From: a virus
DNA length: 42,849 nucleotides
IMG/VR virus record: IMGVR_UViG_3300030406_001002
Coordinates: 1-42,849 of that record
Reading direction: 5' to 3' (one strand)
This document shows positions 1-42,849 of the stretch, in pieces. Numbering within the stretch: position 1 is the first letter of the stretch; each line of letters opens with the position of its first letter. The position numbers and the translations under genes are program-made. The notes beneath the pieces were generated by a model. The model ran no database searches, was not told where the DNA came from, and saw only the letters and a program-made list of their open reading frames with translations.

Positions 1-99
1 AAGACGGAGAAGCTTTAACTAAACAATTTATTGCTTATATTAAAAAGAATCCAGACAAAGTTGACTCTGTAAAAACTAGGTTGAGTGACCGTTACAGCG
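1..99. repeat. Terminal direct repeat (circular overlap), left copy
   Basis: These 99 bases are identical to 42751-42849. The ERF reading frame continues across the join without a break, so the repeat marks a circular or circularly permuted molecule of 42,750 bp. The length of 99 is a common assembler k-mer, so this is more likely assembly overlap than a true packaged terminal repeat. Confidence 0.95.
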
Positions 100-167
100 A
101 AGGGAAAATAAACGAAACCCAAAGAGATCTAATACTTCAAGCGATCTTAGAGGTGGAAGATAAATGA
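1..167 (+). CDS. erf: ERF-family single-strand annealing protein, 3' part (joins 42315-42849)
   Basis: This is the C-terminal end of the ERF-like recombinase that begins at 42315. Position 1 is the second base of a Glu codon, and the frame runs without interruption to a TGA at 165-167. When the duplicated 99 bases are counted once, the whole protein is 200 residues. This tail region, residues 146-200, is charged and probably helical, and lies outside the conserved ERF core. The stop overlaps the ATG of the next gene (ATGA at 164-167), so the two are probably translationally coupled. It is split only by where the circle was opened. Confidence 0.85.
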   Translation, partial: DGEALTKQFIAYIKKNPDKVDSVKTRLSDRYSEGKINETQRDLILQAILEVEDK

Positions 168-385
168 CTGAATACCTAACAGCAAAACAGCTTGAAAAGC
201 GTTATGCCGTTTCTTCTCATACTTTGGTGCTATGGAGAAAGAAGACAAGAAAAGGCGAGGCAACCGGGCCTCCATTTGAGGACATAGGGCCAACACCATT
301 GAATCCTTATGCCCCTCGCATCCGTTACCGACTTGATGATTGCATTGAGTGGGAACAAAAAAACAACATCCAACCCCTTACTTAA
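164..385 (+). CDS. Small helix-turn-helix DNA-binding protein (excisionase/AlpA-like)
   Basis: The gene encodes 73 residues. The N-terminus (YLTAKQLEKRYAVSSHTLVLWRK) has the look of a MerR/excisionase-type winged HTH: a YLTAKQL helix, a short turn, and a recognition helix ending in WRKK. The C-terminal part (RIRYRLDDCIEWEQ) matches the usual wing and final helix of HTH_17-type domains. It is the fifth gene of the recombination operon and overlaps the ERF stop by 4 nt, with a purine-rich AGAGGTGGA upstream of the ATG. No integrase is present, so a role as a transcription regulator or recombination cofactor is more likely than excision. Function is inferred from fold type only. Confidence 0.75.
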   Translation: MTEYLTAKQLEKRYAVSSHTLVLWRKKTRKGEATGPPFEDIGPTPLNPYAPRIRYRLDDCIEWEQKNNIQPLT

Positions 386-387
386 TC

Positions 388-663
388 ATGGACTCAGCTT
401 TTACAGCACGTTTTCGCTTTAAAAACAAAGATCAGAAAGGCAATTCAAAAGCCCCAGATAAAAACTTAATTATTGACTTCACACCTGAAGAAGCAAAGAA
501 AGCCGCAAAATGGCTCATGGCTCAAGCGGCTGATGCTGAATTAGGAGGCTCCACTATTCGTGTCTATAAAGGCAAGAATGATTTTCAGGAAGTAGAAGGC
601 TTTACTGTTTGGGGATCTTATTGGTCAAACAACGAAGGCGGAACAATTTCACCTCAAGCTTAA
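388..663 (+). CDS. Conserved-looking hypothetical protein, end of recombination operon
   Basis: This 91-residue protein starts at the ATG at 388, two bases after the preceding stop. An upstream in-frame ATG at 349 would overlap the HTH gene by 37 nt and is less likely. The sequence alternates beta-prone stretches (FTARFRFK, STIRVYKG, FTVWGSYW) with one helix (PEEAKKAAKWLMAQ). Such a small beta-rich protein beside an ERF/exonuclease pair could bind single-stranded DNA, but no family is recognised. The tandem terminators that follow make it the last gene of the plus-strand early transcript. Confidence 0.75.
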   Translation: MDSAFTARFRFKNKDQKGNSKAPDKNLIIDFTPEEAKKAAKWLMAQAADAELGGSTIRVYKGKNDFQEVEGFTVWGSYWSNNEGGTISPQA

Positions 664-673
664 ACATGAAAAA

Positions 674-702
674 ACCCCTCAATTACGAGGGGTCTTTCTT
701 TT
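674..702 (+). terminator. Intrinsic terminator 1 after the recombination operon
   Basis: A 7-bp stem (ACCCCTC at 674-680 with GAGGGGT at 687-693) encloses a 6-nt loop and is followed by CTTTCTTTTC. It lies 11 bases after the stop of the 91-residue gene and is the first of two in tandem. Confidence 0.85.
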
Positions 703-709
703 CCAATGC

Positions 710-733
710 AGACCCTACGGTGGGTCTTTTTTT
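710..733 (+). terminator. Intrinsic terminator 2 (tandem)
   Basis: A 6-bp stem (AGACCC at 710-715 with GGGTCT at 722-727) is followed by an unbroken T run to 733. It backs up the terminator just upstream, so escape of plus-strand transcription into the opposing minus-strand genes should be low. Confidence 0.8.
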
Positions 734-750
734 ATGGTAGCGAGTACAAA

Positions 751-783
751 CTAAAAAACCTCTAGCAGTAAGCGGACTAGAGG
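751..783 (-). terminator. Intrinsic terminator for the minus-strand small-gene operon
   Basis: The 7-bp stem CCTCTAG (759-765) and CTAGAGG (777-783) encloses an 11-nt loop. Read on the minus strand it is followed by a T run (the A tract at 753-758). It lies about 75 bases beyond the stop of the 95-residue gene at 856. Together with the two plus-strand terminators it makes a three-hairpin convergent barrier. Confidence 0.75.
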
Positions 784-855
784 CTTTAAAGTACCGACGC
801 TCTACCAGAGCAGAGGCCAAATCAATGGCTTGATAAATAGGTCTAGTTATGTTGA

Positions 856-1143
856 TTATAGCCCAAACATTTTATGAAGCCAAGGTTTCTTTACAACGGT
901 ATTAGCACAGGCCAACTTTGCTTTTAGAACATGGATCTCTTGTAAACAACCAGCAATGAATCGTGATTGCTCATGGTTTTGTCTCGTCATGGCTTCGGCA
1001 TAACGTCTCATCTCTTCAATATCTTCTGACGCTTGAAGCCGTCTTATTTCACGTTCCATCGTTAATTCTTCTTCTAGCGTTGGTTTCATATTTTCAATCA
1101 ACTCCATCAACATTACAAACTCAGGAGGTGGAACGCTTGCCAT
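856..1143 (-). CDS. Hypothetical coiled-coil protein (95 aa)
   Basis: The protein is rich in Glu, Met and Arg in its first two thirds (MKPTLEEELTMEREIRRL) and predicted mostly helical, with heptad-like spacing. It is probably an oligomeric coiled coil. The end is basic and aromatic (KKPWLHKMFGL). No enzymatic motif is visible. It is the last gene of the minus-strand small-gene operon and is followed by an intrinsic terminator. An A/G-rich stretch (AAAGAAAAAAG) sits directly before the ATG and could serve as a weak ribosome binding site. The function is unknown. Confidence 0.65.
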   Translation of the reverse strand: MASVPPPEFVMLMELIENMKPTLEEELTMEREIRRLQASEDIEEMRRYAEAMTRQNHEQSRFIAGCLQEIHVLKAKLACANTVVKKPWLHKMFGL

Positions 1144-1258
1144 CTTTTTTCTTTATGTCTAGCAAACATTCCTGCCATTTTCCATGCCTAGCTTGCTGCC
1201 TTCTTAATTCTTGGCAATGAGGGCAATTACACAATTCCGTCGAAACTGTCGAGGTCAT
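1121..1258 (-). CDS. Putative 45-aa Cys-rich (zinc-binding?) mini-protein
   Basis: The 45 codons from the ATG at 1258 encode MTSTVSTELCNCPHCQELRR followed by a basic helix with a further Cys at residue 31. The CxCxxC cluster (Cys10, Cys12, Cys15) could bind a metal together with Cys31 or His14. The frame overlaps the upstream 56-residue gene by 32 nt and the downstream 95-residue gene by 23 nt, and fills a gap that would otherwise be empty. No homologue is recognised. The overlaps at both ends lower confidence, while the ordered Cys pattern raises it. Confidence 0.45.
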   Translation of the reverse strand: MTSTVSTELCNCPHCQELRRQQARHGKWQECLLDIKKKDGKRSTS

Positions 1259-1397
1259 CTGCTTTAGCCGCTAAACCAGTATAGATGCCATGTTGAGGAT
1301 GATCAGGTCTATGACGGCCATCGAGAATATACCAACGCTCCATGTTCATGACTCTTTGACGGTCTTCTTCTAACCATTCGGTCTTATACATACTCAT
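1227..1397 (-). CDS. Hypothetical small protein (56 aa)
   Basis: The ATG at 1397 overlaps the stop of the previous gene (ATGA), which supports this start. The peptide begins MSMYKTEWLEEDRQRVMNME and continues with a Trp/Tyr-rich, His-rich middle (RWYILDGRHRPDHPQHGIYTGL) and an acidic end. It has no signal peptide or membrane segment. The aromatic, low-complexity-free composition looks like a real folded protein. The function is unknown. It belongs to the minus-strand small-gene operon 2038-856. Confidence 0.6.
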   Translation of the reverse strand: MSMYKTEWLEEDRQRVMNMERWYILDGRHRPDHPQHGIYTGLAAKADDLDSFDGIV

Positions 1398-1549
1398 TGA
1401 AGTTTTAATGTTCGATTAGGCCATAGTCTAGCTTCTATAAAGTCAACGTCTGATTGATTAAGACTGTTGTTATTTTGTTCGGTAGCAGAAGCAAGAACCC
1501 AAAGTGTGAAGCGTTTACCTTGGTTACTACTAAAGAATAAATTTTTCAT
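1394..1549 (-). CDS. Hypothetical small protein (51 aa)
   Basis: I take the ATG at 1549, which gives 51 residues starting MKNLFFSSNQGKRFTLWVLA. A TTG at 1603 in the same frame would add 18 residues but has no better ribosome binding site. The stop overlaps the next ATG by 4 nt, typical of coupled phage genes. The N-terminal stretch is moderately hydrophobic but too polar for a clear membrane segment, and the C-terminal half is polar with several Asn. No family is recognised. Confidence 0.55.
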   Translation of the reverse strand: MKNLFFSSNQGKRFTLWVLASATEQNNNSLNQSDVDFIEARLWPNRTLKLQ

Positions 1550-1643
1550 TGGTGAAATATATCTGAAAACGACTAGACTTGTTTTGTAATTTACCAAAAG
1601 CAAGTTACAGACATCGAGGTGGGACTTGATGTAGTCAGAGATG

Positions 1644-1675
1644 CCCTTAGCTCTTAGAGGACGCTAGGGGTTTTT
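1644..1675 (+). terminator. Plus-oriented terminator-like hairpin inside a minus-strand gene group
   Basis: CCCTTAGC (1644-1651) pairs with GCTAGGGG (1663-1670), with one G-U pair, and five T follow on the plus strand. No plus-strand gene ends here. It may stop antisense or read-through transcription. On the minus strand it is only a hairpin without a U tract, directly after the 59-residue gene. Confidence 0.5.
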
Positions 1676-1854
1676 CATTGTCCACGCCAATTTCTAGGTC
1701 TATTAGCTTCAAGCCTTGCGATGTCTTTTTCTACAGCGTTCATTCTATGAAATAGCTCTCTGAAGGTATTATTCGACTTTGAGCTTCGGTTACTTAAAAC
1801 CATTAGAAAGGCCGAGGCACTTGCACCGACCAGGGCCGCATAGATTTCATTCAT
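1675..1854 (-). CDS. Small membrane-anchored protein (59 aa)
   Basis: The protein starts at the ATG at 1854 (MNEIYAALVGASASAFLMVL). This N-terminal hydrophobic helix, about residues 4-21, is followed by a polar, probably coiled-coil region ending in basic residues (RPRNWRGQ). The layout of one short membrane helix plus a cytoplasmic or periplasmic coil resembles small phage holin accessories and spanin-like anchors, but no family is certain. The gene overlaps the upstream 63-residue gene by 8 nt. It is probably a lysis-related or virion-associated protein because the divergent neighbours also encode small membrane proteins. Confidence 0.65.
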   Translation of the reverse strand: MNEIYAALVGASASAFLMVLSNRSSKSNNTFRELFHRMNAVEKDIARLEANRPRNWRGQ

Positions 1855-2038
1855 GTACGTTGGGCCATGTAGCTTGCTGGATCTTAATCCATTCCTTTTG
1901 TGCGGCTATTAAATCTGGTTTAGAAATATCAGGATCATTAATAAGGCTCCAGATTTCAATTCTTTTATTAATAGATTCAACGGTTAACCCGTGGGCCTTG
2001 GCTATTACTTCCTTTTGCTCCTGAGAAAGGAATTTCAT
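1847..2038 (-). CDS. Hypothetical helical protein (63 aa)
   Basis: The sequence MKFLSQEQKEVIAKAHGLTV and the following residues look like a compact all-helical domain, with an HTH-like pattern at residues 6-25 (QKEVIAKAHGLTVESINKRI). A DNA-binding role is possible but not shown. It is the first gene of the minus-strand small-gene operon. It is transcribed divergently from the membrane and secreted-protein operon that starts at 2090, with a perfect dyad in the 51-bp gap between them. It may therefore be a local regulator. That is inference from position and helix pattern. Confidence 0.6.
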   Translation of the reverse strand: MKFLSQEQKEVIAKAHGLTVESINKRIEIWSLINDPDISKPDLIAAQKEWIKIQQATWPNVHE

Positions 2039-2055
2039 TACTTTTTAACCATTTG

Positions 2056-2070
2056 TGTCTAATGTAGACA
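2056..2070. promoter_or_regulatory. Dyad operator candidate between divergent operons
   Basis: TGTCTA-ATG-TAGACA is a perfect 6-bp inverted repeat with a 3-bp centre. It lies in the middle of the 51-bp gap between divergent genes starting at 2038 (minus) and 2090 (plus), where a shared operator or overlapping promoters would be expected. Confidence 0.5.
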
Positions 2071-2089
2071 TGTTTACTCGTTTTTCTAT

Positions 2090-2506
2090 ATGGCCGAAAC
2101 AAAACCAGAAGATCCTAAAAAGAAGAACCCTTTTCAAAAATTCAAGGACGGCTTAGATGATACCACGACTACACTTATAAAAATTGTGGTCCTTGGGTGG
2201 TCGGGTGCAATATTAACTTTAAATTACGTTTCCATCCCAGGGATACCTCAACAGAAAATAGATCCAACATTCATAGCTTCAGTGTTTACAGGGGTTTTAG
2301 CCTCCTTTAATATTTCAACTACTTCCAAAAAAGGTGATGGAACTTATAAAATAGATGAAGACAAAAGTAAAACAAATGGACCCCAAATAGGAGGGGCTAA
2401 TTATCAAACAATTAGAGTGGAGACACCGATAAAGCTTATTCCAGTAGAGCCAAAAATAGATCCAATTACAAATAGAACTATTAACGACCAAGGGAGGTTG
2501 ACATGA
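2090..2506 (+). CDS. Membrane protein, holin-like (138 aa)
   Basis: A charged N-terminus rich in Lys, Pro and Glu is followed by a hydrophobic segment at about residues 30-50 (IKIVVLGWSGAILTLNYV). A second weaker one lies at about 60-75 (TFIASVFTGVLASF). The remaining tail is polar. From memory, similar two-helix proteins sit beside secreted-protein genes in marine cyanophages. The topology would fit a holin or an inner-membrane accessory protein. It is the first gene of a five-gene plus-strand operon whose members overlap by 1-4 nt, and ends 4 bases into the next gene. Confidence 0.75.
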   Translation: MAETKPEDPKKKNPFQKFKDGLDDTTTTLIKIVVLGWSGAILTLNYVSIPGIPQQKIDPTFIASVFTGVLASFNISTTSKKGDGTYKIDEDKSKTNGPQIGGANYQTIRVETPIKLIPVEPKIDPITNRTINDQGRLT

Positions 2507-2712
2507 TGAGTGAAGATCTTTCGATTGATGCTCGGCAGGAAACCAGAATTGTTTGTACCGAGATGAAATTGAAGAGAGCAGAGGAGAAGATAGGAGATCT
2601 GGAGGATCGAGTAAGATTATTAGAAAAAAGAGTATTCCAAGCTGCCGCAGTAGTTAGTGCGGCTCTGGCATTATTAGGATTATTAGCACAAATCAGTAAG
2701 GCTTACTTATGA
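2503..2712 (+). CDS. XhlA-like small membrane protein, candidate holin
   Basis: This 69-residue protein has a long amphipathic coiled coil (KLKRAEEKIGDLEDRVRLLE) followed by a single C-terminal membrane helix (AAAVVSAALALLGLLAQI). That arrangement is typical of the haemolysin XhlA family (PF10779), which often works with holins at the cell membrane. A good Shine-Dalgarno GGGAGG lies 5 bases before the ATG at 2503; a second in-frame ATG at 2506 is also possible. It overlaps both neighbours by 4 nt. Assignment is by pattern only; a role in lysis is inferred because no other holin was found. Confidence 0.75.
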   Translation: MMSEDLSIDARQETRIVCTEMKLKRAEEKIGDLEDRVRLLEKRVFQAAAVVSAALALLGLLAQISKAYL

Positions 2713-3221
2713 AACGCTTTATTCCCCTCTTGCTTTTATTAGCAACACCTATACAGGCAGGGCCAATTATTCACAAAATAACAGCCACATCTCAAGGAAT
2801 TGTTGACGGTGCTTATTCTCATGTTAAGGCCGTTCCAAGTACTTATACGATGTCTAGCACTGGAGTCACAGCCTCAACCCTTGGGCATTTAGATGTGCCA
2901 GCATCATCCAATAATGCTTTGACAGGAGTCGCTGCTACTTTAGGTTCTGGAAGTTACAGTCAGACCACGGCAGGGGCCGCTACAAGTTTTTCAGAATCGT
3001 ATATACAAGGTTCAAGTGTAAGTTCAGCAGCTTCGTTAACTCATGCAGGATTAACAAGTCTTCCATCAGGTTTAGATGCTGTTTATGTGGCTGGTGGATC
3101 GAACAATGGGATGTCGATTGCAATCACATCCGTAGGAGGGGGGACAATAACACTGGCCCCAGGAGCTGCTGGAACTTCTGTGACTGGATCAATAACTAGT
3201 GCTTTGCAAATTGGTGATTAA
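2709..3221 (+). CDS. Sec-secreted beta-rich protein 1 (170 aa)
   Basis: A clear Sec signal peptide (MKRFIPLLLLLATPIQA, cleavage after about residue 17) precedes a Ser/Thr/Gly/Ala-rich sequence with no Cys and few charges. It is likely an all-beta surface protein. From memory, proteins starting this way occur as the first of a secreted trio in cyanophages, but I cannot confirm a match here. It starts at an ATGA overlap with the holin-like gene. The mature protein could act in the periplasm or on the cell surface of the infected cell, or be added to the virion on the way out. Confidence 0.75.
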   Translation: MKRFIPLLLLLATPIQAGPIIHKITATSQGIVDGAYSHVKAVPSTYTMSSTGVTASTLGHLDVPASSNNALTGVAATLGSGSYSQTTAGAATSFSESYIQGSSVSSAASLTHAGLTSLPSGLDAVYVAGGSNNGMSIAITSVGGGTITLAPGAAGTSVTGSITSALQIGD

Positions 3222-3655
3222 TGAAGGCATTTGCATTATTAATTGCTTTCTTAAGCGTTGGTACTGCTAGGGTCTTAGCTGTTCCCGTGGTCCCAAATTT
3301 TCAAAGTGGATCAACATCAAGCACCACAACTTCTACTCAAAAAACGGTGGAGTTAATAGAAACGTGGGAGTATCAGACAGGTTTTGAATATAGTTTAGGT
3401 GGTACAAATTTAAGCGTTACAGGTAAATTAACGCCTGATATTGTAACGGTAGGAACTCATTCAGTTAACGGTGTAACAACAACACATTATGGAGCAAACT
3501 TAAATACTCTACCTACAGCTACTATGCACACTCAAGGAGCAAGTACAAACCTATTAAATTCATATCATGGACCCGGACTTAAGAATTTTACCCGAATTTC
3601 TAGAGATATTACTACTGAATCAATAACAGAAACCATGAGCACATTTACACAATGA
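3221..3655 (+). CDS. Sec-secreted beta-rich protein 2 (144 aa)
   Basis: The signal peptide (MKAFALLIAFLSVGTARVLA, about 20 residues) precedes VPVVPNFQSGSTSSTTTSTQ and then alternating Thr/Ser-rich beta-prone stretches. Near the end, the segment LLNSYHGPGLKNFTRISRD contains the only obvious aromatic/charged cluster. The start codon shares its A with the previous stop (TAATG). It has no enzymatic motif. It is the second of three consecutive secreted proteins, so the products probably act together outside the cytoplasm. From memory this trio recurs in cyanophages. Confidence 0.75.
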   Translation: MKAFALLIAFLSVGTARVLAVPVVPNFQSGSTSSTTTSTQKTVELIETWEYQTGFEYSLGGTNLSVTGKLTPDIVTVGTHSVNGVTTTHYGANLNTLPTATMHTQGASTNLLNSYHGPGLKNFTRISRDITTESITETMSTFTQ

Positions 3656-4383
3656 AGAAGAGCTTATTTGCTTTACTATTTATAATTCCTAGCCCAGTAT
3701 TTGCAGAGGTAAGCATGAGCAATAATCCAATATCTAATTCCAGTGGTTCCGTAACTAATATGGGTGTGTTAAATATGCCGAGTAAGCAGTTTACAAATAC
3801 TTTATCATTAAATCAAGCTCAATGCCAAGGTGACACCTTCGTTGTTCAACCTTTTGTTAGTACTAATATTTCAGGAGGTATGCCAAAAGTTGATAGTTTT
3901 CTTGATCCTGTTTATTCAACTAAAGATGTAAAAGGTGCTTTCGATGAGAACGGAAATGAGATAGGTGATGGAGAAATTGACGACCCAACTTTAATCAGAG
4001 GATATAAAACAGTAAACCGATTTGAGAAGACGAATTGGGCAATCTCACCGGGAGTAAGTTTAAGCCTAAATATAAATTTAGATCGGAAATCTGTGCGTGC
4101 TTGCAGGAGAGCACAAACTCATCTAGTTAATCTTTTACAGGCAAAGCATGAAGATGCCAGAATGTCATTTGAATTAGGAAGAGCTAAACACTGCTCAGAA
4201 TTATTTAAGAGTGGAACTAGATTTAAGAAGGGTTCAAAATACGAAATATTATGCGCAGATATTGAATTAGTCTCAGAACCTAATACATTAATAGATCATT
4301 CTCACAGTATTGAAACTACTTCATCCGATCCCTCTGCGCCTTTCTCCTTTCAGAAAGGGACATTATCTTCTCCTTCTTCTTAA
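3652..4383 (+). CDS. Sec-secreted protein 3 with paired cysteines (243 aa)
   Basis: A signal peptide (MKKSLFALLFIIPSPVFA) is followed by a mature protein with several Cys residues: one near residue 58 (QAQCQGDTF), one in a helical segment (RACRRAQTH), and two more (AKHCSELF, ILCADIEL). These could form disulfides outside the cytoplasm. A FDENGNEIGDGEIDD stretch could bind calcium. The C-terminal half is helical and charged. The last 68 nt overlap the opposing gene that ends at 4316. It is the third and last gene of the secreted cassette; function is unknown. Confidence 0.8.
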   Translation: MKKSLFALLFIIPSPVFAEVSMSNNPISNSSGSVTNMGVLNMPSKQFTNTLSLNQAQCQGDTFVVQPFVSTNISGGMPKVDSFLDPVYSTKDVKGAFDENGNEIGDGEIDDPTLIRGYKTVNRFEKTNWAISPGVSLSLNINLDRKSVRACRRAQTHLVNLLQAKHEDARMSFELGRAKHCSELFKSGTRFKKGSKYEILCADIELVSEPNTLIDHSHSIETTSSDPSAPFSFQKGTLSSPSS

Positions 4384-5140
4384 ATAACTTTTTAGCAAGG
4401 GCTTTAGACCTTTTCTTCACCTGCTTCTGGATCTGACGTTGAACGATTTTTATGTAGGGTTGAAGAGTACCTACCGCCAAAATACTTGTCACAGCTATTG
4501 CAGATGTTGAAACCAGCAATGGAGCAGGGGGAGCGTAATTTCCAGCTATTTCTAATGGGTTTAATCCTTGCCAAACCGTTTCACATTTGCCCGTTAAAAT
4601 ATCTCTTTCCCATCCTTTAATCCTTGCAAGGCCGCCTTTTCCCAACGAACCAATTGGAGTTTTAGCAAGTGTGTCTAATGGTGGGCAGGGTAAAAATTCT
4701 GCAATAAACTGTCCATCAATATTTGGAGTTTCTAAATTTTGACTACCTACATTGGTATTGCTCTTTTGGTTGCTTTTTCCATCCTCCTTTTTCACTTCCT
4801 CAGTTTGCTCCCCTATTGAATTAAGGAGCTTATAAGGGGCTTCGGGTTTCGGTTCCAAAGCAGATATATCTTGAGGGATTGAACCGCTATCAGGGGCAAG
4901 AATCGTTACAGGAGCATAATCACACAAAACCATTGAGCCTTCGGGATCGGTTGTAAACATATCTCCAGCTCCAAGCTCTTTTTCACGAGCCATCACACAA
5001 GGAATATCAATTAACGGCACAAAGCCAAAAGGTAAATCTCCTAATGTTGTTGGTGGAATTATTTCTCTAGGTGGTATTAATACAACATCATTAACAGGAC
5101 TAACTCTTGCCTCTCTTGCTAAAGGTGGATCTATTTCCAT
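4316..5140 (-). CDS. Virion-associated or membrane protein with C-terminal anchor (274 aa)
   Basis: I take the ATG at 5140 (MEIDPPLAREARVSP); a TTG at 5164 would add 8 residues. The N-terminal 80 residues are Pro-rich and ordered-looking (REIIPPTTLGDLPFGFVPLI), and the middle is low-complexity Glu/Lys/Asn. A hydrophobic helix near residues 205-225 (LLVSTSAIAVTSILAVGTL) precedes a very basic tail (QKQVKKRSKALAKKLFKKKEK). From memory this layout matches a family in marine cyanophages that is found near structural genes. It may be a virion protein that contacts a membrane. The 3' end overlaps the secreted-protein gene on the other strand by 68 nt. Confidence 0.8.
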   Translation of the reverse strand: MEIDPPLAREARVSPVNDVVLIPPREIIPPTTLGDLPFGFVPLIDIPCVMAREKELGAGDMFTTDPEGSMVLCDYAPVTILAPDSGSIPQDISALEPKPEAPYKLLNSIGEQTEEVKKEDGKSNQKSNTNVGSQNLETPNIDGQFIAEFLPCPPLDTLAKTPIGSLGKGGLARIKGWERDILTGKCETVWQGLNPLEIAGNYAPPAPLLVSTSAIAVTSILAVGTLQPYIKIVQRQIQKQVKKRSKALAKKLFKKKEKIMSLSERRKAQRDRMK

Positions 5141-5339
5141 ACAACAAAGCCCTGCATTGACCAATCAGAGAACGTATCTCTTTCAAGGTTTACAGGGTTC
5201 TGAAGTGACCGATTGTCAGTCTCAGGGACAGTTGGCCCACGCAAGGCTTCACCGTGGCTGGACTGGTGTGAAAAAATCGCATCTGCTTCAACGACGTGCA
5301 ACCGCAAAAGGCTAAACAGTTCGTAAGCGTAAAAATATA
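5141..5339 (-). other. Intergenic stretch without a convincing gene
   Basis: This ~200-bp stretch lies between the stop at 5340 and the start at 5140. It contains a short hairpin (CCACG with CGTGG) and a possible 30-codon frame beginning MRFFHTSPAT, neither convincing. Base composition is more GC-rich than the flanks. It could be a leader for the 274-residue gene. I see no terminator or clear promoter. Confidence 0.4.
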
Positions 5340-5897
5340 TTAGCAGTCGTTCCACTGACCAGCAATATCGCTCGCAACATTTCCTACCTGCTTTCTAGCT
5401 TGTCCAAAGAAGATTCCTACCAAAACTGGGCCTACTATTGGAACGCTTGCTATAGCAGGGCTAACTGAAACGCTTGCACTGTCCGCAATTAACTGCCCAT
5501 TACTTCTACCCTGAGCCATTTTTTCAATACAAGCAATCTGATCTGCTGTAAGTTTCCCGTCTTGTCCTTTCGGATAAATTGCAAATTGGGCTACGTCTTG
5601 TTTATGTGTATATTTCTTTTTAACCCCACCATTGAAGGTAGGCTGAGAATCATCTGTGATTGTTGTAACTAGCTTTGGATCGTGTTGTTTAGAATTAAAA
5701 ATCCACTCCTCTGCACCGTCAGGCTTGGTTTCACTCCTAATTTGAATTGAGCTATAAGGAGTGCTAGAAAGCTTGGCGATGTCTGGAATACCAGAATCTT
5801 TACGAGCCAAAAGGTTAAGGCTCATAAAGTTCGTAGCTATCAAACCACCGCCCAGGACAAGAGAAGTCAGGCCGTTAAATGACTTGAATTGGATCAT
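5340..5897 (-). CDS. Hypothetical membrane-associated protein (185 aa)
   Basis: The protein begins MIQFKSFNGLTSLVLGGGLI with a hydrophobic helix at about residues 9-30, which may be an uncleaved anchor or signal. The centre is polar and beta-prone, with a charged run around residues 54-110. A second hydrophobic, Gly/Val-rich segment lies near the C-terminus (IASVPIVGPVLVGIFFG). Start and upstream stop overlap as ATGA (5894-5897). No motif points to an enzyme. It belongs to a three-gene membrane-protein group with 6100-5894 and 6315-6097 and is probably envelope-directed. Confidence 0.75.
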   Translation of the reverse strand: MIQFKSFNGLTSLVLGGGLIATNFMSLNLLARKDSGIPDIAKLSSTPYSSIQIRSETKPDGAEEWIFNSKQHDPKLVTTITDDSQPTFNGGVKKKYTHKQDVAQFAIYPKGQDGKLTADQIACIEKMAQGRSNGQLIADSASVSVSPAIASVPIVGPVLVGIFFGQARKQVGNVASDIAGQWNDC

Positions 5898-6100
5898 TTA
5901 GCGAAAGGGTTAACAGGGCCAGTGGAGGAGGGCATTTTGGGCATTTCTGGCATAGCTCCCTGCACTAATGCAGGAAGTTCTTTTTTAACGCCATCTAAAA
6001 CAACATCAAATATTTTTGATCTAAAAAGAAACGCACTACCTAACCCTGCAACGCCAAGGATAAACGCTGCAAAATTAATCCACGTTATTATTTTTATCAT
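5894..6100 (-). CDS. Small single-pass membrane protein (68 aa)
   Basis: The ATG at 6100 overlaps the upstream stop (ATGA) and is preferred over a TTG at 6109. One membrane helix spans about residues 4-29 (ITWINFAAFILGVAGLGSAF), then a positively charged segment and a Pro/Met-rich tail (MPEMPKMPSSTGPVNPFAK). From memory, short proteins with this helix plus PSTGP-type tail recur in marine phages near tail-fibre genes. It is probably an inner-membrane or virion accessory protein. The function is unknown. Confidence 0.75.
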   Translation of the reverse strand: MIKIITWINFAAFILGVAGLGSAFLFRSKIFDVVLDGVKKELPALVQGAMPEMPKMPSSTGPVNPFAK

Positions 6101-6315
6101 GCAGGACAAGCCTCACCATTTTCTGCTTCTACATCTGCAACTATTTCTAAATTGATTTCTTGAATCCTTTTGTTTAAGGGATCAATGCTGGCTTGAGTTG
6201 TTGCAGGTAAATCACCTAACAAATCTTTGACTTGTTGATTGTAATTAGCAATAATTTCTTCTGTTTGCTTTACTAAACCTGCTTTTTCTAGAACAAGAGC
6301 CTGACGATCAGCCAT
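6097..6315 (-). CDS. Hypothetical coiled-coil protein (72 aa)
   Basis: The sequence is almost entirely helical with heptads (ALVLEKAGLVKQTEEIIANY; LNKRIQEINLEIVADVEAE) split by a loop with LPATTQASIDP, suggesting a helical hairpin or dimer. It has one Cys near the end and no membrane segment. It is the first gene of the 6315-4316 minus-strand group and sits about 23 bases downstream of a promoter-like TATAAT. It may be cytoplasmic or attached to the membrane partner encoded next. Confidence 0.7.
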   Translation of the reverse strand: MADRQALVLEKAGLVKQTEEIIANYNQQVKDLLGDLPATTQASIDPLNKRIQEINLEIVADVEAENGEACPA

Positions 6316-6337
6316 AAAAATAATACATTGCCCTCAA

Positions 6338-6367
6338 ATTATAAACCTATTGTCTATCCCTAACTAA
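6338..6367 (-). promoter_or_regulatory. Candidate sigma70 promoter for the 6315-4316 gene group
   Basis: On the minus strand a perfect TATAAT lies at 6343-6338, with a weak TTAGTT 18 bases upstream. Start of transcription would be near 6331, just ahead of the ATG at 6315. This would separate these genes from the fibre operon, which ends at 6379. Confidence 0.45.
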
Positions 6368-6378
6368 TTCGGCTAATA

Positions 6379-7419
6379 CTAAGTAAAACTTAAATAGACA
6401 CGTCCGTTGCTTGAAGTAGTAGTTTGCCTGTAATTAGCCGCATTACCCCATAAACCGTTATCAGTGGTATTGTTCCCACTGGGATCTGCATAAGATAAAG
6501 CTCCTAATCTATTATCGATCGTATTTCCAATACCGGGAGTATAAGCCTCGTAAGTAGTTGTAGATCCAGTGCAACCAGTTCCTTCAAAGCCACCATACAG
6601 CCCACCACCGCCAGCGCCGTAATAATTACCACCCATACCATATCCACCACCACCAAAGCCTCCTTGAGCGTTTGACCCCGTAACAACATTTCCCACAGCC
6701 CCGTAAGCAAGCCCTACAGAACCTGAAATGAGAGCGGATGCATCACTATTCATAGCACCTGATTTCCAACCAGAGCCACCACCTTGCGCCCCCGGACGCC
6801 CCACACCACCAGCATAATCGTTAGTACTGCTGTAATAAGTACAAGAGCCTGATGTGGCAGTGTTTCTAGTTGAGTTAATGTTTGATTGACTAGTAACACT
6901 CAAAGGAGGAGCAGCACTAGACAATTCTTGGGTTGTTCCTGCATTGCTAGAACCTTCTCCTCCTCCTGCTGCAATGATTAAAGGTGTAAACCCATTCACA
7001 GTTATGCCACTAGAAGCACCAGAAACGTAAGTCATAAGACAACTAGCTCCACCTCCAGAGCCTTCTTGGCCGCTACCAACGCCCATCTTTCCCGCAAAAA
7101 ATACGACACGAGTACCAGCAGCTAACGCAAAATCAGATCTAATACTTCGGCCTCTGCAATTTTTCCAGCCTCCCGCACCGCCAAGCGTAGCGGAAATGGT
7201 ACAAGCCTTACCTAAAGTAAAAGCATAAAACCCTTGATATTGCTCCTGTCCAATGTTGGTGATAACAGTATTATCGTAAGTCTGAGATCCCCACCAATTA
7301 CTTTGTGCGCCAGTTGTATCTCCTACACTGCCCTGTGTGCTGTCAAGCTGTAAAACAAAAGGGTTAGCTAGACCACCGCCAGCACCGCCGCTGGCAAGAA
7401 GTATTTGTTGTGTAGACAT
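6379..7419 (-). CDS. Glycine-rich tail adhesin (346 aa)
   Basis: The N-terminal 60 residues form a short attachment region. The rest is packed with Gly runs such as GGFGGGGYGMGGNYYGAGGG and GGGEGSS. This recalls the polyglycine-helix adhesins of T2/S16 gp38 type and the Gly-rich domains that form stacked PGII helices between variable loops. The segment AAGTRVVFFAGKMGVGSG also fits that family. It probably caps a fibre and binds a host surface receptor. It is the last gene of the tail operon and overlaps the upstream fibre gene by 1 nt. Assignment is by composition and position. Confidence 0.75.
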   Translation of the reverse strand: MSTQQILLASGGAGGGLANPFVLQLDSTQGSVGDTTGAQSNWWGSQTYDNTVITNIGQEQYQGFYAFTLGKACTISATLGGAGGWKNCRGRSIRSDFALAAGTRVVFFAGKMGVGSGQEGSGGGASCLMTYVSGASSGITVNGFTPLIIAAGGGEGSSNAGTTQELSSAAPPLSVTSQSNINSTRNTATSGSCTYYSSTNDYAGGVGRPGAQGGGSGWKSGAMNSDASALISGSVGLAYGAVGNVVTGSNAQGGFGGGGYGMGGNYYGAGGGGLYGGFEGTGCTGSTTTYEAYTPGIGNTIDNRLGALSYADPSGNNTTDNGLWGNAANYRQTTTSSNGRVYLSFT

Positions 7420-8465
7420 TATTCAAGTCCTCCACCAGAGCCATAATAAGTATTAGCAGCAGTACACAAGAATGTAGCCATTCCACGGCCTTTTAAAGTT
7501 AAAGAACTTTTAGCTGATGTATCTCCCGCCAAATACATTGTTACTGCACTACATGTAATTGTTTGATCTGATGCACTGTTGTTAACTATAGTAATAGCCT
7601 CTCCAGTCGAGCAAATTCCAGCGGCAAAAGTAACTCCACCCGTTGAAATATAAATATGTTTTCCAGCATCAGAAGCAACAATTGTATGTGCTGAACTTTT
7701 AGCCGTTTGAGGTATTTCTCTTAGGTTACCAATTCCATCTGAAACTGTTTTGCTTGCTGCTGTAGCTATATTTTCTGAACTTGTCCAAGCGTCGGTAGAG
7801 TTAACCCAGTTCCAAGTTTTATCTGTAGCTCCCTTTAGTGTTAAGCCTCCTCCATCTGCTGTTGAATCTGAAGGAGAACTAACCTTACCAATCGTTATAT
7901 TTTTGTCTTCGACATCTAAATTGGTTGTGTCAATCGTTGTTGTCGTTCCATTTACAGTCAAATCCCCGCTAAGCGTTAAATTCGCTCCTGTAATTGTTCC
8001 TGAAAAACCGGGAGAAGCTAATGGAGCATAAGCAGATAAATCAACAGCTCCAAAAGATAATGTTCCAGAGCCATTAGTTTTTAAGAATTGACCTGAACTA
8101 CCATCTGCGGCAGGTAAAGTCCAAAGGACATTTGAACTAACAGTTGCAGGAGCTTGAAAACCTACATAATTAGAATCATCTGAATCTGAAAAACGTATAT
8201 CACCTTGAGCACCTCCAACAGAATTAACAGTTAAATCACCTGTAAAAGTAGGGTTTAACTTTGGAGCAAAACCAGCAACTACAAATGCTGTTGAAGCAGC
8301 TTTCGTTGAATTATCTCCAGAGGAAGGAGTTGGAATTGTTACCGTTCCAGTAAAAGTAGGATTTGCTGATGGAGCTTTTGCCGCTATGGAAGATAAATCT
8401 AAAGTCGTGTCTGACCCAGAATCATCATAAATAAGCGTATCAGCCTTAATTGTTCCGTAAGCCAT
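7419..8465 (-). CDS. Second tail fibre protein (348 aa)
   Basis: The protein starts with a short head (MAYGTIKADTLIYDDS) and has repeated fibre motifs (NPTFTGTVTIP, NPTFTGDLTVNSVGG, SPGFSGTITGANLTLSG). A middle block (LTVNGTTTTIDTTNLDVEDK and onward, about residues 165-225) is a paralogue of a block in the 1678-residue fibre. The C-terminal 100 residues are a beta-rich tip (IYISTGGVTFAAGICSTGEA). It most likely trimerises. It is placed between the long fibre and the Gly-rich adhesin and may be the adaptor between them. Confidence 0.8.
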   Translation of the reverse strand: MAYGTIKADTLIYDDSGSDTTLDLSSIAAKAPSANPTFTGTVTIPTPSSGDNSTKAASTAFVVAGFAPKLNPTFTGDLTVNSVGGAQGDIRFSDSDDSNYVGFQAPATVSSNVLWTLPAADGSSGQFLKTNGSGTLSFGAVDLSAYAPLASPGFSGTITGANLTLSGDLTVNGTTTTIDTTNLDVEDKNITIGKVSSPSDSTADGGGLTLKGATDKTWNWVNSTDAWTSSENIATAASKTVSDGIGNLREIPQTAKSSAHTIVASDAGKHIYISTGGVTFAAGICSTGEAITIVNNSASDQTITCSAVTMYLAGDTSAKSSLTLKGRGMATFLCTAANTYYGSGGGLE

Positions 8466-8466
8466 T

Positions 8467-11400
8467 TTAGAGAATCACCCAGCGAGCGTTTGCAGGAATT
8501 GTAATTACTACTCCTGAGTTTAGCGTTAATGGGCCAACTGACATAGCTGATTTATTAGTACTTATTGAATAAGAGGTTGTAACAGCATGTGAGTTCTCTT
8601 GAAAAACAGTATCAGAGCCGCCACCTGTAGCTCCTCCACCGCTTCCACCGCTTCCTATATCTAGCCAACCATTGTTGTCATAACCCTCAAATTTATTTGT
8701 AGTACTGTTATATCTAAGTGCTCCTGTGCTTGGAGATCCGGGTCTTTGTGCTGTTGTTCCAACAGGAAGGTCAATCATCCCTGTTCCTGTCATTAACAAG
8801 TTACCTGCAATTGATAGCCCTGTAAGAGTGCCAACAGATGTAATAGCTGATTGAGCTGCCCCTGTAACCGTGGCTGCTGTACCTGAACAATTTCCTGTTA
8901 CGTCACCCGTGACATCTCCAGTGACATCTCCAGTGACATTTCCAGTGATGTCTCCTGCAAAACTTGTACTAGTTAGCAGTCCAGTGGAAGGGTTATAAGT
9001 TAAGCCTGTATCTGTTTCAGCCCCTTGTGATCCTGTCGCTCCGTCAGCGAATAAAGGATAAACAGTTTCGTTGGTTGAGTTATTAGCAGTAACAGTAAAT
9101 TCAGTTGCTAAAGCTGCTGTTCCAGTTGTGTCTTGGTTAAGAGTTGGAACCCTAGCTGCTGCAATCGTTCCAGTAGCAATGTTTGAAGCGTTTAATGCAG
9201 TTATAGTTGAGCCGTCACCAATAAATGTCTTACCGCTAGCAACTTGAATATGTTCTGAAGAAGTCCAAGCATCTGTTGAATTAACCCAGTTAAATGTTTT
9301 ATCTGTTGCACCTTTAAGAGTTAAACCACCACCGTCAGCAGTTGTATCACTAGGGCTAGAAACTTTTCCAAGTTCAATATTTTTATCAGCTACTTCAACC
9401 GTGGTACTTGAAATAGTTGTTGTTGTTCCATTTACAGTTAGGTCGCCGCCAATTGTGACGTTATTAGTAACAGCAAGACTTGATAAAGTTCCTACTGAAG
9501 TGATCGCTGTTTGAGCTGCACCCGTTACTGTTGCAGCCGTTCCAGAACAATTACCAGTTACATTTCCTACGACATTTCCAGTGAATGTAGTGGAAGTTAA
9601 ATTCCCTGTTGATGGGTTGTAAGTAAGTCCTGTGTCTGTTTCAGCTCCTTGGCTGCCAGTTGCTCCATCTGCAAACAATGGGTAGACCGTTTCATTTGTA
9701 GAGTTATTTGCTGTGACTGTGAATTGAGTTGCTAAATCTGCCGTTCCAGTTAGATCACCTGTTACATCTCCAGTTACATCTCCAGTTACATTTCCTGTGA
9801 CATTGCCAGTTAAATTTCCAGTTACGTTTCCAGATATTGTTCCACTTACAGTCAAAGAAGTAAGCGTTCCCACAGAGGTCAAAGAACTTGCAACAACATT
9901 AGAAGCAAGAGTTGTACCTGTTAGATCACCAGCAGCCGTGTTAGTAACGTCTGTTGTCCATTCAAGCGTGGTAGGTGAACTAGCATTAGCTTTAAGGATT
10001 TGGTTGGCTGTTGGGGCTGCTGCTGGAAGGCTGATTGTATAACTAGATTCTGAACCTTTATCTGTTGCTCCTTTAATTCCTACATACGCACTACCGTTAC
10101 CGTCTGCCTCATATAATCGAATCTCTTTATCATTATCTATAAGAACATTGCCCGTTAATGTGCCGCCTGCTTTTGGCAAGGCTAAAGCAGCTAGATCGTA
10201 GGCAGATTTAACAGCGTTAGGTGTAGCTGCTGTTGTAGTACTTGTGCTTGAAGTTGAGTCTGTTAGTTGTAAGACACCAACAGCACTTGTTGTTCCAGTA
10301 GTGATTTTTGATCCTGTAATTGCAGCACTTGAGTTAACATCAGCATCTACAATTGAACCAGCAGTAATGGCAACAACACCTGAATTAGATATAGATACAT
10401 CGCCTGTAATCGCTGTACCAGTTATTACCCCATTACTGTTGCCCATTAACACATAAGCAGCCGAGGTTGTTGCTAGTTTTGTTAATGCAATTGCAGCGTC
10501 ACTTTTTATATCTACGTTTTGGATTGTATCGTTGGCAATCATCGTGCCAGTAACAGTTCCAGTATCACTATTTGTTATTAATGTCCCAGAAATATTAGGT
10601 AAATTTATTGTTCTATCTGCTGTTGGATCGACAACAGTTAGAGTTGTTTCGTAGTCATCTGGAGTAGAGCCTTCAAAGATAATTGAAGAGTTTTGATTAA
10701 GTTCTAAGTTGCCAGTTAACGTGCCACCTGTAAGGTTTAATTTCTCGTTATCTAGCTCTACCAAAGCGGCTTGAACGTTATTACTGTTTATATTTCCTGT
10801 AGGACTAAATGAAATATTTACGGCTTGCTGTGATGCAATAAAGTTTGAAATATCTAATTTTTCCCAAGATGTTCCATTACTTAGAAGCATGTCAGGGGGA
10901 TCAAGCTGTGAAGTAGGAGCTGGTGCTGATCCTGTACCGCTTGTATCAACAACAAAGTAATAACGTAAGTTACTTTGAGCAGCCGCAGCAAGAGCAGAAC
11001 CTACAGCAAAACCAGCAGCAGTTCCACTTGCTGTTAAAGCACTAACTTTGTTTGTACTAGCGTTGTAATTTCCTGCATAGATAATCTCACCTGACGTAAT
11101 TGTTACCGCTTGCCAAGCTGCTCCGTCATACACATACAAGTCATCATTAAATAAATCATAGAAAAATTGTCCAGTGAACTCTGGAGTAGGGAAGGTAACA
11201 ACACCAGTAGTAGAAGTTGAACCTCCAAATTTACAAACACTAGAGTTAGCTAACTTTTCACCTAAGACACTATTTGAAGCTAATCTTGCAACATCTAACG
11301 TTCCTGATGTTAGTTTAGTAGCAGAGATATTAGGGATTAAGGTATCAGTTAAACCTGCGGCTGCCGTGATAACACCTTTATTATTTACTGTGACTGATTG

Positions 11401-13503
11401 ATAAGTTCCTGCACTAACTCCACTCGTTGCCGTTGATAGATTTCCTGAAGCGTCTACTGTTAAACCACCTCCGGACGTTATTTGGACAGCACCTGTAGCA
11501 GAAGTAGTAGCGACAGGTAAATCTGATGCTGACAATGAAGCACTTCCAGTAATCAGACCTTGTGCGTTGAAATTGACTTTTACAGCTCCAGTTACAGCCG
11601 TAACACTGTTATCAACAGTAAGAACGCCAGAACCATTAACTGCTAAACCAGACCCGACAGAGACACCTCCAACAGCACTTGTGGTAGCAAGAGGAATATC
11701 TGAAGCAGGAATTGTTGAAGAAGTTCCAGTAATAAGTCCTTCAGAGTTAAACGAAATCCCTGCATGAGTACCAGCTCCACCACTTACAGCATTATTGATT
11801 CCTAAGTTCCCACCTGAGACATTTAACGAACGATCTAAATTTGAGGTATTTAATCTATCTGCTGTAATCGTTCCAGCAGTAATGCCTGTTCCTGATATTG
11901 CAGGTATTCTTGCAGCATCAAAAGTTCCTGATGTAATTTTTGAAGCAGGTAATGTTGGGATATTTGCTTCAACTAAAGAAGAAGCTCCTGCTGTTACTTG
12001 TCCCTTTGTGTTGACTGTTACTTTGAAATAATCACCAGCACTAACTCCTGTCGTGCTAATTGATAGGTTCCCAGATCCGTCAGTTTCAAGACCTCCACTT
12101 ACAGGAGTTTTTATTCCACCAATAGCAGAAGAAGTAGCAAGAGGAATATCACTTGCACTTAAAGCCTGTATTGCTGTTATTTGTCCGTGACTGTTCCAAG
12201 TAATCCCTGAGATAGCAGAGCCAGTAGAAATAGAATTGCTAAGAGATAAGACCCCAGAACCGTTAACACTTAAACCCGATCCAGCAGAAACACCACCTAC
12301 AGCAGAAGATGTTGCTTTTGGTAAATCTGAAGCAGTTAATGAAGAACTTCCAGTGATTAAACCTTGAGCCGAATAATTAACTTTTACCGCTCCTGTTGCA
12401 GCAGTAACGCTGTTATTTATTCCAAGATTTCCACCTGCAACGTTTAAACCTCTATCAATATTTGCAGTATTTAACTTTGCAGCAGTAACAGAACCATCTC
12501 TAAGTTTTGTGGCTCCATCTAGTCCTGTTGTTGCTGAAGTAGAAGTTTCAACCTTTGCATTTGTAACAGCTCCCGAATCAATGCGATCTGAATTAATAGC
12601 ATTTGATCCAATGCGAGCGGCAGGGATTGTTCCGCTTGTTAATAATGCAGCACTGTGGTTAGGAAGATCAGCAGCAGCTAATGAGCCTGTTCCTGTAACA
12701 ACGCCTTTTGTATTAACAGTTAGCTTTGTATAAGACCCAGTGGAAACAGACCCTTGAGTTGCTATTGATAAATTTCCACTACCGTCAACAGATAAACCAC
12801 CAGAGGCAGGAACAATAACGCCACCCTTTGCCGTTGTAGTAGCAGCAGGAATATTGACAGCTCCAGCAGTTGTAGATCCAGATGTAACTTGACCTTTAGC
12901 GTTTACCGTTACGGTTGCATACGTTCCAGCAGAAAGACCGCTTACATCCTTTACATCTAAAGCTCCTGTATTACTAACGCTGAGCAAGGATGATGATTCA
13001 ACTTTTACTCCACCAATAGAGCTACTTGTTGAAAGAGGTAAATCTGACCCAGTTAAAGAGGCTGTACCAGTAACTAATCCCTGAGCGTCATATTTTACTT
13101 TTGCTGCACCTGTTGTATTTGCTGTAATGCTGTTGGTTATTCCTAACTTGTTACCGACAACGCTAATTCCACGGTTGAAATCACTAATGTCAAATTTAAT
13201 AACAGGGATTGAACCATCTCTTATTTTTGATGAGCCGTCTATTCCTGTTGTTGCTGAGCTAGAAGATTCAACTTTTGCATTGGTAATAGAACCATCTGCA
13301 ACAGTGCCTCCTGTATAACCAGATCCAAGCTTGCCAGAAGGAATATCCCCGTTATCAATTAATGCGACACCAGCAGCAATTAGATTTTTAACAGTGATCT
13401 TTTTTGTTTCACTGGCACTCAAGTCTGCAAGTGCTAAAACATCTGTGGCTTGAACACTGGCTTCAGGTAAAGCCTGTAAGCCCGTAATCTGTAAATCTGC
13501 CAT
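8467..13503 (-). CDS. Long tail fibre protein (1678 aa)
   Basis: The N-terminal head (MADLQITGLQALPEASVQAT) is of the type that attaches fibres to a tail tip. About residues 60-780 hold several copies of a module with TVNxKGxVT and a module with xAQGLITGSxSLxASDLPxATSSA. Later come two copies of FTVTANNSTNETVYPLFADG, TG(N/D)V tandem repeats, a block shared with the 348-residue fibre, and a typical LPVGTTAQRPGSPSTGALRY unit. The C-terminus (VITIPANARWVIL) looks like a fibre tip. It is very poor in Cys and rich in Thr/Ser/Gly, consistent with an elongated trimer. It likely carries host range together with the adhesin gene. Confidence 0.85.
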   Translation of the reverse strand: MADLQITGLQALPEASVQATDVLALADLSASETKKITVKNLIAAGVALIDNGDIPSGKLGSGYTGGTVADGSITNAKVESSSSATTGIDGSSKIRDGSIPVIKFDISDFNRGISVVGNKLGITNSITANTTGAAKVKYDAQGLVTGTASLTGSDLPLSTSSSIGGVKVESSSLLSVSNTGALDVKDVSGLSAGTYATVTVNAKGQVTSGSTTAGAVNIPAATTTAKGGVIVPASGGLSVDGSGNLSIATQGSVSTGSYTKLTVNTKGVVTGTGSLAAADLPNHSAALLTSGTIPAARIGSNAINSDRIDSGAVTNAKVETSTSATTGLDGATKLRDGSVTAAKLNTANIDRGLNVAGGNLGINNSVTAATGAVKVNYSAQGLITGSSSLTASDLPKATSSAVGGVSAGSGLSVNGSGVLSLSNSISTGSAISGITWNSHGQITAIQALSASDIPLATSSAIGGIKTPVSGGLETDGSGNLSISTTGVSAGDYFKVTVNTKGQVTAGASSLVEANIPTLPASKITSGTFDAARIPAISGTGITAGTITADRLNTSNLDRSLNVSGGNLGINNAVSGGAGTHAGISFNSEGLITGTSSTIPASDIPLATTSAVGGVSVGSGLAVNGSGVLTVDNSVTAVTGAVKVNFNAQGLITGSASLSASDLPVATTSATGAVQITSGGGLTVDASGNLSTATSGVSAGTYQSVTVNNKGVITAAAGLTDTLIPNISATKLTSGTLDVARLASNSVLGEKLANSSVCKFGGSTSTTGVVTFPTPEFTGQFFYDLFNDDLYVYDGAAWQAVTITSGEIIYAGNYNASTNKVSALTASGTAAGFAVGSALAAAAQSNLRYYFVVDTSGTGSAPAPTSQLDPPDMLLSNGTSWEKLDISNFIASQQAVNISFSPTGNINSNNVQAALVELDNEKLNLTGGTLTGNLELNQNSSIIFEGSTPDDYETTLTVVDPTADRTINLPNISGTLITNSDTGTVTGTMIANDTIQNVDIKSDAAIALTKLATTSAAYVLMGNSNGVITGTAITGDVSISNSGVVAITAGSIVDADVNSSAAITGSKITTGTTSAVGVLQLTDSTSSTSTTTAATPNAVKSAYDLAALALPKAGGTLTGNVLIDNDKEIRLYEADGNGSAYVGIKGATDKGSESSYTISLPAAAPTANQILKANASSPTTLEWTTDVTNTAAGDLTGTTLASNVVASSLTSVGTLTSLTVSGTISGNVTGNLTGNVTGNVTGDVTGDVTGDLTGTADLATQFTVTANNSTNETVYPLFADGATGSQGAETDTGLTYNPSTGNLTSTTFTGNVVGNVTGNCSGTAATVTGAAQTAITSVGTLSSLAVTNNVTIGGDLTVNGTTTTISSTTVEVADKNIELGKVSSPSDTTADGGGLTLKGATDKTFNWVNSTDAWTSSEHIQVASGKTFIGDGSTITALNASNIATGTIAAARVPTLNQDTTGTAALATEFTVTANNSTNETVYPLFADGATGSQGAETDTGLTYNPSTGLLTSTSFAGDITGNVTGDVTGDVTGDVTGNCSGTAATVTGAAQSAITSVGTLTGLSIAGNLLMTGTGMIDLPVGTTAQRPGSPSTGALRYNSTTNKFEGYDNNGWLDIGSGGSGGGATGGGSDTVFQENSHAVTTSYSISTNKSAMSVGPLTLNSGVVITIPANARWVIL
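8894..8953 (-). repeat. 12-bp tandem repeat in fibre gene, five units
   Basis: Five 12-bp units related to CCAGTGACATCT encode the TG(D/N)VTGDV series of the long fibre. They are in frame, so unit gain or loss changes fibre length by four residues without a frameshift. Confidence 0.85.
9746..9829 (-). repeat. 12-bp tandem repeat in fibre gene, seven units
   Basis: Seven 12-bp units related to CCAGTTACATCT encode GN(V/L)TGDVTG repeats. The array is in frame and closely related in sequence to the array at 8894-8953, so recombination between the two arrays could delete about 850 bp of fibre coding sequence in frame. Confidence 0.85.
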
Positions 13504-13534
13504 TGACTGCTAACTAATAACCAATACCAGCAGT

Positions 13535-14410
13535 TTAATCCTGTTCGAGCAATATTGGACTTTGATTTTCTTGTAATATCTTATCTGTGTTCTCCTGCAA
13601 TAAAAATCCGGGTGTATCGCCTGTCTTTAACGCAATATTTCCATTGCATACAAATTCAATGTTGGCTTCTATAACTTCAGCCGCAGTAACGTTTATTGCA
13701 ATATTTGTGACTATACATTTGGACTCGTAATAAACATTGCGTCTTGAATTATTAAGATCACGATAGACATATAGCAAAGCGTCAAAATCTGCTCCTTGTT
13801 GAGTCCTTAAGATCAATTGAGCAAGATAAAAAGGAAATTCAGAGTCTCTTCCCTCATTACCATATTGATTTTTTCGATCCCCTGTTGCATAAGAATGTTC
13901 CCAGAAACAGGTCAATCTACCTTGACCGCTAATAATTCCCGCTTCGTAAAAGTTTTTAAACTCATCTCCTAAATTTGTTAAATTGACTTGCTCTCTACTT
14001 GTTGTCACCTCGAAATCTTTGACACCCGCTACATGCCTAAATAATTCATTTCTAGTTCTTATTAATATATTTTGTGCTGCACTAGGAGCAACAAGCGTTA
14101 AAGCTTGTGACGTTAACCCTTCAATTGCTAAAGGGAATGATTCATATAAACGAATACCTCCTAATGGATCAATATTTATAAACCACTTTCCATCTGGATA
14201 GTTATGACCACTAACAAGCTCAAGATCTGATTTATCTACAGTTTCTATTTCTACTTGATCTCCTGTTAATAACGATCCAGTGCTGTGGTCAACACTAAAA
14301 CGCCTTGTTGCCGTATTGACATCAGAAGGATCAAGTACTGTTTCTAAAGCACCTTGAAGCGTATCTCTTTTTAGAGCAATCTCACCGTATTGCCCAAAGT
14401 AAACGCCCAT
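13535..14410 (-). CDS. Tail-tube-like tail-tip protein (291 aa)
   Basis: Residues 129-171 (VKDFEVTTSREQVNLTNLGD through GQGRLTCFW) align by eye with the same positions of the major tail tube protein at 23808-23050 and of the 156-residue neighbour. About residues 39-107 resemble the inserted domain of the major tube protein (TGDQVEIE versus AGDPVKFR). The C-terminus holds repeated LLQEN/LLEQ tails, a feature common in cyanophage structural proteins. It probably forms a ring near the tail tip. The start shares a base with the preceding stop (TAATG). Confidence 0.7.
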   Translation of the reverse strand: MGVYFGQYGEIALKRDTLQGALETVLDPSDVNTATRRFSVDHSTGSLLTGDQVEIETVDKSDLELVSGHNYPDGKWFINIDPLGGIRLYESFPLAIEGLTSQALTLVAPSAAQNILIRTRNELFRHVAGVKDFEVTTSREQVNLTNLGDEFKNFYEAGIISGQGRLTCFWEHSYATGDRKNQYGNEGRDSEFPFYLAQLILRTQQGADFDALLYVYRDLNNSRRNVYYESKCIVTNIAINVTAAEVIEANIEFVCNGNIALKTGDTPGFLLQENTDKILQENQSPILLEQD

Positions 14411-14880
14411 TAATTGACAAGAGTTGTAGCACCATAAGGAGCACCGTTAGCTTCCCAAGTAATATCAGCAGAAGCAACTTCTCCTACAGCAGTACTCATT
14501 GAAACGCCTGTAATAAAGGCAGAAAATTGTATGTCTCTTTGATCTGTGGAGCCTGTGGTTAATCGCAGTTTTAAAACAACTTCAGAAGATTCAGCATTTT
14601 CACCATCACCTGCTGCTCCTCCTGCTTTTATTGCAGCATCAATCAAACCATTAATGTTAGAAGAATTTGAAGAGCTAGTTGTATCACTAACGTAGTAAAA
14701 CAGTCTGCAACTTCCTGAGTAACTTCTAACGCCTGACTTAAGTGTTCTGTCAGTATCACCCATTGAAGTTGTTTCTAAAACAGCCATTGAACTAGAAAAA
14801 GACCAAGATTGAATCTTGGCTGCTTTAGTGGTTGAACTTCCTATGTAGAGTTCTCCGTCCCTGCCTGAATAAAAACCCAC
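14410..14880 (-). CDS. Tail-tube-like protein, short paralogue (156 aa)
   Basis: The N-terminus (MGFYSGRDGELYIG) and the block at residues 23-63 (IQSWSFSSSMAVLETTSMGD) are very close to the core of the major tail tube (VQSWSFEVTRAEIDVTTIGQ). The endings also agree (ITWEANGAP versus IAFRPTGAP). Because the gene lies downstream of the tape measure and tip genes, it is not the main tube but probably a tip or terminator ring of the same fold. It lacks the inserted domain seen in the other two members. Confidence 0.75.
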   Translation of the reverse strand: MGFYSGRDGELYIGSSTTKAAKIQSWSFSSSMAVLETTSMGDTDRTLKSGVRSYSGSCRLFYYVSDTTSSSNSSNINGLIDAAIKAGGAAGDGENAESSEVVLKLRLTTGSTDQRDIQFSAFITGVSMSTAVGEVASADITWEANGAPYGATTLVN

Positions 14881-14909
14881 AACCTTAAAAATTAAACATT
14901 GCGCTTATT

Positions 14910-15320
14910 CTACGGTGAATCGAGACAAGCGACAAAAGAACAGCTTACATTGCTCAAACCTTTAAAGGTACTTGTTACAGTTGGAGGCCCAGAATAACGC
15001 CATTTCAAACCTGATCCAGACTCTTTAAAATAGTTAGAAAGAGTTCCGCTTCCTACCCCTGCTGTTGCGAAACCACGGTTAAACGTCACATAATTCCAAT
15101 CTCTATTAACTTGTTCATAATTAGCTAAAATCAAAGCAGCATCAGCGTCAGAAATATTAGAAAAACCAAGACTCAAGGTTGCGTTTACTCTTTTATTTCC
15201 ATAACGAATATGTGTTTTTGTACCATCTAAAGATTCAAAAGTAGTACTTGGGTATTGTCCGGGGCTGTAACTCCTAGACGTTGGTTTGATCGTTGGGAAT
15301 TTTCTTTCTTGTGCAGTCAT
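14910..15320 (-). CDS. Minor tail protein near the tip (136 aa)
   Basis: The sequence (MTAQERKFPTIKPTSRSYSPGQYPST) is short, beta-rich and includes YVTFNRGF and WRYSGPPTVTST. That suggests a phage minor tail or distal-tail protein with a GPP loop before the final strand. It has no transmembrane region. The start overlaps the stop of the 1403-residue tip gene by 4 nt. From position it should assemble on the tip complex or link fibres to it. The family assignment is uncertain. Confidence 0.65.
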   Translation of the reverse strand: MTAQERKFPTIKPTSRSYSPGQYPSTTFESLDGTKTHIRYGNKRVNATLSLGFSNISDADAALILANYEQVNRDWNYVTFNRGFATAGVGSGTLSNYFKESGSGLKWRYSGPPTVTSTFKGLSNVSCSFVACLDSP

Positions 15321-18300
15321 TTTGTTTCTGTAATAACAAAACCTGAAGGGTCGTAAACATCAAAGCCCCAATTCTGTAAAACAGAAAGGCGGCCATTGCT
15401 CTCTGTTGGAGCATAGCTGCCAGAGACTTCTAATAAACCATCTTCACCATAAGAAATAGTCTCACATTTATAAACTTTCTTTTCTGTTGTCGTTGTTTTT
15501 ACTGTAAACAAAGATCCATTAGGAACTTGATAAAGCCTTGCCGAAATAACTCCTTCTGTACCGGGCTGCCAATAATAAACAGTCTCAAATGAATCAATAT
15601 CTTCTTTGCTAACAATTGTTCCATCATCTAATTTTGCTCCATTTCTAAATCTATTTGTATGCGTAACTTCTGAAACTAATCTGAAATAATCACCGGGAGA
15701 TAAACCTTCTACATATTGAGGAGCTGTTTTAAACGTCAGTCCATGATCAATTAAACGTCTTGATTTAATTGCAAAGTAAGCAAACCACAAAGCTTGCTGT
15801 CGAGAGGTGCAAAAACCAGACATGTCGAATGTTTCAACAGGATCAGTTTCAGATCCATTGGGTGATTGTTCTCTTACTAAAACTGATTTTGTTTCAGGGA
15901 ATCCATTTGCTTTTTCTTGTCTATAAAGAACAACAGCTTGAAATGTTTGTCTCTCTTCTGGACTTAAAAATGAAACCTGTAAATCATTAATATTGCCATC
16001 AGTAAATAAACATTTAATCTCAGGCAAATTTGTATTATGAATACCATATTCTCCATTGTGAATTAAGTTTCCTGACGCATTATATTTATCTTCATCAACA
16101 GGAATAGATGGCCTTAAACTAAATCTTCCTCCAATAATTGTAAAATCTAAAAGACAATAGCCAGCGTGTTCAAAAATAAAATCTCTTAAATTTAATTTAC
16201 TGCTAATTGTCCCATCCCAGAAGAATTTATTTCTTTCACAATATTTTGCTGCTCCTTTCATTTCCCTAAAGTCTATAGAATCTACTCCTACAAGTTTTCC
16301 TGCTCCTAGCTTAGTACTTGCTAATAACGTGTAGGCTATTTCAGGAAATAAATTAGAGGAATCTTCTGCTGCCCATGAGATACTGTCACTACTATTAATA
16401 GAAGAACTTAATAAGTTATATATTTTTATTCCTTTTTTAAAATAAGCAGAAAATTGACTAAAATTCGTCCATTCTTTTGAACTATTAATTTTAATTCCAG
16501 CAAAAGCTAAATCACTATATTTAGCAGGTTGTTCAACGTTACCTGTGTTGATTTCTGGTTTAAGTATTTCATTTACATACACAATTTCGTGCTCTGGATT
16601 GTTGCGGTTGCTGTTTTCATCTCCTTCAAACACGTTCCAATCAGCAAGCACATCATAAGGATTAAAGTTTTGTGATGCCCTTGTTGAGATTGAAGTTGTT
16701 TCGCATTGAAGTTGTACGTTAATTGTTCGAGCTGCTCCACTTGCATCTGTCCAAGGAATTTGAACAGTTTCTCCGTTTTGATAACCACTCCCTAAACTTG
16801 TCGAATCTAGTGACCATTGAGCAGTGTGATAAAACTGTCCTGTTTGATATTCATATTTTTGAATTGTCAAATTAACCCTTAAACCTGTACCGCTTCCACC
16901 TGTTGCTAATACATTTCCACTGAAATGAAGTAAGGGATTAACTACCCTTGGGGTAGTAATCCATGATTCTTCTATAACCCAATATTTACGAGGGTTTCCA
17001 CCGGGATAGTTAACATCAGCAGGATGGAACCATTGGCCGGGGTCTGCAGGTCTATATCTCTTGCCGTTGTATTCAAAATAAACAGTATTCCAAACAGCAT
17101 TAGAATTGGGAAAAGCAGTACTTGTTTGCGTTCCAGTAATAGTACCTCCATAGATTTGCCACATATAACCATGAGTTTCAAACCAATGAGGGTATCCAAT
17201 TTCTGTTAGTGAGGTGTCATTCCATAAGACAATTACTACCCCTGTGTTTTCATCAGGAGCATTTCTAGCAAAATTCCGTGTCTGCTCCCATCTTTGATCC
17301 GTTACTATTCCATCAAAGTTTGGATTCTCTTCCCATGTTGTTGCTCCATTTAACTTTGCAGATATAACATCTCCGCTTACTGTGCTTGCTGCTGATTCAC
17401 CTAATAACCATTCTTTATTAGATGCAACTGTTTCTGTGATTGTAAAATTTTCATCACCAGAAAATGCAATATCAAAACCATTAGAAGAAAAATGTGAAAC
17501 AGGTGCTGTTCCACTTCCGTCAGTTGCTAATAAATTAAATCTCTTACCCCATTTTTTATGTCTAGTAATGTAATTACCGGGATAAGGTTTAAACCTGTAT
17601 TCATATTGGTCTTTTGTAGGATGTGAAATAGTGATTGCATTGTATTGAGCTTCTGGAGTATTACCTTTAATGGCAAACAAACCAGTGTGATTATTTCCAT
17701 GTTCAGCTCCACTATTAATTAAATCTTGCCAAGTTGTGTCTCCTAATTTTCTTGCTTGTAGCATGAACAAAGAAATCCTATCTGCATAAGTTGAAACTTG
17801 TCCAAGTTGAATTTGTGTCCTGTCATTCCAAGCCCTTCTTAAGGCTTCTTCATTTGGTTGGCTTTGTACGTTGGCAAATTGGATTCTTTTATAAACAGTT
17901 GATTTAATTCCTATCTCAGTAACGTCACATTTTCTATTGTTAGAAACAGTTGCTAATGCAACTTTTTGTCCTGTGTAAATATCCCAACCATAATATAAAT
18001 CACGATGTCCTCTAGCAAAATTTAATTCTGTATAAGCAATTTGTTGACGATAATAAATAGGAGTTGTTGGATTTAAACTGTAAAAAGGATCTTTTCTTTC
18101 ACTACTATTAGGAGGTTCATACCAAACAGGATTATGAGCATGTATTGATAAGCTTTGACTATTAACAGGTATATCTAATTCACCTGATTCAACTACTCTA
18201 AGTGTATAAAATTTTGTTGCTTGAATAGTCCAAGGAGCAGGAGTATTATTATTTGATTCACAAACAACAATTGCAGTCCCAAATAAATATTGTTCACCTA

Positions 18301-19528
18301 CAGTTAAAAGGTTATCTGCACTTTCTCTGATTGAAGTGGTAAGGCTATCTACATCTTCTACTCCATGAGGTCTGTAATTAAAAGCATCTCCATTACTATT
18401 TTCGTGATCATAAACCGTTTGCAAAGCGTCAGCATCCGTTAAACCTAATATTTGATATTCAATTTTATCTCCTTCCGAAACAGAACGAAGACCTTTTGTT
18501 GTGCTGCCTCCTGCTTTTATAACACCTGCTCTTGTAGGCCATCTTGCAAATTCCACCTTTTTTCTTTTACGTTCTCCATCTTGAATTGACGATTGGTCTG
18601 CACCTCTAGGATCACGAATTAGCTCATAAGGAAGTCGGCAGATTTGACAATTAGGAATCGGAGAATAAACACCAAAAGATGTTTGTGTCGTTGGGTTTCT
18701 TGCTCCACTAAATGCCTTGCTGGTTAATTTAGGAGGAGAAGAACCTTCAGTTTGATTAGGTACACCAACTTCAAAAGGATCATTTCTATCTTGAGCAGAA
18801 GGAATGATTAGTTTTGATTTGGAGTAAGCATCGCCTTTGACAATTCTGTTATCACCTGAGTTGCTGCCATCTTTAAAGTAAAGTTTTACTTTGTAAGCGT
18901 TATAGGTATTTAAAAGAGTATCTCCTACTGCATAACCTTCATATTCAGGCTCAGCTCCTATGGTTCCATGAGAAAACAAAGCAAGTGCTTTTAACTGTTG
19001 ATATTTTCCAAGACTTACAAATTGCGACCATAAAAGTTGACTGTTAACTCTTATTCCGCCAAACAATTCATTATTAATTGTTGTTTGATTCGTAAAAACA
19101 AGAGGAATAGCATCTCCTATTTGAGCTAACGATTGAACTGAATTAAAAGAAGACTGAGGTGCAAACTTAGCATTTCCAATTGCATCAGCAGTTCTTCTTG
19201 ATCCTCCTTGCTTTTGCTCTTTTGGTTTAGGCGTTAATAAATAAGAAACAGTTGCGGCAGCAACAGCTATTCCTATGTTCACAATATTTGCAGCGAACCA
19301 AGTAGTTACAGGATCACAACGAATGTCAGGAATCAATTCATATCCTTTTGGCCTTTGTCCGTTATAAGCAGCAGTTTTATCTACAAATAACCAATACTCA
19401 TCTTCACTTAAACCTAAAAGCTTACATAGTTCTACTTCCGTTGGTAATAACAGCCTTCTACCGTAAGGGCGTTTAACGGAGACCACATCACCATTTGGCT
19501 TTCTAATGTCTTTCGGTAACTCAGCCAT
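15317..19528 (-). CDS. Tail tip protein, gpJ-like host-specificity protein (1403 aa)
   Basis: Residues 1-70 form an N-terminal domain (MAELPKDIRKPNGDVVSVKR). A hydrophobic helix at about 78-96 (ANIVNIGIAVAAATVSYLL) is followed by TPKPKEQ, as in lambda gpI/gpJ-type proteins. A long beta-rich central part and a C-terminal region with repeated fibronectin-like motifs (FRLVSEVTHTNRF, LYQVPNGSLFTVKT) follow. It should form the tail tip and contact the host. The start at 19528 lies 97 nt inside the upstream gene. I keep it because the N-terminal sequence is of the type I recall for cyanophage tip proteins. Confidence 0.8.
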   Translation of the reverse strand: MAELPKDIRKPNGDVVSVKRPYGRRLLLPTEVELCKLLGLSEDEYWLFVDKTAAYNGQRPKGYELIPDIRCDPVTTWFAANIVNIGIAVAAATVSYLLTPKPKEQKQGGSRRTADAIGNAKFAPQSSFNSVQSLAQIGDAIPLVFTNQTTINNELFGGIRVNSQLLWSQFVSLGKYQQLKALALFSHGTIGAEPEYEGYAVGDTLLNTYNAYKVKLYFKDGSNSGDNRIVKGDAYSKSKLIIPSAQDRNDPFEVGVPNQTEGSSPPKLTSKAFSGARNPTTQTSFGVYSPIPNCQICRLPYELIRDPRGADQSSIQDGERKRKKVEFARWPTRAGVIKAGGSTTKGLRSVSEGDKIEYQILGLTDADALQTVYDHENSNGDAFNYRPHGVEDVDSLTTSIRESADNLLTVGEQYLFGTAIVVCESNNNTPAPWTIQATKFYTLRVVESGELDIPVNSQSLSIHAHNPVWYEPPNSSERKDPFYSLNPTTPIYYRQQIAYTELNFARGHRDLYYGWDIYTGQKVALATVSNNRKCDVTEIGIKSTVYKRIQFANVQSQPNEEALRRAWNDRTQIQLGQVSTYADRISLFMLQARKLGDTTWQDLINSGAEHGNNHTGLFAIKGNTPEAQYNAITISHPTKDQYEYRFKPYPGNYITRHKKWGKRFNLLATDGSGTAPVSHFSSNGFDIAFSGDENFTITETVASNKEWLLGESAASTVSGDVISAKLNGATTWEENPNFDGIVTDQRWEQTRNFARNAPDENTGVVIVLWNDTSLTEIGYPHWFETHGYMWQIYGGTITGTQTSTAFPNSNAVWNTVYFEYNGKRYRPADPGQWFHPADVNYPGGNPRKYWVIEESWITTPRVVNPLLHFSGNVLATGGSGTGLRVNLTIQKYEYQTGQFYHTAQWSLDSTSLGSGYQNGETVQIPWTDASGAARTINVQLQCETTSISTRASQNFNPYDVLADWNVFEGDENSNRNNPEHEIVYVNEILKPEINTGNVEQPAKYSDLAFAGIKINSSKEWTNFSQFSAYFKKGIKIYNLLSSSINSSDSISWAAEDSSNLFPEIAYTLLASTKLGAGKLVGVDSIDFREMKGAAKYCERNKFFWDGTISSKLNLRDFIFEHAGYCLLDFTIIGGRFSLRPSIPVDEDKYNASGNLIHNGEYGIHNTNLPEIKCLFTDGNINDLQVSFLSPEERQTFQAVVLYRQEKANGFPETKSVLVREQSPNGSETDPVETFDMSGFCTSRQQALWFAYFAIKSRRLIDHGLTFKTAPQYVEGLSPGDYFRLVSEVTHTNRFRNGAKLDDGTIVSKEDIDSFETVYYWQPGTEGVISARLYQVPNGSLFTVKTTTTEKKVYKCETISYGEDGLLEVSGSYAPTESNGRLSVLQNWGFDVYDPSGFVITETK

Positions 19529-19812
19529 CCTTCCTCATAATAAGCTGCCATGCCGTAACCATCATCTGATTTGCATAAAGCAATTGCTCCTAGTTTAGGG
19601 GGTGAATCAACTCCCCACCTATTTAATTCTTCAAAAAAGATACTATAGTCTTTTTTCTTTAGTCTCCGATACCAAGAACGCTTTGGGTCAGGAGAACTTA
19701 TTCCATAACTTTTTAAAACTGTTCTGCACAAAGAAAGACAATCACCAGCTCCATGCTTTACAGGATCAGCTCCTAAACGATAAGGAAGACCAATTAATTG
19801 ATGTGGCTTCAC
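19432..19812 (-). CDS. NlpC/P60-like tail assembly protein, catalytic His absent (126 aa)
   Basis: The motif GLPYRLGADPVKHGAGDCLS with Cys25 matches the active-site Cys region of NlpC/P60 peptidases, the lambda gpK type found between tip genes. The second catalytic residue should be a His in a later strand. Here the region GDGYGMAAYYEEGWLSY carries no His, and only His4 and His20 occur in the protein, both before the Cys. It may be an inactive structural relative. It overlaps its upstream neighbour by 4 nt and the tip gene by 97 nt. Confidence 0.7.
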   Translation of the reverse strand: MKPHQLIGLPYRLGADPVKHGAGDCLSLCRTVLKSYGISSPDPKRSWYRRLKKKDYSIFFEELNRWGVDSPPKLGAIALCKSDDGYGMAAYYEEGWLSYRKTLESQMVMWSPLNALTVEGCYYQRK

Positions 19813-20273
19813 CTGTTTTGCAATGATCCAGTGACAGGCAAAGATCCCACAATGTCACGGGTTAAAACCTTATCTGGTGCGTTTGCTCCTACTGCATCAA
19901 TGGCACTTGTTAAAACAATCTCAATTGCTTCAGGGTCATAACTCATTGTGGACGCTAACCATTGTTCTCCTGTCAGTTGTTTCCTTCTCTCAAAATCTTC
20001 TGTCATTAACCATGTATCAACTTTAATGTGATATTTATTGCTTACGATCTCTTGTGCATAATTACTACTTAACTCATTATTTGCAAGGATCAAAGAAGAA
20101 GTCATGTTATCCCCTGATCTATTACGAGCTGCACCCTGATAAATAAAAGAAAGATATTGAAAACCGCTTATGGCAGGTGTAATTCTTCCATTCTGAAACT
20201 TGTCAGGTATTCCAGAAACATATCCATTGGGGTTGGTTACTGTTACGAAATTTGTTAATCCAACAAAGCTCAT
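19809..20273 (-). CDS. Minor tail protein, gpL-like position (154 aa)
   Basis: The protein begins MSFVGLTNFVTVTNPNGYVS. It has a central segment (QYLSFIYQGAARNRSGDNMT) of the kind seen in the DUF1833/gpL-like tip proteins that precede NlpC/P60 genes. The C-terminal half is polar with one likely helix (DFERRKQLTGEQWLAS). It lies between tape measure and NlpC-like gene, overlapping both by 4 nt, as in the lambda gpM-gpL-gpK order. No Cys cluster is visible, so an iron-sulfur role like that of lambda gpL is unlikely. Confidence 0.65.
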   Translation of the reverse strand: MSFVGLTNFVTVTNPNGYVSGIPDKFQNGRITPAISGFQYLSFIYQGAARNRSGDNMTSSLILANNELSSNYAQEIVSNKYHIKVDTWLMTEDFERRKQLTGEQWLASTMSYDPEAIEIVLTSAIDAVGANAPDKVLTRDIVGSLPVTGSLQNR

Positions 20274-22411
20274 AATCCTATGTTGCTCCTTCTGCTACGT
20301 GAATTTTGAAGGCTAGATAATGTTCTAGCTTCTCCAGCTTTTGCACCTCTAGCTGCTGCTGAATTAATAATTTGACCAATAGCAGATTTAGGAACAAATT
20401 CTTCAGAGTTAAAGTTCAATATTGGGCCAGAGTAATTAACAGTTGTTTGTGCATTAGCTCCACCACCTGAAGAAGATTGACCAGTACCAGGGATAACAGA
20501 TTCACCCCTAGCACCTGCGTTATATCGCTGCATTGACTGAGCCATCTTAGAGGCTGGAATTATATATTCATCCTCACCTGCTTCTCCTACAAGTCCCATC
20601 GTGGGCTTAGTAACTAAACCACCAGAACTAAAAGGTTTTATCCCGTTCTTTACATAGCCACCTTCTGCAAATGGCAAAATGTTTCCTATAGCAGTTCGTA
20701 ATGCCATGCTTGCAATCTGTTTTGCAATGCCAGCTAATGATTCCCCTAAAGATTTCGTTCCATCAATTAAACCCATGATTGCGTCTGTTAAACCATCTTT
20801 TATTGTCGTTTTTATATTCTCTAGCGTGTTTTTCCAGTTTTCCATGTTTTCGTCTCTTTTTTGAGCTGCTTTTGTCTCTGCTTCACTTAATTCCTCCGCC
20901 GCTTGCTTCATTTTTTTTGTCATTCCTATATATTTTCCAGTCAAGCGGTCAAACGTACCAACACCTTCAACCTCATAAGTTTCCCATTGCTTACCAGATT
21001 TCTCTTCCCATTTCTTCATTTCTTCTTGTAAAGCAATTGCTCCTTCTATCCCTTGAACCTCTTCTTTCTTTCCTTCTATCTGAGACGTAAGTTTCTTAGC
21101 TAATCTTCTATCCTTCCAACTATCCCCTAATTTACCTAGTTTTTCCTCTAAACGACCAATTTCCACCTCTAATTCTTTTGTCTTCCATGTTGCGTCTTCT
21201 ATCGAAACTGTTCCGTTCTCAATATTTTTCTTAAATGTATCCATAGGTGTGTCAGCACCTTTGATTTTATTAACAAGCCATTTGATTCCTTCGTATAAAG
21301 CCCAAACAGCCGCAACAGCCAACAAGAATTTAGCCGTCAAAGCAACAGCAGCAGCCGTCAAAACTCCTAAACCACCAGCAGCAGCAATTCCTATTTTTAG
21401 AGCCGCAAAACCAGCCGCAAGCGAAACAACAGCAGGAGCAACGATAAGAACAGCAGCAGCTAAAGCTGTCACAATAATCGCTGCTTTTTGAATTGCAGGA
21501 TTTAACTGTGCAAACCAGCCAACCAACGCTGTCATCGCTTTTACAATAGGAGTAACGGCTGGAAGCAGTTGTTTACCAACAGCAACAGAAAGATCTTCCA
21601 TTGCGTTTTGAAATTCTTTAAATCTTTGCAGCGCACTTTTTGAAACAATTGCTTCAACAGCTCCTCCTCCTTCTTCTTCAATTTTCTTTAAGGCTCGAAT
21701 AACAACATCTGAAGTAATTTTCCCTTGAGATCCAAGTTCTTTTAATCCTCCAACCGTCGTATTTAATTCATCAGCAATTGGTTTTAATAATGTAGGAACT
21801 TGCTCCGCCAAACTTCTAAATTCATCACCTTGCAACCTTCCAGAGCCTAACGCCTGTGCTAACTGCCTAAAAGCTCCTGAAGCTTCCGCCGCAGAAACTC
21901 CAGCCGTTGTTGCTGCTGTATTAAAGCCAAAGAAAGTTGTTTCAATGTCTTCCATCGAAACACCTAATGGTCTTAATCGGCCAATGATATTTGTAACACT
22001 GTCAGCCGCTTCAATATTTGACATTCCAAAAACCTTTGAGGCTCTTGAAGCTATCGCTTGTGCTTTTTCATATTCCCCATATTGCTCTGTTAATAACTTC
22101 ATCCGAACTTCTAACGCTTGCGCTTTTCCCGCCGTCTGAATTGCATTTTTAGCAAAGAACCCTAGTCCTGCTCCTGCAACTAAACTCCCAATATTTAAAC
22201 CACCTATTGCGCGTTTCAACTTCTCCATATCCGTCTGCACTTTCCGCCTTGTCTTCCTTACCTTGTTCCCGAATTTTGTCCAAGCGGTTTCGTTAAGACG
22301 CTGGAGCTTGCTTACCGACTTTGCTAATTGCTCTGTCTTAACCTTTAACTTTGCGGCTGCGGCTGCGGCTGGCCCAGTTATAAAATCAAGTTTTACTGAA
22401 GCAACAGCCAC
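20270..22411 (-). CDS. Tape measure protein (713 aa)
   Basis: The N-terminal 70 residues are basic and helical. Residues 130-250 contain the conserved segment SGAFRQLAQALGSGRLQGDE and FRSLAEQVP typical of the TMP_3-type tape measure domain. Residues 308-382 form a long hydrophobic block with several potential membrane helices, which may help DNA cross the membrane. Coiled coils follow at about 395-560. The C-terminus is Gly/Ser-rich. If the usual ~0.15 nm per residue holds, the tail would be about 105 nm long. No peptidase domain is apparent. It starts 26 nt after the gpGT stop. Confidence 0.9.
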   Translation of the reverse strand: MAVASVKLDFITGPAAAAAAKLKVKTEQLAKSVSKLQRLNETAWTKFGNKVRKTRRKVQTDMEKLKRAIGGLNIGSLVAGAGLGFFAKNAIQTAGKAQALEVRMKLLTEQYGEYEKAQAIASRASKVFGMSNIEAADSVTNIIGRLRPLGVSMEDIETTFFGFNTAATTAGVSAAEASGAFRQLAQALGSGRLQGDEFRSLAEQVPTLLKPIADELNTTVGGLKELGSQGKITSDVVIRALKKIEEEGGGAVEAIVSKSALQRFKEFQNAMEDLSVAVGKQLLPAVTPIVKAMTALVGWFAQLNPAIQKAAIIVTALAAAVLIVAPAVVSLAAGFAALKIGIAAAGGLGVLTAAAVALTAKFLLAVAAVWALYEGIKWLVNKIKGADTPMDTFKKNIENGTVSIEDATWKTKELEVEIGRLEEKLGKLGDSWKDRRLAKKLTSQIEGKKEEVQGIEGAIALQEEMKKWEEKSGKQWETYEVEGVGTFDRLTGKYIGMTKKMKQAAEELSEAETKAAQKRDENMENWKNTLENIKTTIKDGLTDAIMGLIDGTKSLGESLAGIAKQIASMALRTAIGNILPFAEGGYVKNGIKPFSSGGLVTKPTMGLVGEAGEDEYIIPASKMAQSMQRYNAGARGESVIPGTGQSSSGGGANAQTTVNYSGPILNFNSEEFVPKSAIGQIINSAAARGAKAGEARTLSSLQNSRSRRSNIGL

Positions 22412-22436
22412 TTTGTTCCGTTCTTTTTTATTTATT

Positions 22437-22969
22437 CTAACGATACTTTGCCCGTTTCATCTCGGCTTCTTGTTCTTCGTTTAAAAGATCAAAATAAGCC
22501 GACCAAATATACAGTTCTTCTAGCGTTACTTTGTTTACTAACTCAGAAAGCGTATAACCCAATTCACGAGCAACACCTAACTGCAATTTTGTTAAGTCAT
22601 TTTTCTTTAGCTCTTCCTTTATTTTTTTGGGTCTACTTCTTCTCCCTTATCTTCGATAACAGCAAGCATTAATGATTGTAAATCAGCGTCTCTGACTTCG
22701 TTTTTCAACTCAGCAGTATGACCAGCAGTAAAAAGCCTTTGACCGTTCTCGTCGGTAGCCTTTTGAACAAATAAACGTAAAGCAAAAGCGTTCAGATCAT
22801 CTTTCGTGCCTTTCTGTGCATATTCTCTTTCTGCCATTGTTAAAGGCGTTGTCCAAAACTCAAAAACATCACCATTAGATAAAGTAACTTCTTTTTTTGT
22901 AGAAGTTAAATTTGCAGCCTTCTTTAAACGCTCTAAAGGACTAAGAGACTTTGCCTTTGGTGATGCCAT
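22437..22969 (-). CDS. Tail assembly chaperone gpGT fusion by -1 frameshift (177 aa)
   Basis: A slippery run C-CCA-AAA-AAA-TAA lies at the end of the gpG frame. A -1 slip to CCC-AAA-AAA-ATA avoids the stop and adds 61 residues ending at the TAG at 22437-22439. The extension (LGVARELGYTLSELVNKVTL, then EELYIWSAYFDLLNEEQEAE) has the Leu-rich and W-x-A-Y-F pattern of lambda-type T extensions. Coordinates run from ATG 22969 to the TAG; the open frame changes at 22622-22631. The fusion should recruit tail tube subunits to the tape measure during tail assembly. Confidence 0.85.
22619..22969 (-). CDS. Tail assembly chaperone gpG (116 aa)
   Basis: The start is taken as the ATG at 22969 (MASPKAKSLSPLERLKKAA) rather than a TTG at 22996. 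It encodes a compact helical protein with a beta hairpin (EVTLSNGDVFEFWTTPLT), as in gpG-like chaperones. It ends at TAA immediately after the A7 run that drives the frameshift. It lies between the tail tube and tape measure genes, the position held by this protein in siphoviruses. gpG usually coats the tape measure in excess over gpGT. A terminator lies just upstream on the same strand. Confidence 0.85.
   Translation of the reverse strand: MASPKAKSLSPLERLKKAANLTSTKKEVTLSNGDVFEFWTTPLTMAEREYAQKGTKDDLNAFALRLFVQKATDENGQRLFTAGHTAELKNEVRDADLQSLMLAVIEDKGEEVDPKK
22622..22631 (-). other. Programmed -1 frameshift site
   Basis: On the minus strand the sequence is CCCAAAAAAA followed at once by TAA. 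It contains both CCCAAAA and AAAAAAA slippery heptamers in the correct reading register. Confidence 0.8.
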
Positions 22970-23007
22970 TTCAAATAATTGGGGTTGTATGTACAAATCT
23001 AGACAAT

Positions 23008-23037
23008 AAAAAACCCCTTAGCAACAGACCAAGGGGT
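23008..23037 (-). terminator. Intrinsic terminator after the tail tube gene
   Basis: The minus strand carries ACCCCTT (23037-23031), an 11-nt loop, and AAGGGGT (23019-23013), then TTTTTATTG. It sits between the tail tube and chaperone genes and would lower transcription of the tail-assembly and tip genes relative to capsid and tube genes. Confidence 0.85.
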
Positions 23038-23049
23038 GAAATAACACTA

Positions 23050-23808
23050 TTAAGAAGAAGAACTTAAGTCAAAGGATGGAGCACCTGTAGGTCTAAAGGC
23101 AATCTCAACCATTTGAGCATCGTCTGGATTAATGCTCCAGCTTGCAGAAAGCAAAGCAGCATCCATAGAAATACTTCTACTTAATGCTTCTGTTCCTTGC
23201 TTGTCTGTATAAAGCTTAAATGCAGCCCCGACTTGTTGACGTTGTAAAACATCTTCTACAAGCCTGTTAGATAAAGCAGCATCTTCGTCTGTAACGTAAA
23301 CACTTGCACTACCTGAGCCATCAGCAAAGCCCGGAATATAAGCTTTAAATGGTGCAGTTTGCCCTACAGTTTGACCAATAGTAGTTACGTCAATTTCTGC
23401 TCTTGTTACTTCAAAAGACCAAGATTGAACTTGACCAATAGCAGCATAGTCACTGTAATAAACTTCAAACTCATTAGGTGCTGCTGCTGTTCCTACATCG
23501 GTTAGATTTACAGCAGAACCGCCGTTGGTTGCTGAAACAGTCATAGCTCCAGAACTATTGGTATATGTTTTAACAAAATATTCAGTACCAGCAGTTAATC
23601 CAGCAGGTAAAGTTCCTGTTCCAGCTCCTCCAGAAGAAGAATCAACAACTCTAAACTTAACTGGATCACCTGCTTTTAAATTCAAGTAAGCCTGAACAAC
23701 CATAGTTTCAGTTCCAATGGTCACGTCTGACGGTGAAAAAGTGCCAGTGGTTCCAGCAGGTTTATAATAAAGTGCGCCTGAAGTACCAGACAGAACAGTG
23801 ACAGCCAT
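23050..23808 (-). CDS. Major tail tube protein (252 aa)
   Basis: The protein begins MAVTVLSGTSGALYYKPAGT. About residues 40-110 form an inserted Gly/Thr-rich domain with YFVKTYTNSS. The tube core is at 125-252 and contains VQSWSFEVTRAEIDVTTIG and ends IAFRPTGAPSFDLSSSS. Gene position between the tail terminator and chaperone, followed by a strong terminator, fits an abundant tube subunit. Two shorter relatives are encoded at 14880-13535. The protein should polymerise around the tape measure to make the non-contractile tail. Confidence 0.85.
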   Translation of the reverse strand: MAVTVLSGTSGALYYKPAGTTGTFSPSDVTIGTETMVVQAYLNLKAGDPVKFRVVDSSSGGAGTGTLPAGLTAGTEYFVKTYTNSSGAMTVSATNGGSAVNLTDVGTAAAPNEFEVYYSDYAAIGQVQSWSFEVTRAEIDVTTIGQTVGQTAPFKAYIPGFADGSGSASVYVTDEDAALSNRLVEDVLQRQQVGAAFKLYTDKQGTEALSRSISMDAALLSASWSINPDDAQMVEIAFRPTGAPSFDLSSSS

Positions 23809-23817
23809 TGAATTAAA

Positions 23818-24243
23818 TTAGTCTAAGTATGCATCAAATGTAGCTGAGAATTGCGTCTGAAAGAACGCTTCTTGCTCTGCTGGTTGTATTGTAGCTAATC
23901 CTGAACATGGTTCAAAAATAAGACTACTGAACTTAGCTCTGTCAAATTTATCTTTCACTCTTTCTCCTATGGTGTAATTCGCTCCGGCTCCTACTCCAAT
24001 AGGTGTAAAGATATCAATAGTTAAAGTTCCTGTTTGTCTATTAAATGATTTACCCGTAGCAGGTGCTTCTAAAGTTGCATAATTATTTTGACCAAATAAA
24101 AGGTAAACAGCAATCCAAGGAGTGTTATTAGGTGGAGTAAATGGAGCGTTTTGATAACTAACAGGGTAAGCAGGACTTAATGCCATCTCTGTTGCAATGC
24201 GGCCTTCTATAGCTGCTCTGACATCGTTAAAAGTACTGCTCAT
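23818..24243 (-). CDS. Tail terminator / tail-completion protein (141 aa)
   Basis: The sequence (MSSTFNDVRAAIEGRIATEM) begins with a helix as in DUF4128-type tail terminator proteins. It continues with VSYQNAPFTPPNNTPWIAVYL and the strand-rich TGTLTIDIFTP. In siphoviruses this protein caps the tube at the head-proximal end and sets the head-tail joint. It lies directly between the HK97 gp10-like gene and the tube gene, the usual place. The protein has no enzymatic motif. Confidence 0.75.
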   Translation of the reverse strand: MSSTFNDVRAAIEGRIATEMALSPAYPVSYQNAPFTPPNNTPWIAVYLLFGQNNYATLEAPATGKSFNRQTGTLTIDIFTPIGVGAGANYTIGERVKDKFDRAKFSSLIFEPCSGLATIQPAEQEAFFQTQFSATFDAYLD

Positions 24244-24714
24244 TTAATCCTCCCATCTGAAAGATTGAACTTGATCTTTAACCTGTTTTTCTACACTATG
24301 AAACCAACCTTTTTGAACTTGATTGTCTCTACTTCTAAATTTACCGCCCCATGATGGCGGGAAATTAGTTCCTAAAATGTTTGGTTCTGCATAAGGTAAG
24401 TTGTTAAATATTGAATACGTTGGCCCTATTTTTTCTCTTTGATAATTGGTCCTTCGAGGTCTTCCCGATCCTCCTGCAGACTTAGAAACTTGTGATAAAG
24501 GAATTGGTTTCGATTTGTCATAACTTCCTTTTCCTATTGTTTCACCTTGATCTGTATTTTCTCCGATCTGCCAGTTAGCGCGTAGTCTTCCAGTATCAAC
24601 GGGTGTTCCTTGTTTTAATAAACTCTCTGTCCACGGGACAACCCTCTTAACAATATCGTTTAAGACTTCTTCAGGAAGATCAACCATCTCCTGTAATGAA
24701 ATTTTCTTTGTCAT
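24244..24714 (-). CDS. Head-tail connector, HK97 gp10-like (156 aa)
   Basis: The motif GTPVDTGRLRANWQIG at about residues 35-50 is the hallmark of HK97 gp10-like neck proteins. The C-terminal QVQKGWFHSVEKQVKDQVQ helix also fits that fold. A middle insertion contains basic and Gly-rich residues (GGSGRPRRTNYQREK). It overlaps the upstream gene by 4 nt and directly abuts the tail terminator gene. It should act at the head-tail interface during joining. Confidence 0.85.
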   Translation of the reverse strand: MTKKISLQEMVDLPEEVLNDIVKRVVPWTESLLKQGTPVDTGRLRANWQIGENTDQGETIGKGSYDKSKPIPLSQVSKSAGGSGRPRRTNYQREKIGPTYSIFNNLPYAEPNILGTNFPPSWGGKFRSRDNQVQKGWFHSVEKQVKDQVQSFRWED

Positions 24715-25070
24715 GCCCTCAATACCAAATCGTACTTAATAGCAGTATTAGCTTGTTCCGTTGTTTCGACCTGAATAATTTGATAAACGATAGAAGAAAT
24801 AACAACACGATCAGAAGCCGTTGGAGTGTAATCCAGGTCTTCTGCCGCAATCGTTAATGTTTTATCGCTTGCCTTAATCAAGCCTTTTACTTCTCTTGCC
24901 GAGACATTACCAACAACACCTTTAACCGTTGTATCAGCAGTTGTTTCACCAACAGCCCCAGTAGTTGTGTTGTAAGCAGCAGCCGTTACTTTGCGAATAA
25001 TGACGCTGCCACCTGTCGCCTTTAACGCTTTGCTAACGCCTTTCCTTAAGCCCTTTGGTTTAACTGCCAT
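24711..25070 (-). CDS. Head closure-like protein (119 aa)
   Basis: A Lys-rich N-terminus (MAVKPKGLRKGVSKALKATG) is followed by a small beta-barrel pattern with many Val/Ile/Thr (VIIRKVTAAAYNTTTGAV, TLTIAAEDLDYTPTASDRVV). That fits a head-closure or neck protein of the HK97/SPP1 gp16 type. The gene lies where neck proteins are usually encoded, between an adaptor and the gp10-like gene. Its ATG shares a base with the preceding stop. Assignment relies on position and beta pattern. Confidence 0.65.
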   Translation of the reverse strand: MAVKPKGLRKGVSKALKATGGSVIIRKVTAAAYNTTTGAVGETTADTTVKGVVGNVSAREVKGLIKASDKTLTIAAEDLDYTPTASDRVVISSIVYQIIQVETTEQANTAIKYDLVLRA

Positions 25071-25300
25071 TACAAGCGATAAGCAACAACCTGGCCGCTT
25101 GCCAATGTGATACTTGTAATAACAAGTCCTTCGATTTCTGTTCCTGCGTTCATCGTAATTCCGTTAATTGTTGATGATCCATTCTCTGTAAGATCACTTG
25201 AAACAAAAGTACAAGAAGCATCTGCTAACGCATGAACTTTCCCAAAACGGCCTGTATGGGTGTTTGTGTCCGTGATAATTGTTGCTGCTGGATAAATCAT
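25070..25300 (-). CDS. Small beta-rich structural protein (76 aa)
   Basis: This small protein (MIYPAATIITDTNTHTGRFG) consists of alternating beta-prone segments ending ITSITLASGQVVAYRL. From memory, very similar short proteins are frequent in marine cyanophages next to head-completion genes and probably bind the capsid or neck. It has one Cys and no membrane segment. It is translated right after the adaptor and before the head-closure gene, with almost no spacing. The precise role is unknown. Confidence 0.7.
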   Translation of the reverse strand: MIYPAATIITDTNTHTGRFGKVHALADASCTFVSSDLTENGSSTINGITMNAGTEIEGLVITSITLASGQVVAYRL

Positions 25301-25302
25301 GG

Positions 25303-25869
25303 TTAGCTGCGTTTTACTGCAATGTTACTAGGCCCACTTATTCTAATGCCCCTGAAGTAGCGTTCAAACATAGGTGGAACAGCATTAAACCCTACAGCCC
25401 CGAATCTGTAAGGAGTAATTGAAATATTTCCAACATTTAATGTGCTATATGATTCTAAACCTGTTAAATCTAAAGCGTCTTTATTGTTATTCAAATAAGC
25501 AGCTAACACCGCTTGTGCTTTCTTTACCTGATCTGGGATTTCTGTATCGGTGAAATAATCCTCAGTAATCGTAAAAGGGAAGCCCAAATTATAGTTGTTG
25601 ATATAAGTATCAGGTTTTCTTACTCCGGTTCTAGGCCATTGCATTGCTTGAGTATCTGTTGCTCTAGCACCTAAAAATCTTTCACGGTCAATCCGTTGCG
25701 CTGCACTATAAAGAGCACGATTTCTATAATCGTCACTTGTTGAGCCAGCTTCCCACGCAACAACATCATCCGTAGCAACTAAACCTTCAATCAGTTCATT
25801 TGCTTCTGCCAATGAGATGTAGCTATTTGCGTTTGCTGCTCCCGCCGTGTGATGAATTGTTATTGCCAT
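25303..25869 (-). CDS. Head-tail adaptor, DnaT-like family (188 aa)
   Basis: The N-terminus carries AGAANANSYISLAEANELI and the helix YRNRALYSAAQRIDRERF, then QWPRTG, which together are typical of the 'DnaT-like' phage adaptor family (PF20557). Despite the name this is a structural head-tail adaptor. A C-terminal segment (FRGIRISGPSNIAVKRS) is probably the flexible tail. It begins inside the 3' end of the small basic gene (47-nt overlap) and is close to the next gene. Confidence 0.8.
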   Translation of the reverse strand: MAITIHHTAGAANANSYISLAEANELIEGLVATDDVVAWEAGSTSDDYRNRALYSAAQRIDRERFLGARATDTQAMQWPRTGVRKPDTYINNYNLGFPFTITEDYFTDTEIPDQVKKAQAVLAAYLNNNKDALDLTGLESYSTLNVGNISITPYRFGAVGFNAVPPMFERYFRGIRISGPSNIAVKRS

Positions 25870-25990
25870 CAGTGGTTACTTTAGATTTGCGCTTGCGTTT
25901 TGGCTTGGGCTTCTCAATAACAGAAGTTGAGGCTGCTACCTGAGCAGCAACCTCGCGTTCTCTTAATCGCCTAAAAGCGAACAAGCCCAT
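25823..25990 (-). CDS. Small basic hypothetical protein (55 aa)
   Basis: The ATG at 25990 shares a base with the stop of the decoration gene (TAATG). The peptide (MGLFAFRRLREREVAAQVAA) has an amphipathic helix and then a Lys/Arg-rich stretch (EKPKPKRKRKSKVTT). It fills an otherwise empty 120-bp gap. From memory, short MGxFAFRRxRE-type proteins occur near capsid genes of other phages. The role is unknown. Overlap with the adaptor gene is 47 nt. Confidence 0.55.
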   Translation of the reverse strand: MGLFAFRRLREREVAAQVAASTSVIEKPKPKRKRKSKVTTDGNNNSSHGGSSKRK

Positions 25991-26355
25991 TAGCTTGCTG
26001 CACTCTTTGTAACAGCATAATTAAGCACAATCGCTTGGCTTAATGCGCCACCAGACACGTTGCTAACTGTGATCTTAAAAGATCCAGCCGCAACTGCTGA
26101 AACAACCACCAAATACGCACCAGCAGTACCGCCAGAAGCAATATTAACGCCAATAACGTCAGTTGCAGCAACTTTGTCATTGTTTACCTGAAAGGTAACT
26201 TCTGCACCATCAGCTAGTGCAGCGTTGTTCATAGTGATCTGACCGCCTTGCGTGTTAAGCGTTACAGCAGTTGATTTGTTTGTGGCTTGTGTTACGGCTC
26301 CACCTGAGACGTAACCAATGGCCTTGCCGCCGACGGCTTCAAATACGGATGTCAT
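25990..26355 (-). CDS. Capsid decoration / head-fibre protein (121 aa)
   Basis: The protein starts MTSVFEAVGGKAIGYVSGGA and has the pattern TQATNKSTAVTLNTQGGQIT, AAGSFKITVSNVSGGALSQA. I associate this with a small beta-sandwich used as a capsid decoration or head-fibre domain in many tailed phages. It is encoded 15 bp after the capsid gene, a usual place for decoration proteins. It lacks Cys, is short and beta-rich, and would stabilise or ornament the capsid surface. Confidence 0.8.
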   Translation of the reverse strand: MTSVFEAVGGKAIGYVSGGAVTQATNKSTAVTLNTQGGQITMNNAALADGAEVTFQVNNDKVAATDVIGVNIASGGTAGAYLVVVSAVAAGSFKITVSNVSGGALSQAIVLNYAVTKSAAS

Positions 26356-26370
26356 TTGTTAATACCTCGG

Positions 26371-27399
26371 CTAGTCGTAATTAGAAACTACGGTAGCGCG
26401 AGCTATACCGAGGTTCTTGTTTTCGTACACTTTCGACCAGTTTGCAACAGTCTGGAGCTGAGCAATTGTCGGATTCGTCGTAGTCACCGCCCACTTACTA
26501 CCGACTGGGTGATAGCAATAATGAGCGTCGTAACTGATCGCATCAGACTTGGCCAAGATATCTCTATCTTGCTCAATGTCTAACGCTTGCATTTCGCCAC
26601 TGCCTACAGCACCAGGCTGGAAGAAGTAAGCTGCATACTCAGTTGTTGCACCTGAGCCAGTCTTAGTTACATCATCTGAAACCAATACATTTAAGCCGCA
26701 GAAGGTAGGAACTTTATCGTCACCACCATAAGCATTAGCCATTGATCCGCCTGACTGAGTTGTGGTTGTACCACGGGCATCAGCAGTAGAAACGTAATCA
26801 ATTAACTTGCGCTCAACCAAGTCGTAATAGGTGTTGCTATGTATTGCAACAGCAGTCAACTTGTCACCTTGCTCACCAAATTTTGCTCTGGCAGCAGCAA
26901 CAGTTCTTGGACTTAGAACAGTTGGTGAATCTCCACTTTCTGAATCAACGCACATTGAGAAAAATGCGCTATTTGAATCATTAGCGTTAAGAGATCCAAA
27001 GCAACCTTCTAAAGAAGCAAGAAGATCTTTCTGCTTTTGGTTGGCGATATAAGCAGCAAGCTTATTGCCGATTGCAGCCATAGCATCAGAACCCGCAGCG
27101 ATTGATGCAAGATCTCTTGCTTCAAATGCGCGACCTCTATGTAACTGGACAGCAATTTGCTTTCCTGTTGAGATCTTGCCAGGAGTCAATGAAGTGCTAT
27201 CAGTTAGAACTTCTTGATCACCAGCTAAGTTTGCACCCCAAAAAGGTACATTTATAAAATCACCTTCTCCAGCATTTAGTTCCGCTAATGGTTGCACAAC
27301 CCCAGACTGCAAAAAGCGGTCTAGGTTAGTGGTCGCTTGAACGACGTAGGGAACAAAAACCTCTGGAATGATGACATCGCTCCTCCTTGTAGGGGCCAT
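26371..27399 (-). CDS. Major capsid protein (342 aa)
   Basis: The protein begins MAPTRRSDVIIPEVFVPYVV. It has features of the HK97-fold coat proteins: a long N-arm, an E-loop-like beta segment (FEARDLASIAAGSDAMAAIG), a helix followed by VAIHSNTYYDLVERKLIDYV, and a C-terminal domain with VPTFCGLNVLVSDDV and AISYDAHYCYHPVGSKW. The length and position between scaffold and decoration genes fit. A purine-rich TAGGAA lies before its start. The exact capsid subfamily is not resolved, but the identity as major coat protein is well supported by gene order. Confidence 0.85.
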   Translation of the reverse strand: MAPTRRSDVIIPEVFVPYVVQATTNLDRFLQSGVVQPLAELNAGEGDFINVPFWGANLAGDQEVLTDSTSLTPGKISTGKQIAVQLHRGRAFEARDLASIAAGSDAMAAIGNKLAAYIANQKQKDLLASLEGCFGSLNANDSNSAFFSMCVDSESGDSPTVLSPRTVAAARAKFGEQGDKLTAVAIHSNTYYDLVERKLIDYVSTADARGTTTTQSGGSMANAYGGDDKVPTFCGLNVLVSDDVTKTGSGATTEYAAYFFQPGAVGSGEMQALDIEQDRDILAKSDAISYDAHYCYHPVGSKWAVTTTNPTIAQLQTVANWSKVYENKNLGIARATVVSNYD

Positions 27400-27491
27400 G
27401 CTTGATTCCTAAAATAGTTTTTACAGTTCTGGAGCGTAACCCCATTACTCAACGTCCAGCGTAGCCATCAGATGAGTCATTGCTTCCTATA

Positions 27492-28184
27492 CTAGCGGCT
27501 TTCGGCCATTTCCCTATACTTTCTCCAAACTTCTGCGCCTTGTTGTCTATAAATCCTTGTTTGTTCGTCCATATTTTGTGTTTCAGGCAAGAAATATTTC
27601 AAGTCACCTTCTGAGATTTTGCTACCCGAAACAGTTCCACCGCCAACTGCGCCACTGCCTCTGGCAATAGGCTTTTTAACAACCCATTTTGTTCTATCGT
27701 TTGCAGCAAGTTTCTTTTGAACGGCTTCTTCTATTGTCATCCGACTAAATTCATCGACATAAACAACAGAACCATCTTCTGCTACTTCAAATTTATCTTT
27801 ACCTAATTTCTCTAACGCATAATCTGTATCATGCACCGAGTTAGCTAAAGCAGCGATAGCAGGTGAAATTAATTCAAGATCACGAATCCTTGCTTCAAGT
27901 TTTTTGATCTTGTCATCTTTTTCTTTTACAGCATCACGGAATTGACTCTCCCTTGACTCCAATGCTTTTGAATAATCACCTTTAGCCTCTAATTCTTTCT
28001 GCTCTGCCTTTTGTTTAAAATCAAGTAATTCTTGATAATCAGCAGGGACATCAGGCGTTTCTTTTTTCTTTAATTTGCCTACCAATTCGTAATTTTTCTT
28101 TTCTAAATTCTCGATGCTTCTTTTTAGTGCATCAACTTCAGATTGTTCAACAGCCGTAGGCTCTTGAATGTTTTCGTCAGACAT
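27492..28184 (-). CDS. Capsid scaffold protein (230 aa)
   Basis: The protein begins MSDENIQEPTAVEQSEVDAL and has a long Lys/Glu-rich coiled coil (about residues 20-105; LKRSIENLEKKNYELVGKLK). An Asp/Gly-rich middle (FEVAEDGSVVYVDE) and a basic, Gly-rich C-terminal region (VKKPIARGSGAVGGGTVSGS) follow. That is the standard profile of scaffolding proteins that line procapsids, with the C-terminal region binding coat protein. It directly precedes the capsid gene. No protease motif is seen, so the scaffold may exit intact. Confidence 0.8.
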   Translation of the reverse strand: MSDENIQEPTAVEQSEVDALKRSIENLEKKNYELVGKLKKKETPDVPADYQELLDFKQKAEQKELEAKGDYSKALESRESQFRDAVKEKDDKIKKLEARIRDLELISPAIAALANSVHDTDYALEKLGKDKFEVAEDGSVVYVDEFSRMTIEEAVQKKLAANDRTKWVVKKPIARGSGAVGGGTVSGSKISEGDLKYFLPETQNMDEQTRIYRQQGAEVWRKYREMAESR

Positions 28185-28245
28185 AAATAACCCGTAAGGC
28201 TAGTTTTCCACTAAGTTAGCAGAAACCACTAGGAGTCAACCCCAA

Positions 28246-28494
28246 ATGCCTAGCCCAATCATTAAAGAAGAAGGTTTTACTGTTCGAGAATTAAGAGATT
28301 TATTATCAAAAGTTCCAGATGTTGACGGTGAAGGAAACGAAACAATGGTTTATGTCGTCACAGGGAACGAAATGGCTGACGTTATTACACTAGGTAAGGC
28401 CGACAGCCAAGATGATGTGTTGTTAGTGCCTGGATTCTGGGCCAACGTGATGGAAGACCTTGAAACGCTAGACGATTTTATTGCTGACGATTAG
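28246..28494 (+). CDS. Lone plus-strand acidic protein in the head module (82 aa)
   Basis: This 82-residue protein (MPSPIIKEEGFTVRELRDLL) is strongly acidic, with a C-terminal end DLETLDDFIADD. It is encoded on the plus strand between the minus-strand scaffold and basic-protein genes. A Shine-Dalgarno AGGAG lies 10 bases upstream of the ATG. Its stop overlaps the stop of the opposite gene by 4 nt. The pattern FTVRELRDLLSKVPD with a later beta segment (ETMVYVVTG) is common in small phage proteins of unknown role. It looks like a separate, later-acquired cassette rather than a structural gene. Confidence 0.65.
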   Translation: MPSPIIKEEGFTVRELRDLLSKVPDVDGEGNETMVYVVTGNEMADVITLGKADSQDDVLLVPGFWANVMEDLETLDDFIADD

Positions 28495-29411
28495 AAGTTC
28501 TTCCAGGCTGTACTTCCGCCCATTGCCTTAGTCATAATATCTTCTGCTTTCTGAAGGCGTTTCACTCTTCTATCAAACGCTGCGCTTTTTATACCTCCGC
28601 TTTTAAGTACATTCTTTTTAGCCGTTCTTAAGATGCGATCCCTCTTCGTAGCGGCTGAACCTCTTTTTGCTTTGGATGCGGTAAAAGCATCAGTCTGATT
28701 ATATTTTTTGACGAACTTAACAGGCATTGAAACAGTTCCTTTTCCTTCAACAAATTTCAAAGCGCGAGGGTTCTTAGGGTCGCTACCCTTGAAATCTTTG
28801 TGAACTTTACTGTACTGCCTTCTTGTCATCTTAATTTCACTTTTGTTTTTCTTTGCTGCTGCTCTTACTCTCCTTTCTCCTCTTTTTATCTTTGCAGAAG
28901 CTACCGCATCCTTCCTAACTGCTGATCCTTTTCTTGCTTTCCTTGCTGTTGCATACTTCTTAGAAGAAGCAAGCTTATTAGGATTTACTGCTCCTCTTTT
29001 AGCTTTTGCCACACCTTTTCCAGTGAGCCTGTTTGTTACACGGGTTAAACCTGACTTAGAACCACCAATCTTTCTCGCTGCTGCGTTCCTTGCTAGTGAT
29101 GCCCCTAAAGCTTTATCTGCTGCGTTCATATATTTTGTTGCTTTTTTGTTGTTATACGTCCCTGCTTTCCTTGCAGCATGACTCGCTTTACCCGCTTTAG
29201 TGAGTGCGCCTTGTGCTGCTGAACTTTTTCTGTCAGCGATCTTAAGATCTCTATTAGCTTTTCTTACCTTAGAACTTGCAGACTTATAAGCTTTTCTTGC
29301 TTTCACATTCTTAGCGGACTTGCCTACTTTCCCTCCACCGCCAAAACTTCCACCGCCGCCACCATGAGAAGCAAAGCGGCCTAGCTTATCCCTGACATAT
29401 CGACGCGCCAT
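28491..29411 (-). CDS. Very basic head-module protein (306 aa)
   Basis: The ATG at 29411 gives MARRYVRDKLGRFASHGGGG; a TTG at 29417 would add two residues. The YVRDxxGRFAS motif is familiar from phage minor head proteins and MuF extensions. About 28% of residues are Lys or Arg (86 of 306 by my count), against only some 15 acidic ones. The whole molecule is Ala/Ser/Lys-rich, like histone H1. It may bind and condense DNA in the capsid or be ejected with it. It lies between the MuF fusion and the scaffold gene. The function is inferred from charge only. Confidence 0.75.
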   Translation of the reverse strand: MARRYVRDKLGRFASHGGGGGSFGGGGKVGKSAKNVKARKAYKSASSKVRKANRDLKIADRKSSAAQGALTKAGKASHAARKAGTYNNKKATKYMNAADKALGASLARNAAARKIGGSKSGLTRVTNRLTGKGVAKAKRGAVNPNKLASSKKYATARKARKGSAVRKDAVASAKIKRGERRVRAAAKKNKSEIKMTRRQYSKVHKDFKGSDPKNPRALKFVEGKGTVSMPVKFVKKYNQTDAFTASKAKRGSAATKRDRILRTAKKNVLKSGGIKSAAFDRRVKRLQKAEDIMTKAMGGSTAWKNF

Positions 29412-29438
29412 AACCAAAAAACAAACATTACAGACAGT

Positions 29439-29455
29439 TTAACCGTTACGGTTAA
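29439..29455. promoter_or_regulatory. Dyad between small gene and basic protein gene
   Basis: TTAACCG-TTA-CGGTTAA is a perfect 7-bp inverted repeat in the 50-bp gap between the 63-residue gene (29462) and the basic protein start (29411). No T tract follows on either strand, so an operator or RNA hairpin is more likely than a terminator. Confidence 0.4.
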
Positions 29456-29461
29456 CCTTTG

Positions 29462-29653
29462 CTAGTCAAAGACATCTTTCAAAATACTTATATCTTTATC
29501 TGATTCGCAATCAACATATAAGCCTTCAATTAAAAATCCCATCTTCTCCTTATCTTCTTCCTTTGCTTCATTTATTGCAGCAGCAAGTTTCCGAGGGATT
29601 GTTTTATCCTTCGGCCATGCTCTTGTCATTTTCATCACTTCAGAGAGAGTCAT
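29462..29653 (-). CDS. Small acidic protein coupled to the MuF-metallopeptidase gene (63 aa)
   Basis: The ATG overlaps the stop of the 746-residue gene (29650-29653), so the two are translationally coupled. The sequence (MTLSEVMKMTRAWPKDKTIP) continues with a Lys/Glu-rich helix and ends acidic (YVDCESDKDISILKDVF). No homology is recognised. Because MuF-linked toxins are often followed by a small immunity gene, this product may inhibit the peptidase domain until it is packaged. This is inference from order and size. The alternative is a plain small head-completion protein. Confidence 0.6.
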   Translation of the reverse strand: MTLSEVMKMTRAWPKDKTIPRKLAAAINEAKEEDKEKMGFLIEGLYVDCESDKDISILKDVFD

Positions 29654-31890
29654 TTTAGAGCCTCCTCTAATGCCTCTTCAATCCAAGAATAAACCCTTGG
29701 AGCTGATTTTTTCAAACCTTCGGGATTTAAAACGTACTGCACAAAACCTTCTGCAAATTGTTCTCTAGGGTTCTTATGAGCATAGCCTGTAACTTTTGTA
29801 ATGCCTCCCTTTCCTTTCCATTTACTGCCTAACGCAACACCTCCAGATGCTTTTGCATGAACTTGATGCCCTGTTTCATGGATCATTGTAATAAACCAAC
29901 TGCTGCCCTTCTGCTCTTGTCCTATCTTCCAACCTGTTGTCCAATCAATTAAATCTATAGGATCAAGAAAAGCAAGTTGCCTTGCTACTTCTGTTTTCTT
30001 CTCGATAATTTCTACTGTTTTTGTTAAAACATCAGCAGCAATCTTCTTCATCTCTTTTGCATTAGAGGCAGTAATTCTTGCTGATAAAGGTGTTAACTGA
30101 GTGTTGATAATACTGGACTGCATATTTGTATATCCATTAGCTCTACCAGAAGGAGGATCTAAAAACCTTTGTAAAACTTGATTTCGTGTCGAGCTATCTT
30201 CCAGCTTGTCAACATTACGCAAGAACCATCTTTTATGTTTTCCTACATACGTCCTATTGTTATCACTATATTTTTCTAAATCTTTTACAGCCGCTTTCAT
30301 GCTTTCTTTTAGTTGCTTGTTGTAATACCAAGAAGCATTTGAAGATTTCCATCTTTCGCCTTGCATTGCGAAATTATTGAAAATCTTATGTTTAACCATA
30401 AATTCTCTGGTTTTCTTAGCGTTCACGGCTGTTTCTCCTCCTAATGCCTCTAATTCATTCCAACTAGATTCAACCATTCCTTTTATTCCTTTCTCTCTGT
30501 AAGAAATAAGTTTCTGAAGATGTTCATCAACAGCAGGAGATCCCATTGAGACGGAAGCTATCGAATCTTGATCAAAAGCTGCAACTTTTACTGCTTTGAC
30601 CTTTGCCACTGTTTTCTTCTTAATGCTCGTCAGTTTTGGATAACGCTTCTGCAATTGCGCCAAGCTGATCTCTGTTCCATCCGTTCTTACAAACTTTTTA
30701 ATTGCTTCATCTGCCCCATACTTATTAGCTAAACGATTAAAATATTTAGCCTTTTCTTTTCCTAATGCTTCAATCTGTCTTGGTCCAGGTGTGAATTGAG
30801 ATAACTTCCCTGACTTAGTTCTGGCTCTTTGCCCATGCAACCATTTCCCATAAGTAGTGTCAGCAGGAACCATTCCTCCTGCTGCGGCTCTTTTTCCTTC
30901 GGCTGGATCATCAAATTTTAATTTGGGATACTTCTTCCTTAATCCGTCCCAATCAATAACAGCAACAGTTGTTGACCTGCAATTAAAATGCTGTGGTGGT
31001 TCTGGGCCTTTGTCATATTCAAACTCTTGTCCATCAAGTGATGCACATAAAGCCGAGGTTCTACTATCTAGCGTCGCAACATAACGGTACTTCTCTGTTA
31101 CATCTTCATTTGCTTTATAAACTTGCTTACTTGCTGCATTAGAAACCTGATTAACACTTGTTCTAACAACTGTCCTGATTTGATGCCTAGCCATTTTGAA
31201 GCCAGCGTCACCAGACAATGCCGCTTGTAATGGTGTTCCAGCTCTTTGACCAAACTCCAAATTACCCATTAACTGACGAACAATATCTTCTGTCGGTTCA
31301 CCAGATAAAAGACCTGTTCTAACCGTTTGCTTAAAGTTACTTAGTTCCCTAGATGCAATTCCTCTAAATGCTTTTTCAACAGTGTCACCATTAGGCAGTG
31401 TTAATTGTGCTCCTTGCGCTGCTGTTAAATCAAAAGTTCCTGTTGCTCTTAACGTGACAACACTAGGATCTTTTGTGACTACCGCCTTTGCAAAATCTGG
31501 ACTTACCGCAACAGTTTGAACGCTATAACCTGTTGGATTTAATTCGCTTCTTAATACTCCGCTAGGCAATGCTTTTTCTATTTGACTTTCTACAAAACCA
31601 GCTTGAACATCTGCAATTCCTTCTAACTCTTTAATCATCACCGCAACACTTTCTTTTCTCCAAGTGGCTAGTGATTCTTTTGTCTGTTTCAATAACGCTC
31701 TTAATCTTGCGGCTTTATATGACGGCTTCTCTGAATCATCAATCTTTGCTAACTGCTCAATTGCACGAACAAGAACTTTTTTATTAGCTTTTACAAGTCT
31801 ATTTTGAACCCCATTACTAAAGCGATTTAAGTCAATAGCGTTCCGATACAGAATCGCTGGTGTGCCTTCTTTCTTTGTTTGTGGGGCCAT
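29650..31890 (-). CDS. MuF-domain minor head protein fused to HEXXH metallopeptidase (746 aa)
   Basis: Residues 230-311 match the MuF domain (SPP1 gp7-like): TVVRTSVNQVSNAASKQVYK, then YVATLDSRTSALCASLDGQE and PPQHFNCRST. MuF proteins sit on the portal and are ejected or help DNA delivery. Residues 320-640 form a basic, helical linker. Residues 640-746 contain HETGH (671-675), followed 40 residues later by KNPREQFAEGFVQYV with Glu714. This is the layout of gluzincin or anthrax-lethal-factor-like proteases (two His and a distal Glu). The fusion is of the type described as MuF polymorphic toxins. It lies directly after the portal gene. Confidence 0.85.
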   Translation of the reverse strand: MAPQTKKEGTPAILYRNAIDLNRFSNGVQNRLVKANKKVLVRAIEQLAKIDDSEKPSYKAARLRALLKQTKESLATWRKESVAVMIKELEGIADVQAGFVESQIEKALPSGVLRSELNPTGYSVQTVAVSPDFAKAVVTKDPSVVTLRATGTFDLTAAQGAQLTLPNGDTVEKAFRGIASRELSNFKQTVRTGLLSGEPTEDIVRQLMGNLEFGQRAGTPLQAALSGDAGFKMARHQIRTVVRTSVNQVSNAASKQVYKANEDVTEKYRYVATLDSRTSALCASLDGQEFEYDKGPEPPQHFNCRSTTVAVIDWDGLRKKYPKLKFDDPAEGKRAAAGGMVPADTTYGKWLHGQRARTKSGKLSQFTPGPRQIEALGKEKAKYFNRLANKYGADEAIKKFVRTDGTEISLAQLQKRYPKLTSIKKKTVAKVKAVKVAAFDQDSIASVSMGSPAVDEHLQKLISYREKGIKGMVESSWNELEALGGETAVNAKKTREFMVKHKIFNNFAMQGERWKSSNASWYYNKQLKESMKAAVKDLEKYSDNNRTYVGKHKRWFLRNVDKLEDSSTRNQVLQRFLDPPSGRANGYTNMQSSIINTQLTPLSARITASNAKEMKKIAADVLTKTVEIIEKKTEVARQLAFLDPIDLIDWTTGWKIGQEQKGSSWFITMIHETGHQVHAKASGGVALGSKWKGKGGITKVTGYAHKNPREQFAEGFVQYVLNPEGLKKSAPRVYSWIEEALEEALK

Positions 31891-31893
31891 TTA

Positions 31894-33324
31894 TCACTCT
31901 TCAACTTGTACTGTTTCTTCTTTTTCCTTCTTCTCAGGTGGTTCCATCTCAATTAATCCTGCTACCTGTGTTGCTTCAACTTCTTCTTCAACGTCAAACT
32001 CATCAGGTAATACATTGCCCTCGGCCAACATCTTTAGCAAGCTTTCTTGGCTGATTGTATTTGCTGTATAAAGTTGAAGAACGCTATTGATCTCTTGAGG
32101 ATCTAAACGAGATGCTAAGAAGTCGCGATTAACATAAGAGCTGCCCGGTTCAACACCTAAATAATCAGCATGAAAACGCAAACTATTATCAATTAAATCT
32201 TGAACTTGCTGCGCGATATAAAGCATGGTGGCATCTGATTGACTTCTATCAATAGCCTTAGAAGTCGCCGTCTCAGCACTGAGCTTTTGGCCTAGTATTG
32301 CCGCTAGGCCCAATTCGTTAATCTGAGATGCTATCTCTTTAAGTCGTTCTTGTTGTGCTGAGAAGCTACTGCCGCCTGGTTCTATATATTCAATTCTTGC
32401 TTCGGCTGGCATCGCAAAAGCTTCTCCTGGGCCAGCACTAATTTCACTATCACTTGGAGGCATCCCAAAGATCGAGAGCATTGGAACAGCCGAGATATGC
32501 AAGATATTGTCGTAATCACTTTGTATTTGATAATGCTTCAAATTTAATTCAGCTATATCGCTCATCGGTGGCCTTGATTCCATATATCCAACCTTGTTTG
32601 CATACGCAACAGAAAAAGGAATGTAATCAAGTGATGTCGTTCCTTCTTCATGCAGTACCCAATCACTTTTCTCTTTATTCTTACGATGAATTTCAAACCC
32701 ACCTGGCGTTAATACCCTGATTTGTTGAACTTCTTTTACTCCATATAACCCATCTTCAACCAGCACTTGTTCAGCTAATCGAAGTTGTGTTAATTCATCT
32801 TTTCCATCTTTTTTTTCTGTTCTCCAACCAATGATGTCCCTTGGTGTGTAAGTAGTCCAATATGGACGGCCTTCACCTGTTTCTAAAGAGGGACTATCAA
32901 CAAGACAGCCAATATGGCCGTAGCGTAATAGCTTGCGCGTTAACTCATAGGTGAATATAGAAATGTCGTTTCCACTAAGGTCTATATCAAATAAATCTTC
33001 CCTTATAGCATCAGCAGTGTCATTTAACTGGACAGGCTTACGAGTTAACATCCCCGCTAACATCCTTTCAATTCGTATGAAGTAAGGAGATAAAACACTT
33101 CTTGCTAACCGAGCGTCATAACTTAAATCTGATTCGCGTTCTTCTTGTGGAAGATATTTTCGATGCTTACTTCTTATTTCATACGTTCCTTGAACAATCG
33201 TTTCTGGAAGGATCCAATGAGGTTCTTGATTCAACCATTGCTGGTTAGGATCAGACACCTTATTAACTTTTGCTTCCGCAATACCTCTATAAGTTCTATA
33301 TCCACTGTATGCACTGTAAGCCAC
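31894..33324 (-). CDS. Portal protein, DUF4055-like (476 aa)
   Basis: The protein has the profile of DUF4055-type portals: an N-terminal arm, the segment RLARSVLSPYFIRIERMLAG, a central TPRDIIGWRTEKKDGKDELT with alternating strands, a long helix (LKHYQIQSDYDNILHISAVP) and an acidic C-terminal tail. The last 50 residues are very Glu-rich (EVEATQVAGLIEMEPPEKKE). The portal ring is the DNA entry and exit channel and binds terminase. Position between TerL and MuF supports the assignment strongly. Confidence 0.85.
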   Translation of the reverse strand: MAYSAYSGYRTYRGIAEAKVNKVSDPNQQWLNQEPHWILPETIVQGTYEIRSKHRKYLPQEERESDLSYDARLARSVLSPYFIRIERMLAGMLTRKPVQLNDTADAIREDLFDIDLSGNDISIFTYELTRKLLRYGHIGCLVDSPSLETGEGRPYWTTYTPRDIIGWRTEKKDGKDELTQLRLAEQVLVEDGLYGVKEVQQIRVLTPGGFEIHRKNKEKSDWVLHEEGTTSLDYIPFSVAYANKVGYMESRPPMSDIAELNLKHYQIQSDYDNILHISAVPMLSIFGMPPSDSEISAGPGEAFAMPAEARIEYIEPGGSSFSAQQERLKEIASQINELGLAAILGQKLSAETATSKAIDRSQSDATMLYIAQQVQDLIDNSLRFHADYLGVEPGSSYVNRDFLASRLDPQEINSVLQLYTANTISQESLLKMLAEGNVLPDEFDVEEEVEATQVAGLIEMEPPEKKEKEETVQVEE

Positions 33325-33338
33325 GGCGTTAAACCTCT

Positions 33339-34700
33339 TTAATAGATTCTAATTCCTGTTCTGCTACCCGCACGAGCATACAGAATAGAGAACTCTCGAT
33401 ATACACAGTATCCTAATGCGTCATTCATGTGATCGAAACCATTAAGCTTATCTGGTTGTTGTGTTTTTTCATCCCACGATTGCAGCTCAAGGCACTCAAT
33501 CACACGTCGCACACGGGAGCTAACCTCCAAGCGTGATTCCCCTTTTGAGTTACAGAGAAGATTTTGCAAAGTCTGGACTCGATCTTTGATTGCGGGGTTC
33601 GAGCGCGGCGACATATTTTCAAACCCGTAAGATTGGAGTATGGATATATCTGTCCGAGAGGCATTTGCGTTGGTTGAGCGTTGCGAACCTGAAGCATCTG
33701 GAAATACCTGGATTTTACGATTGGGATAACGCCTTACGATTTCCTGTGCTAGTGCGTCAGTGTCGTGGGCTTTAACTATTTCATCTATTATGACGAGCTT
33801 ATTTCCGTCCCGCACACATACAACAGCGTTTGTATTATCTACGTTGAAATCAATGCCTATTTTTAATATTTCCTGACTGTAATCAGGCAAATTATCTTTA
33901 ACGTGAATATCTCTAGAGAACCGATCATAGACTTGTCCAGTGGTTAGGTTGACGAAGCACCCTTCAAGATAAGCTTTTATTAATTGTTCTGAGTAATTAG
34001 TTCGCAAAGAATCAATGAATCCGTCAGGTAAATAAGGATTATCCATTGTTCTTGCTCTTATCAATGCAGTATCTTCTGTTGCTTCTTTGTCGAACGTATG
34101 AAACGCCCAACCATAACCCTCTGGAGTTGTTGACGCATAGAACTGTTGATTATTACCTGATCTCAATCTTGCCAATGCCATATTCATGGCGTTAGTTGCT
34201 TCACCCATAGGGATCGTATCTGCCTCATCAAATCCAACCGCGCAGAGATTTTGGCCCCGCAAACGTTGATAAGTCAGGATCGTTCTAAGCAATATTTGAT
34301 GATTTCCTTCGGCAAAATGAAGCGTATATTCAGGTAACGGACTTGCCCTAAAAGTAAAAGGAATTTCCCACTGATCTAATAAATCATTAAGCGTTCTAAT
34401 AAGAATATCCCGAACCATCGGTGAAGTTGGTTCAAAAAGAGCTGAAACAAAACCAACATTATCGGCGGCAATCATGCAAGCTTTAGCAACTAAGCCATGT
34501 GTTTTTCCTGCTCCAAAACCACAAACAAGTCCAAGTTTTCTCGATTCAGTATTCAGGCAGAACTTCTCCTGGTGCGGTAAGAGTCCTTCAAGTATTCGAG
34601 CCTTTACTTCTTCTGCTGTTGGCAAACTATTAATAGAAGATTGATAAGCAAAAGCAGTAAGCGGCTCGTTATCACATATTCCGGCAATTAACGAAGTCAA
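33339..34700 (-). CDS. terL: Terminase large subunit (453 aa)
   Basis: Walker A is GFGAGKT at residues 61-67 and Walker B is AVGFDEAD at 154-161. The coupling motif YASTTPEG lies at 188-195. The RNase H-like nuclease domain has acidic residues in IGIDFNVDNT (Asp284), VFPDASG (Asp335) and GFDHMNDALGY (Asp423, Asp427). All ATPase and nuclease motifs are therefore intact. The enzyme packages DNA through the portal. Its ATG overlaps the small terminase stop by 4 nt. Confidence 0.93.
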   Translation of the reverse strand: MTSLIAGICDNEPLTAFAYQSSINSLPTAEEVKARILEGLLPHQEKFCLNTESRKLGLVCGFGAGKTHGLVAKACMIAADNVGFVSALFEPTSPMVRDILIRTLNDLLDQWEIPFTFRASPLPEYTLHFAEGNHQILLRTILTYQRLRGQNLCAVGFDEADTIPMGEATNAMNMALARLRSGNNQQFYASTTPEGYGWAFHTFDKEATEDTALIRARTMDNPYLPDGFIDSLRTNYSEQLIKAYLEGCFVNLTTGQVYDRFSRDIHVKDNLPDYSQEILKIGIDFNVDNTNAVVCVRDGNKLVIIDEIVKAHDTDALAQEIVRRYPNRKIQVFPDASGSQRSTNANASRTDISILQSYGFENMSPRSNPAIKDRVQTLQNLLCNSKGESRLEVSSRVRRVIECLELQSWDEKTQQPDKLNGFDHMNDALGYCVYREFSILYARAGSRTGIRIY

Positions 34701-35038
34701 CTTAATTCGAACCTCAATAACCGAGCTTGTAATTCCACTGCGCGTAAAGCAGCTTGATGATTACCACGTTTTGCAGACTGAGCTTCGTAATTTTGTAAAC
34801 GAGATAGAGCAGATAAAAGCCACTGTGGTCGCTCCAATTCAGCATCTAATTGTTGAAGCTTACGCGCTCTTGAAATGTACTCTTCTGATTGCCTTAATTT
34901 AACACCGTAATTTTCCGCGCAGTACTGCACCACCTGGGTTTTACTGTGGCCATTAATCAATAAGTTGTAGACAGAATTAACCCTGCAATCAATTTCCCTG
35001 TCTGTTGCTTTTTTAGCCATAGGCAAAATATAACTCAT
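34697..35038 (-). CDS. terS: Terminase small subunit-like protein (113 aa)
   Basis: The protein (MAKKATDREIDCRVNSVYNL, after a short leader) has a helix-turn-helix DNA-binding look (NGHSKTQVVQYCAENYGVKL) followed by long helices (SEEYISRARKLQQLDAELER) that would form an oligomerisation domain. It directly precedes TerL, as expected for a pac-recognising subunit. Two starts are possible. The ATG at 35038 overlaps the previous stop (ATGA) and is favoured; the ATG at 35020 would remove six residues. Confidence 0.75.
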   Translation of the reverse strand: MSYILPMAKKATDREIDCRVNSVYNLLINGHSKTQVVQYCAENYGVKLRQSEEYISRARKLQQLDAELERPQWLLSALSRLQNYEAQSAKRGNHQAALRAVELQARLLRFELS

Positions 35039-35253
35039 TCATTGGACAAAGGCTTAAGGTCGGCTTGTTCTGCTGCGTTGAGTATGTCTGCAACTTTAAC
35101 AAGATATTGCATCAAACCAGCAACAACTTTGGGATCTAAACGCTCTTGTTCTTCAAGGGCATTATCCAAGATTGCATCCGCGACATATTCAGATTGAGCG
35201 AGCAACATAATGAGGCGATCAACAACGGGTTGATTCTTTTTTGAGACGTGCAT
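35035..35253 (-). CDS. Hypothetical helical protein before terS (72 aa)
   Basis: The sequence (MHVSKKNQPVVDRLIMLLAQ) and the following residues are almost all helical, with repeated amphipathic segments (ADAILDNALEEQERLDPKVV; GLMQYLVKVADILNAAEQAD). It has no Cys and no membrane segment. It is the first gene after the presumed origin and is coupled to terS by a 4-nt overlap, so it may aid DNA recognition or packaging. No family is recognised. Confidence 0.65.
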   Translation of the reverse strand: MHVSKKNQPVVDRLIMLLAQSEYVADAILDNALEEQERLDPKVVAGLMQYLVKVADILNAAEQADLKPLSNE

Positions 35254-35277
35254 GAGACAGAAATGAGATTAGATAGT

Positions 35278-35507
35278 GTTCCCACGTTCCTAGTGTGTAC
35301 CACCTTCCTTACAAACTTACCTGAGCTATATATATACCCTATATATCCCTATCTCTATATTTATATATAAAAACATAGGAACATAGGGAACATATAGTAA
35401 GAAGATAGATGGCTAGGGATTTTTGAGCGTTCCCACCCGTAGGAACAGAGGAGGGAACAGGAGGGAACTTACAACTTTTGCAAGTTCCAAACCCACTTAG
35501 GTGTTCC
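35278..35507. other. Putative replication origin: GGAAC/GTTCC iteron cluster around an AT-rich tract
   Basis: Ten copies of GTTCC or GGAAC (often GGGAAC) lie in 230 bp, where about 0.5 would be expected by chance. Starts are 35278, 35286, 35378, 35387, 35429, 35442, 35454, 35464, 35484 and 35503. Between 35325 and 35376 lies a strongly AT-rich stretch of TATATA and similar steps, which could unwind easily. The site sits between the primase-helicase gene and the packaging genes and has no gene of its own. It may also hold the promoter of the late operon. A plain regulatory cluster is the alternative. Confidence 0.5.
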
Positions 35508-37508
35508 CTCAACTCTTTTTTTCTTTCTCTCATACTTCAAACTTTTGAGAATAGATGAGACGGTCATGGTGTCGGATTTTGTTTGACGTTCCACTGGTTT
35601 TTCGATTGCTTCGGTAAGTAGTTTTTCAATGGTTATATCGGTACTTTGATTAACAGGATTATTCAACCATTGGTTGATAACGGTTAGCCAAGGCGAGTCA
35701 ACCATGTAACCTAAATTCTCTTTTTCGATCTGATTTTCCTGTTCAAAGGTTAGGAAATGTGACTCTTTATTTTTCCAAGCTTGAACGGCTGCGGCCCATA
35801 TTGCATCACGTTCTAACTGGAGTGAATCAAGATCAATGGATGTAGCGGTGCAAGGAATAACATGAAAACGTCTGTTGCCAGTGTCATCAAATAACAAACC
35901 TGATTCTTTATTAGAGGAACCAACGATAATGCCAGAACGAGGCCATTCTTCTACCGCTTTACCGTAAGGAACCCGTAAGAAATCGGTAGCACGAGATAAA
36001 AAAGATTTAATATGACCAGCGTGTTTTCTAGATGTGATCGAATCTAATTCGGCCCATTCCATTCCCCATGATCTGTGCAAAGTCAAGATCGAATCTTTTG
36101 AAGAGATGTCATCAAGAGCGTCCGAGAAAAAGGGGCCAAAGAGCGTTTGCCAAAAGGAAGATTTTTTTATCCCCTGCTTCCCCTGAAGAACAGTTGCAGA
36201 ATCATGTTTACAGCCAGGAAGATAAACTCTCCTTACGGCGTTTATCAGAGTTACCTTAAGCATTGCATCGTAGATTGTTGGTTCATCAATAGATGCGTCT
36301 TGCGGTCTGAGATATGTTGTTGCTAATCGGTCAATATATGTAGGTTCAACTTCAGAAGAAACGTGATCTAAATAAAGTTTGACGGGATTATATTTGTTTT
36401 CATGTGCAACTTTGAGAAGGCAATCTATCGCCATTTGCTTTTCGACTTTGTAACCAAGTTCGGCGAGCGTCAAATAAAACAGCTCGATATTTTTTATTAC
36501 TTCACCATCCATTTCGATTGAATGTGAAAAGGTATTGAAGCGAATCTCTTGTTTTGACTTTCGTAGGAATGAAATTAATTCTTGTGATGTGAGCTGTTCA
36601 AGTTTTGAAGGGATCGGAGTTGTTTGCTCTGTTTGAGCAGGAACAACAGAATCAGGAAAAACGCGAGGAGGCGGAGTCCAACCATCTTCTTTAGCAAATT
36701 TTTGAAGTGTACCGAGCGAGATCCCAGAGCGTTTAAAAGAATCCCATTTCTTTGCACATTCTCCTGGTTTATATTTGCTGTTCTTACTTGAAAGTTCTTC
36801 CCAATCTCCGAGAAGTGAATCACCTGCGGAGTGAGCCGCCATTCCAATTTTCAACCATTGGTCGTAGTCATCTATTCGGCTTGGGTTGATGGATTGGAGA
36901 AGAGAACGGGCTTTATCGATGTCTGAGTTAAAAACTTCAACGGGTGCAGTTTTGTTTTTCTTCTTAGGTTCCATCATCTTTTTGATAATGGCTAAAGGAG
37001 CTTCTGCTATTTCAAGATCATCAGGCGAGCGTCCATCCATCCAACGGTATCCATCAGTTGTTGGATGTTTACCAGAGACAATTGATTGCGCTCCATCCCA
37101 CCTGAGTTCGATCTGTTCAACGGAGCCATCAGAATCTTTAACGCCTGTTTGAAATTTGCGTGTTTTTATTTTCGACCAATATTTTTCTGGGATTTTGTAG
37201 ATGAGTTGAAAACGACCAACACGGCCAGAAGTGACCATCCAAGAAGGAGGTAAAGAGCCGACAGAAAATCCCCACTCGGTGAGGACTTCTGAAGCGGATT
37301 GACCATCGTGATCTAAGAAGAGAAGACCGCCGCTAGGAGTACCACAGCAAACACCAATACCAGTTGACCTACCTGCTGTAATTTCTTTAAATAGTTGTGA
37401 ACGGGTTAAAGGATTTTTCTGCCAATCATTTTGATAGGGTCTTTTATTTTGAACGGCGACAAACCGCCATTCCTTCGGCAAGCGAAGAATTTCATCTTTA
37501 ATTGACAT
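35469..37508 (-). CDS. Primase-polymerase/VirE-type helicase (679 aa)
   Basis: The N-terminal domain has the prim-pol pattern, with TGIGVCCGTPSGG (49-61) followed by LLFLDHDG carrying the catalytic Asp pair (66, 68). Residues 214-256 (YDQWLKIGMAAHSAG through YKPGECAKKW) resemble the PriCT domain. Residues 430-560 are a VirE/D5-like ATPase: Walker A GKQGIKKS at 443-450, acidic GMEWAELD at 482-489, and arginine-containing TGNRRFHVI at 543-551. One protein could thus prime and unwind DNA at the nearby candidate origin. No DNA polymerase gene is visible elsewhere. Confidence 0.88.
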   Translation of the reverse strand: MSIKDEILRLPKEWRFVAVQNKRPYQNDWQKNPLTRSQLFKEITAGRSTGIGVCCGTPSGGLLFLDHDGQSASEVLTEWGFSVGSLPPSWMVTSGRVGRFQLIYKIPEKYWSKIKTRKFQTGVKDSDGSVEQIELRWDGAQSIVSGKHPTTDGYRWMDGRSPDDLEIAEAPLAIIKKMMEPKKKNKTAPVEVFNSDIDKARSLLQSINPSRIDDYDQWLKIGMAAHSAGDSLLGDWEELSSKNSKYKPGECAKKWDSFKRSGISLGTLQKFAKEDGWTPPPRVFPDSVVPAQTEQTTPIPSKLEQLTSQELISFLRKSKQEIRFNTFSHSIEMDGEVIKNIELFYLTLAELGYKVEKQMAIDCLLKVAHENKYNPVKLYLDHVSSEVEPTYIDRLATTYLRPQDASIDEPTIYDAMLKVTLINAVRRVYLPGCKHDSATVLQGKQGIKKSSFWQTLFGPFFSDALDDISSKDSILTLHRSWGMEWAELDSITSRKHAGHIKSFLSRATDFLRVPYGKAVEEWPRSGIIVGSSNKESGLLFDDTGNRRFHVIPCTATSIDLDSLQLERDAIWAAAVQAWKNKESHFLTFEQENQIEKENLGYMVDSPWLTVINQWLNNPVNQSTDITIEKLLTEAIEKPVERQTKSDTMTVSSILKSLKYERKKKRVEGTPKWVWNLQKL

Positions 37509-37512
37509 TGGA

Positions 37513-37689
37513 TTATCTAGTTAACTGAGATTCGTAAGCGTCAAGCTGCTTTTTAGTCATTGCATGACGGATAATTGTTCTGATGAAACCAGCTCTAGAA
37601 AGTTCAGGCGGTTTATTTTCGTCTAACCATTTAATTTGTTCTTTCGTTAGCTGAGTGTTGATTGTCTTCAGTTCGATGTCTAAGTCCAC
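37513..37689 (-). CDS. Ribbon-helix-helix regulator (58 aa), GTG start
   Basis: The 58-residue frame (VDLDIELKTINTQLTKEQIK) shows the ribbon-helix-helix order: a polar beta strand, a helix (TKEQIKWLDEN), a turn, and a second helix (LSRAGFIRTIIRHAMTKKQ). That is the fold of CopG/Arc/MetJ-type repressors. No ATG exists in the frame and the GTG at 37689 is the best start. The stop is 4 bases before the primase ATG, so the two are one operon. The gene starts next to the nested inverted repeats at 37691-37740 and probably controls both directions. Confidence 0.7.
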   Translation of the reverse strand: MDLDIELKTINTQLTKEQIKWLDENKPPELSRAGFIRTIIRHAMTKKQLDAYESQLTR

Positions 37690-37690
37690 T

Positions 37691-37740
37691 GGGGTTGCTT
37701 TGGTAGTAGATATGTGTAAGATACCACTAAATCCAACCCC
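37691..37740. promoter_or_regulatory. Divergent control region with nested inverted repeats
   Basis: GGGGTTG (37691-37697) is repeated inverted as CAACCCC (37734-37740). TGGTA (37701-37705) and TACCA (37722-37726) lie inside. The 55-bp gap separates the ribbon-helix-helix gene (minus) from the helicase gene (plus), so this is where a repressor and two opposed promoters should act. A TAAGAT hexamer at 37717-37722 could be a plus-strand -10 element. Confidence 0.5.
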
Positions 37741-37744
37741 GTCA

Positions 37745-39037
37745 ATGATTCAACTCAGAGAGTATCAAAAAGAGGCAGCCGATAAGTTGTATTGGTTACT
37801 CGCACGAAAACAGTTTGCTTATCTTATGGGTGAGGTAAGGACTGGCAAAACCTTGACCGCTTTAAGTTTGATCGAACGGTTAGGCATCCAACGGTGTTTA
37901 TTAGTGACAAAGAAAAAAGCAATCCCAAGCATTGAAAAAGATGCCAAAGCTTTAGGACTGCAAGATAAAGTTTTAATTATTAATTATGAACGGTTGCCCA
38001 AAGTGGCGTGGACATTTTGGCAGTTATTGATTGTTGATGAAGCACACTCCATTGGTGCGTATCCAAAACCAAGTGGAAGATGGAAGAACTTAAGACAGAT
38101 GAGTTATGAAAAGGTGCTCTTAATGAGCGGTACGGCATCACCAGAATCTTATTCACAGCTCTACCACCAGATGACATTGCACCGTCCAGTCTGGGCGCAG
38201 TACAAAAATTTTTACGAGTGGGCTAAAAAAGGTTATGTCGATATTGGTCAGAAATATGTTGGAACAGGTCAAACAGTTAACGATTACTCCAACGCTAATA
38301 AAGAATTAATTTTGAAAGATATTGATCCGTATGTTGTACGGATGACTCAAGAAGATGCAGGGTTTGAGACGAAGATTGATGAAGCTGTCCGATATGTAGA
38401 GATGAACGAAACAACGTATGGATTAGCTCAAGATATTATTGATGATGGAATATCTACTCTTGAAGGTCAAACTATTCTTGCCGATACGGGAGCAAAGAAA
38501 CTAAGCAAATTAAAACAGCTTTACTGTGGAACGGTTATTCCAGAAGAAAGCGGTAAGGGAATTATTTTTGATCGGTCAAAAGCTGAGTACATCAAGCAAC
38601 GATATGGAAACCATAAGCTTGCAATTATGTACTGCTATGAAGCAGAACGAAAAATGCTCTATGAAGCGTTTCCTAATGCAACCGATAGTCCAGAAGAATT
38701 TAATGCAAACAAGGATGCTGTTTTTATTGGGCAGGTAAGAGCCAGCCGTGAGGGAGTGAATTTAAGTAGTGCAACGTATCTTGTTTTTCTGGGCGTTGAC
38801 TTTGCAGCACTCTCGTACCTCCAAGCAAGAGATCGAGCGAGCTTCCTGGGGCGTGACACCCCGCCTAGAATTAGATATATATTTGCGGCCAATGGAATTG
38901 AAAGTCGAGTTTATCGAACAGTCAGAAAGAAAGAAAATTTCACGATCAGTCATTACAACAAGGTCCGAGGCGAATTATCAAGCGAAGCTGGTGAAAAAAT
39001 ACGAGAAAGACGGTTACGAGGTGATCAAGCTGCTTAA
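37745..39037 (+). CDS. DEAH-box SF2 helicase (430 aa)
   Basis: The start is the ATG at 37745 (MIQLREYQKEAADKLYWLLA); an upstream TTG at 37655 would add 30 residues and is unlikely. It has the Q-motif-like LREYQ, Walker A GEVRTGKT (29-36), DEAH (98-101), the SGTAS motif (128-132), and a second helicase domain with REGVNLSSATYLVFL and ARDRASFLGR, where an arginine finger is expected. This is the phage SNF2/Rad54-like helicase type often linked to a VRR-NUC gene. Its last 146 nt also encode the start of the nuclease. Confidence 0.88.
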   Translation: MIQLREYQKEAADKLYWLLARKQFAYLMGEVRTGKTLTALSLIERLGIQRCLLVTKKKAIPSIEKDAKALGLQDKVLIINYERLPKVAWTFWQLLIVDEAHSIGAYPKPSGRWKNLRQMSYEKVLLMSGTASPESYSQLYHQMTLHRPVWAQYKNFYEWAKKGYVDIGQKYVGTGQTVNDYSNANKELILKDIDPYVVRMTQEDAGFETKIDEAVRYVEMNETTYGLAQDIIDDGISTLEGQTILADTGAKKLSKLKQLYCGTVIPEESGKGIIFDRSKAEYIKQRYGNHKLAIMYCYEAERKMLYEAFPNATDSPEEFNANKDAVFIGQVRASREGVNLSSATYLVFLGVDFAALSYLQARDRASFLGRDTPPRIRYIFAANGIESRVYRTVRKKENFTISHYNKVRGELSSEAGEKIRERRLRGDQAA

Positions 39038-39203
39038 GACAAATAAAAATGGTTATCCTGATCTGCTATTGCTTAAACCGAATGAAGTGCGATTTGTAGA
39101 GGTGAAGGCACTAAAGGGACGGTTAAGTAAGATTCAGGAATATCGAATAAAAGATCTACGCTCTAAAGGCTTTCCCGTTGAAGTTGTCAGATCGCCTGAT
39201 TAA
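38892..39203 (+). CDS. VRR-NUC domain nuclease (103 aa)
   Basis: Key residues are Glu26 (SEANYQ), the GYPD motif with Asp57, and EVK at 70-72 (RFVEVKALKGRLSKIQ with Gln82). This is the PD-(D/E)XK VRR-NUC core, which cleaves branched or flap DNA. I use the ATG at 38892 because the essential Glu26 lies before any later start. This start means 146 nt overlap with the helicase gene in another frame. The stop is followed by two hairpins. It likely acts with the helicase in recombination or DNA repair. Confidence 0.82.
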   Translation: MELKVEFIEQSERKKISRSVITTRSEANYQAKLVKKYEKDGYEVIKLLKTNKNGYPDLLLLKPNEVRFVEVKALKGRLSKIQEYRIKDLRSKGFPVEVVRSPD

Positions 39204-39216
39204 GTTAATATTTTGA

Positions 39217-39256
39217 TACATGGGAAAGGAAGAAGTCCCCATCACCCTCCCATGTA
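39217..39256 (+). other. Hairpin after the nuclease gene
   Basis: TACATGGGA (39217-39225) and TCCCATGTA (39248-39256) form a 9-bp perfect stem with a 22-nt loop. No T tract follows, so it may protect the 3' end or work with the terminator just downstream. Confidence 0.55.
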
Positions 39257-39267
39257 CTAGAGAGAAG

Positions 39268-39296
39268 TAAGGGTGGCTGGCGGCTGCCCTTATTTC
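39268..39296 (+). terminator. Intrinsic terminator of the helicase-nuclease operon
   Basis: TAAGGG (39268-39273) pairs with CCCTTA (39287-39292), with further G-C and G-U pairs inward. The arm is followed by TTTC. It ends the helicase-nuclease transcript about 65 bases past the stop. Confidence 0.7.
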
Positions 39297-39479
39297 ATGC
39301 TCGCAATTATTCTATCGACCAGAACGGTTTTTTTCACGTGGCTTTGAGTACCTGCTAACGGTTGTAACTGTCTATTAGAGAGTTGCATGAGACCAGCCCT
39401 GAAACCTTGAAGACCAACAGGGCTGCGATAAACGAAGGGAGAGCCAAGCCAATCAAGGAATTGTTTCATTTCGTAAAGA
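39297..39479 (+). other. Intergenic stretch upstream of promoter P1
   Basis: No convincing gene lies here. A 7-bp inverted repeat CAGCCCT (39394-39400) and AGGGCTG (39419-39425) encloses an 18-nt loop without a T run. A TTG-initiated frame from 39383 runs into the structured RNA and is not credible as a gene. The function of this spacer is unclear. Confidence 0.5.
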
Positions 39480-39511
39480 GGGATGTACAGGGGTGTATAG
39501 CCATGTATATA
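39480..39511 (+). promoter_or_regulatory. Early promoter P1 (repeat-based)
   Basis: -35 TGTACA (39484-39489) and -10 TATATA (39506-39511) are 16 bp apart. The spacer is GGGGTGTATAGCCATG. The sequence is made of 10-bp units GGGATGTACA, GGGGTGTATA and GCCATGTATA. Transcription should start near 39518, at the 5' end of the structured leader. Confidence 0.75.
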
Positions 39512-39517
39512 ATAAAA

Positions 39518-39785
39518 GAGTATCAGGCGGAACTGAGGGAGAAATCCTCAGAAAGCTCCTGGGGATCCAGGTAGAACTGGGTAAATCCTGCGGCAAGAGA
39601 GCCGCGTATTCTCCCGCTAAAAACGGGCAGGGGCATGGGCCGCAATCCATCGCTATTTAAACCTGATACGCGAAGGGGTTCCAAGTTCTACCGCATCCTG
39701 GCAACTGGTAGTGAAGCCCTACCCGTGATCTGGTAGCTCCAGCACGAACCAAAATCAGGATCGCAACCTGAATTAAATCCAACCC
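39518..39785 (+). ncRNA. Structured leader RNA with possible pseudoknot
   Basis: This ~265-nt stretch is GC-rich against an AT-rich genome and has no gene. Local stems: CTGAGG/CCTCAG (39533-39538/39546-39551), CCTGG/CCAGG, GCGGC/GCCGC and CCCG/CGGG. The last two are enclosed by CCTG (39587-39590) and CAGG (39628-39631), forming a multi-branch junction. Long-range pairs: GTATCAGG (39520-39527) with CCTGATAC (39662-39669), and GGTAGAACT (39570-39578) with AGTTCTACC (39684-39692). The first pair crosses the second, so a pseudoknot is predicted. It starts at P1 and ends just before a 59-residue membrane-protein gene. It could be a cis-acting sensor or a free RNA. I know no family that fits. Confidence 0.6.
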
Positions 39786-39794
39786 CATTTTGAT

Positions 39795-39974
39795 ATGACA
39801 TCATCAGCCGTCAAGATTCCTTCAAAATTGACAAGAGCCGTTTTGTTCACGAAGAATCAAGATCTCGAAGCAACCAACGAAGGCTTGAGCCGCAGGGTTA
39901 AAAATCTAGAACAGGAAGTCACCGTTCTATTTGCCATCGCAGCAGGACTGGCAGTCACCGCCATTCTTTTCTAA
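39795..39974 (+). CDS. Small coiled-coil membrane protein (59 aa)
   Basis: The 59 residues (MTSSAVKIPSKLTRAVLFTK) hold a short coiled coil (LSRRVKNLEQEVTVL) followed by one C-terminal membrane helix (LFAIAAGLAVTAILF). This layout resembles the XhlA-like protein at 2503. No Shine-Dalgarno is obvious before the ATG. It is the first gene after the structured leader and lies 2 bases before the next gene. It could be a membrane-targeting or holin-like peptide expressed early. Confidence 0.65.
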   Translation: MTSSAVKIPSKLTRAVLFTKNQDLEATNEGLSRRVKNLEQEVTVLFAIAAGLAVTAILF

Positions 39975-39976
39975 AG

Positions 39977-40198
39977 ATGGCAAAACCACGTTCTTGGAAA
40001 GAAGCCTTAGCTCATCCCGACATAGATCATCTTGATAATTGGGGGAAACCTAAAAAAGGTTCTCCAGATGAATTTGATCCTTATCTATGGATTCAGCTAA
40101 AAGACCACGTTGAAAATCCTCATACAGGAGAACAAGGCGGCGGCTTCTTTATTTCAGGACTAAAAGATTTAACAAGTCTTGCCGAGTTCTGGCCTTAA
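39977..40198 (+). CDS. Hypothetical small protein (73 aa)
   Basis: The sequence (MAKPRSWKEALAHPDIDHLD) is Trp-, His- and Asp-rich and looks like a small folded domain without known motifs. The C-terminal end includes GEQGGGFFISGLKDLTSLAE. It follows the 59-residue gene by two bases and is closed by a strong terminator, so the two form one P1 cassette. An early host-takeover role is plausible but unproven. Confidence 0.65.
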   Translation: MAKPRSWKEALAHPDIDHLDNWGKPKKGSPDEFDPYLWIQLKDHVENPHTGEQGGGFFISGLKDLTSLAEFWP

Positions 40199-40204
40199 AC
40201 CACC

Positions 40205-40228
40205 GCCCCGCTAGTCGGGGCTTTTTTA
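40205..40228 (+). terminator. Intrinsic terminator of the P1 cassette
   Basis: The 6-bp stem GCCCCG (40205-40210) and CGGGGC (40216-40221) with loop CTAGT is followed by TTTTTT. It ends the P1 unit before promoter P2 begins at 40245. Confidence 0.9.
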
Positions 40229-40244
40229 TTGCCAATTTGTAACA

Positions 40245-40276
40245 GGGGTGGACAGGGGTGTATTGAGGTGTATAAT
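40245..40276 (+). promoter_or_regulatory. Early promoter P2 (repeat-based)
   Basis: -35 TGGACA (40249-40254) and -10 TATAAT (40271-40276), spacing 16 bp. Three 10-bp units are GGGGTGGACA, GGGGTGTATT and GAGGTGTATA. It lies 26 bases before the 94-residue gene. Confidence 0.85.
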
Positions 40277-40302
40277 AGAGAAGTAAACAACCCCAATTAC
40301 AA

Positions 40303-40587
40303 ATGGCTAAAAGATTCGTAACTGTCACTACTCCAGACGGAACAGTTCTAAAAAGACAAACCGCTAGAGAATACAGCCACGCACTTGTCAAAGAAAGAAA
40401 AGGTGAACTAGGCATTTCTATTTCTGGTAAACCAATTGCAAAGTGGGATGCCTGGACTTGGATCGGACGACCTGACCTAGTAGCTACCAGAATCAAAAGC
40501 GAACTAGGGATTACAGGAGTTACAAAAGCTGGAATACTCAAGGAGTACGACACCCACGCATACCACTTGATTGAAACCGACAAGTAA
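40303..40587 (+). CDS. Hypothetical early protein (94 aa)
   Basis: The 94 residues begin MAKRFVTVTTPDGTVLKRQT. The N-terminal strands (FVTVTTPDGTVLKR) are followed by a helix (TAREYSHALVKERKGELGIS), a Trp-rich WDAWTWIGRPD segment and a helix to the end. No motif is known to me. The gene is expressed from P2 and is followed by a terminator, so it forms an independent early unit. A role in altering host machinery is possible. Confidence 0.7.
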   Translation: MAKRFVTVTTPDGTVLKRQTAREYSHALVKERKGELGISISGKPIAKWDAWTWIGRPDLVATRIKSELGITGVTKAGILKEYDTHAYHLIETDK

Positions 40588-40593
40588 ACCATC

Positions 40594-40616
40594 AGGAGCC
40601 GCAAGGCTCTTTTTTA
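40594..40616 (+). terminator. Intrinsic terminator of the P2 cassette
   Basis: The stem GAGCC (40596-40600) and GGCTC (40605-40609) has a GCAA tetraloop, is extended by AG/TT pairs, and runs into TTTTTTATT. It lies between the 94- and 70-residue genes; transcription of the second may depend on read-through. Confidence 0.85.
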
Positions 40617-40635
40617 TTCTCTTACCTACAAAACA

Positions 40636-40848
40636 ATGGCCGCTACATTTCGCTATCAGATCCACGACAGGGTAAACAAAAAACGAAATACGGGAGTCTT
40701 CCTAAAAATTAGTCCTCTCGTTGGAAAGGTGTCATCAATGAGAGTGCTACACAATAAAAAAGGAACTCCTTGTGTTTATTGCACAGTCCGTTGGGAGGAC
40801 GGACGCTCTAGTGAGCACGCACAACATATGCTGGTTCCTGCCCCGTGA
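40636..40848 (+). CDS. Hypothetical small beta-rich protein (70 aa)
   Basis: The protein (MAATFRYQIHDRVNKKRNTG) has alternating strands, a GKVSSMRVLHNKKGTPCVYC segment and a C-terminal WEDGRSSEHAQHMLVP. It recalls a small SH3/KOW-like barrel, though no family is recognised. Two Cys (CVYC) could bind a metal. It lies after a terminator and has no P-family promoter of its own, so read-through from P2 or an unseen promoter is needed. The stop is immediately followed by P3. Confidence 0.65.
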   Translation: MAATFRYQIHDRVNKKRNTGVFLKISPLVGKVSSMRVLHNKKGTPCVYCTVRWEDGRSSEHAQHMLVPAP

Positions 40849-40879
40849 ACATAGACAGGGGTGTATAGGGGTGTATAAT
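40848..40879 (+). promoter_or_regulatory. Early promoter P3 (repeat-based)
   Basis: -35 TAGACA (40852-40857) and -10 TATAAT (40874-40879), spacing 16 bp. Two perfect GGGGTGTATA units (40858-40877) fill the spacer and the start of the -10. It drives the 44-residue gene that begins 28 bases downstream. Confidence 0.85.
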
Positions 40880-40906
40880 GAGCAAGTTCACGCATTTTTT
40901 CTTTCC

Positions 40907-41041
40907 ATGCATGAGTCAACTATTGCCGCCGCTAAAGCGTTAGCTAAGGCAATCATTGATAACGGAGATCTTGAAGAGATCAAAATTTATAACCTCACTG
41001 AGAACTTGACTGATTTTCTTGAGGACTACGAGGAGGACTAA
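40907..41041 (+). CDS. Small acidic early protein (44 aa)
   Basis: From the ATG at 40907 the 44 residues (MHESTIAAAKALAKAIIDNG) form an Ala-rich helix, then an acidic helix (NLTENLTDFLEDYEED). The acidic end could mimic DNA or inhibit a host factor, but this is speculation. Its stop codon lies within the terminator stem that follows. It is expressed alone from P3, like other cassette genes of this region. Confidence 0.65.
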   Translation: MHESTIAAAKALAKAIIDNGDLEEIKIYNLTENLTDFLEDYEED

Positions 41042-41061
41042 ACCTCCTCTTTTTTTTTTTA
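41030..41061 (+). terminator. Intrinsic terminator of the P3 cassette
   Basis: GAGGAGG (41030-41036) pairs with CCTCCTC (41043-41049), followed by an unbroken run of 11 T. The stop codon TAA of the 44-residue gene is in the loop. This is the strongest terminator in the window. Confidence 0.92.
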
Positions 41062-41064
41062 TGA

Positions 41065-41106
41065 GAGGTGTATAGAGGTTGACAGGGGTGTATAGGGATG
41101 TATAAT
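41065..41106 (+). promoter_or_regulatory. Early promoter P4 (repeat-based), recombination operon
   Basis: -35 TTGACA (41079-41084) and -10 TATAAT (41101-41106), spacing 16 bp. Four 10-bp units follow one another exactly: GAGGTGTATA, GAGGTTGACA, GGGGTGTATA and GGGATGTATA. It has the best consensus match of the four and precedes the recombination genes. Confidence 0.9.
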
Positions 41107-41127
41107 TAAACTGTAAGCAACAACCCC

Positions 41128-41259
41128 ATGAAACTTTTTACTTTCGGTATTATCGCCAGCCTCGTTTATTTCAACGCAACCAGCGGAGCGTTAACAAAGA
41201 TGACCCAGGCGGATTGTAATGCGGGCATCCAAGCGGCGTGTGAGCAGCTACAAAAATAA
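41128..41259 (+). CDS. Small secreted or anchored peptide with two Cys (43 aa)
   Basis: The 43 residues (MKLFTFGIIASLVYFNATSG) start with a signal-like or membrane helix and continue with TKMTQADCNAGIQAACEQLQ, where the two Cys could form a disulfide outside the cytoplasm. The ATG follows P4 directly. It is the first gene of the operon that carries exonuclease and ERF, which is an unexpected place for an exported peptide. No family is recognised. Confidence 0.6.
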   Translation: MKLFTFGIIASLVYFNATSGALTKMTQADCNAGIQAACEQLQK

Positions 41260-41326
41260 GGAGTCAGGCGACAACCAACCCCTGATAGCCGCCCAACGTC
41301 CAAACCTAATGTATCTATTTTTTCCA

Positions 41327-41518
41327 ATGACCTCGCAAGAAGTTTTCAACACCTTTAATTCTGTTATTGAAAGCTCTGATAGCAGCCCGTTTTTAAAGCA
41401 ATTAGCTAAAGCAGCTTTGATTGCAACGCCTGATGACAAGGCTTTGATTATGCGAACTTGGCCCAAGGTTGTGCAGAACTTTGGCCCAGGTTCTTCTTTA
41501 TACAAGGAGGCAGCATGA
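41327..41518 (+). CDS. Hypothetical protein upstream of the exonuclease (63 aa)
   Basis: I use the ATG at 41327 (MTSQEVFNTFNSVIESSDSS); upstream in-frame starts at 41309 and 41219 overlap or look non-coding. The protein is helical and acidic to neutral (LKQLAKAALIATPDDKALIM). The stop overlaps the exonuclease start by 4 nt (ATGA), and an AAGGAGG ribosome binding site for the exonuclease lies inside its last codons. It may assist the nuclease. No motif is recognised. Confidence 0.65.
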   Translation: MTSQEVFNTFNSVIESSDSSPFLKQLAKAALIATPDDKALIMRTWPKVVQNFGPGSSLYKEAA

Positions 41519-42312
41519 CACAAGGCAGCGTACAGATTTCAAATGCTGAATATCACAAGCATTTTGCAGTTTCATCATCAATGATCAAAGTCATGGACAA
41601 ACATGGCCCTAGAGCTTATTGGAATAGCTTTTTAAATCCTGACCGTCCTGAAAAGAAATCAACTCCAGCATTAATTCTTGGAAGCTTGACTCATGCGGCA
41701 ATCCTTGAACCAAATGACCTAGAAAATCAATTCAAGGTTGTCTCTAGCCGTACAACAAAGAAAGGGAAGGAGGAAGCAGCAGAAGCCGAGGCCAAAGGTA
41801 TTACGGCTGTTACTAACGACCAATGGGATTTAGCAATGGCAATGCGTGAGTCTGTGTATAACGAGAAGGAGGCAACGGATTTATTAGCAACAGGAGTAGC
41901 AGAAAAATCATGGTGGAGCGTTGATGAATCAACAAGCCTTGATGTAAAAGCTAGAAGTGACTGGTTTACGGGGAATACAATTGTTGACCTAAAGACAAGT
42001 CGCTCTGGTGCAGCTCCAAAAGAATTTGCAAAAGCTGTTGCTAACTTTGGCTATCATCTTCAAGCTGCTCATTATTTAGAAGTTACAGGAGCAAAAAGAT
42101 TTATTTTTCTAGTTGTTCAATCAGAGTGGCCGTTTGACGTTGGTTTATATGAATTAGATGAGCAGAGTATTGATCTTGGATATAGACAACGGCGGCGAGC
42201 GTTAGATCAGATTTCAGAATGTCAGATTTCAGATCACTGGCCGAGCCATAGTGAATCTGGAGTCCAAAGCCTTACGCTTCCACGTTGGGCATTTCCATCA
42301 ACCCCTAATTAG
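41515..42312 (+). CDS. PD-(D/E)XK exonuclease, RecE/DUF3799-like (265 aa)
   Basis: The ATG at 41515 has a strong AAGGAGG 5 bases upstream. Residues 143-160 carry the nuclease core (LDVKARSDWF, then VDLK; Asp149, Asp158, Lys160), and QAAHY (183-187) fits the Qx3Y motif. His60 in the LGSLTHAAIL motif is the usual early His of this family (DUF3799, PF12684). It should degrade one strand of double-stranded ends, and the ERF protein encoded next anneals the product. Together they form a Red/RecET-like recombination module. The coding ends are tight on both sides. Confidence 0.88.
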   Translation: MTQGSVQISNAEYHKHFAVSSSMIKVMDKHGPRAYWNSFLNPDRPEKKSTPALILGSLTHAAILEPNDLENQFKVVSSRTTKKGKEEAAEAEAKGITAVTNDQWDLAMAMRESVYNEKEATDLLATGVAEKSWWSVDESTSLDVKARSDWFTGNTIVDLKTSRSGAAPKEFAKAVANFGYHLQAAHYLEVTGAKRFIFLVVQSEWPFDVGLYELDEQSIDLGYRQRRRALDQISECQISDHWPSHSESGVQSLTLPRWAFPSTPN

Positions 42313-42314
42313 AA

Positions 42315-42849
42315 ATGAAAGAACTTTATCAAGCACTCCAAAACTTTCAAAAGCAATGCCCTTCTTTAGCAAGAAGCAAAGAAGGTTATAACTATCAATA
42401 CATTCCACTGGAAGAAATGCTTTCAGTCATCCAACCCGTATTGCACCAGAATGGATTGCTTTTAATTCAACCTCCTACTTCAACTTGTGACGGTGTTTCA
42501 ATTATTTTGACTCGTTTGATTCATGTTGATTCAGGGCAAGAAATCACAAGTGAGCTTCCTATCTTTTTACCTGAAGACATGGGCAACAAGCCGATGTTCA
42601 CATGGGGCGGAAGCCTGACCTACGGGCGCAGATATGCCATCAAAATGCTGTTAGGCATTGAACCTGATATGGATACAAATACAGAAGAAGTAGAGGTAAT
42701 TGAAAAGAAGAACAAACCCGCAGCCAAGAACGAACCACCAAAGACAAACGAAGACGGAGAAGCTTTAACTAAACAATTTATTGCTTATATTAAAAAGAAT
42801 CCAGACAAAGTTGACTCTGTAAAAACTAGGTTGAGTGACCGTTACAGCG
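42315..42849 (+). CDS. erf: ERF-family single-strand annealing protein, 5' part (continues at 1-167)
   Basis: The ATG is two bases after the exonuclease stop. Residues 1-20 (MKELYQALQNFQKQCPSLAR), a YNYQYIPLEEMLSVIQPVL segment, and the conserved GGSLTYGRRYAIKMLLGI (residues ~98-115) are the ERF signature. The remainder is a Lys/Glu-rich linker leading across the end of the contig. The protein anneals complementary single strands and is a standard partner of the adjacent exonuclease. The last 99 bases duplicate 1-99. Confidence 0.92.
   Translation, partial: MKELYQALQNFQKQCPSLARSKEGYNYQYIPLEEMLSVIQPVLHQNGLLLIQPPTSTCDGVSIILTRLIHVDSGQEITSELPIFLPEDMGNKPMFTWGGSLTYGRRYAIKMLLGIEPDMDTNTEEVEVIEKKNKPAAKNEPPKTNEDGEALTKQFIAYIKKNPDKVDSVKTRLSDRYS
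42751..42849. repeat. Terminal direct repeat (circular overlap), right copy
   Basis: This is identical to bases 1-99, over the full 99 bases. See the left copy for interpretation. Confidence 0.95.

Follow-up and report, generated by a model that had tools for sequence, protein, structure and literature searches.

A modular structured RNA inserted at the predicted transcription start of an accessory transcript in probable picocyanobacterial phages

INTRODUCTION

Both early operons of phage HK022 contain put, an RNA of ~70 nt that forms two stem-loops and acts on the zinc-binding domain of the RNA polymerase β΄ subunit (PMC9378689). Among T4-like marine cyanophages, the structured motifs manA and wcaG (RF01745 and RF01761) lie in probable 5΄ UTRs upstream of metabolic genes (PMC2864571).

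Here, we analyzed a viral sequence of 42,849 nt from IMG/VR (the window; coordinates count from its first nucleotide), for which a preliminary description had proposed a highly structured, probably pseudoknotted leader RNA downstream of an early promoter. We report that positions 39520–39777 encode a structured non-coding RNA that is real and previously uncatalogued, and we discuss its fold, its distribution among related phages and its possible function. The features of the locus are listed in Table 1, in which loci of related contigs carry L numbers.

Table 1. Coordinates of the RNA, its domains and associated features
Feature	Position	Strand	Remark
Promoter TGTACA, 18-nt spacer, TATAAT	39484..39513	+	10/12 match; overlaps GGTGTATAG-type iterated motifs
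Structured RNA, long type	39520..39777	+	Whole family member as delimited by covariance model
Constant 5΄ domain	39520..39561	+	Tail GUAUC, helix P1, inner hairpin CTGAGG/CCTCAG, GNNA-type loop
P2 5΄ strand GGGAT	39562..39566	+	Pairs with ATCCT 39695-39699
Exchangeable central domain, long type	39567..39694	+	Hairpins GCGGC/GCCGC 39590-39605, CCCG/CGGG 39613-39627, ATGG/CCAT 39635-39650
Constant 3΄ domain	39695..39777	+	P2 3΄ strand, GGCAACTGG, three hairpins
Continuation of the native leader 3΄ of the insert (AACCCCATTTTGAT)	39780..39794	+	Same in RNA-less relatives
Small ORF, 59 aa	39795..39974	+	First gene of RNA-led unit; charged N-terminal part and C-terminal hydrophobic segment
Second small ORF, 73 aa	39977..40198	+	No Pfam match; no known family
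Intrinsic terminator, GCCCCGCTAGTCGGGGC-TTTTTT	40205..40231	+	Ends RNA-led unit
Second ncRNA cassette	L039:3430-3600, L047:1660-1860, L050:4150-4380, L052:570-760, L053:3430-3620, L055:1530-1720, L058:2480-2710, L007:6700-6940, L008:6890-7130		

RESULTS

Composition, folding energy and comparison with known RNA families

The GC content of positions 39520–39777 was 53.1%, compared with 40.4% for the window, and a scan of the whole window found only 0.14% of 258-nt windows to be equally GC-rich. The folding energy was unremarkable taken alone (z of approximately –2.1 to –2.4); when the 258-nt stretches of the window were scanned, the segment ranked 40th of 399 by z and second by raw energy. Because thermodynamics alone would not single it out, the case for an RNA rests on its homologues. 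A coding origin was rejected, as no frame fits the segment and the members differ by indels of 1–3 nt and by the exchange of a whole domain. The preliminary description of a structured, GC-rich, non-coding segment is thus borne out, and all of the complementary segments that it listed exist.

It had also recognized no matching RNA family, in agreement with our searches: Rfam 15 gave no match at the gathering threshold in the window, and none of relevance at E ≤ 10 for the long-type or the short-type RNA described below. Riboswitches, group I and group II introns, 6S RNA, tmRNA, HEARO, GOLLD, manA and wcaG were among the families covered. A match to mir-14 was attributed to chance, being on the minus strand and outside the RNA, and ARAGORN gave no support for a tRNA or tmRNA. 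A self-splicing intron was likewise rejected, since Rfam yielded no match and an RNA that starts at +1 has no upstream exon.

The strongest-folding stretch of the window was observed on the minus strand at 35261–35518 (z –6.3 to –8.3, –92 kcal/mol). It is flanked by the primase/helicase genes and the terminase-side genes, carries repeated GGGAAC/GTTCCC and an AT-rich palindrome, and is possibly a replication origin or another structured RNA.

Family members and probable hosts

We fetched 27 IMG/VR loci via the neighboring helicase ORF and compared them by blastn, and obtained further members by pattern scans with conserved 3΄ and 5΄ segments and by a RusA-based search. The resulting family comprises 14 distinct members in IMG/VR contigs, namely the window and 13 homologues, with one RNA copy per contig. 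Four are of a long type (window, L029, L033 and L035) and 10 are of a short type (L005, L014, L009, L030, L032, L036, L037, L059, L060 and L061, of which L009 is cut at the contig end), and the length of the RNA ranges from ~195 nt in the short type to 258 nt in the window. A covariance model built from short-type relatives only (R1) recovered the window RNA at exactly 39520–39777 (cmsearch, 128 bits, E = 2.3e-35), and found every long member with E values of 1e-28 to 1e-35.

A final scan with a different 3΄ pattern yielded chance matches only and no new member. The pattern CTGGTAGCTCCAG in L066–L069 was similarly considered a chance occurrence, having no covariance-model support, and a resemblance to RNase P upstream of the L030 RNA (GGGGAAAGTCCGGGG) was discarded because it lies within a RusA-like ORF. 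The RNA was absent from four cultured relatives, and no family member was found among the searched public records of phages and plasmids or, by pattern search, in 84,980 GTDB species genomes. The terminase shares 53% identity with its counterparts in the siphoviruses MED4-184 and MED4-117 of Prochlorococcus and KBS-S-2A and S-H1 of Synechococcus, and the hosts of the RNA-bearing phages are therefore very probably marine picocyanobacteria.

The fold is conserved with compensatory changes

To evaluate the shared fold, we aligned the common ends of 13 sequences, joining the excerpts with an AAAA linker (alignment A3). In this shared core, 97% of cells could pair, and 11 pairs were changed on both sides. 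The covariation score was 0.277, compared with 0.129 in shuffled alignments, and was reached by none of 500 shuffles; sliding the partners reduced it to 0.013–0.087. The long set alone contained 10 changed pairs and the short set alone eight, and both agreed with the fold of the shared core. As few and related sequences enter these counts, they establish conservation of the fold but not of every pair. The aligned members thus show a predicted fold conserved with compensatory changes beyond chance. The preliminary description had named such changes in homologous contigs beforehand as an observation on which its proposal would stand or fall; they were found, and the RNA stands.

In the 5΄ domain, helix P1 (CAGG 39524–39527 with CCTG 39558–39561) covaries, and A3 pairs 6–42 (G-C/A-U), 15–32 (C-G/U-A), 17–30 (A-U/G-C) and 12–37 (C-G/G-C) are changed. 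In the long-range helix P2, by which the central domain is closed, four of the five pairs are changed on both sides among the 13 sequences. Covarying pairs were also found in every hairpin of the 3΄ domain, that is, GGTAG/CTACC at 39707–39723, CGTG..CTGG/CCAG..CACG at 39724–39746 and CAGG/CCTG at 39756–39770, where the helices end ~25 nt before the ATG of the downstream ORF. Within the long-type central domain, CCTGATACGCGAAGGGGTT is conserved, and the hairpin ATGG/CCAT is replaced by AAGG/CCTT, which is a compensatory change.

A crossing helix is not required

The preliminary description held that two long-range helices cross each other and require a pseudoknot. One of these, GGTAGAAC (39570–39577) with GTTCTACC (39685–39692), is invariant and, as it continues the covarying P2, is probably a real extension of that helix. 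The other, GTATCAGG (39520–39527) with CCTGATAC (39662–39669), consists of seven invariant pairs and one A-U/G-U wobble, and no compensatory change in it was found among the long members. The comparative data instead favor nested P1 and P2, so that the requirement for a pseudoknot is not upheld. The three-way junction closed by CCTG/CAGG can form, as had been proposed, but is one of several near-isoenergetic pairings.

It could still be argued that GTATCAGG/CCTGATAC acts as a functional crossing helix or as a conformational switch against P1. The complement is kept in all four long members, with one G-U pair; every long member has the 5΄ tail GTATC, the tail of every short member reads GTAAC, and the short members lack GATAC and offer no possible partner for GTAAC; and alternative long-type folds lie within a few kcal/mol of each other, such that thermodynamic folding cannot choose among them. 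However, besides the missing compensatory change, the AGG/CCT part of the helix competes with the covarying P1, an internal GUAU...CAGG is able to pair with CCUGAUAC as well, and the crossing helix is absent from the short type. We accordingly regard this reading, which is a statement on structure and overlaps all of the functional explanations considered below, as unlikely; a GUAUC/GAUAC pseudoknot of 4–5 bp at most is possible in the long type only.

The RNA begins at the predicted transcription start

As had been claimed, σ70-like boxes of a promoter precede the RNA (39484–39489 and 39508–39513), and GGTGTATAG, which is also found at downstream promoters, occurs at 39492. A –10 box is kept in all RNA-bearing relatives, and in 14/14 members exactly 6 nt separate the first conserved G from a preceding –10-like hexamer (5–6 of 6 matches). 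The promoters themselves differ, the window group having repeats of the GGTGTATAG type and the RusA group a palindrome of the GGGTCAACCC type. Since the spacing is constant across several promoter sequences, the 5΄ end of the RNA (G39520) is very probably the +1 nucleotide, as predicted in the preliminary description. RNA-less relatives have a GTC start at the same distance from the –10 box (GTCGAGAGACACCCAATTG in L055 and similarly in L057, GTCAATTCGACCC in L042 and GTCAACAACCCC in L012).

In the accessory region, three or more other promoters (including those at 40249–40276, 40852–40879 and 41067–41106) carry GGTGTATAG-type repeats that overlap the –35/–10 region, and these repeats are probably operators for one regulator.

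Optional insertion and exchange of the central domain

Comparison by blastn revealed that most close relatives lack positions 39520–39779 and have the promoter joined to the small ORF exactly at the predicted start site. Such empty sites were found in L004, L006, L011, L012, L013 and L018 (TATAATAAGGAGGTCAACAACCCCATTTTGATATGACATC and similar). In the RusA group, the leader hairpin is kept 3΄ of the RNA, as GCC-GAGA-GGC versus GTC-GAGA-GAC at empty sites. The empty sites and the retained leader indicate that the RNA has been placed, in two different genomic contexts, between +1 and a leader that already existed, and these alignments show it to be optional and placed exactly at the predicted start.

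The central domains of the two types are only 39–44% identical, whereas both ends are 70–100% identical. For example, the window and L014 have identical 3΄ domains (100%) and central domains of 39% identity, and L035 (long) and L030 (short) are 93% identical upstream, 97% in the 3΄ domain and 42% in the center. MTSS-type ORFs follow RNAs of either type, and the short type is also found ahead of MISQ-type ORFs. From these patterns, the central domain exists as two unrelated types that have been exchanged independently of the promoter, the 3΄ domain and the downstream ORF. Constant flanks, unrelated centers and independent ORFs indicate that the center was swapped by recombination at the conserved flanks; such an arrangement would be expected if the center recognizes something variable.

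The downstream unit and the contents of the accessory slot

Past the replication genes lies an accessory region of small genes, which the RNA opens. We found no terminator belonging to the RNA itself, and an ORF starts ~22–45 nt after the RNA in every complete member. The 59-aa ORF, for which Pfam gave no match, is of a type also present in RNA-less relatives. In relatives, the slot after RusA contains a C5-cytosine or N4/N6 DNA methyltransferase (L048 and L056) or a second self-contained ncRNA cassette (L039, L052, L053, L055, L058 and L007/L008). The window's own RNA slot is occupied in L003 (3232–4056) and L016 by a 274-aa ORF instead, with helix-turn-helix and sigma70 region-4-like matches. 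These contents support, but do not prove, an accessory, host-interaction role of the RNA.

The second cassette has the core CTCCGCRC..GATAMGYGTCAG, often followed by ..GAGCTGCGATC, together with its own promoter and a T-run, and at least two 3΄ variants occur on one 5΄ module. Its copy in L053 had no Rfam match. A TGCGA motif of this cassette is the complement of the TCGCA loop, which is invariant in the RNA family described here.

Two further observations concern the surrounding genes. A small conserved protein without an assigned family, MxxFLDWLGSxFVYRSP..., recurs near the RNA at differing positions and strands (39290–39469 on the minus strand of the window, L035:3924–4118, L030:5254–5448 and L059:3039–3233). 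At 37655–37748, five relatives (L010, L012, L013, L014 and L017) carry inserts of ~0.2–0.55 kb; because these sit right before helicase residue 32, they suggest that translation of the helicase actually starts at the ATG near 37748, and point to the divergent intergenic spot as another insertion slot.

DISCUSSION

We tentatively favor the view that the RNA is a trans-acting accessory RNA, optional and modular, at the 5΄ end of an early or accessory transcript. Transcription would begin at G39520 and the first ~250 nt would fold, with the P1 hairpin domain and the three 3΄ hairpins, both constant, framing a P2-closed central domain of either type. The molecule would then act as RNA, most likely in trans, either once the leader has been cleaved off or while it is still part of the mRNA. 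The constant ends may serve as a scaffold, and the exchangeable center may recognize a host factor that varies, perhaps a defense. Such an accessory host-interaction RNA would occupy the slot that holds DNA methyltransferases or another ncRNA in relatives. The occurrence of one optional copy per contig, not tied to one gene, is consistent with this view; however, the close downstream ORF and the lack of an own terminator would fit a cis-acting leader equally well, and the anti-defense idea draws on position and domain exchange only. More speculatively, and in our estimation improbably, the RNA could serve counter-defense or host takeover without a protein, its recognition domain being exchangeable and its scaffold constant, and could have been inserted precisely at +1 of a phage promoter and diversified by swaps of the central domain between phages.

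Control of a specific gene in cis is disfavored because the downstream ORFs vary and recur without the RNA, no terminator or RBS platform is present and many relatives lack the RNA altogether. A riboswitch-like or other gene-control leader, in which two aptamer types share one expression platform, would account for the constant 3΄ domain with an exchangeable center and for the position of the RNA, which is always 5΄ of an ORF, and manA and wcaG provide a precedent for 5΄-UTR motifs in cyanophages (PMC2864571). However, the plus-strand leader has no terminator hairpin with a U-run ahead of the ORF, and in it we found neither occlusion of the RBS nor helices that cover the start region. The downstream ORF is of more than one kind and occurs without the RNA, and Rfam provides no match, which together make this explanation quite improbable.

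Picocyanobacterial phages depend on host RNA turnover, and a compact fold at +1 could in principle be a passive cap that stabilizes the mRNA 5΄ end against RNase E or RNase J. Yet short-type RNAs begin with four conserved, unpaired nucleotides, which would protect the 5΄ end poorly, and the strong conservation of loops and the exchange of the central domain exceed what such a cap needs. We therefore consider a stabilizing role very improbable.

By its absence from Rfam 15 the RNA family is new, and its kind, a structured phage leader or ncRNA of unknown function, is already known. To our knowledge, the open-access literature describes no phage leader RNA with insertion exactly at +1 of different promoters or with exchange of a central domain between constant ends. 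The family defined here is supported by covariation and missing from Rfam, and comprises 14 aligned members with defined domain borders. If the exchangeable domain recognizes a host factor, phages that infect the most abundant photosynthetic organisms of the ocean would possess a modular RNA tool.

Several described systems can be compared with the trans-acting accessory RNA that we favor. The HEARO/IscB omega RNA (RF02033) is similarly an optional structured insert of ~250–300 nt; it was rejected as a counterpart because the two ORFs of the RNA-led unit have no Pfam match and include no IscB/HNH ORF, the conserved scaffold begins at +1 and leaves no space for a 5΄ guide, and Rfam yielded no match. 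Like GOLLD and ROOL, the RNA is a complex phage-carried non-coding RNA of unknown function, but those are much larger, differ in structure and are not matched by it in Rfam. With manA and wcaG it shares the location of a structured RNA in a probable cyanophage 5΄ UTR, whereas their Rfam models do not match it.

HK022 put is likewise a structured phage RNA located shortly after an early promoter, on one transcript with early genes behind which terminators lie; putL closely follows PL and is built of adjacent stem-loops (PMC9378689). The nascent RNA of the window might similarly bind host RNA polymerase in cis and promote read-through of the terminators of accessory units. Its start at +1 of an early-type promoter, its independence of the identity of the downstream gene and the intrinsic terminator after the first ORFs (40205) are consistent with such a role, which we nevertheless consider rather unlikely. 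The next accessory units keep their own promoters, relatives of the same layout lack the RNA, and an exchangeable center would be unexpected if the partner were the conserved polymerase. Moreover, whereas put occurs in both early operons of HK022 and measures ~70 nt, the RNA described here is present as a single copy per contig at only one of approximately four promoters, and its 195–258 nt (roughly 250 nt in the long type and 195 nt in the short type) form at least six helices, including the long-range P2, around an exchangeable center.
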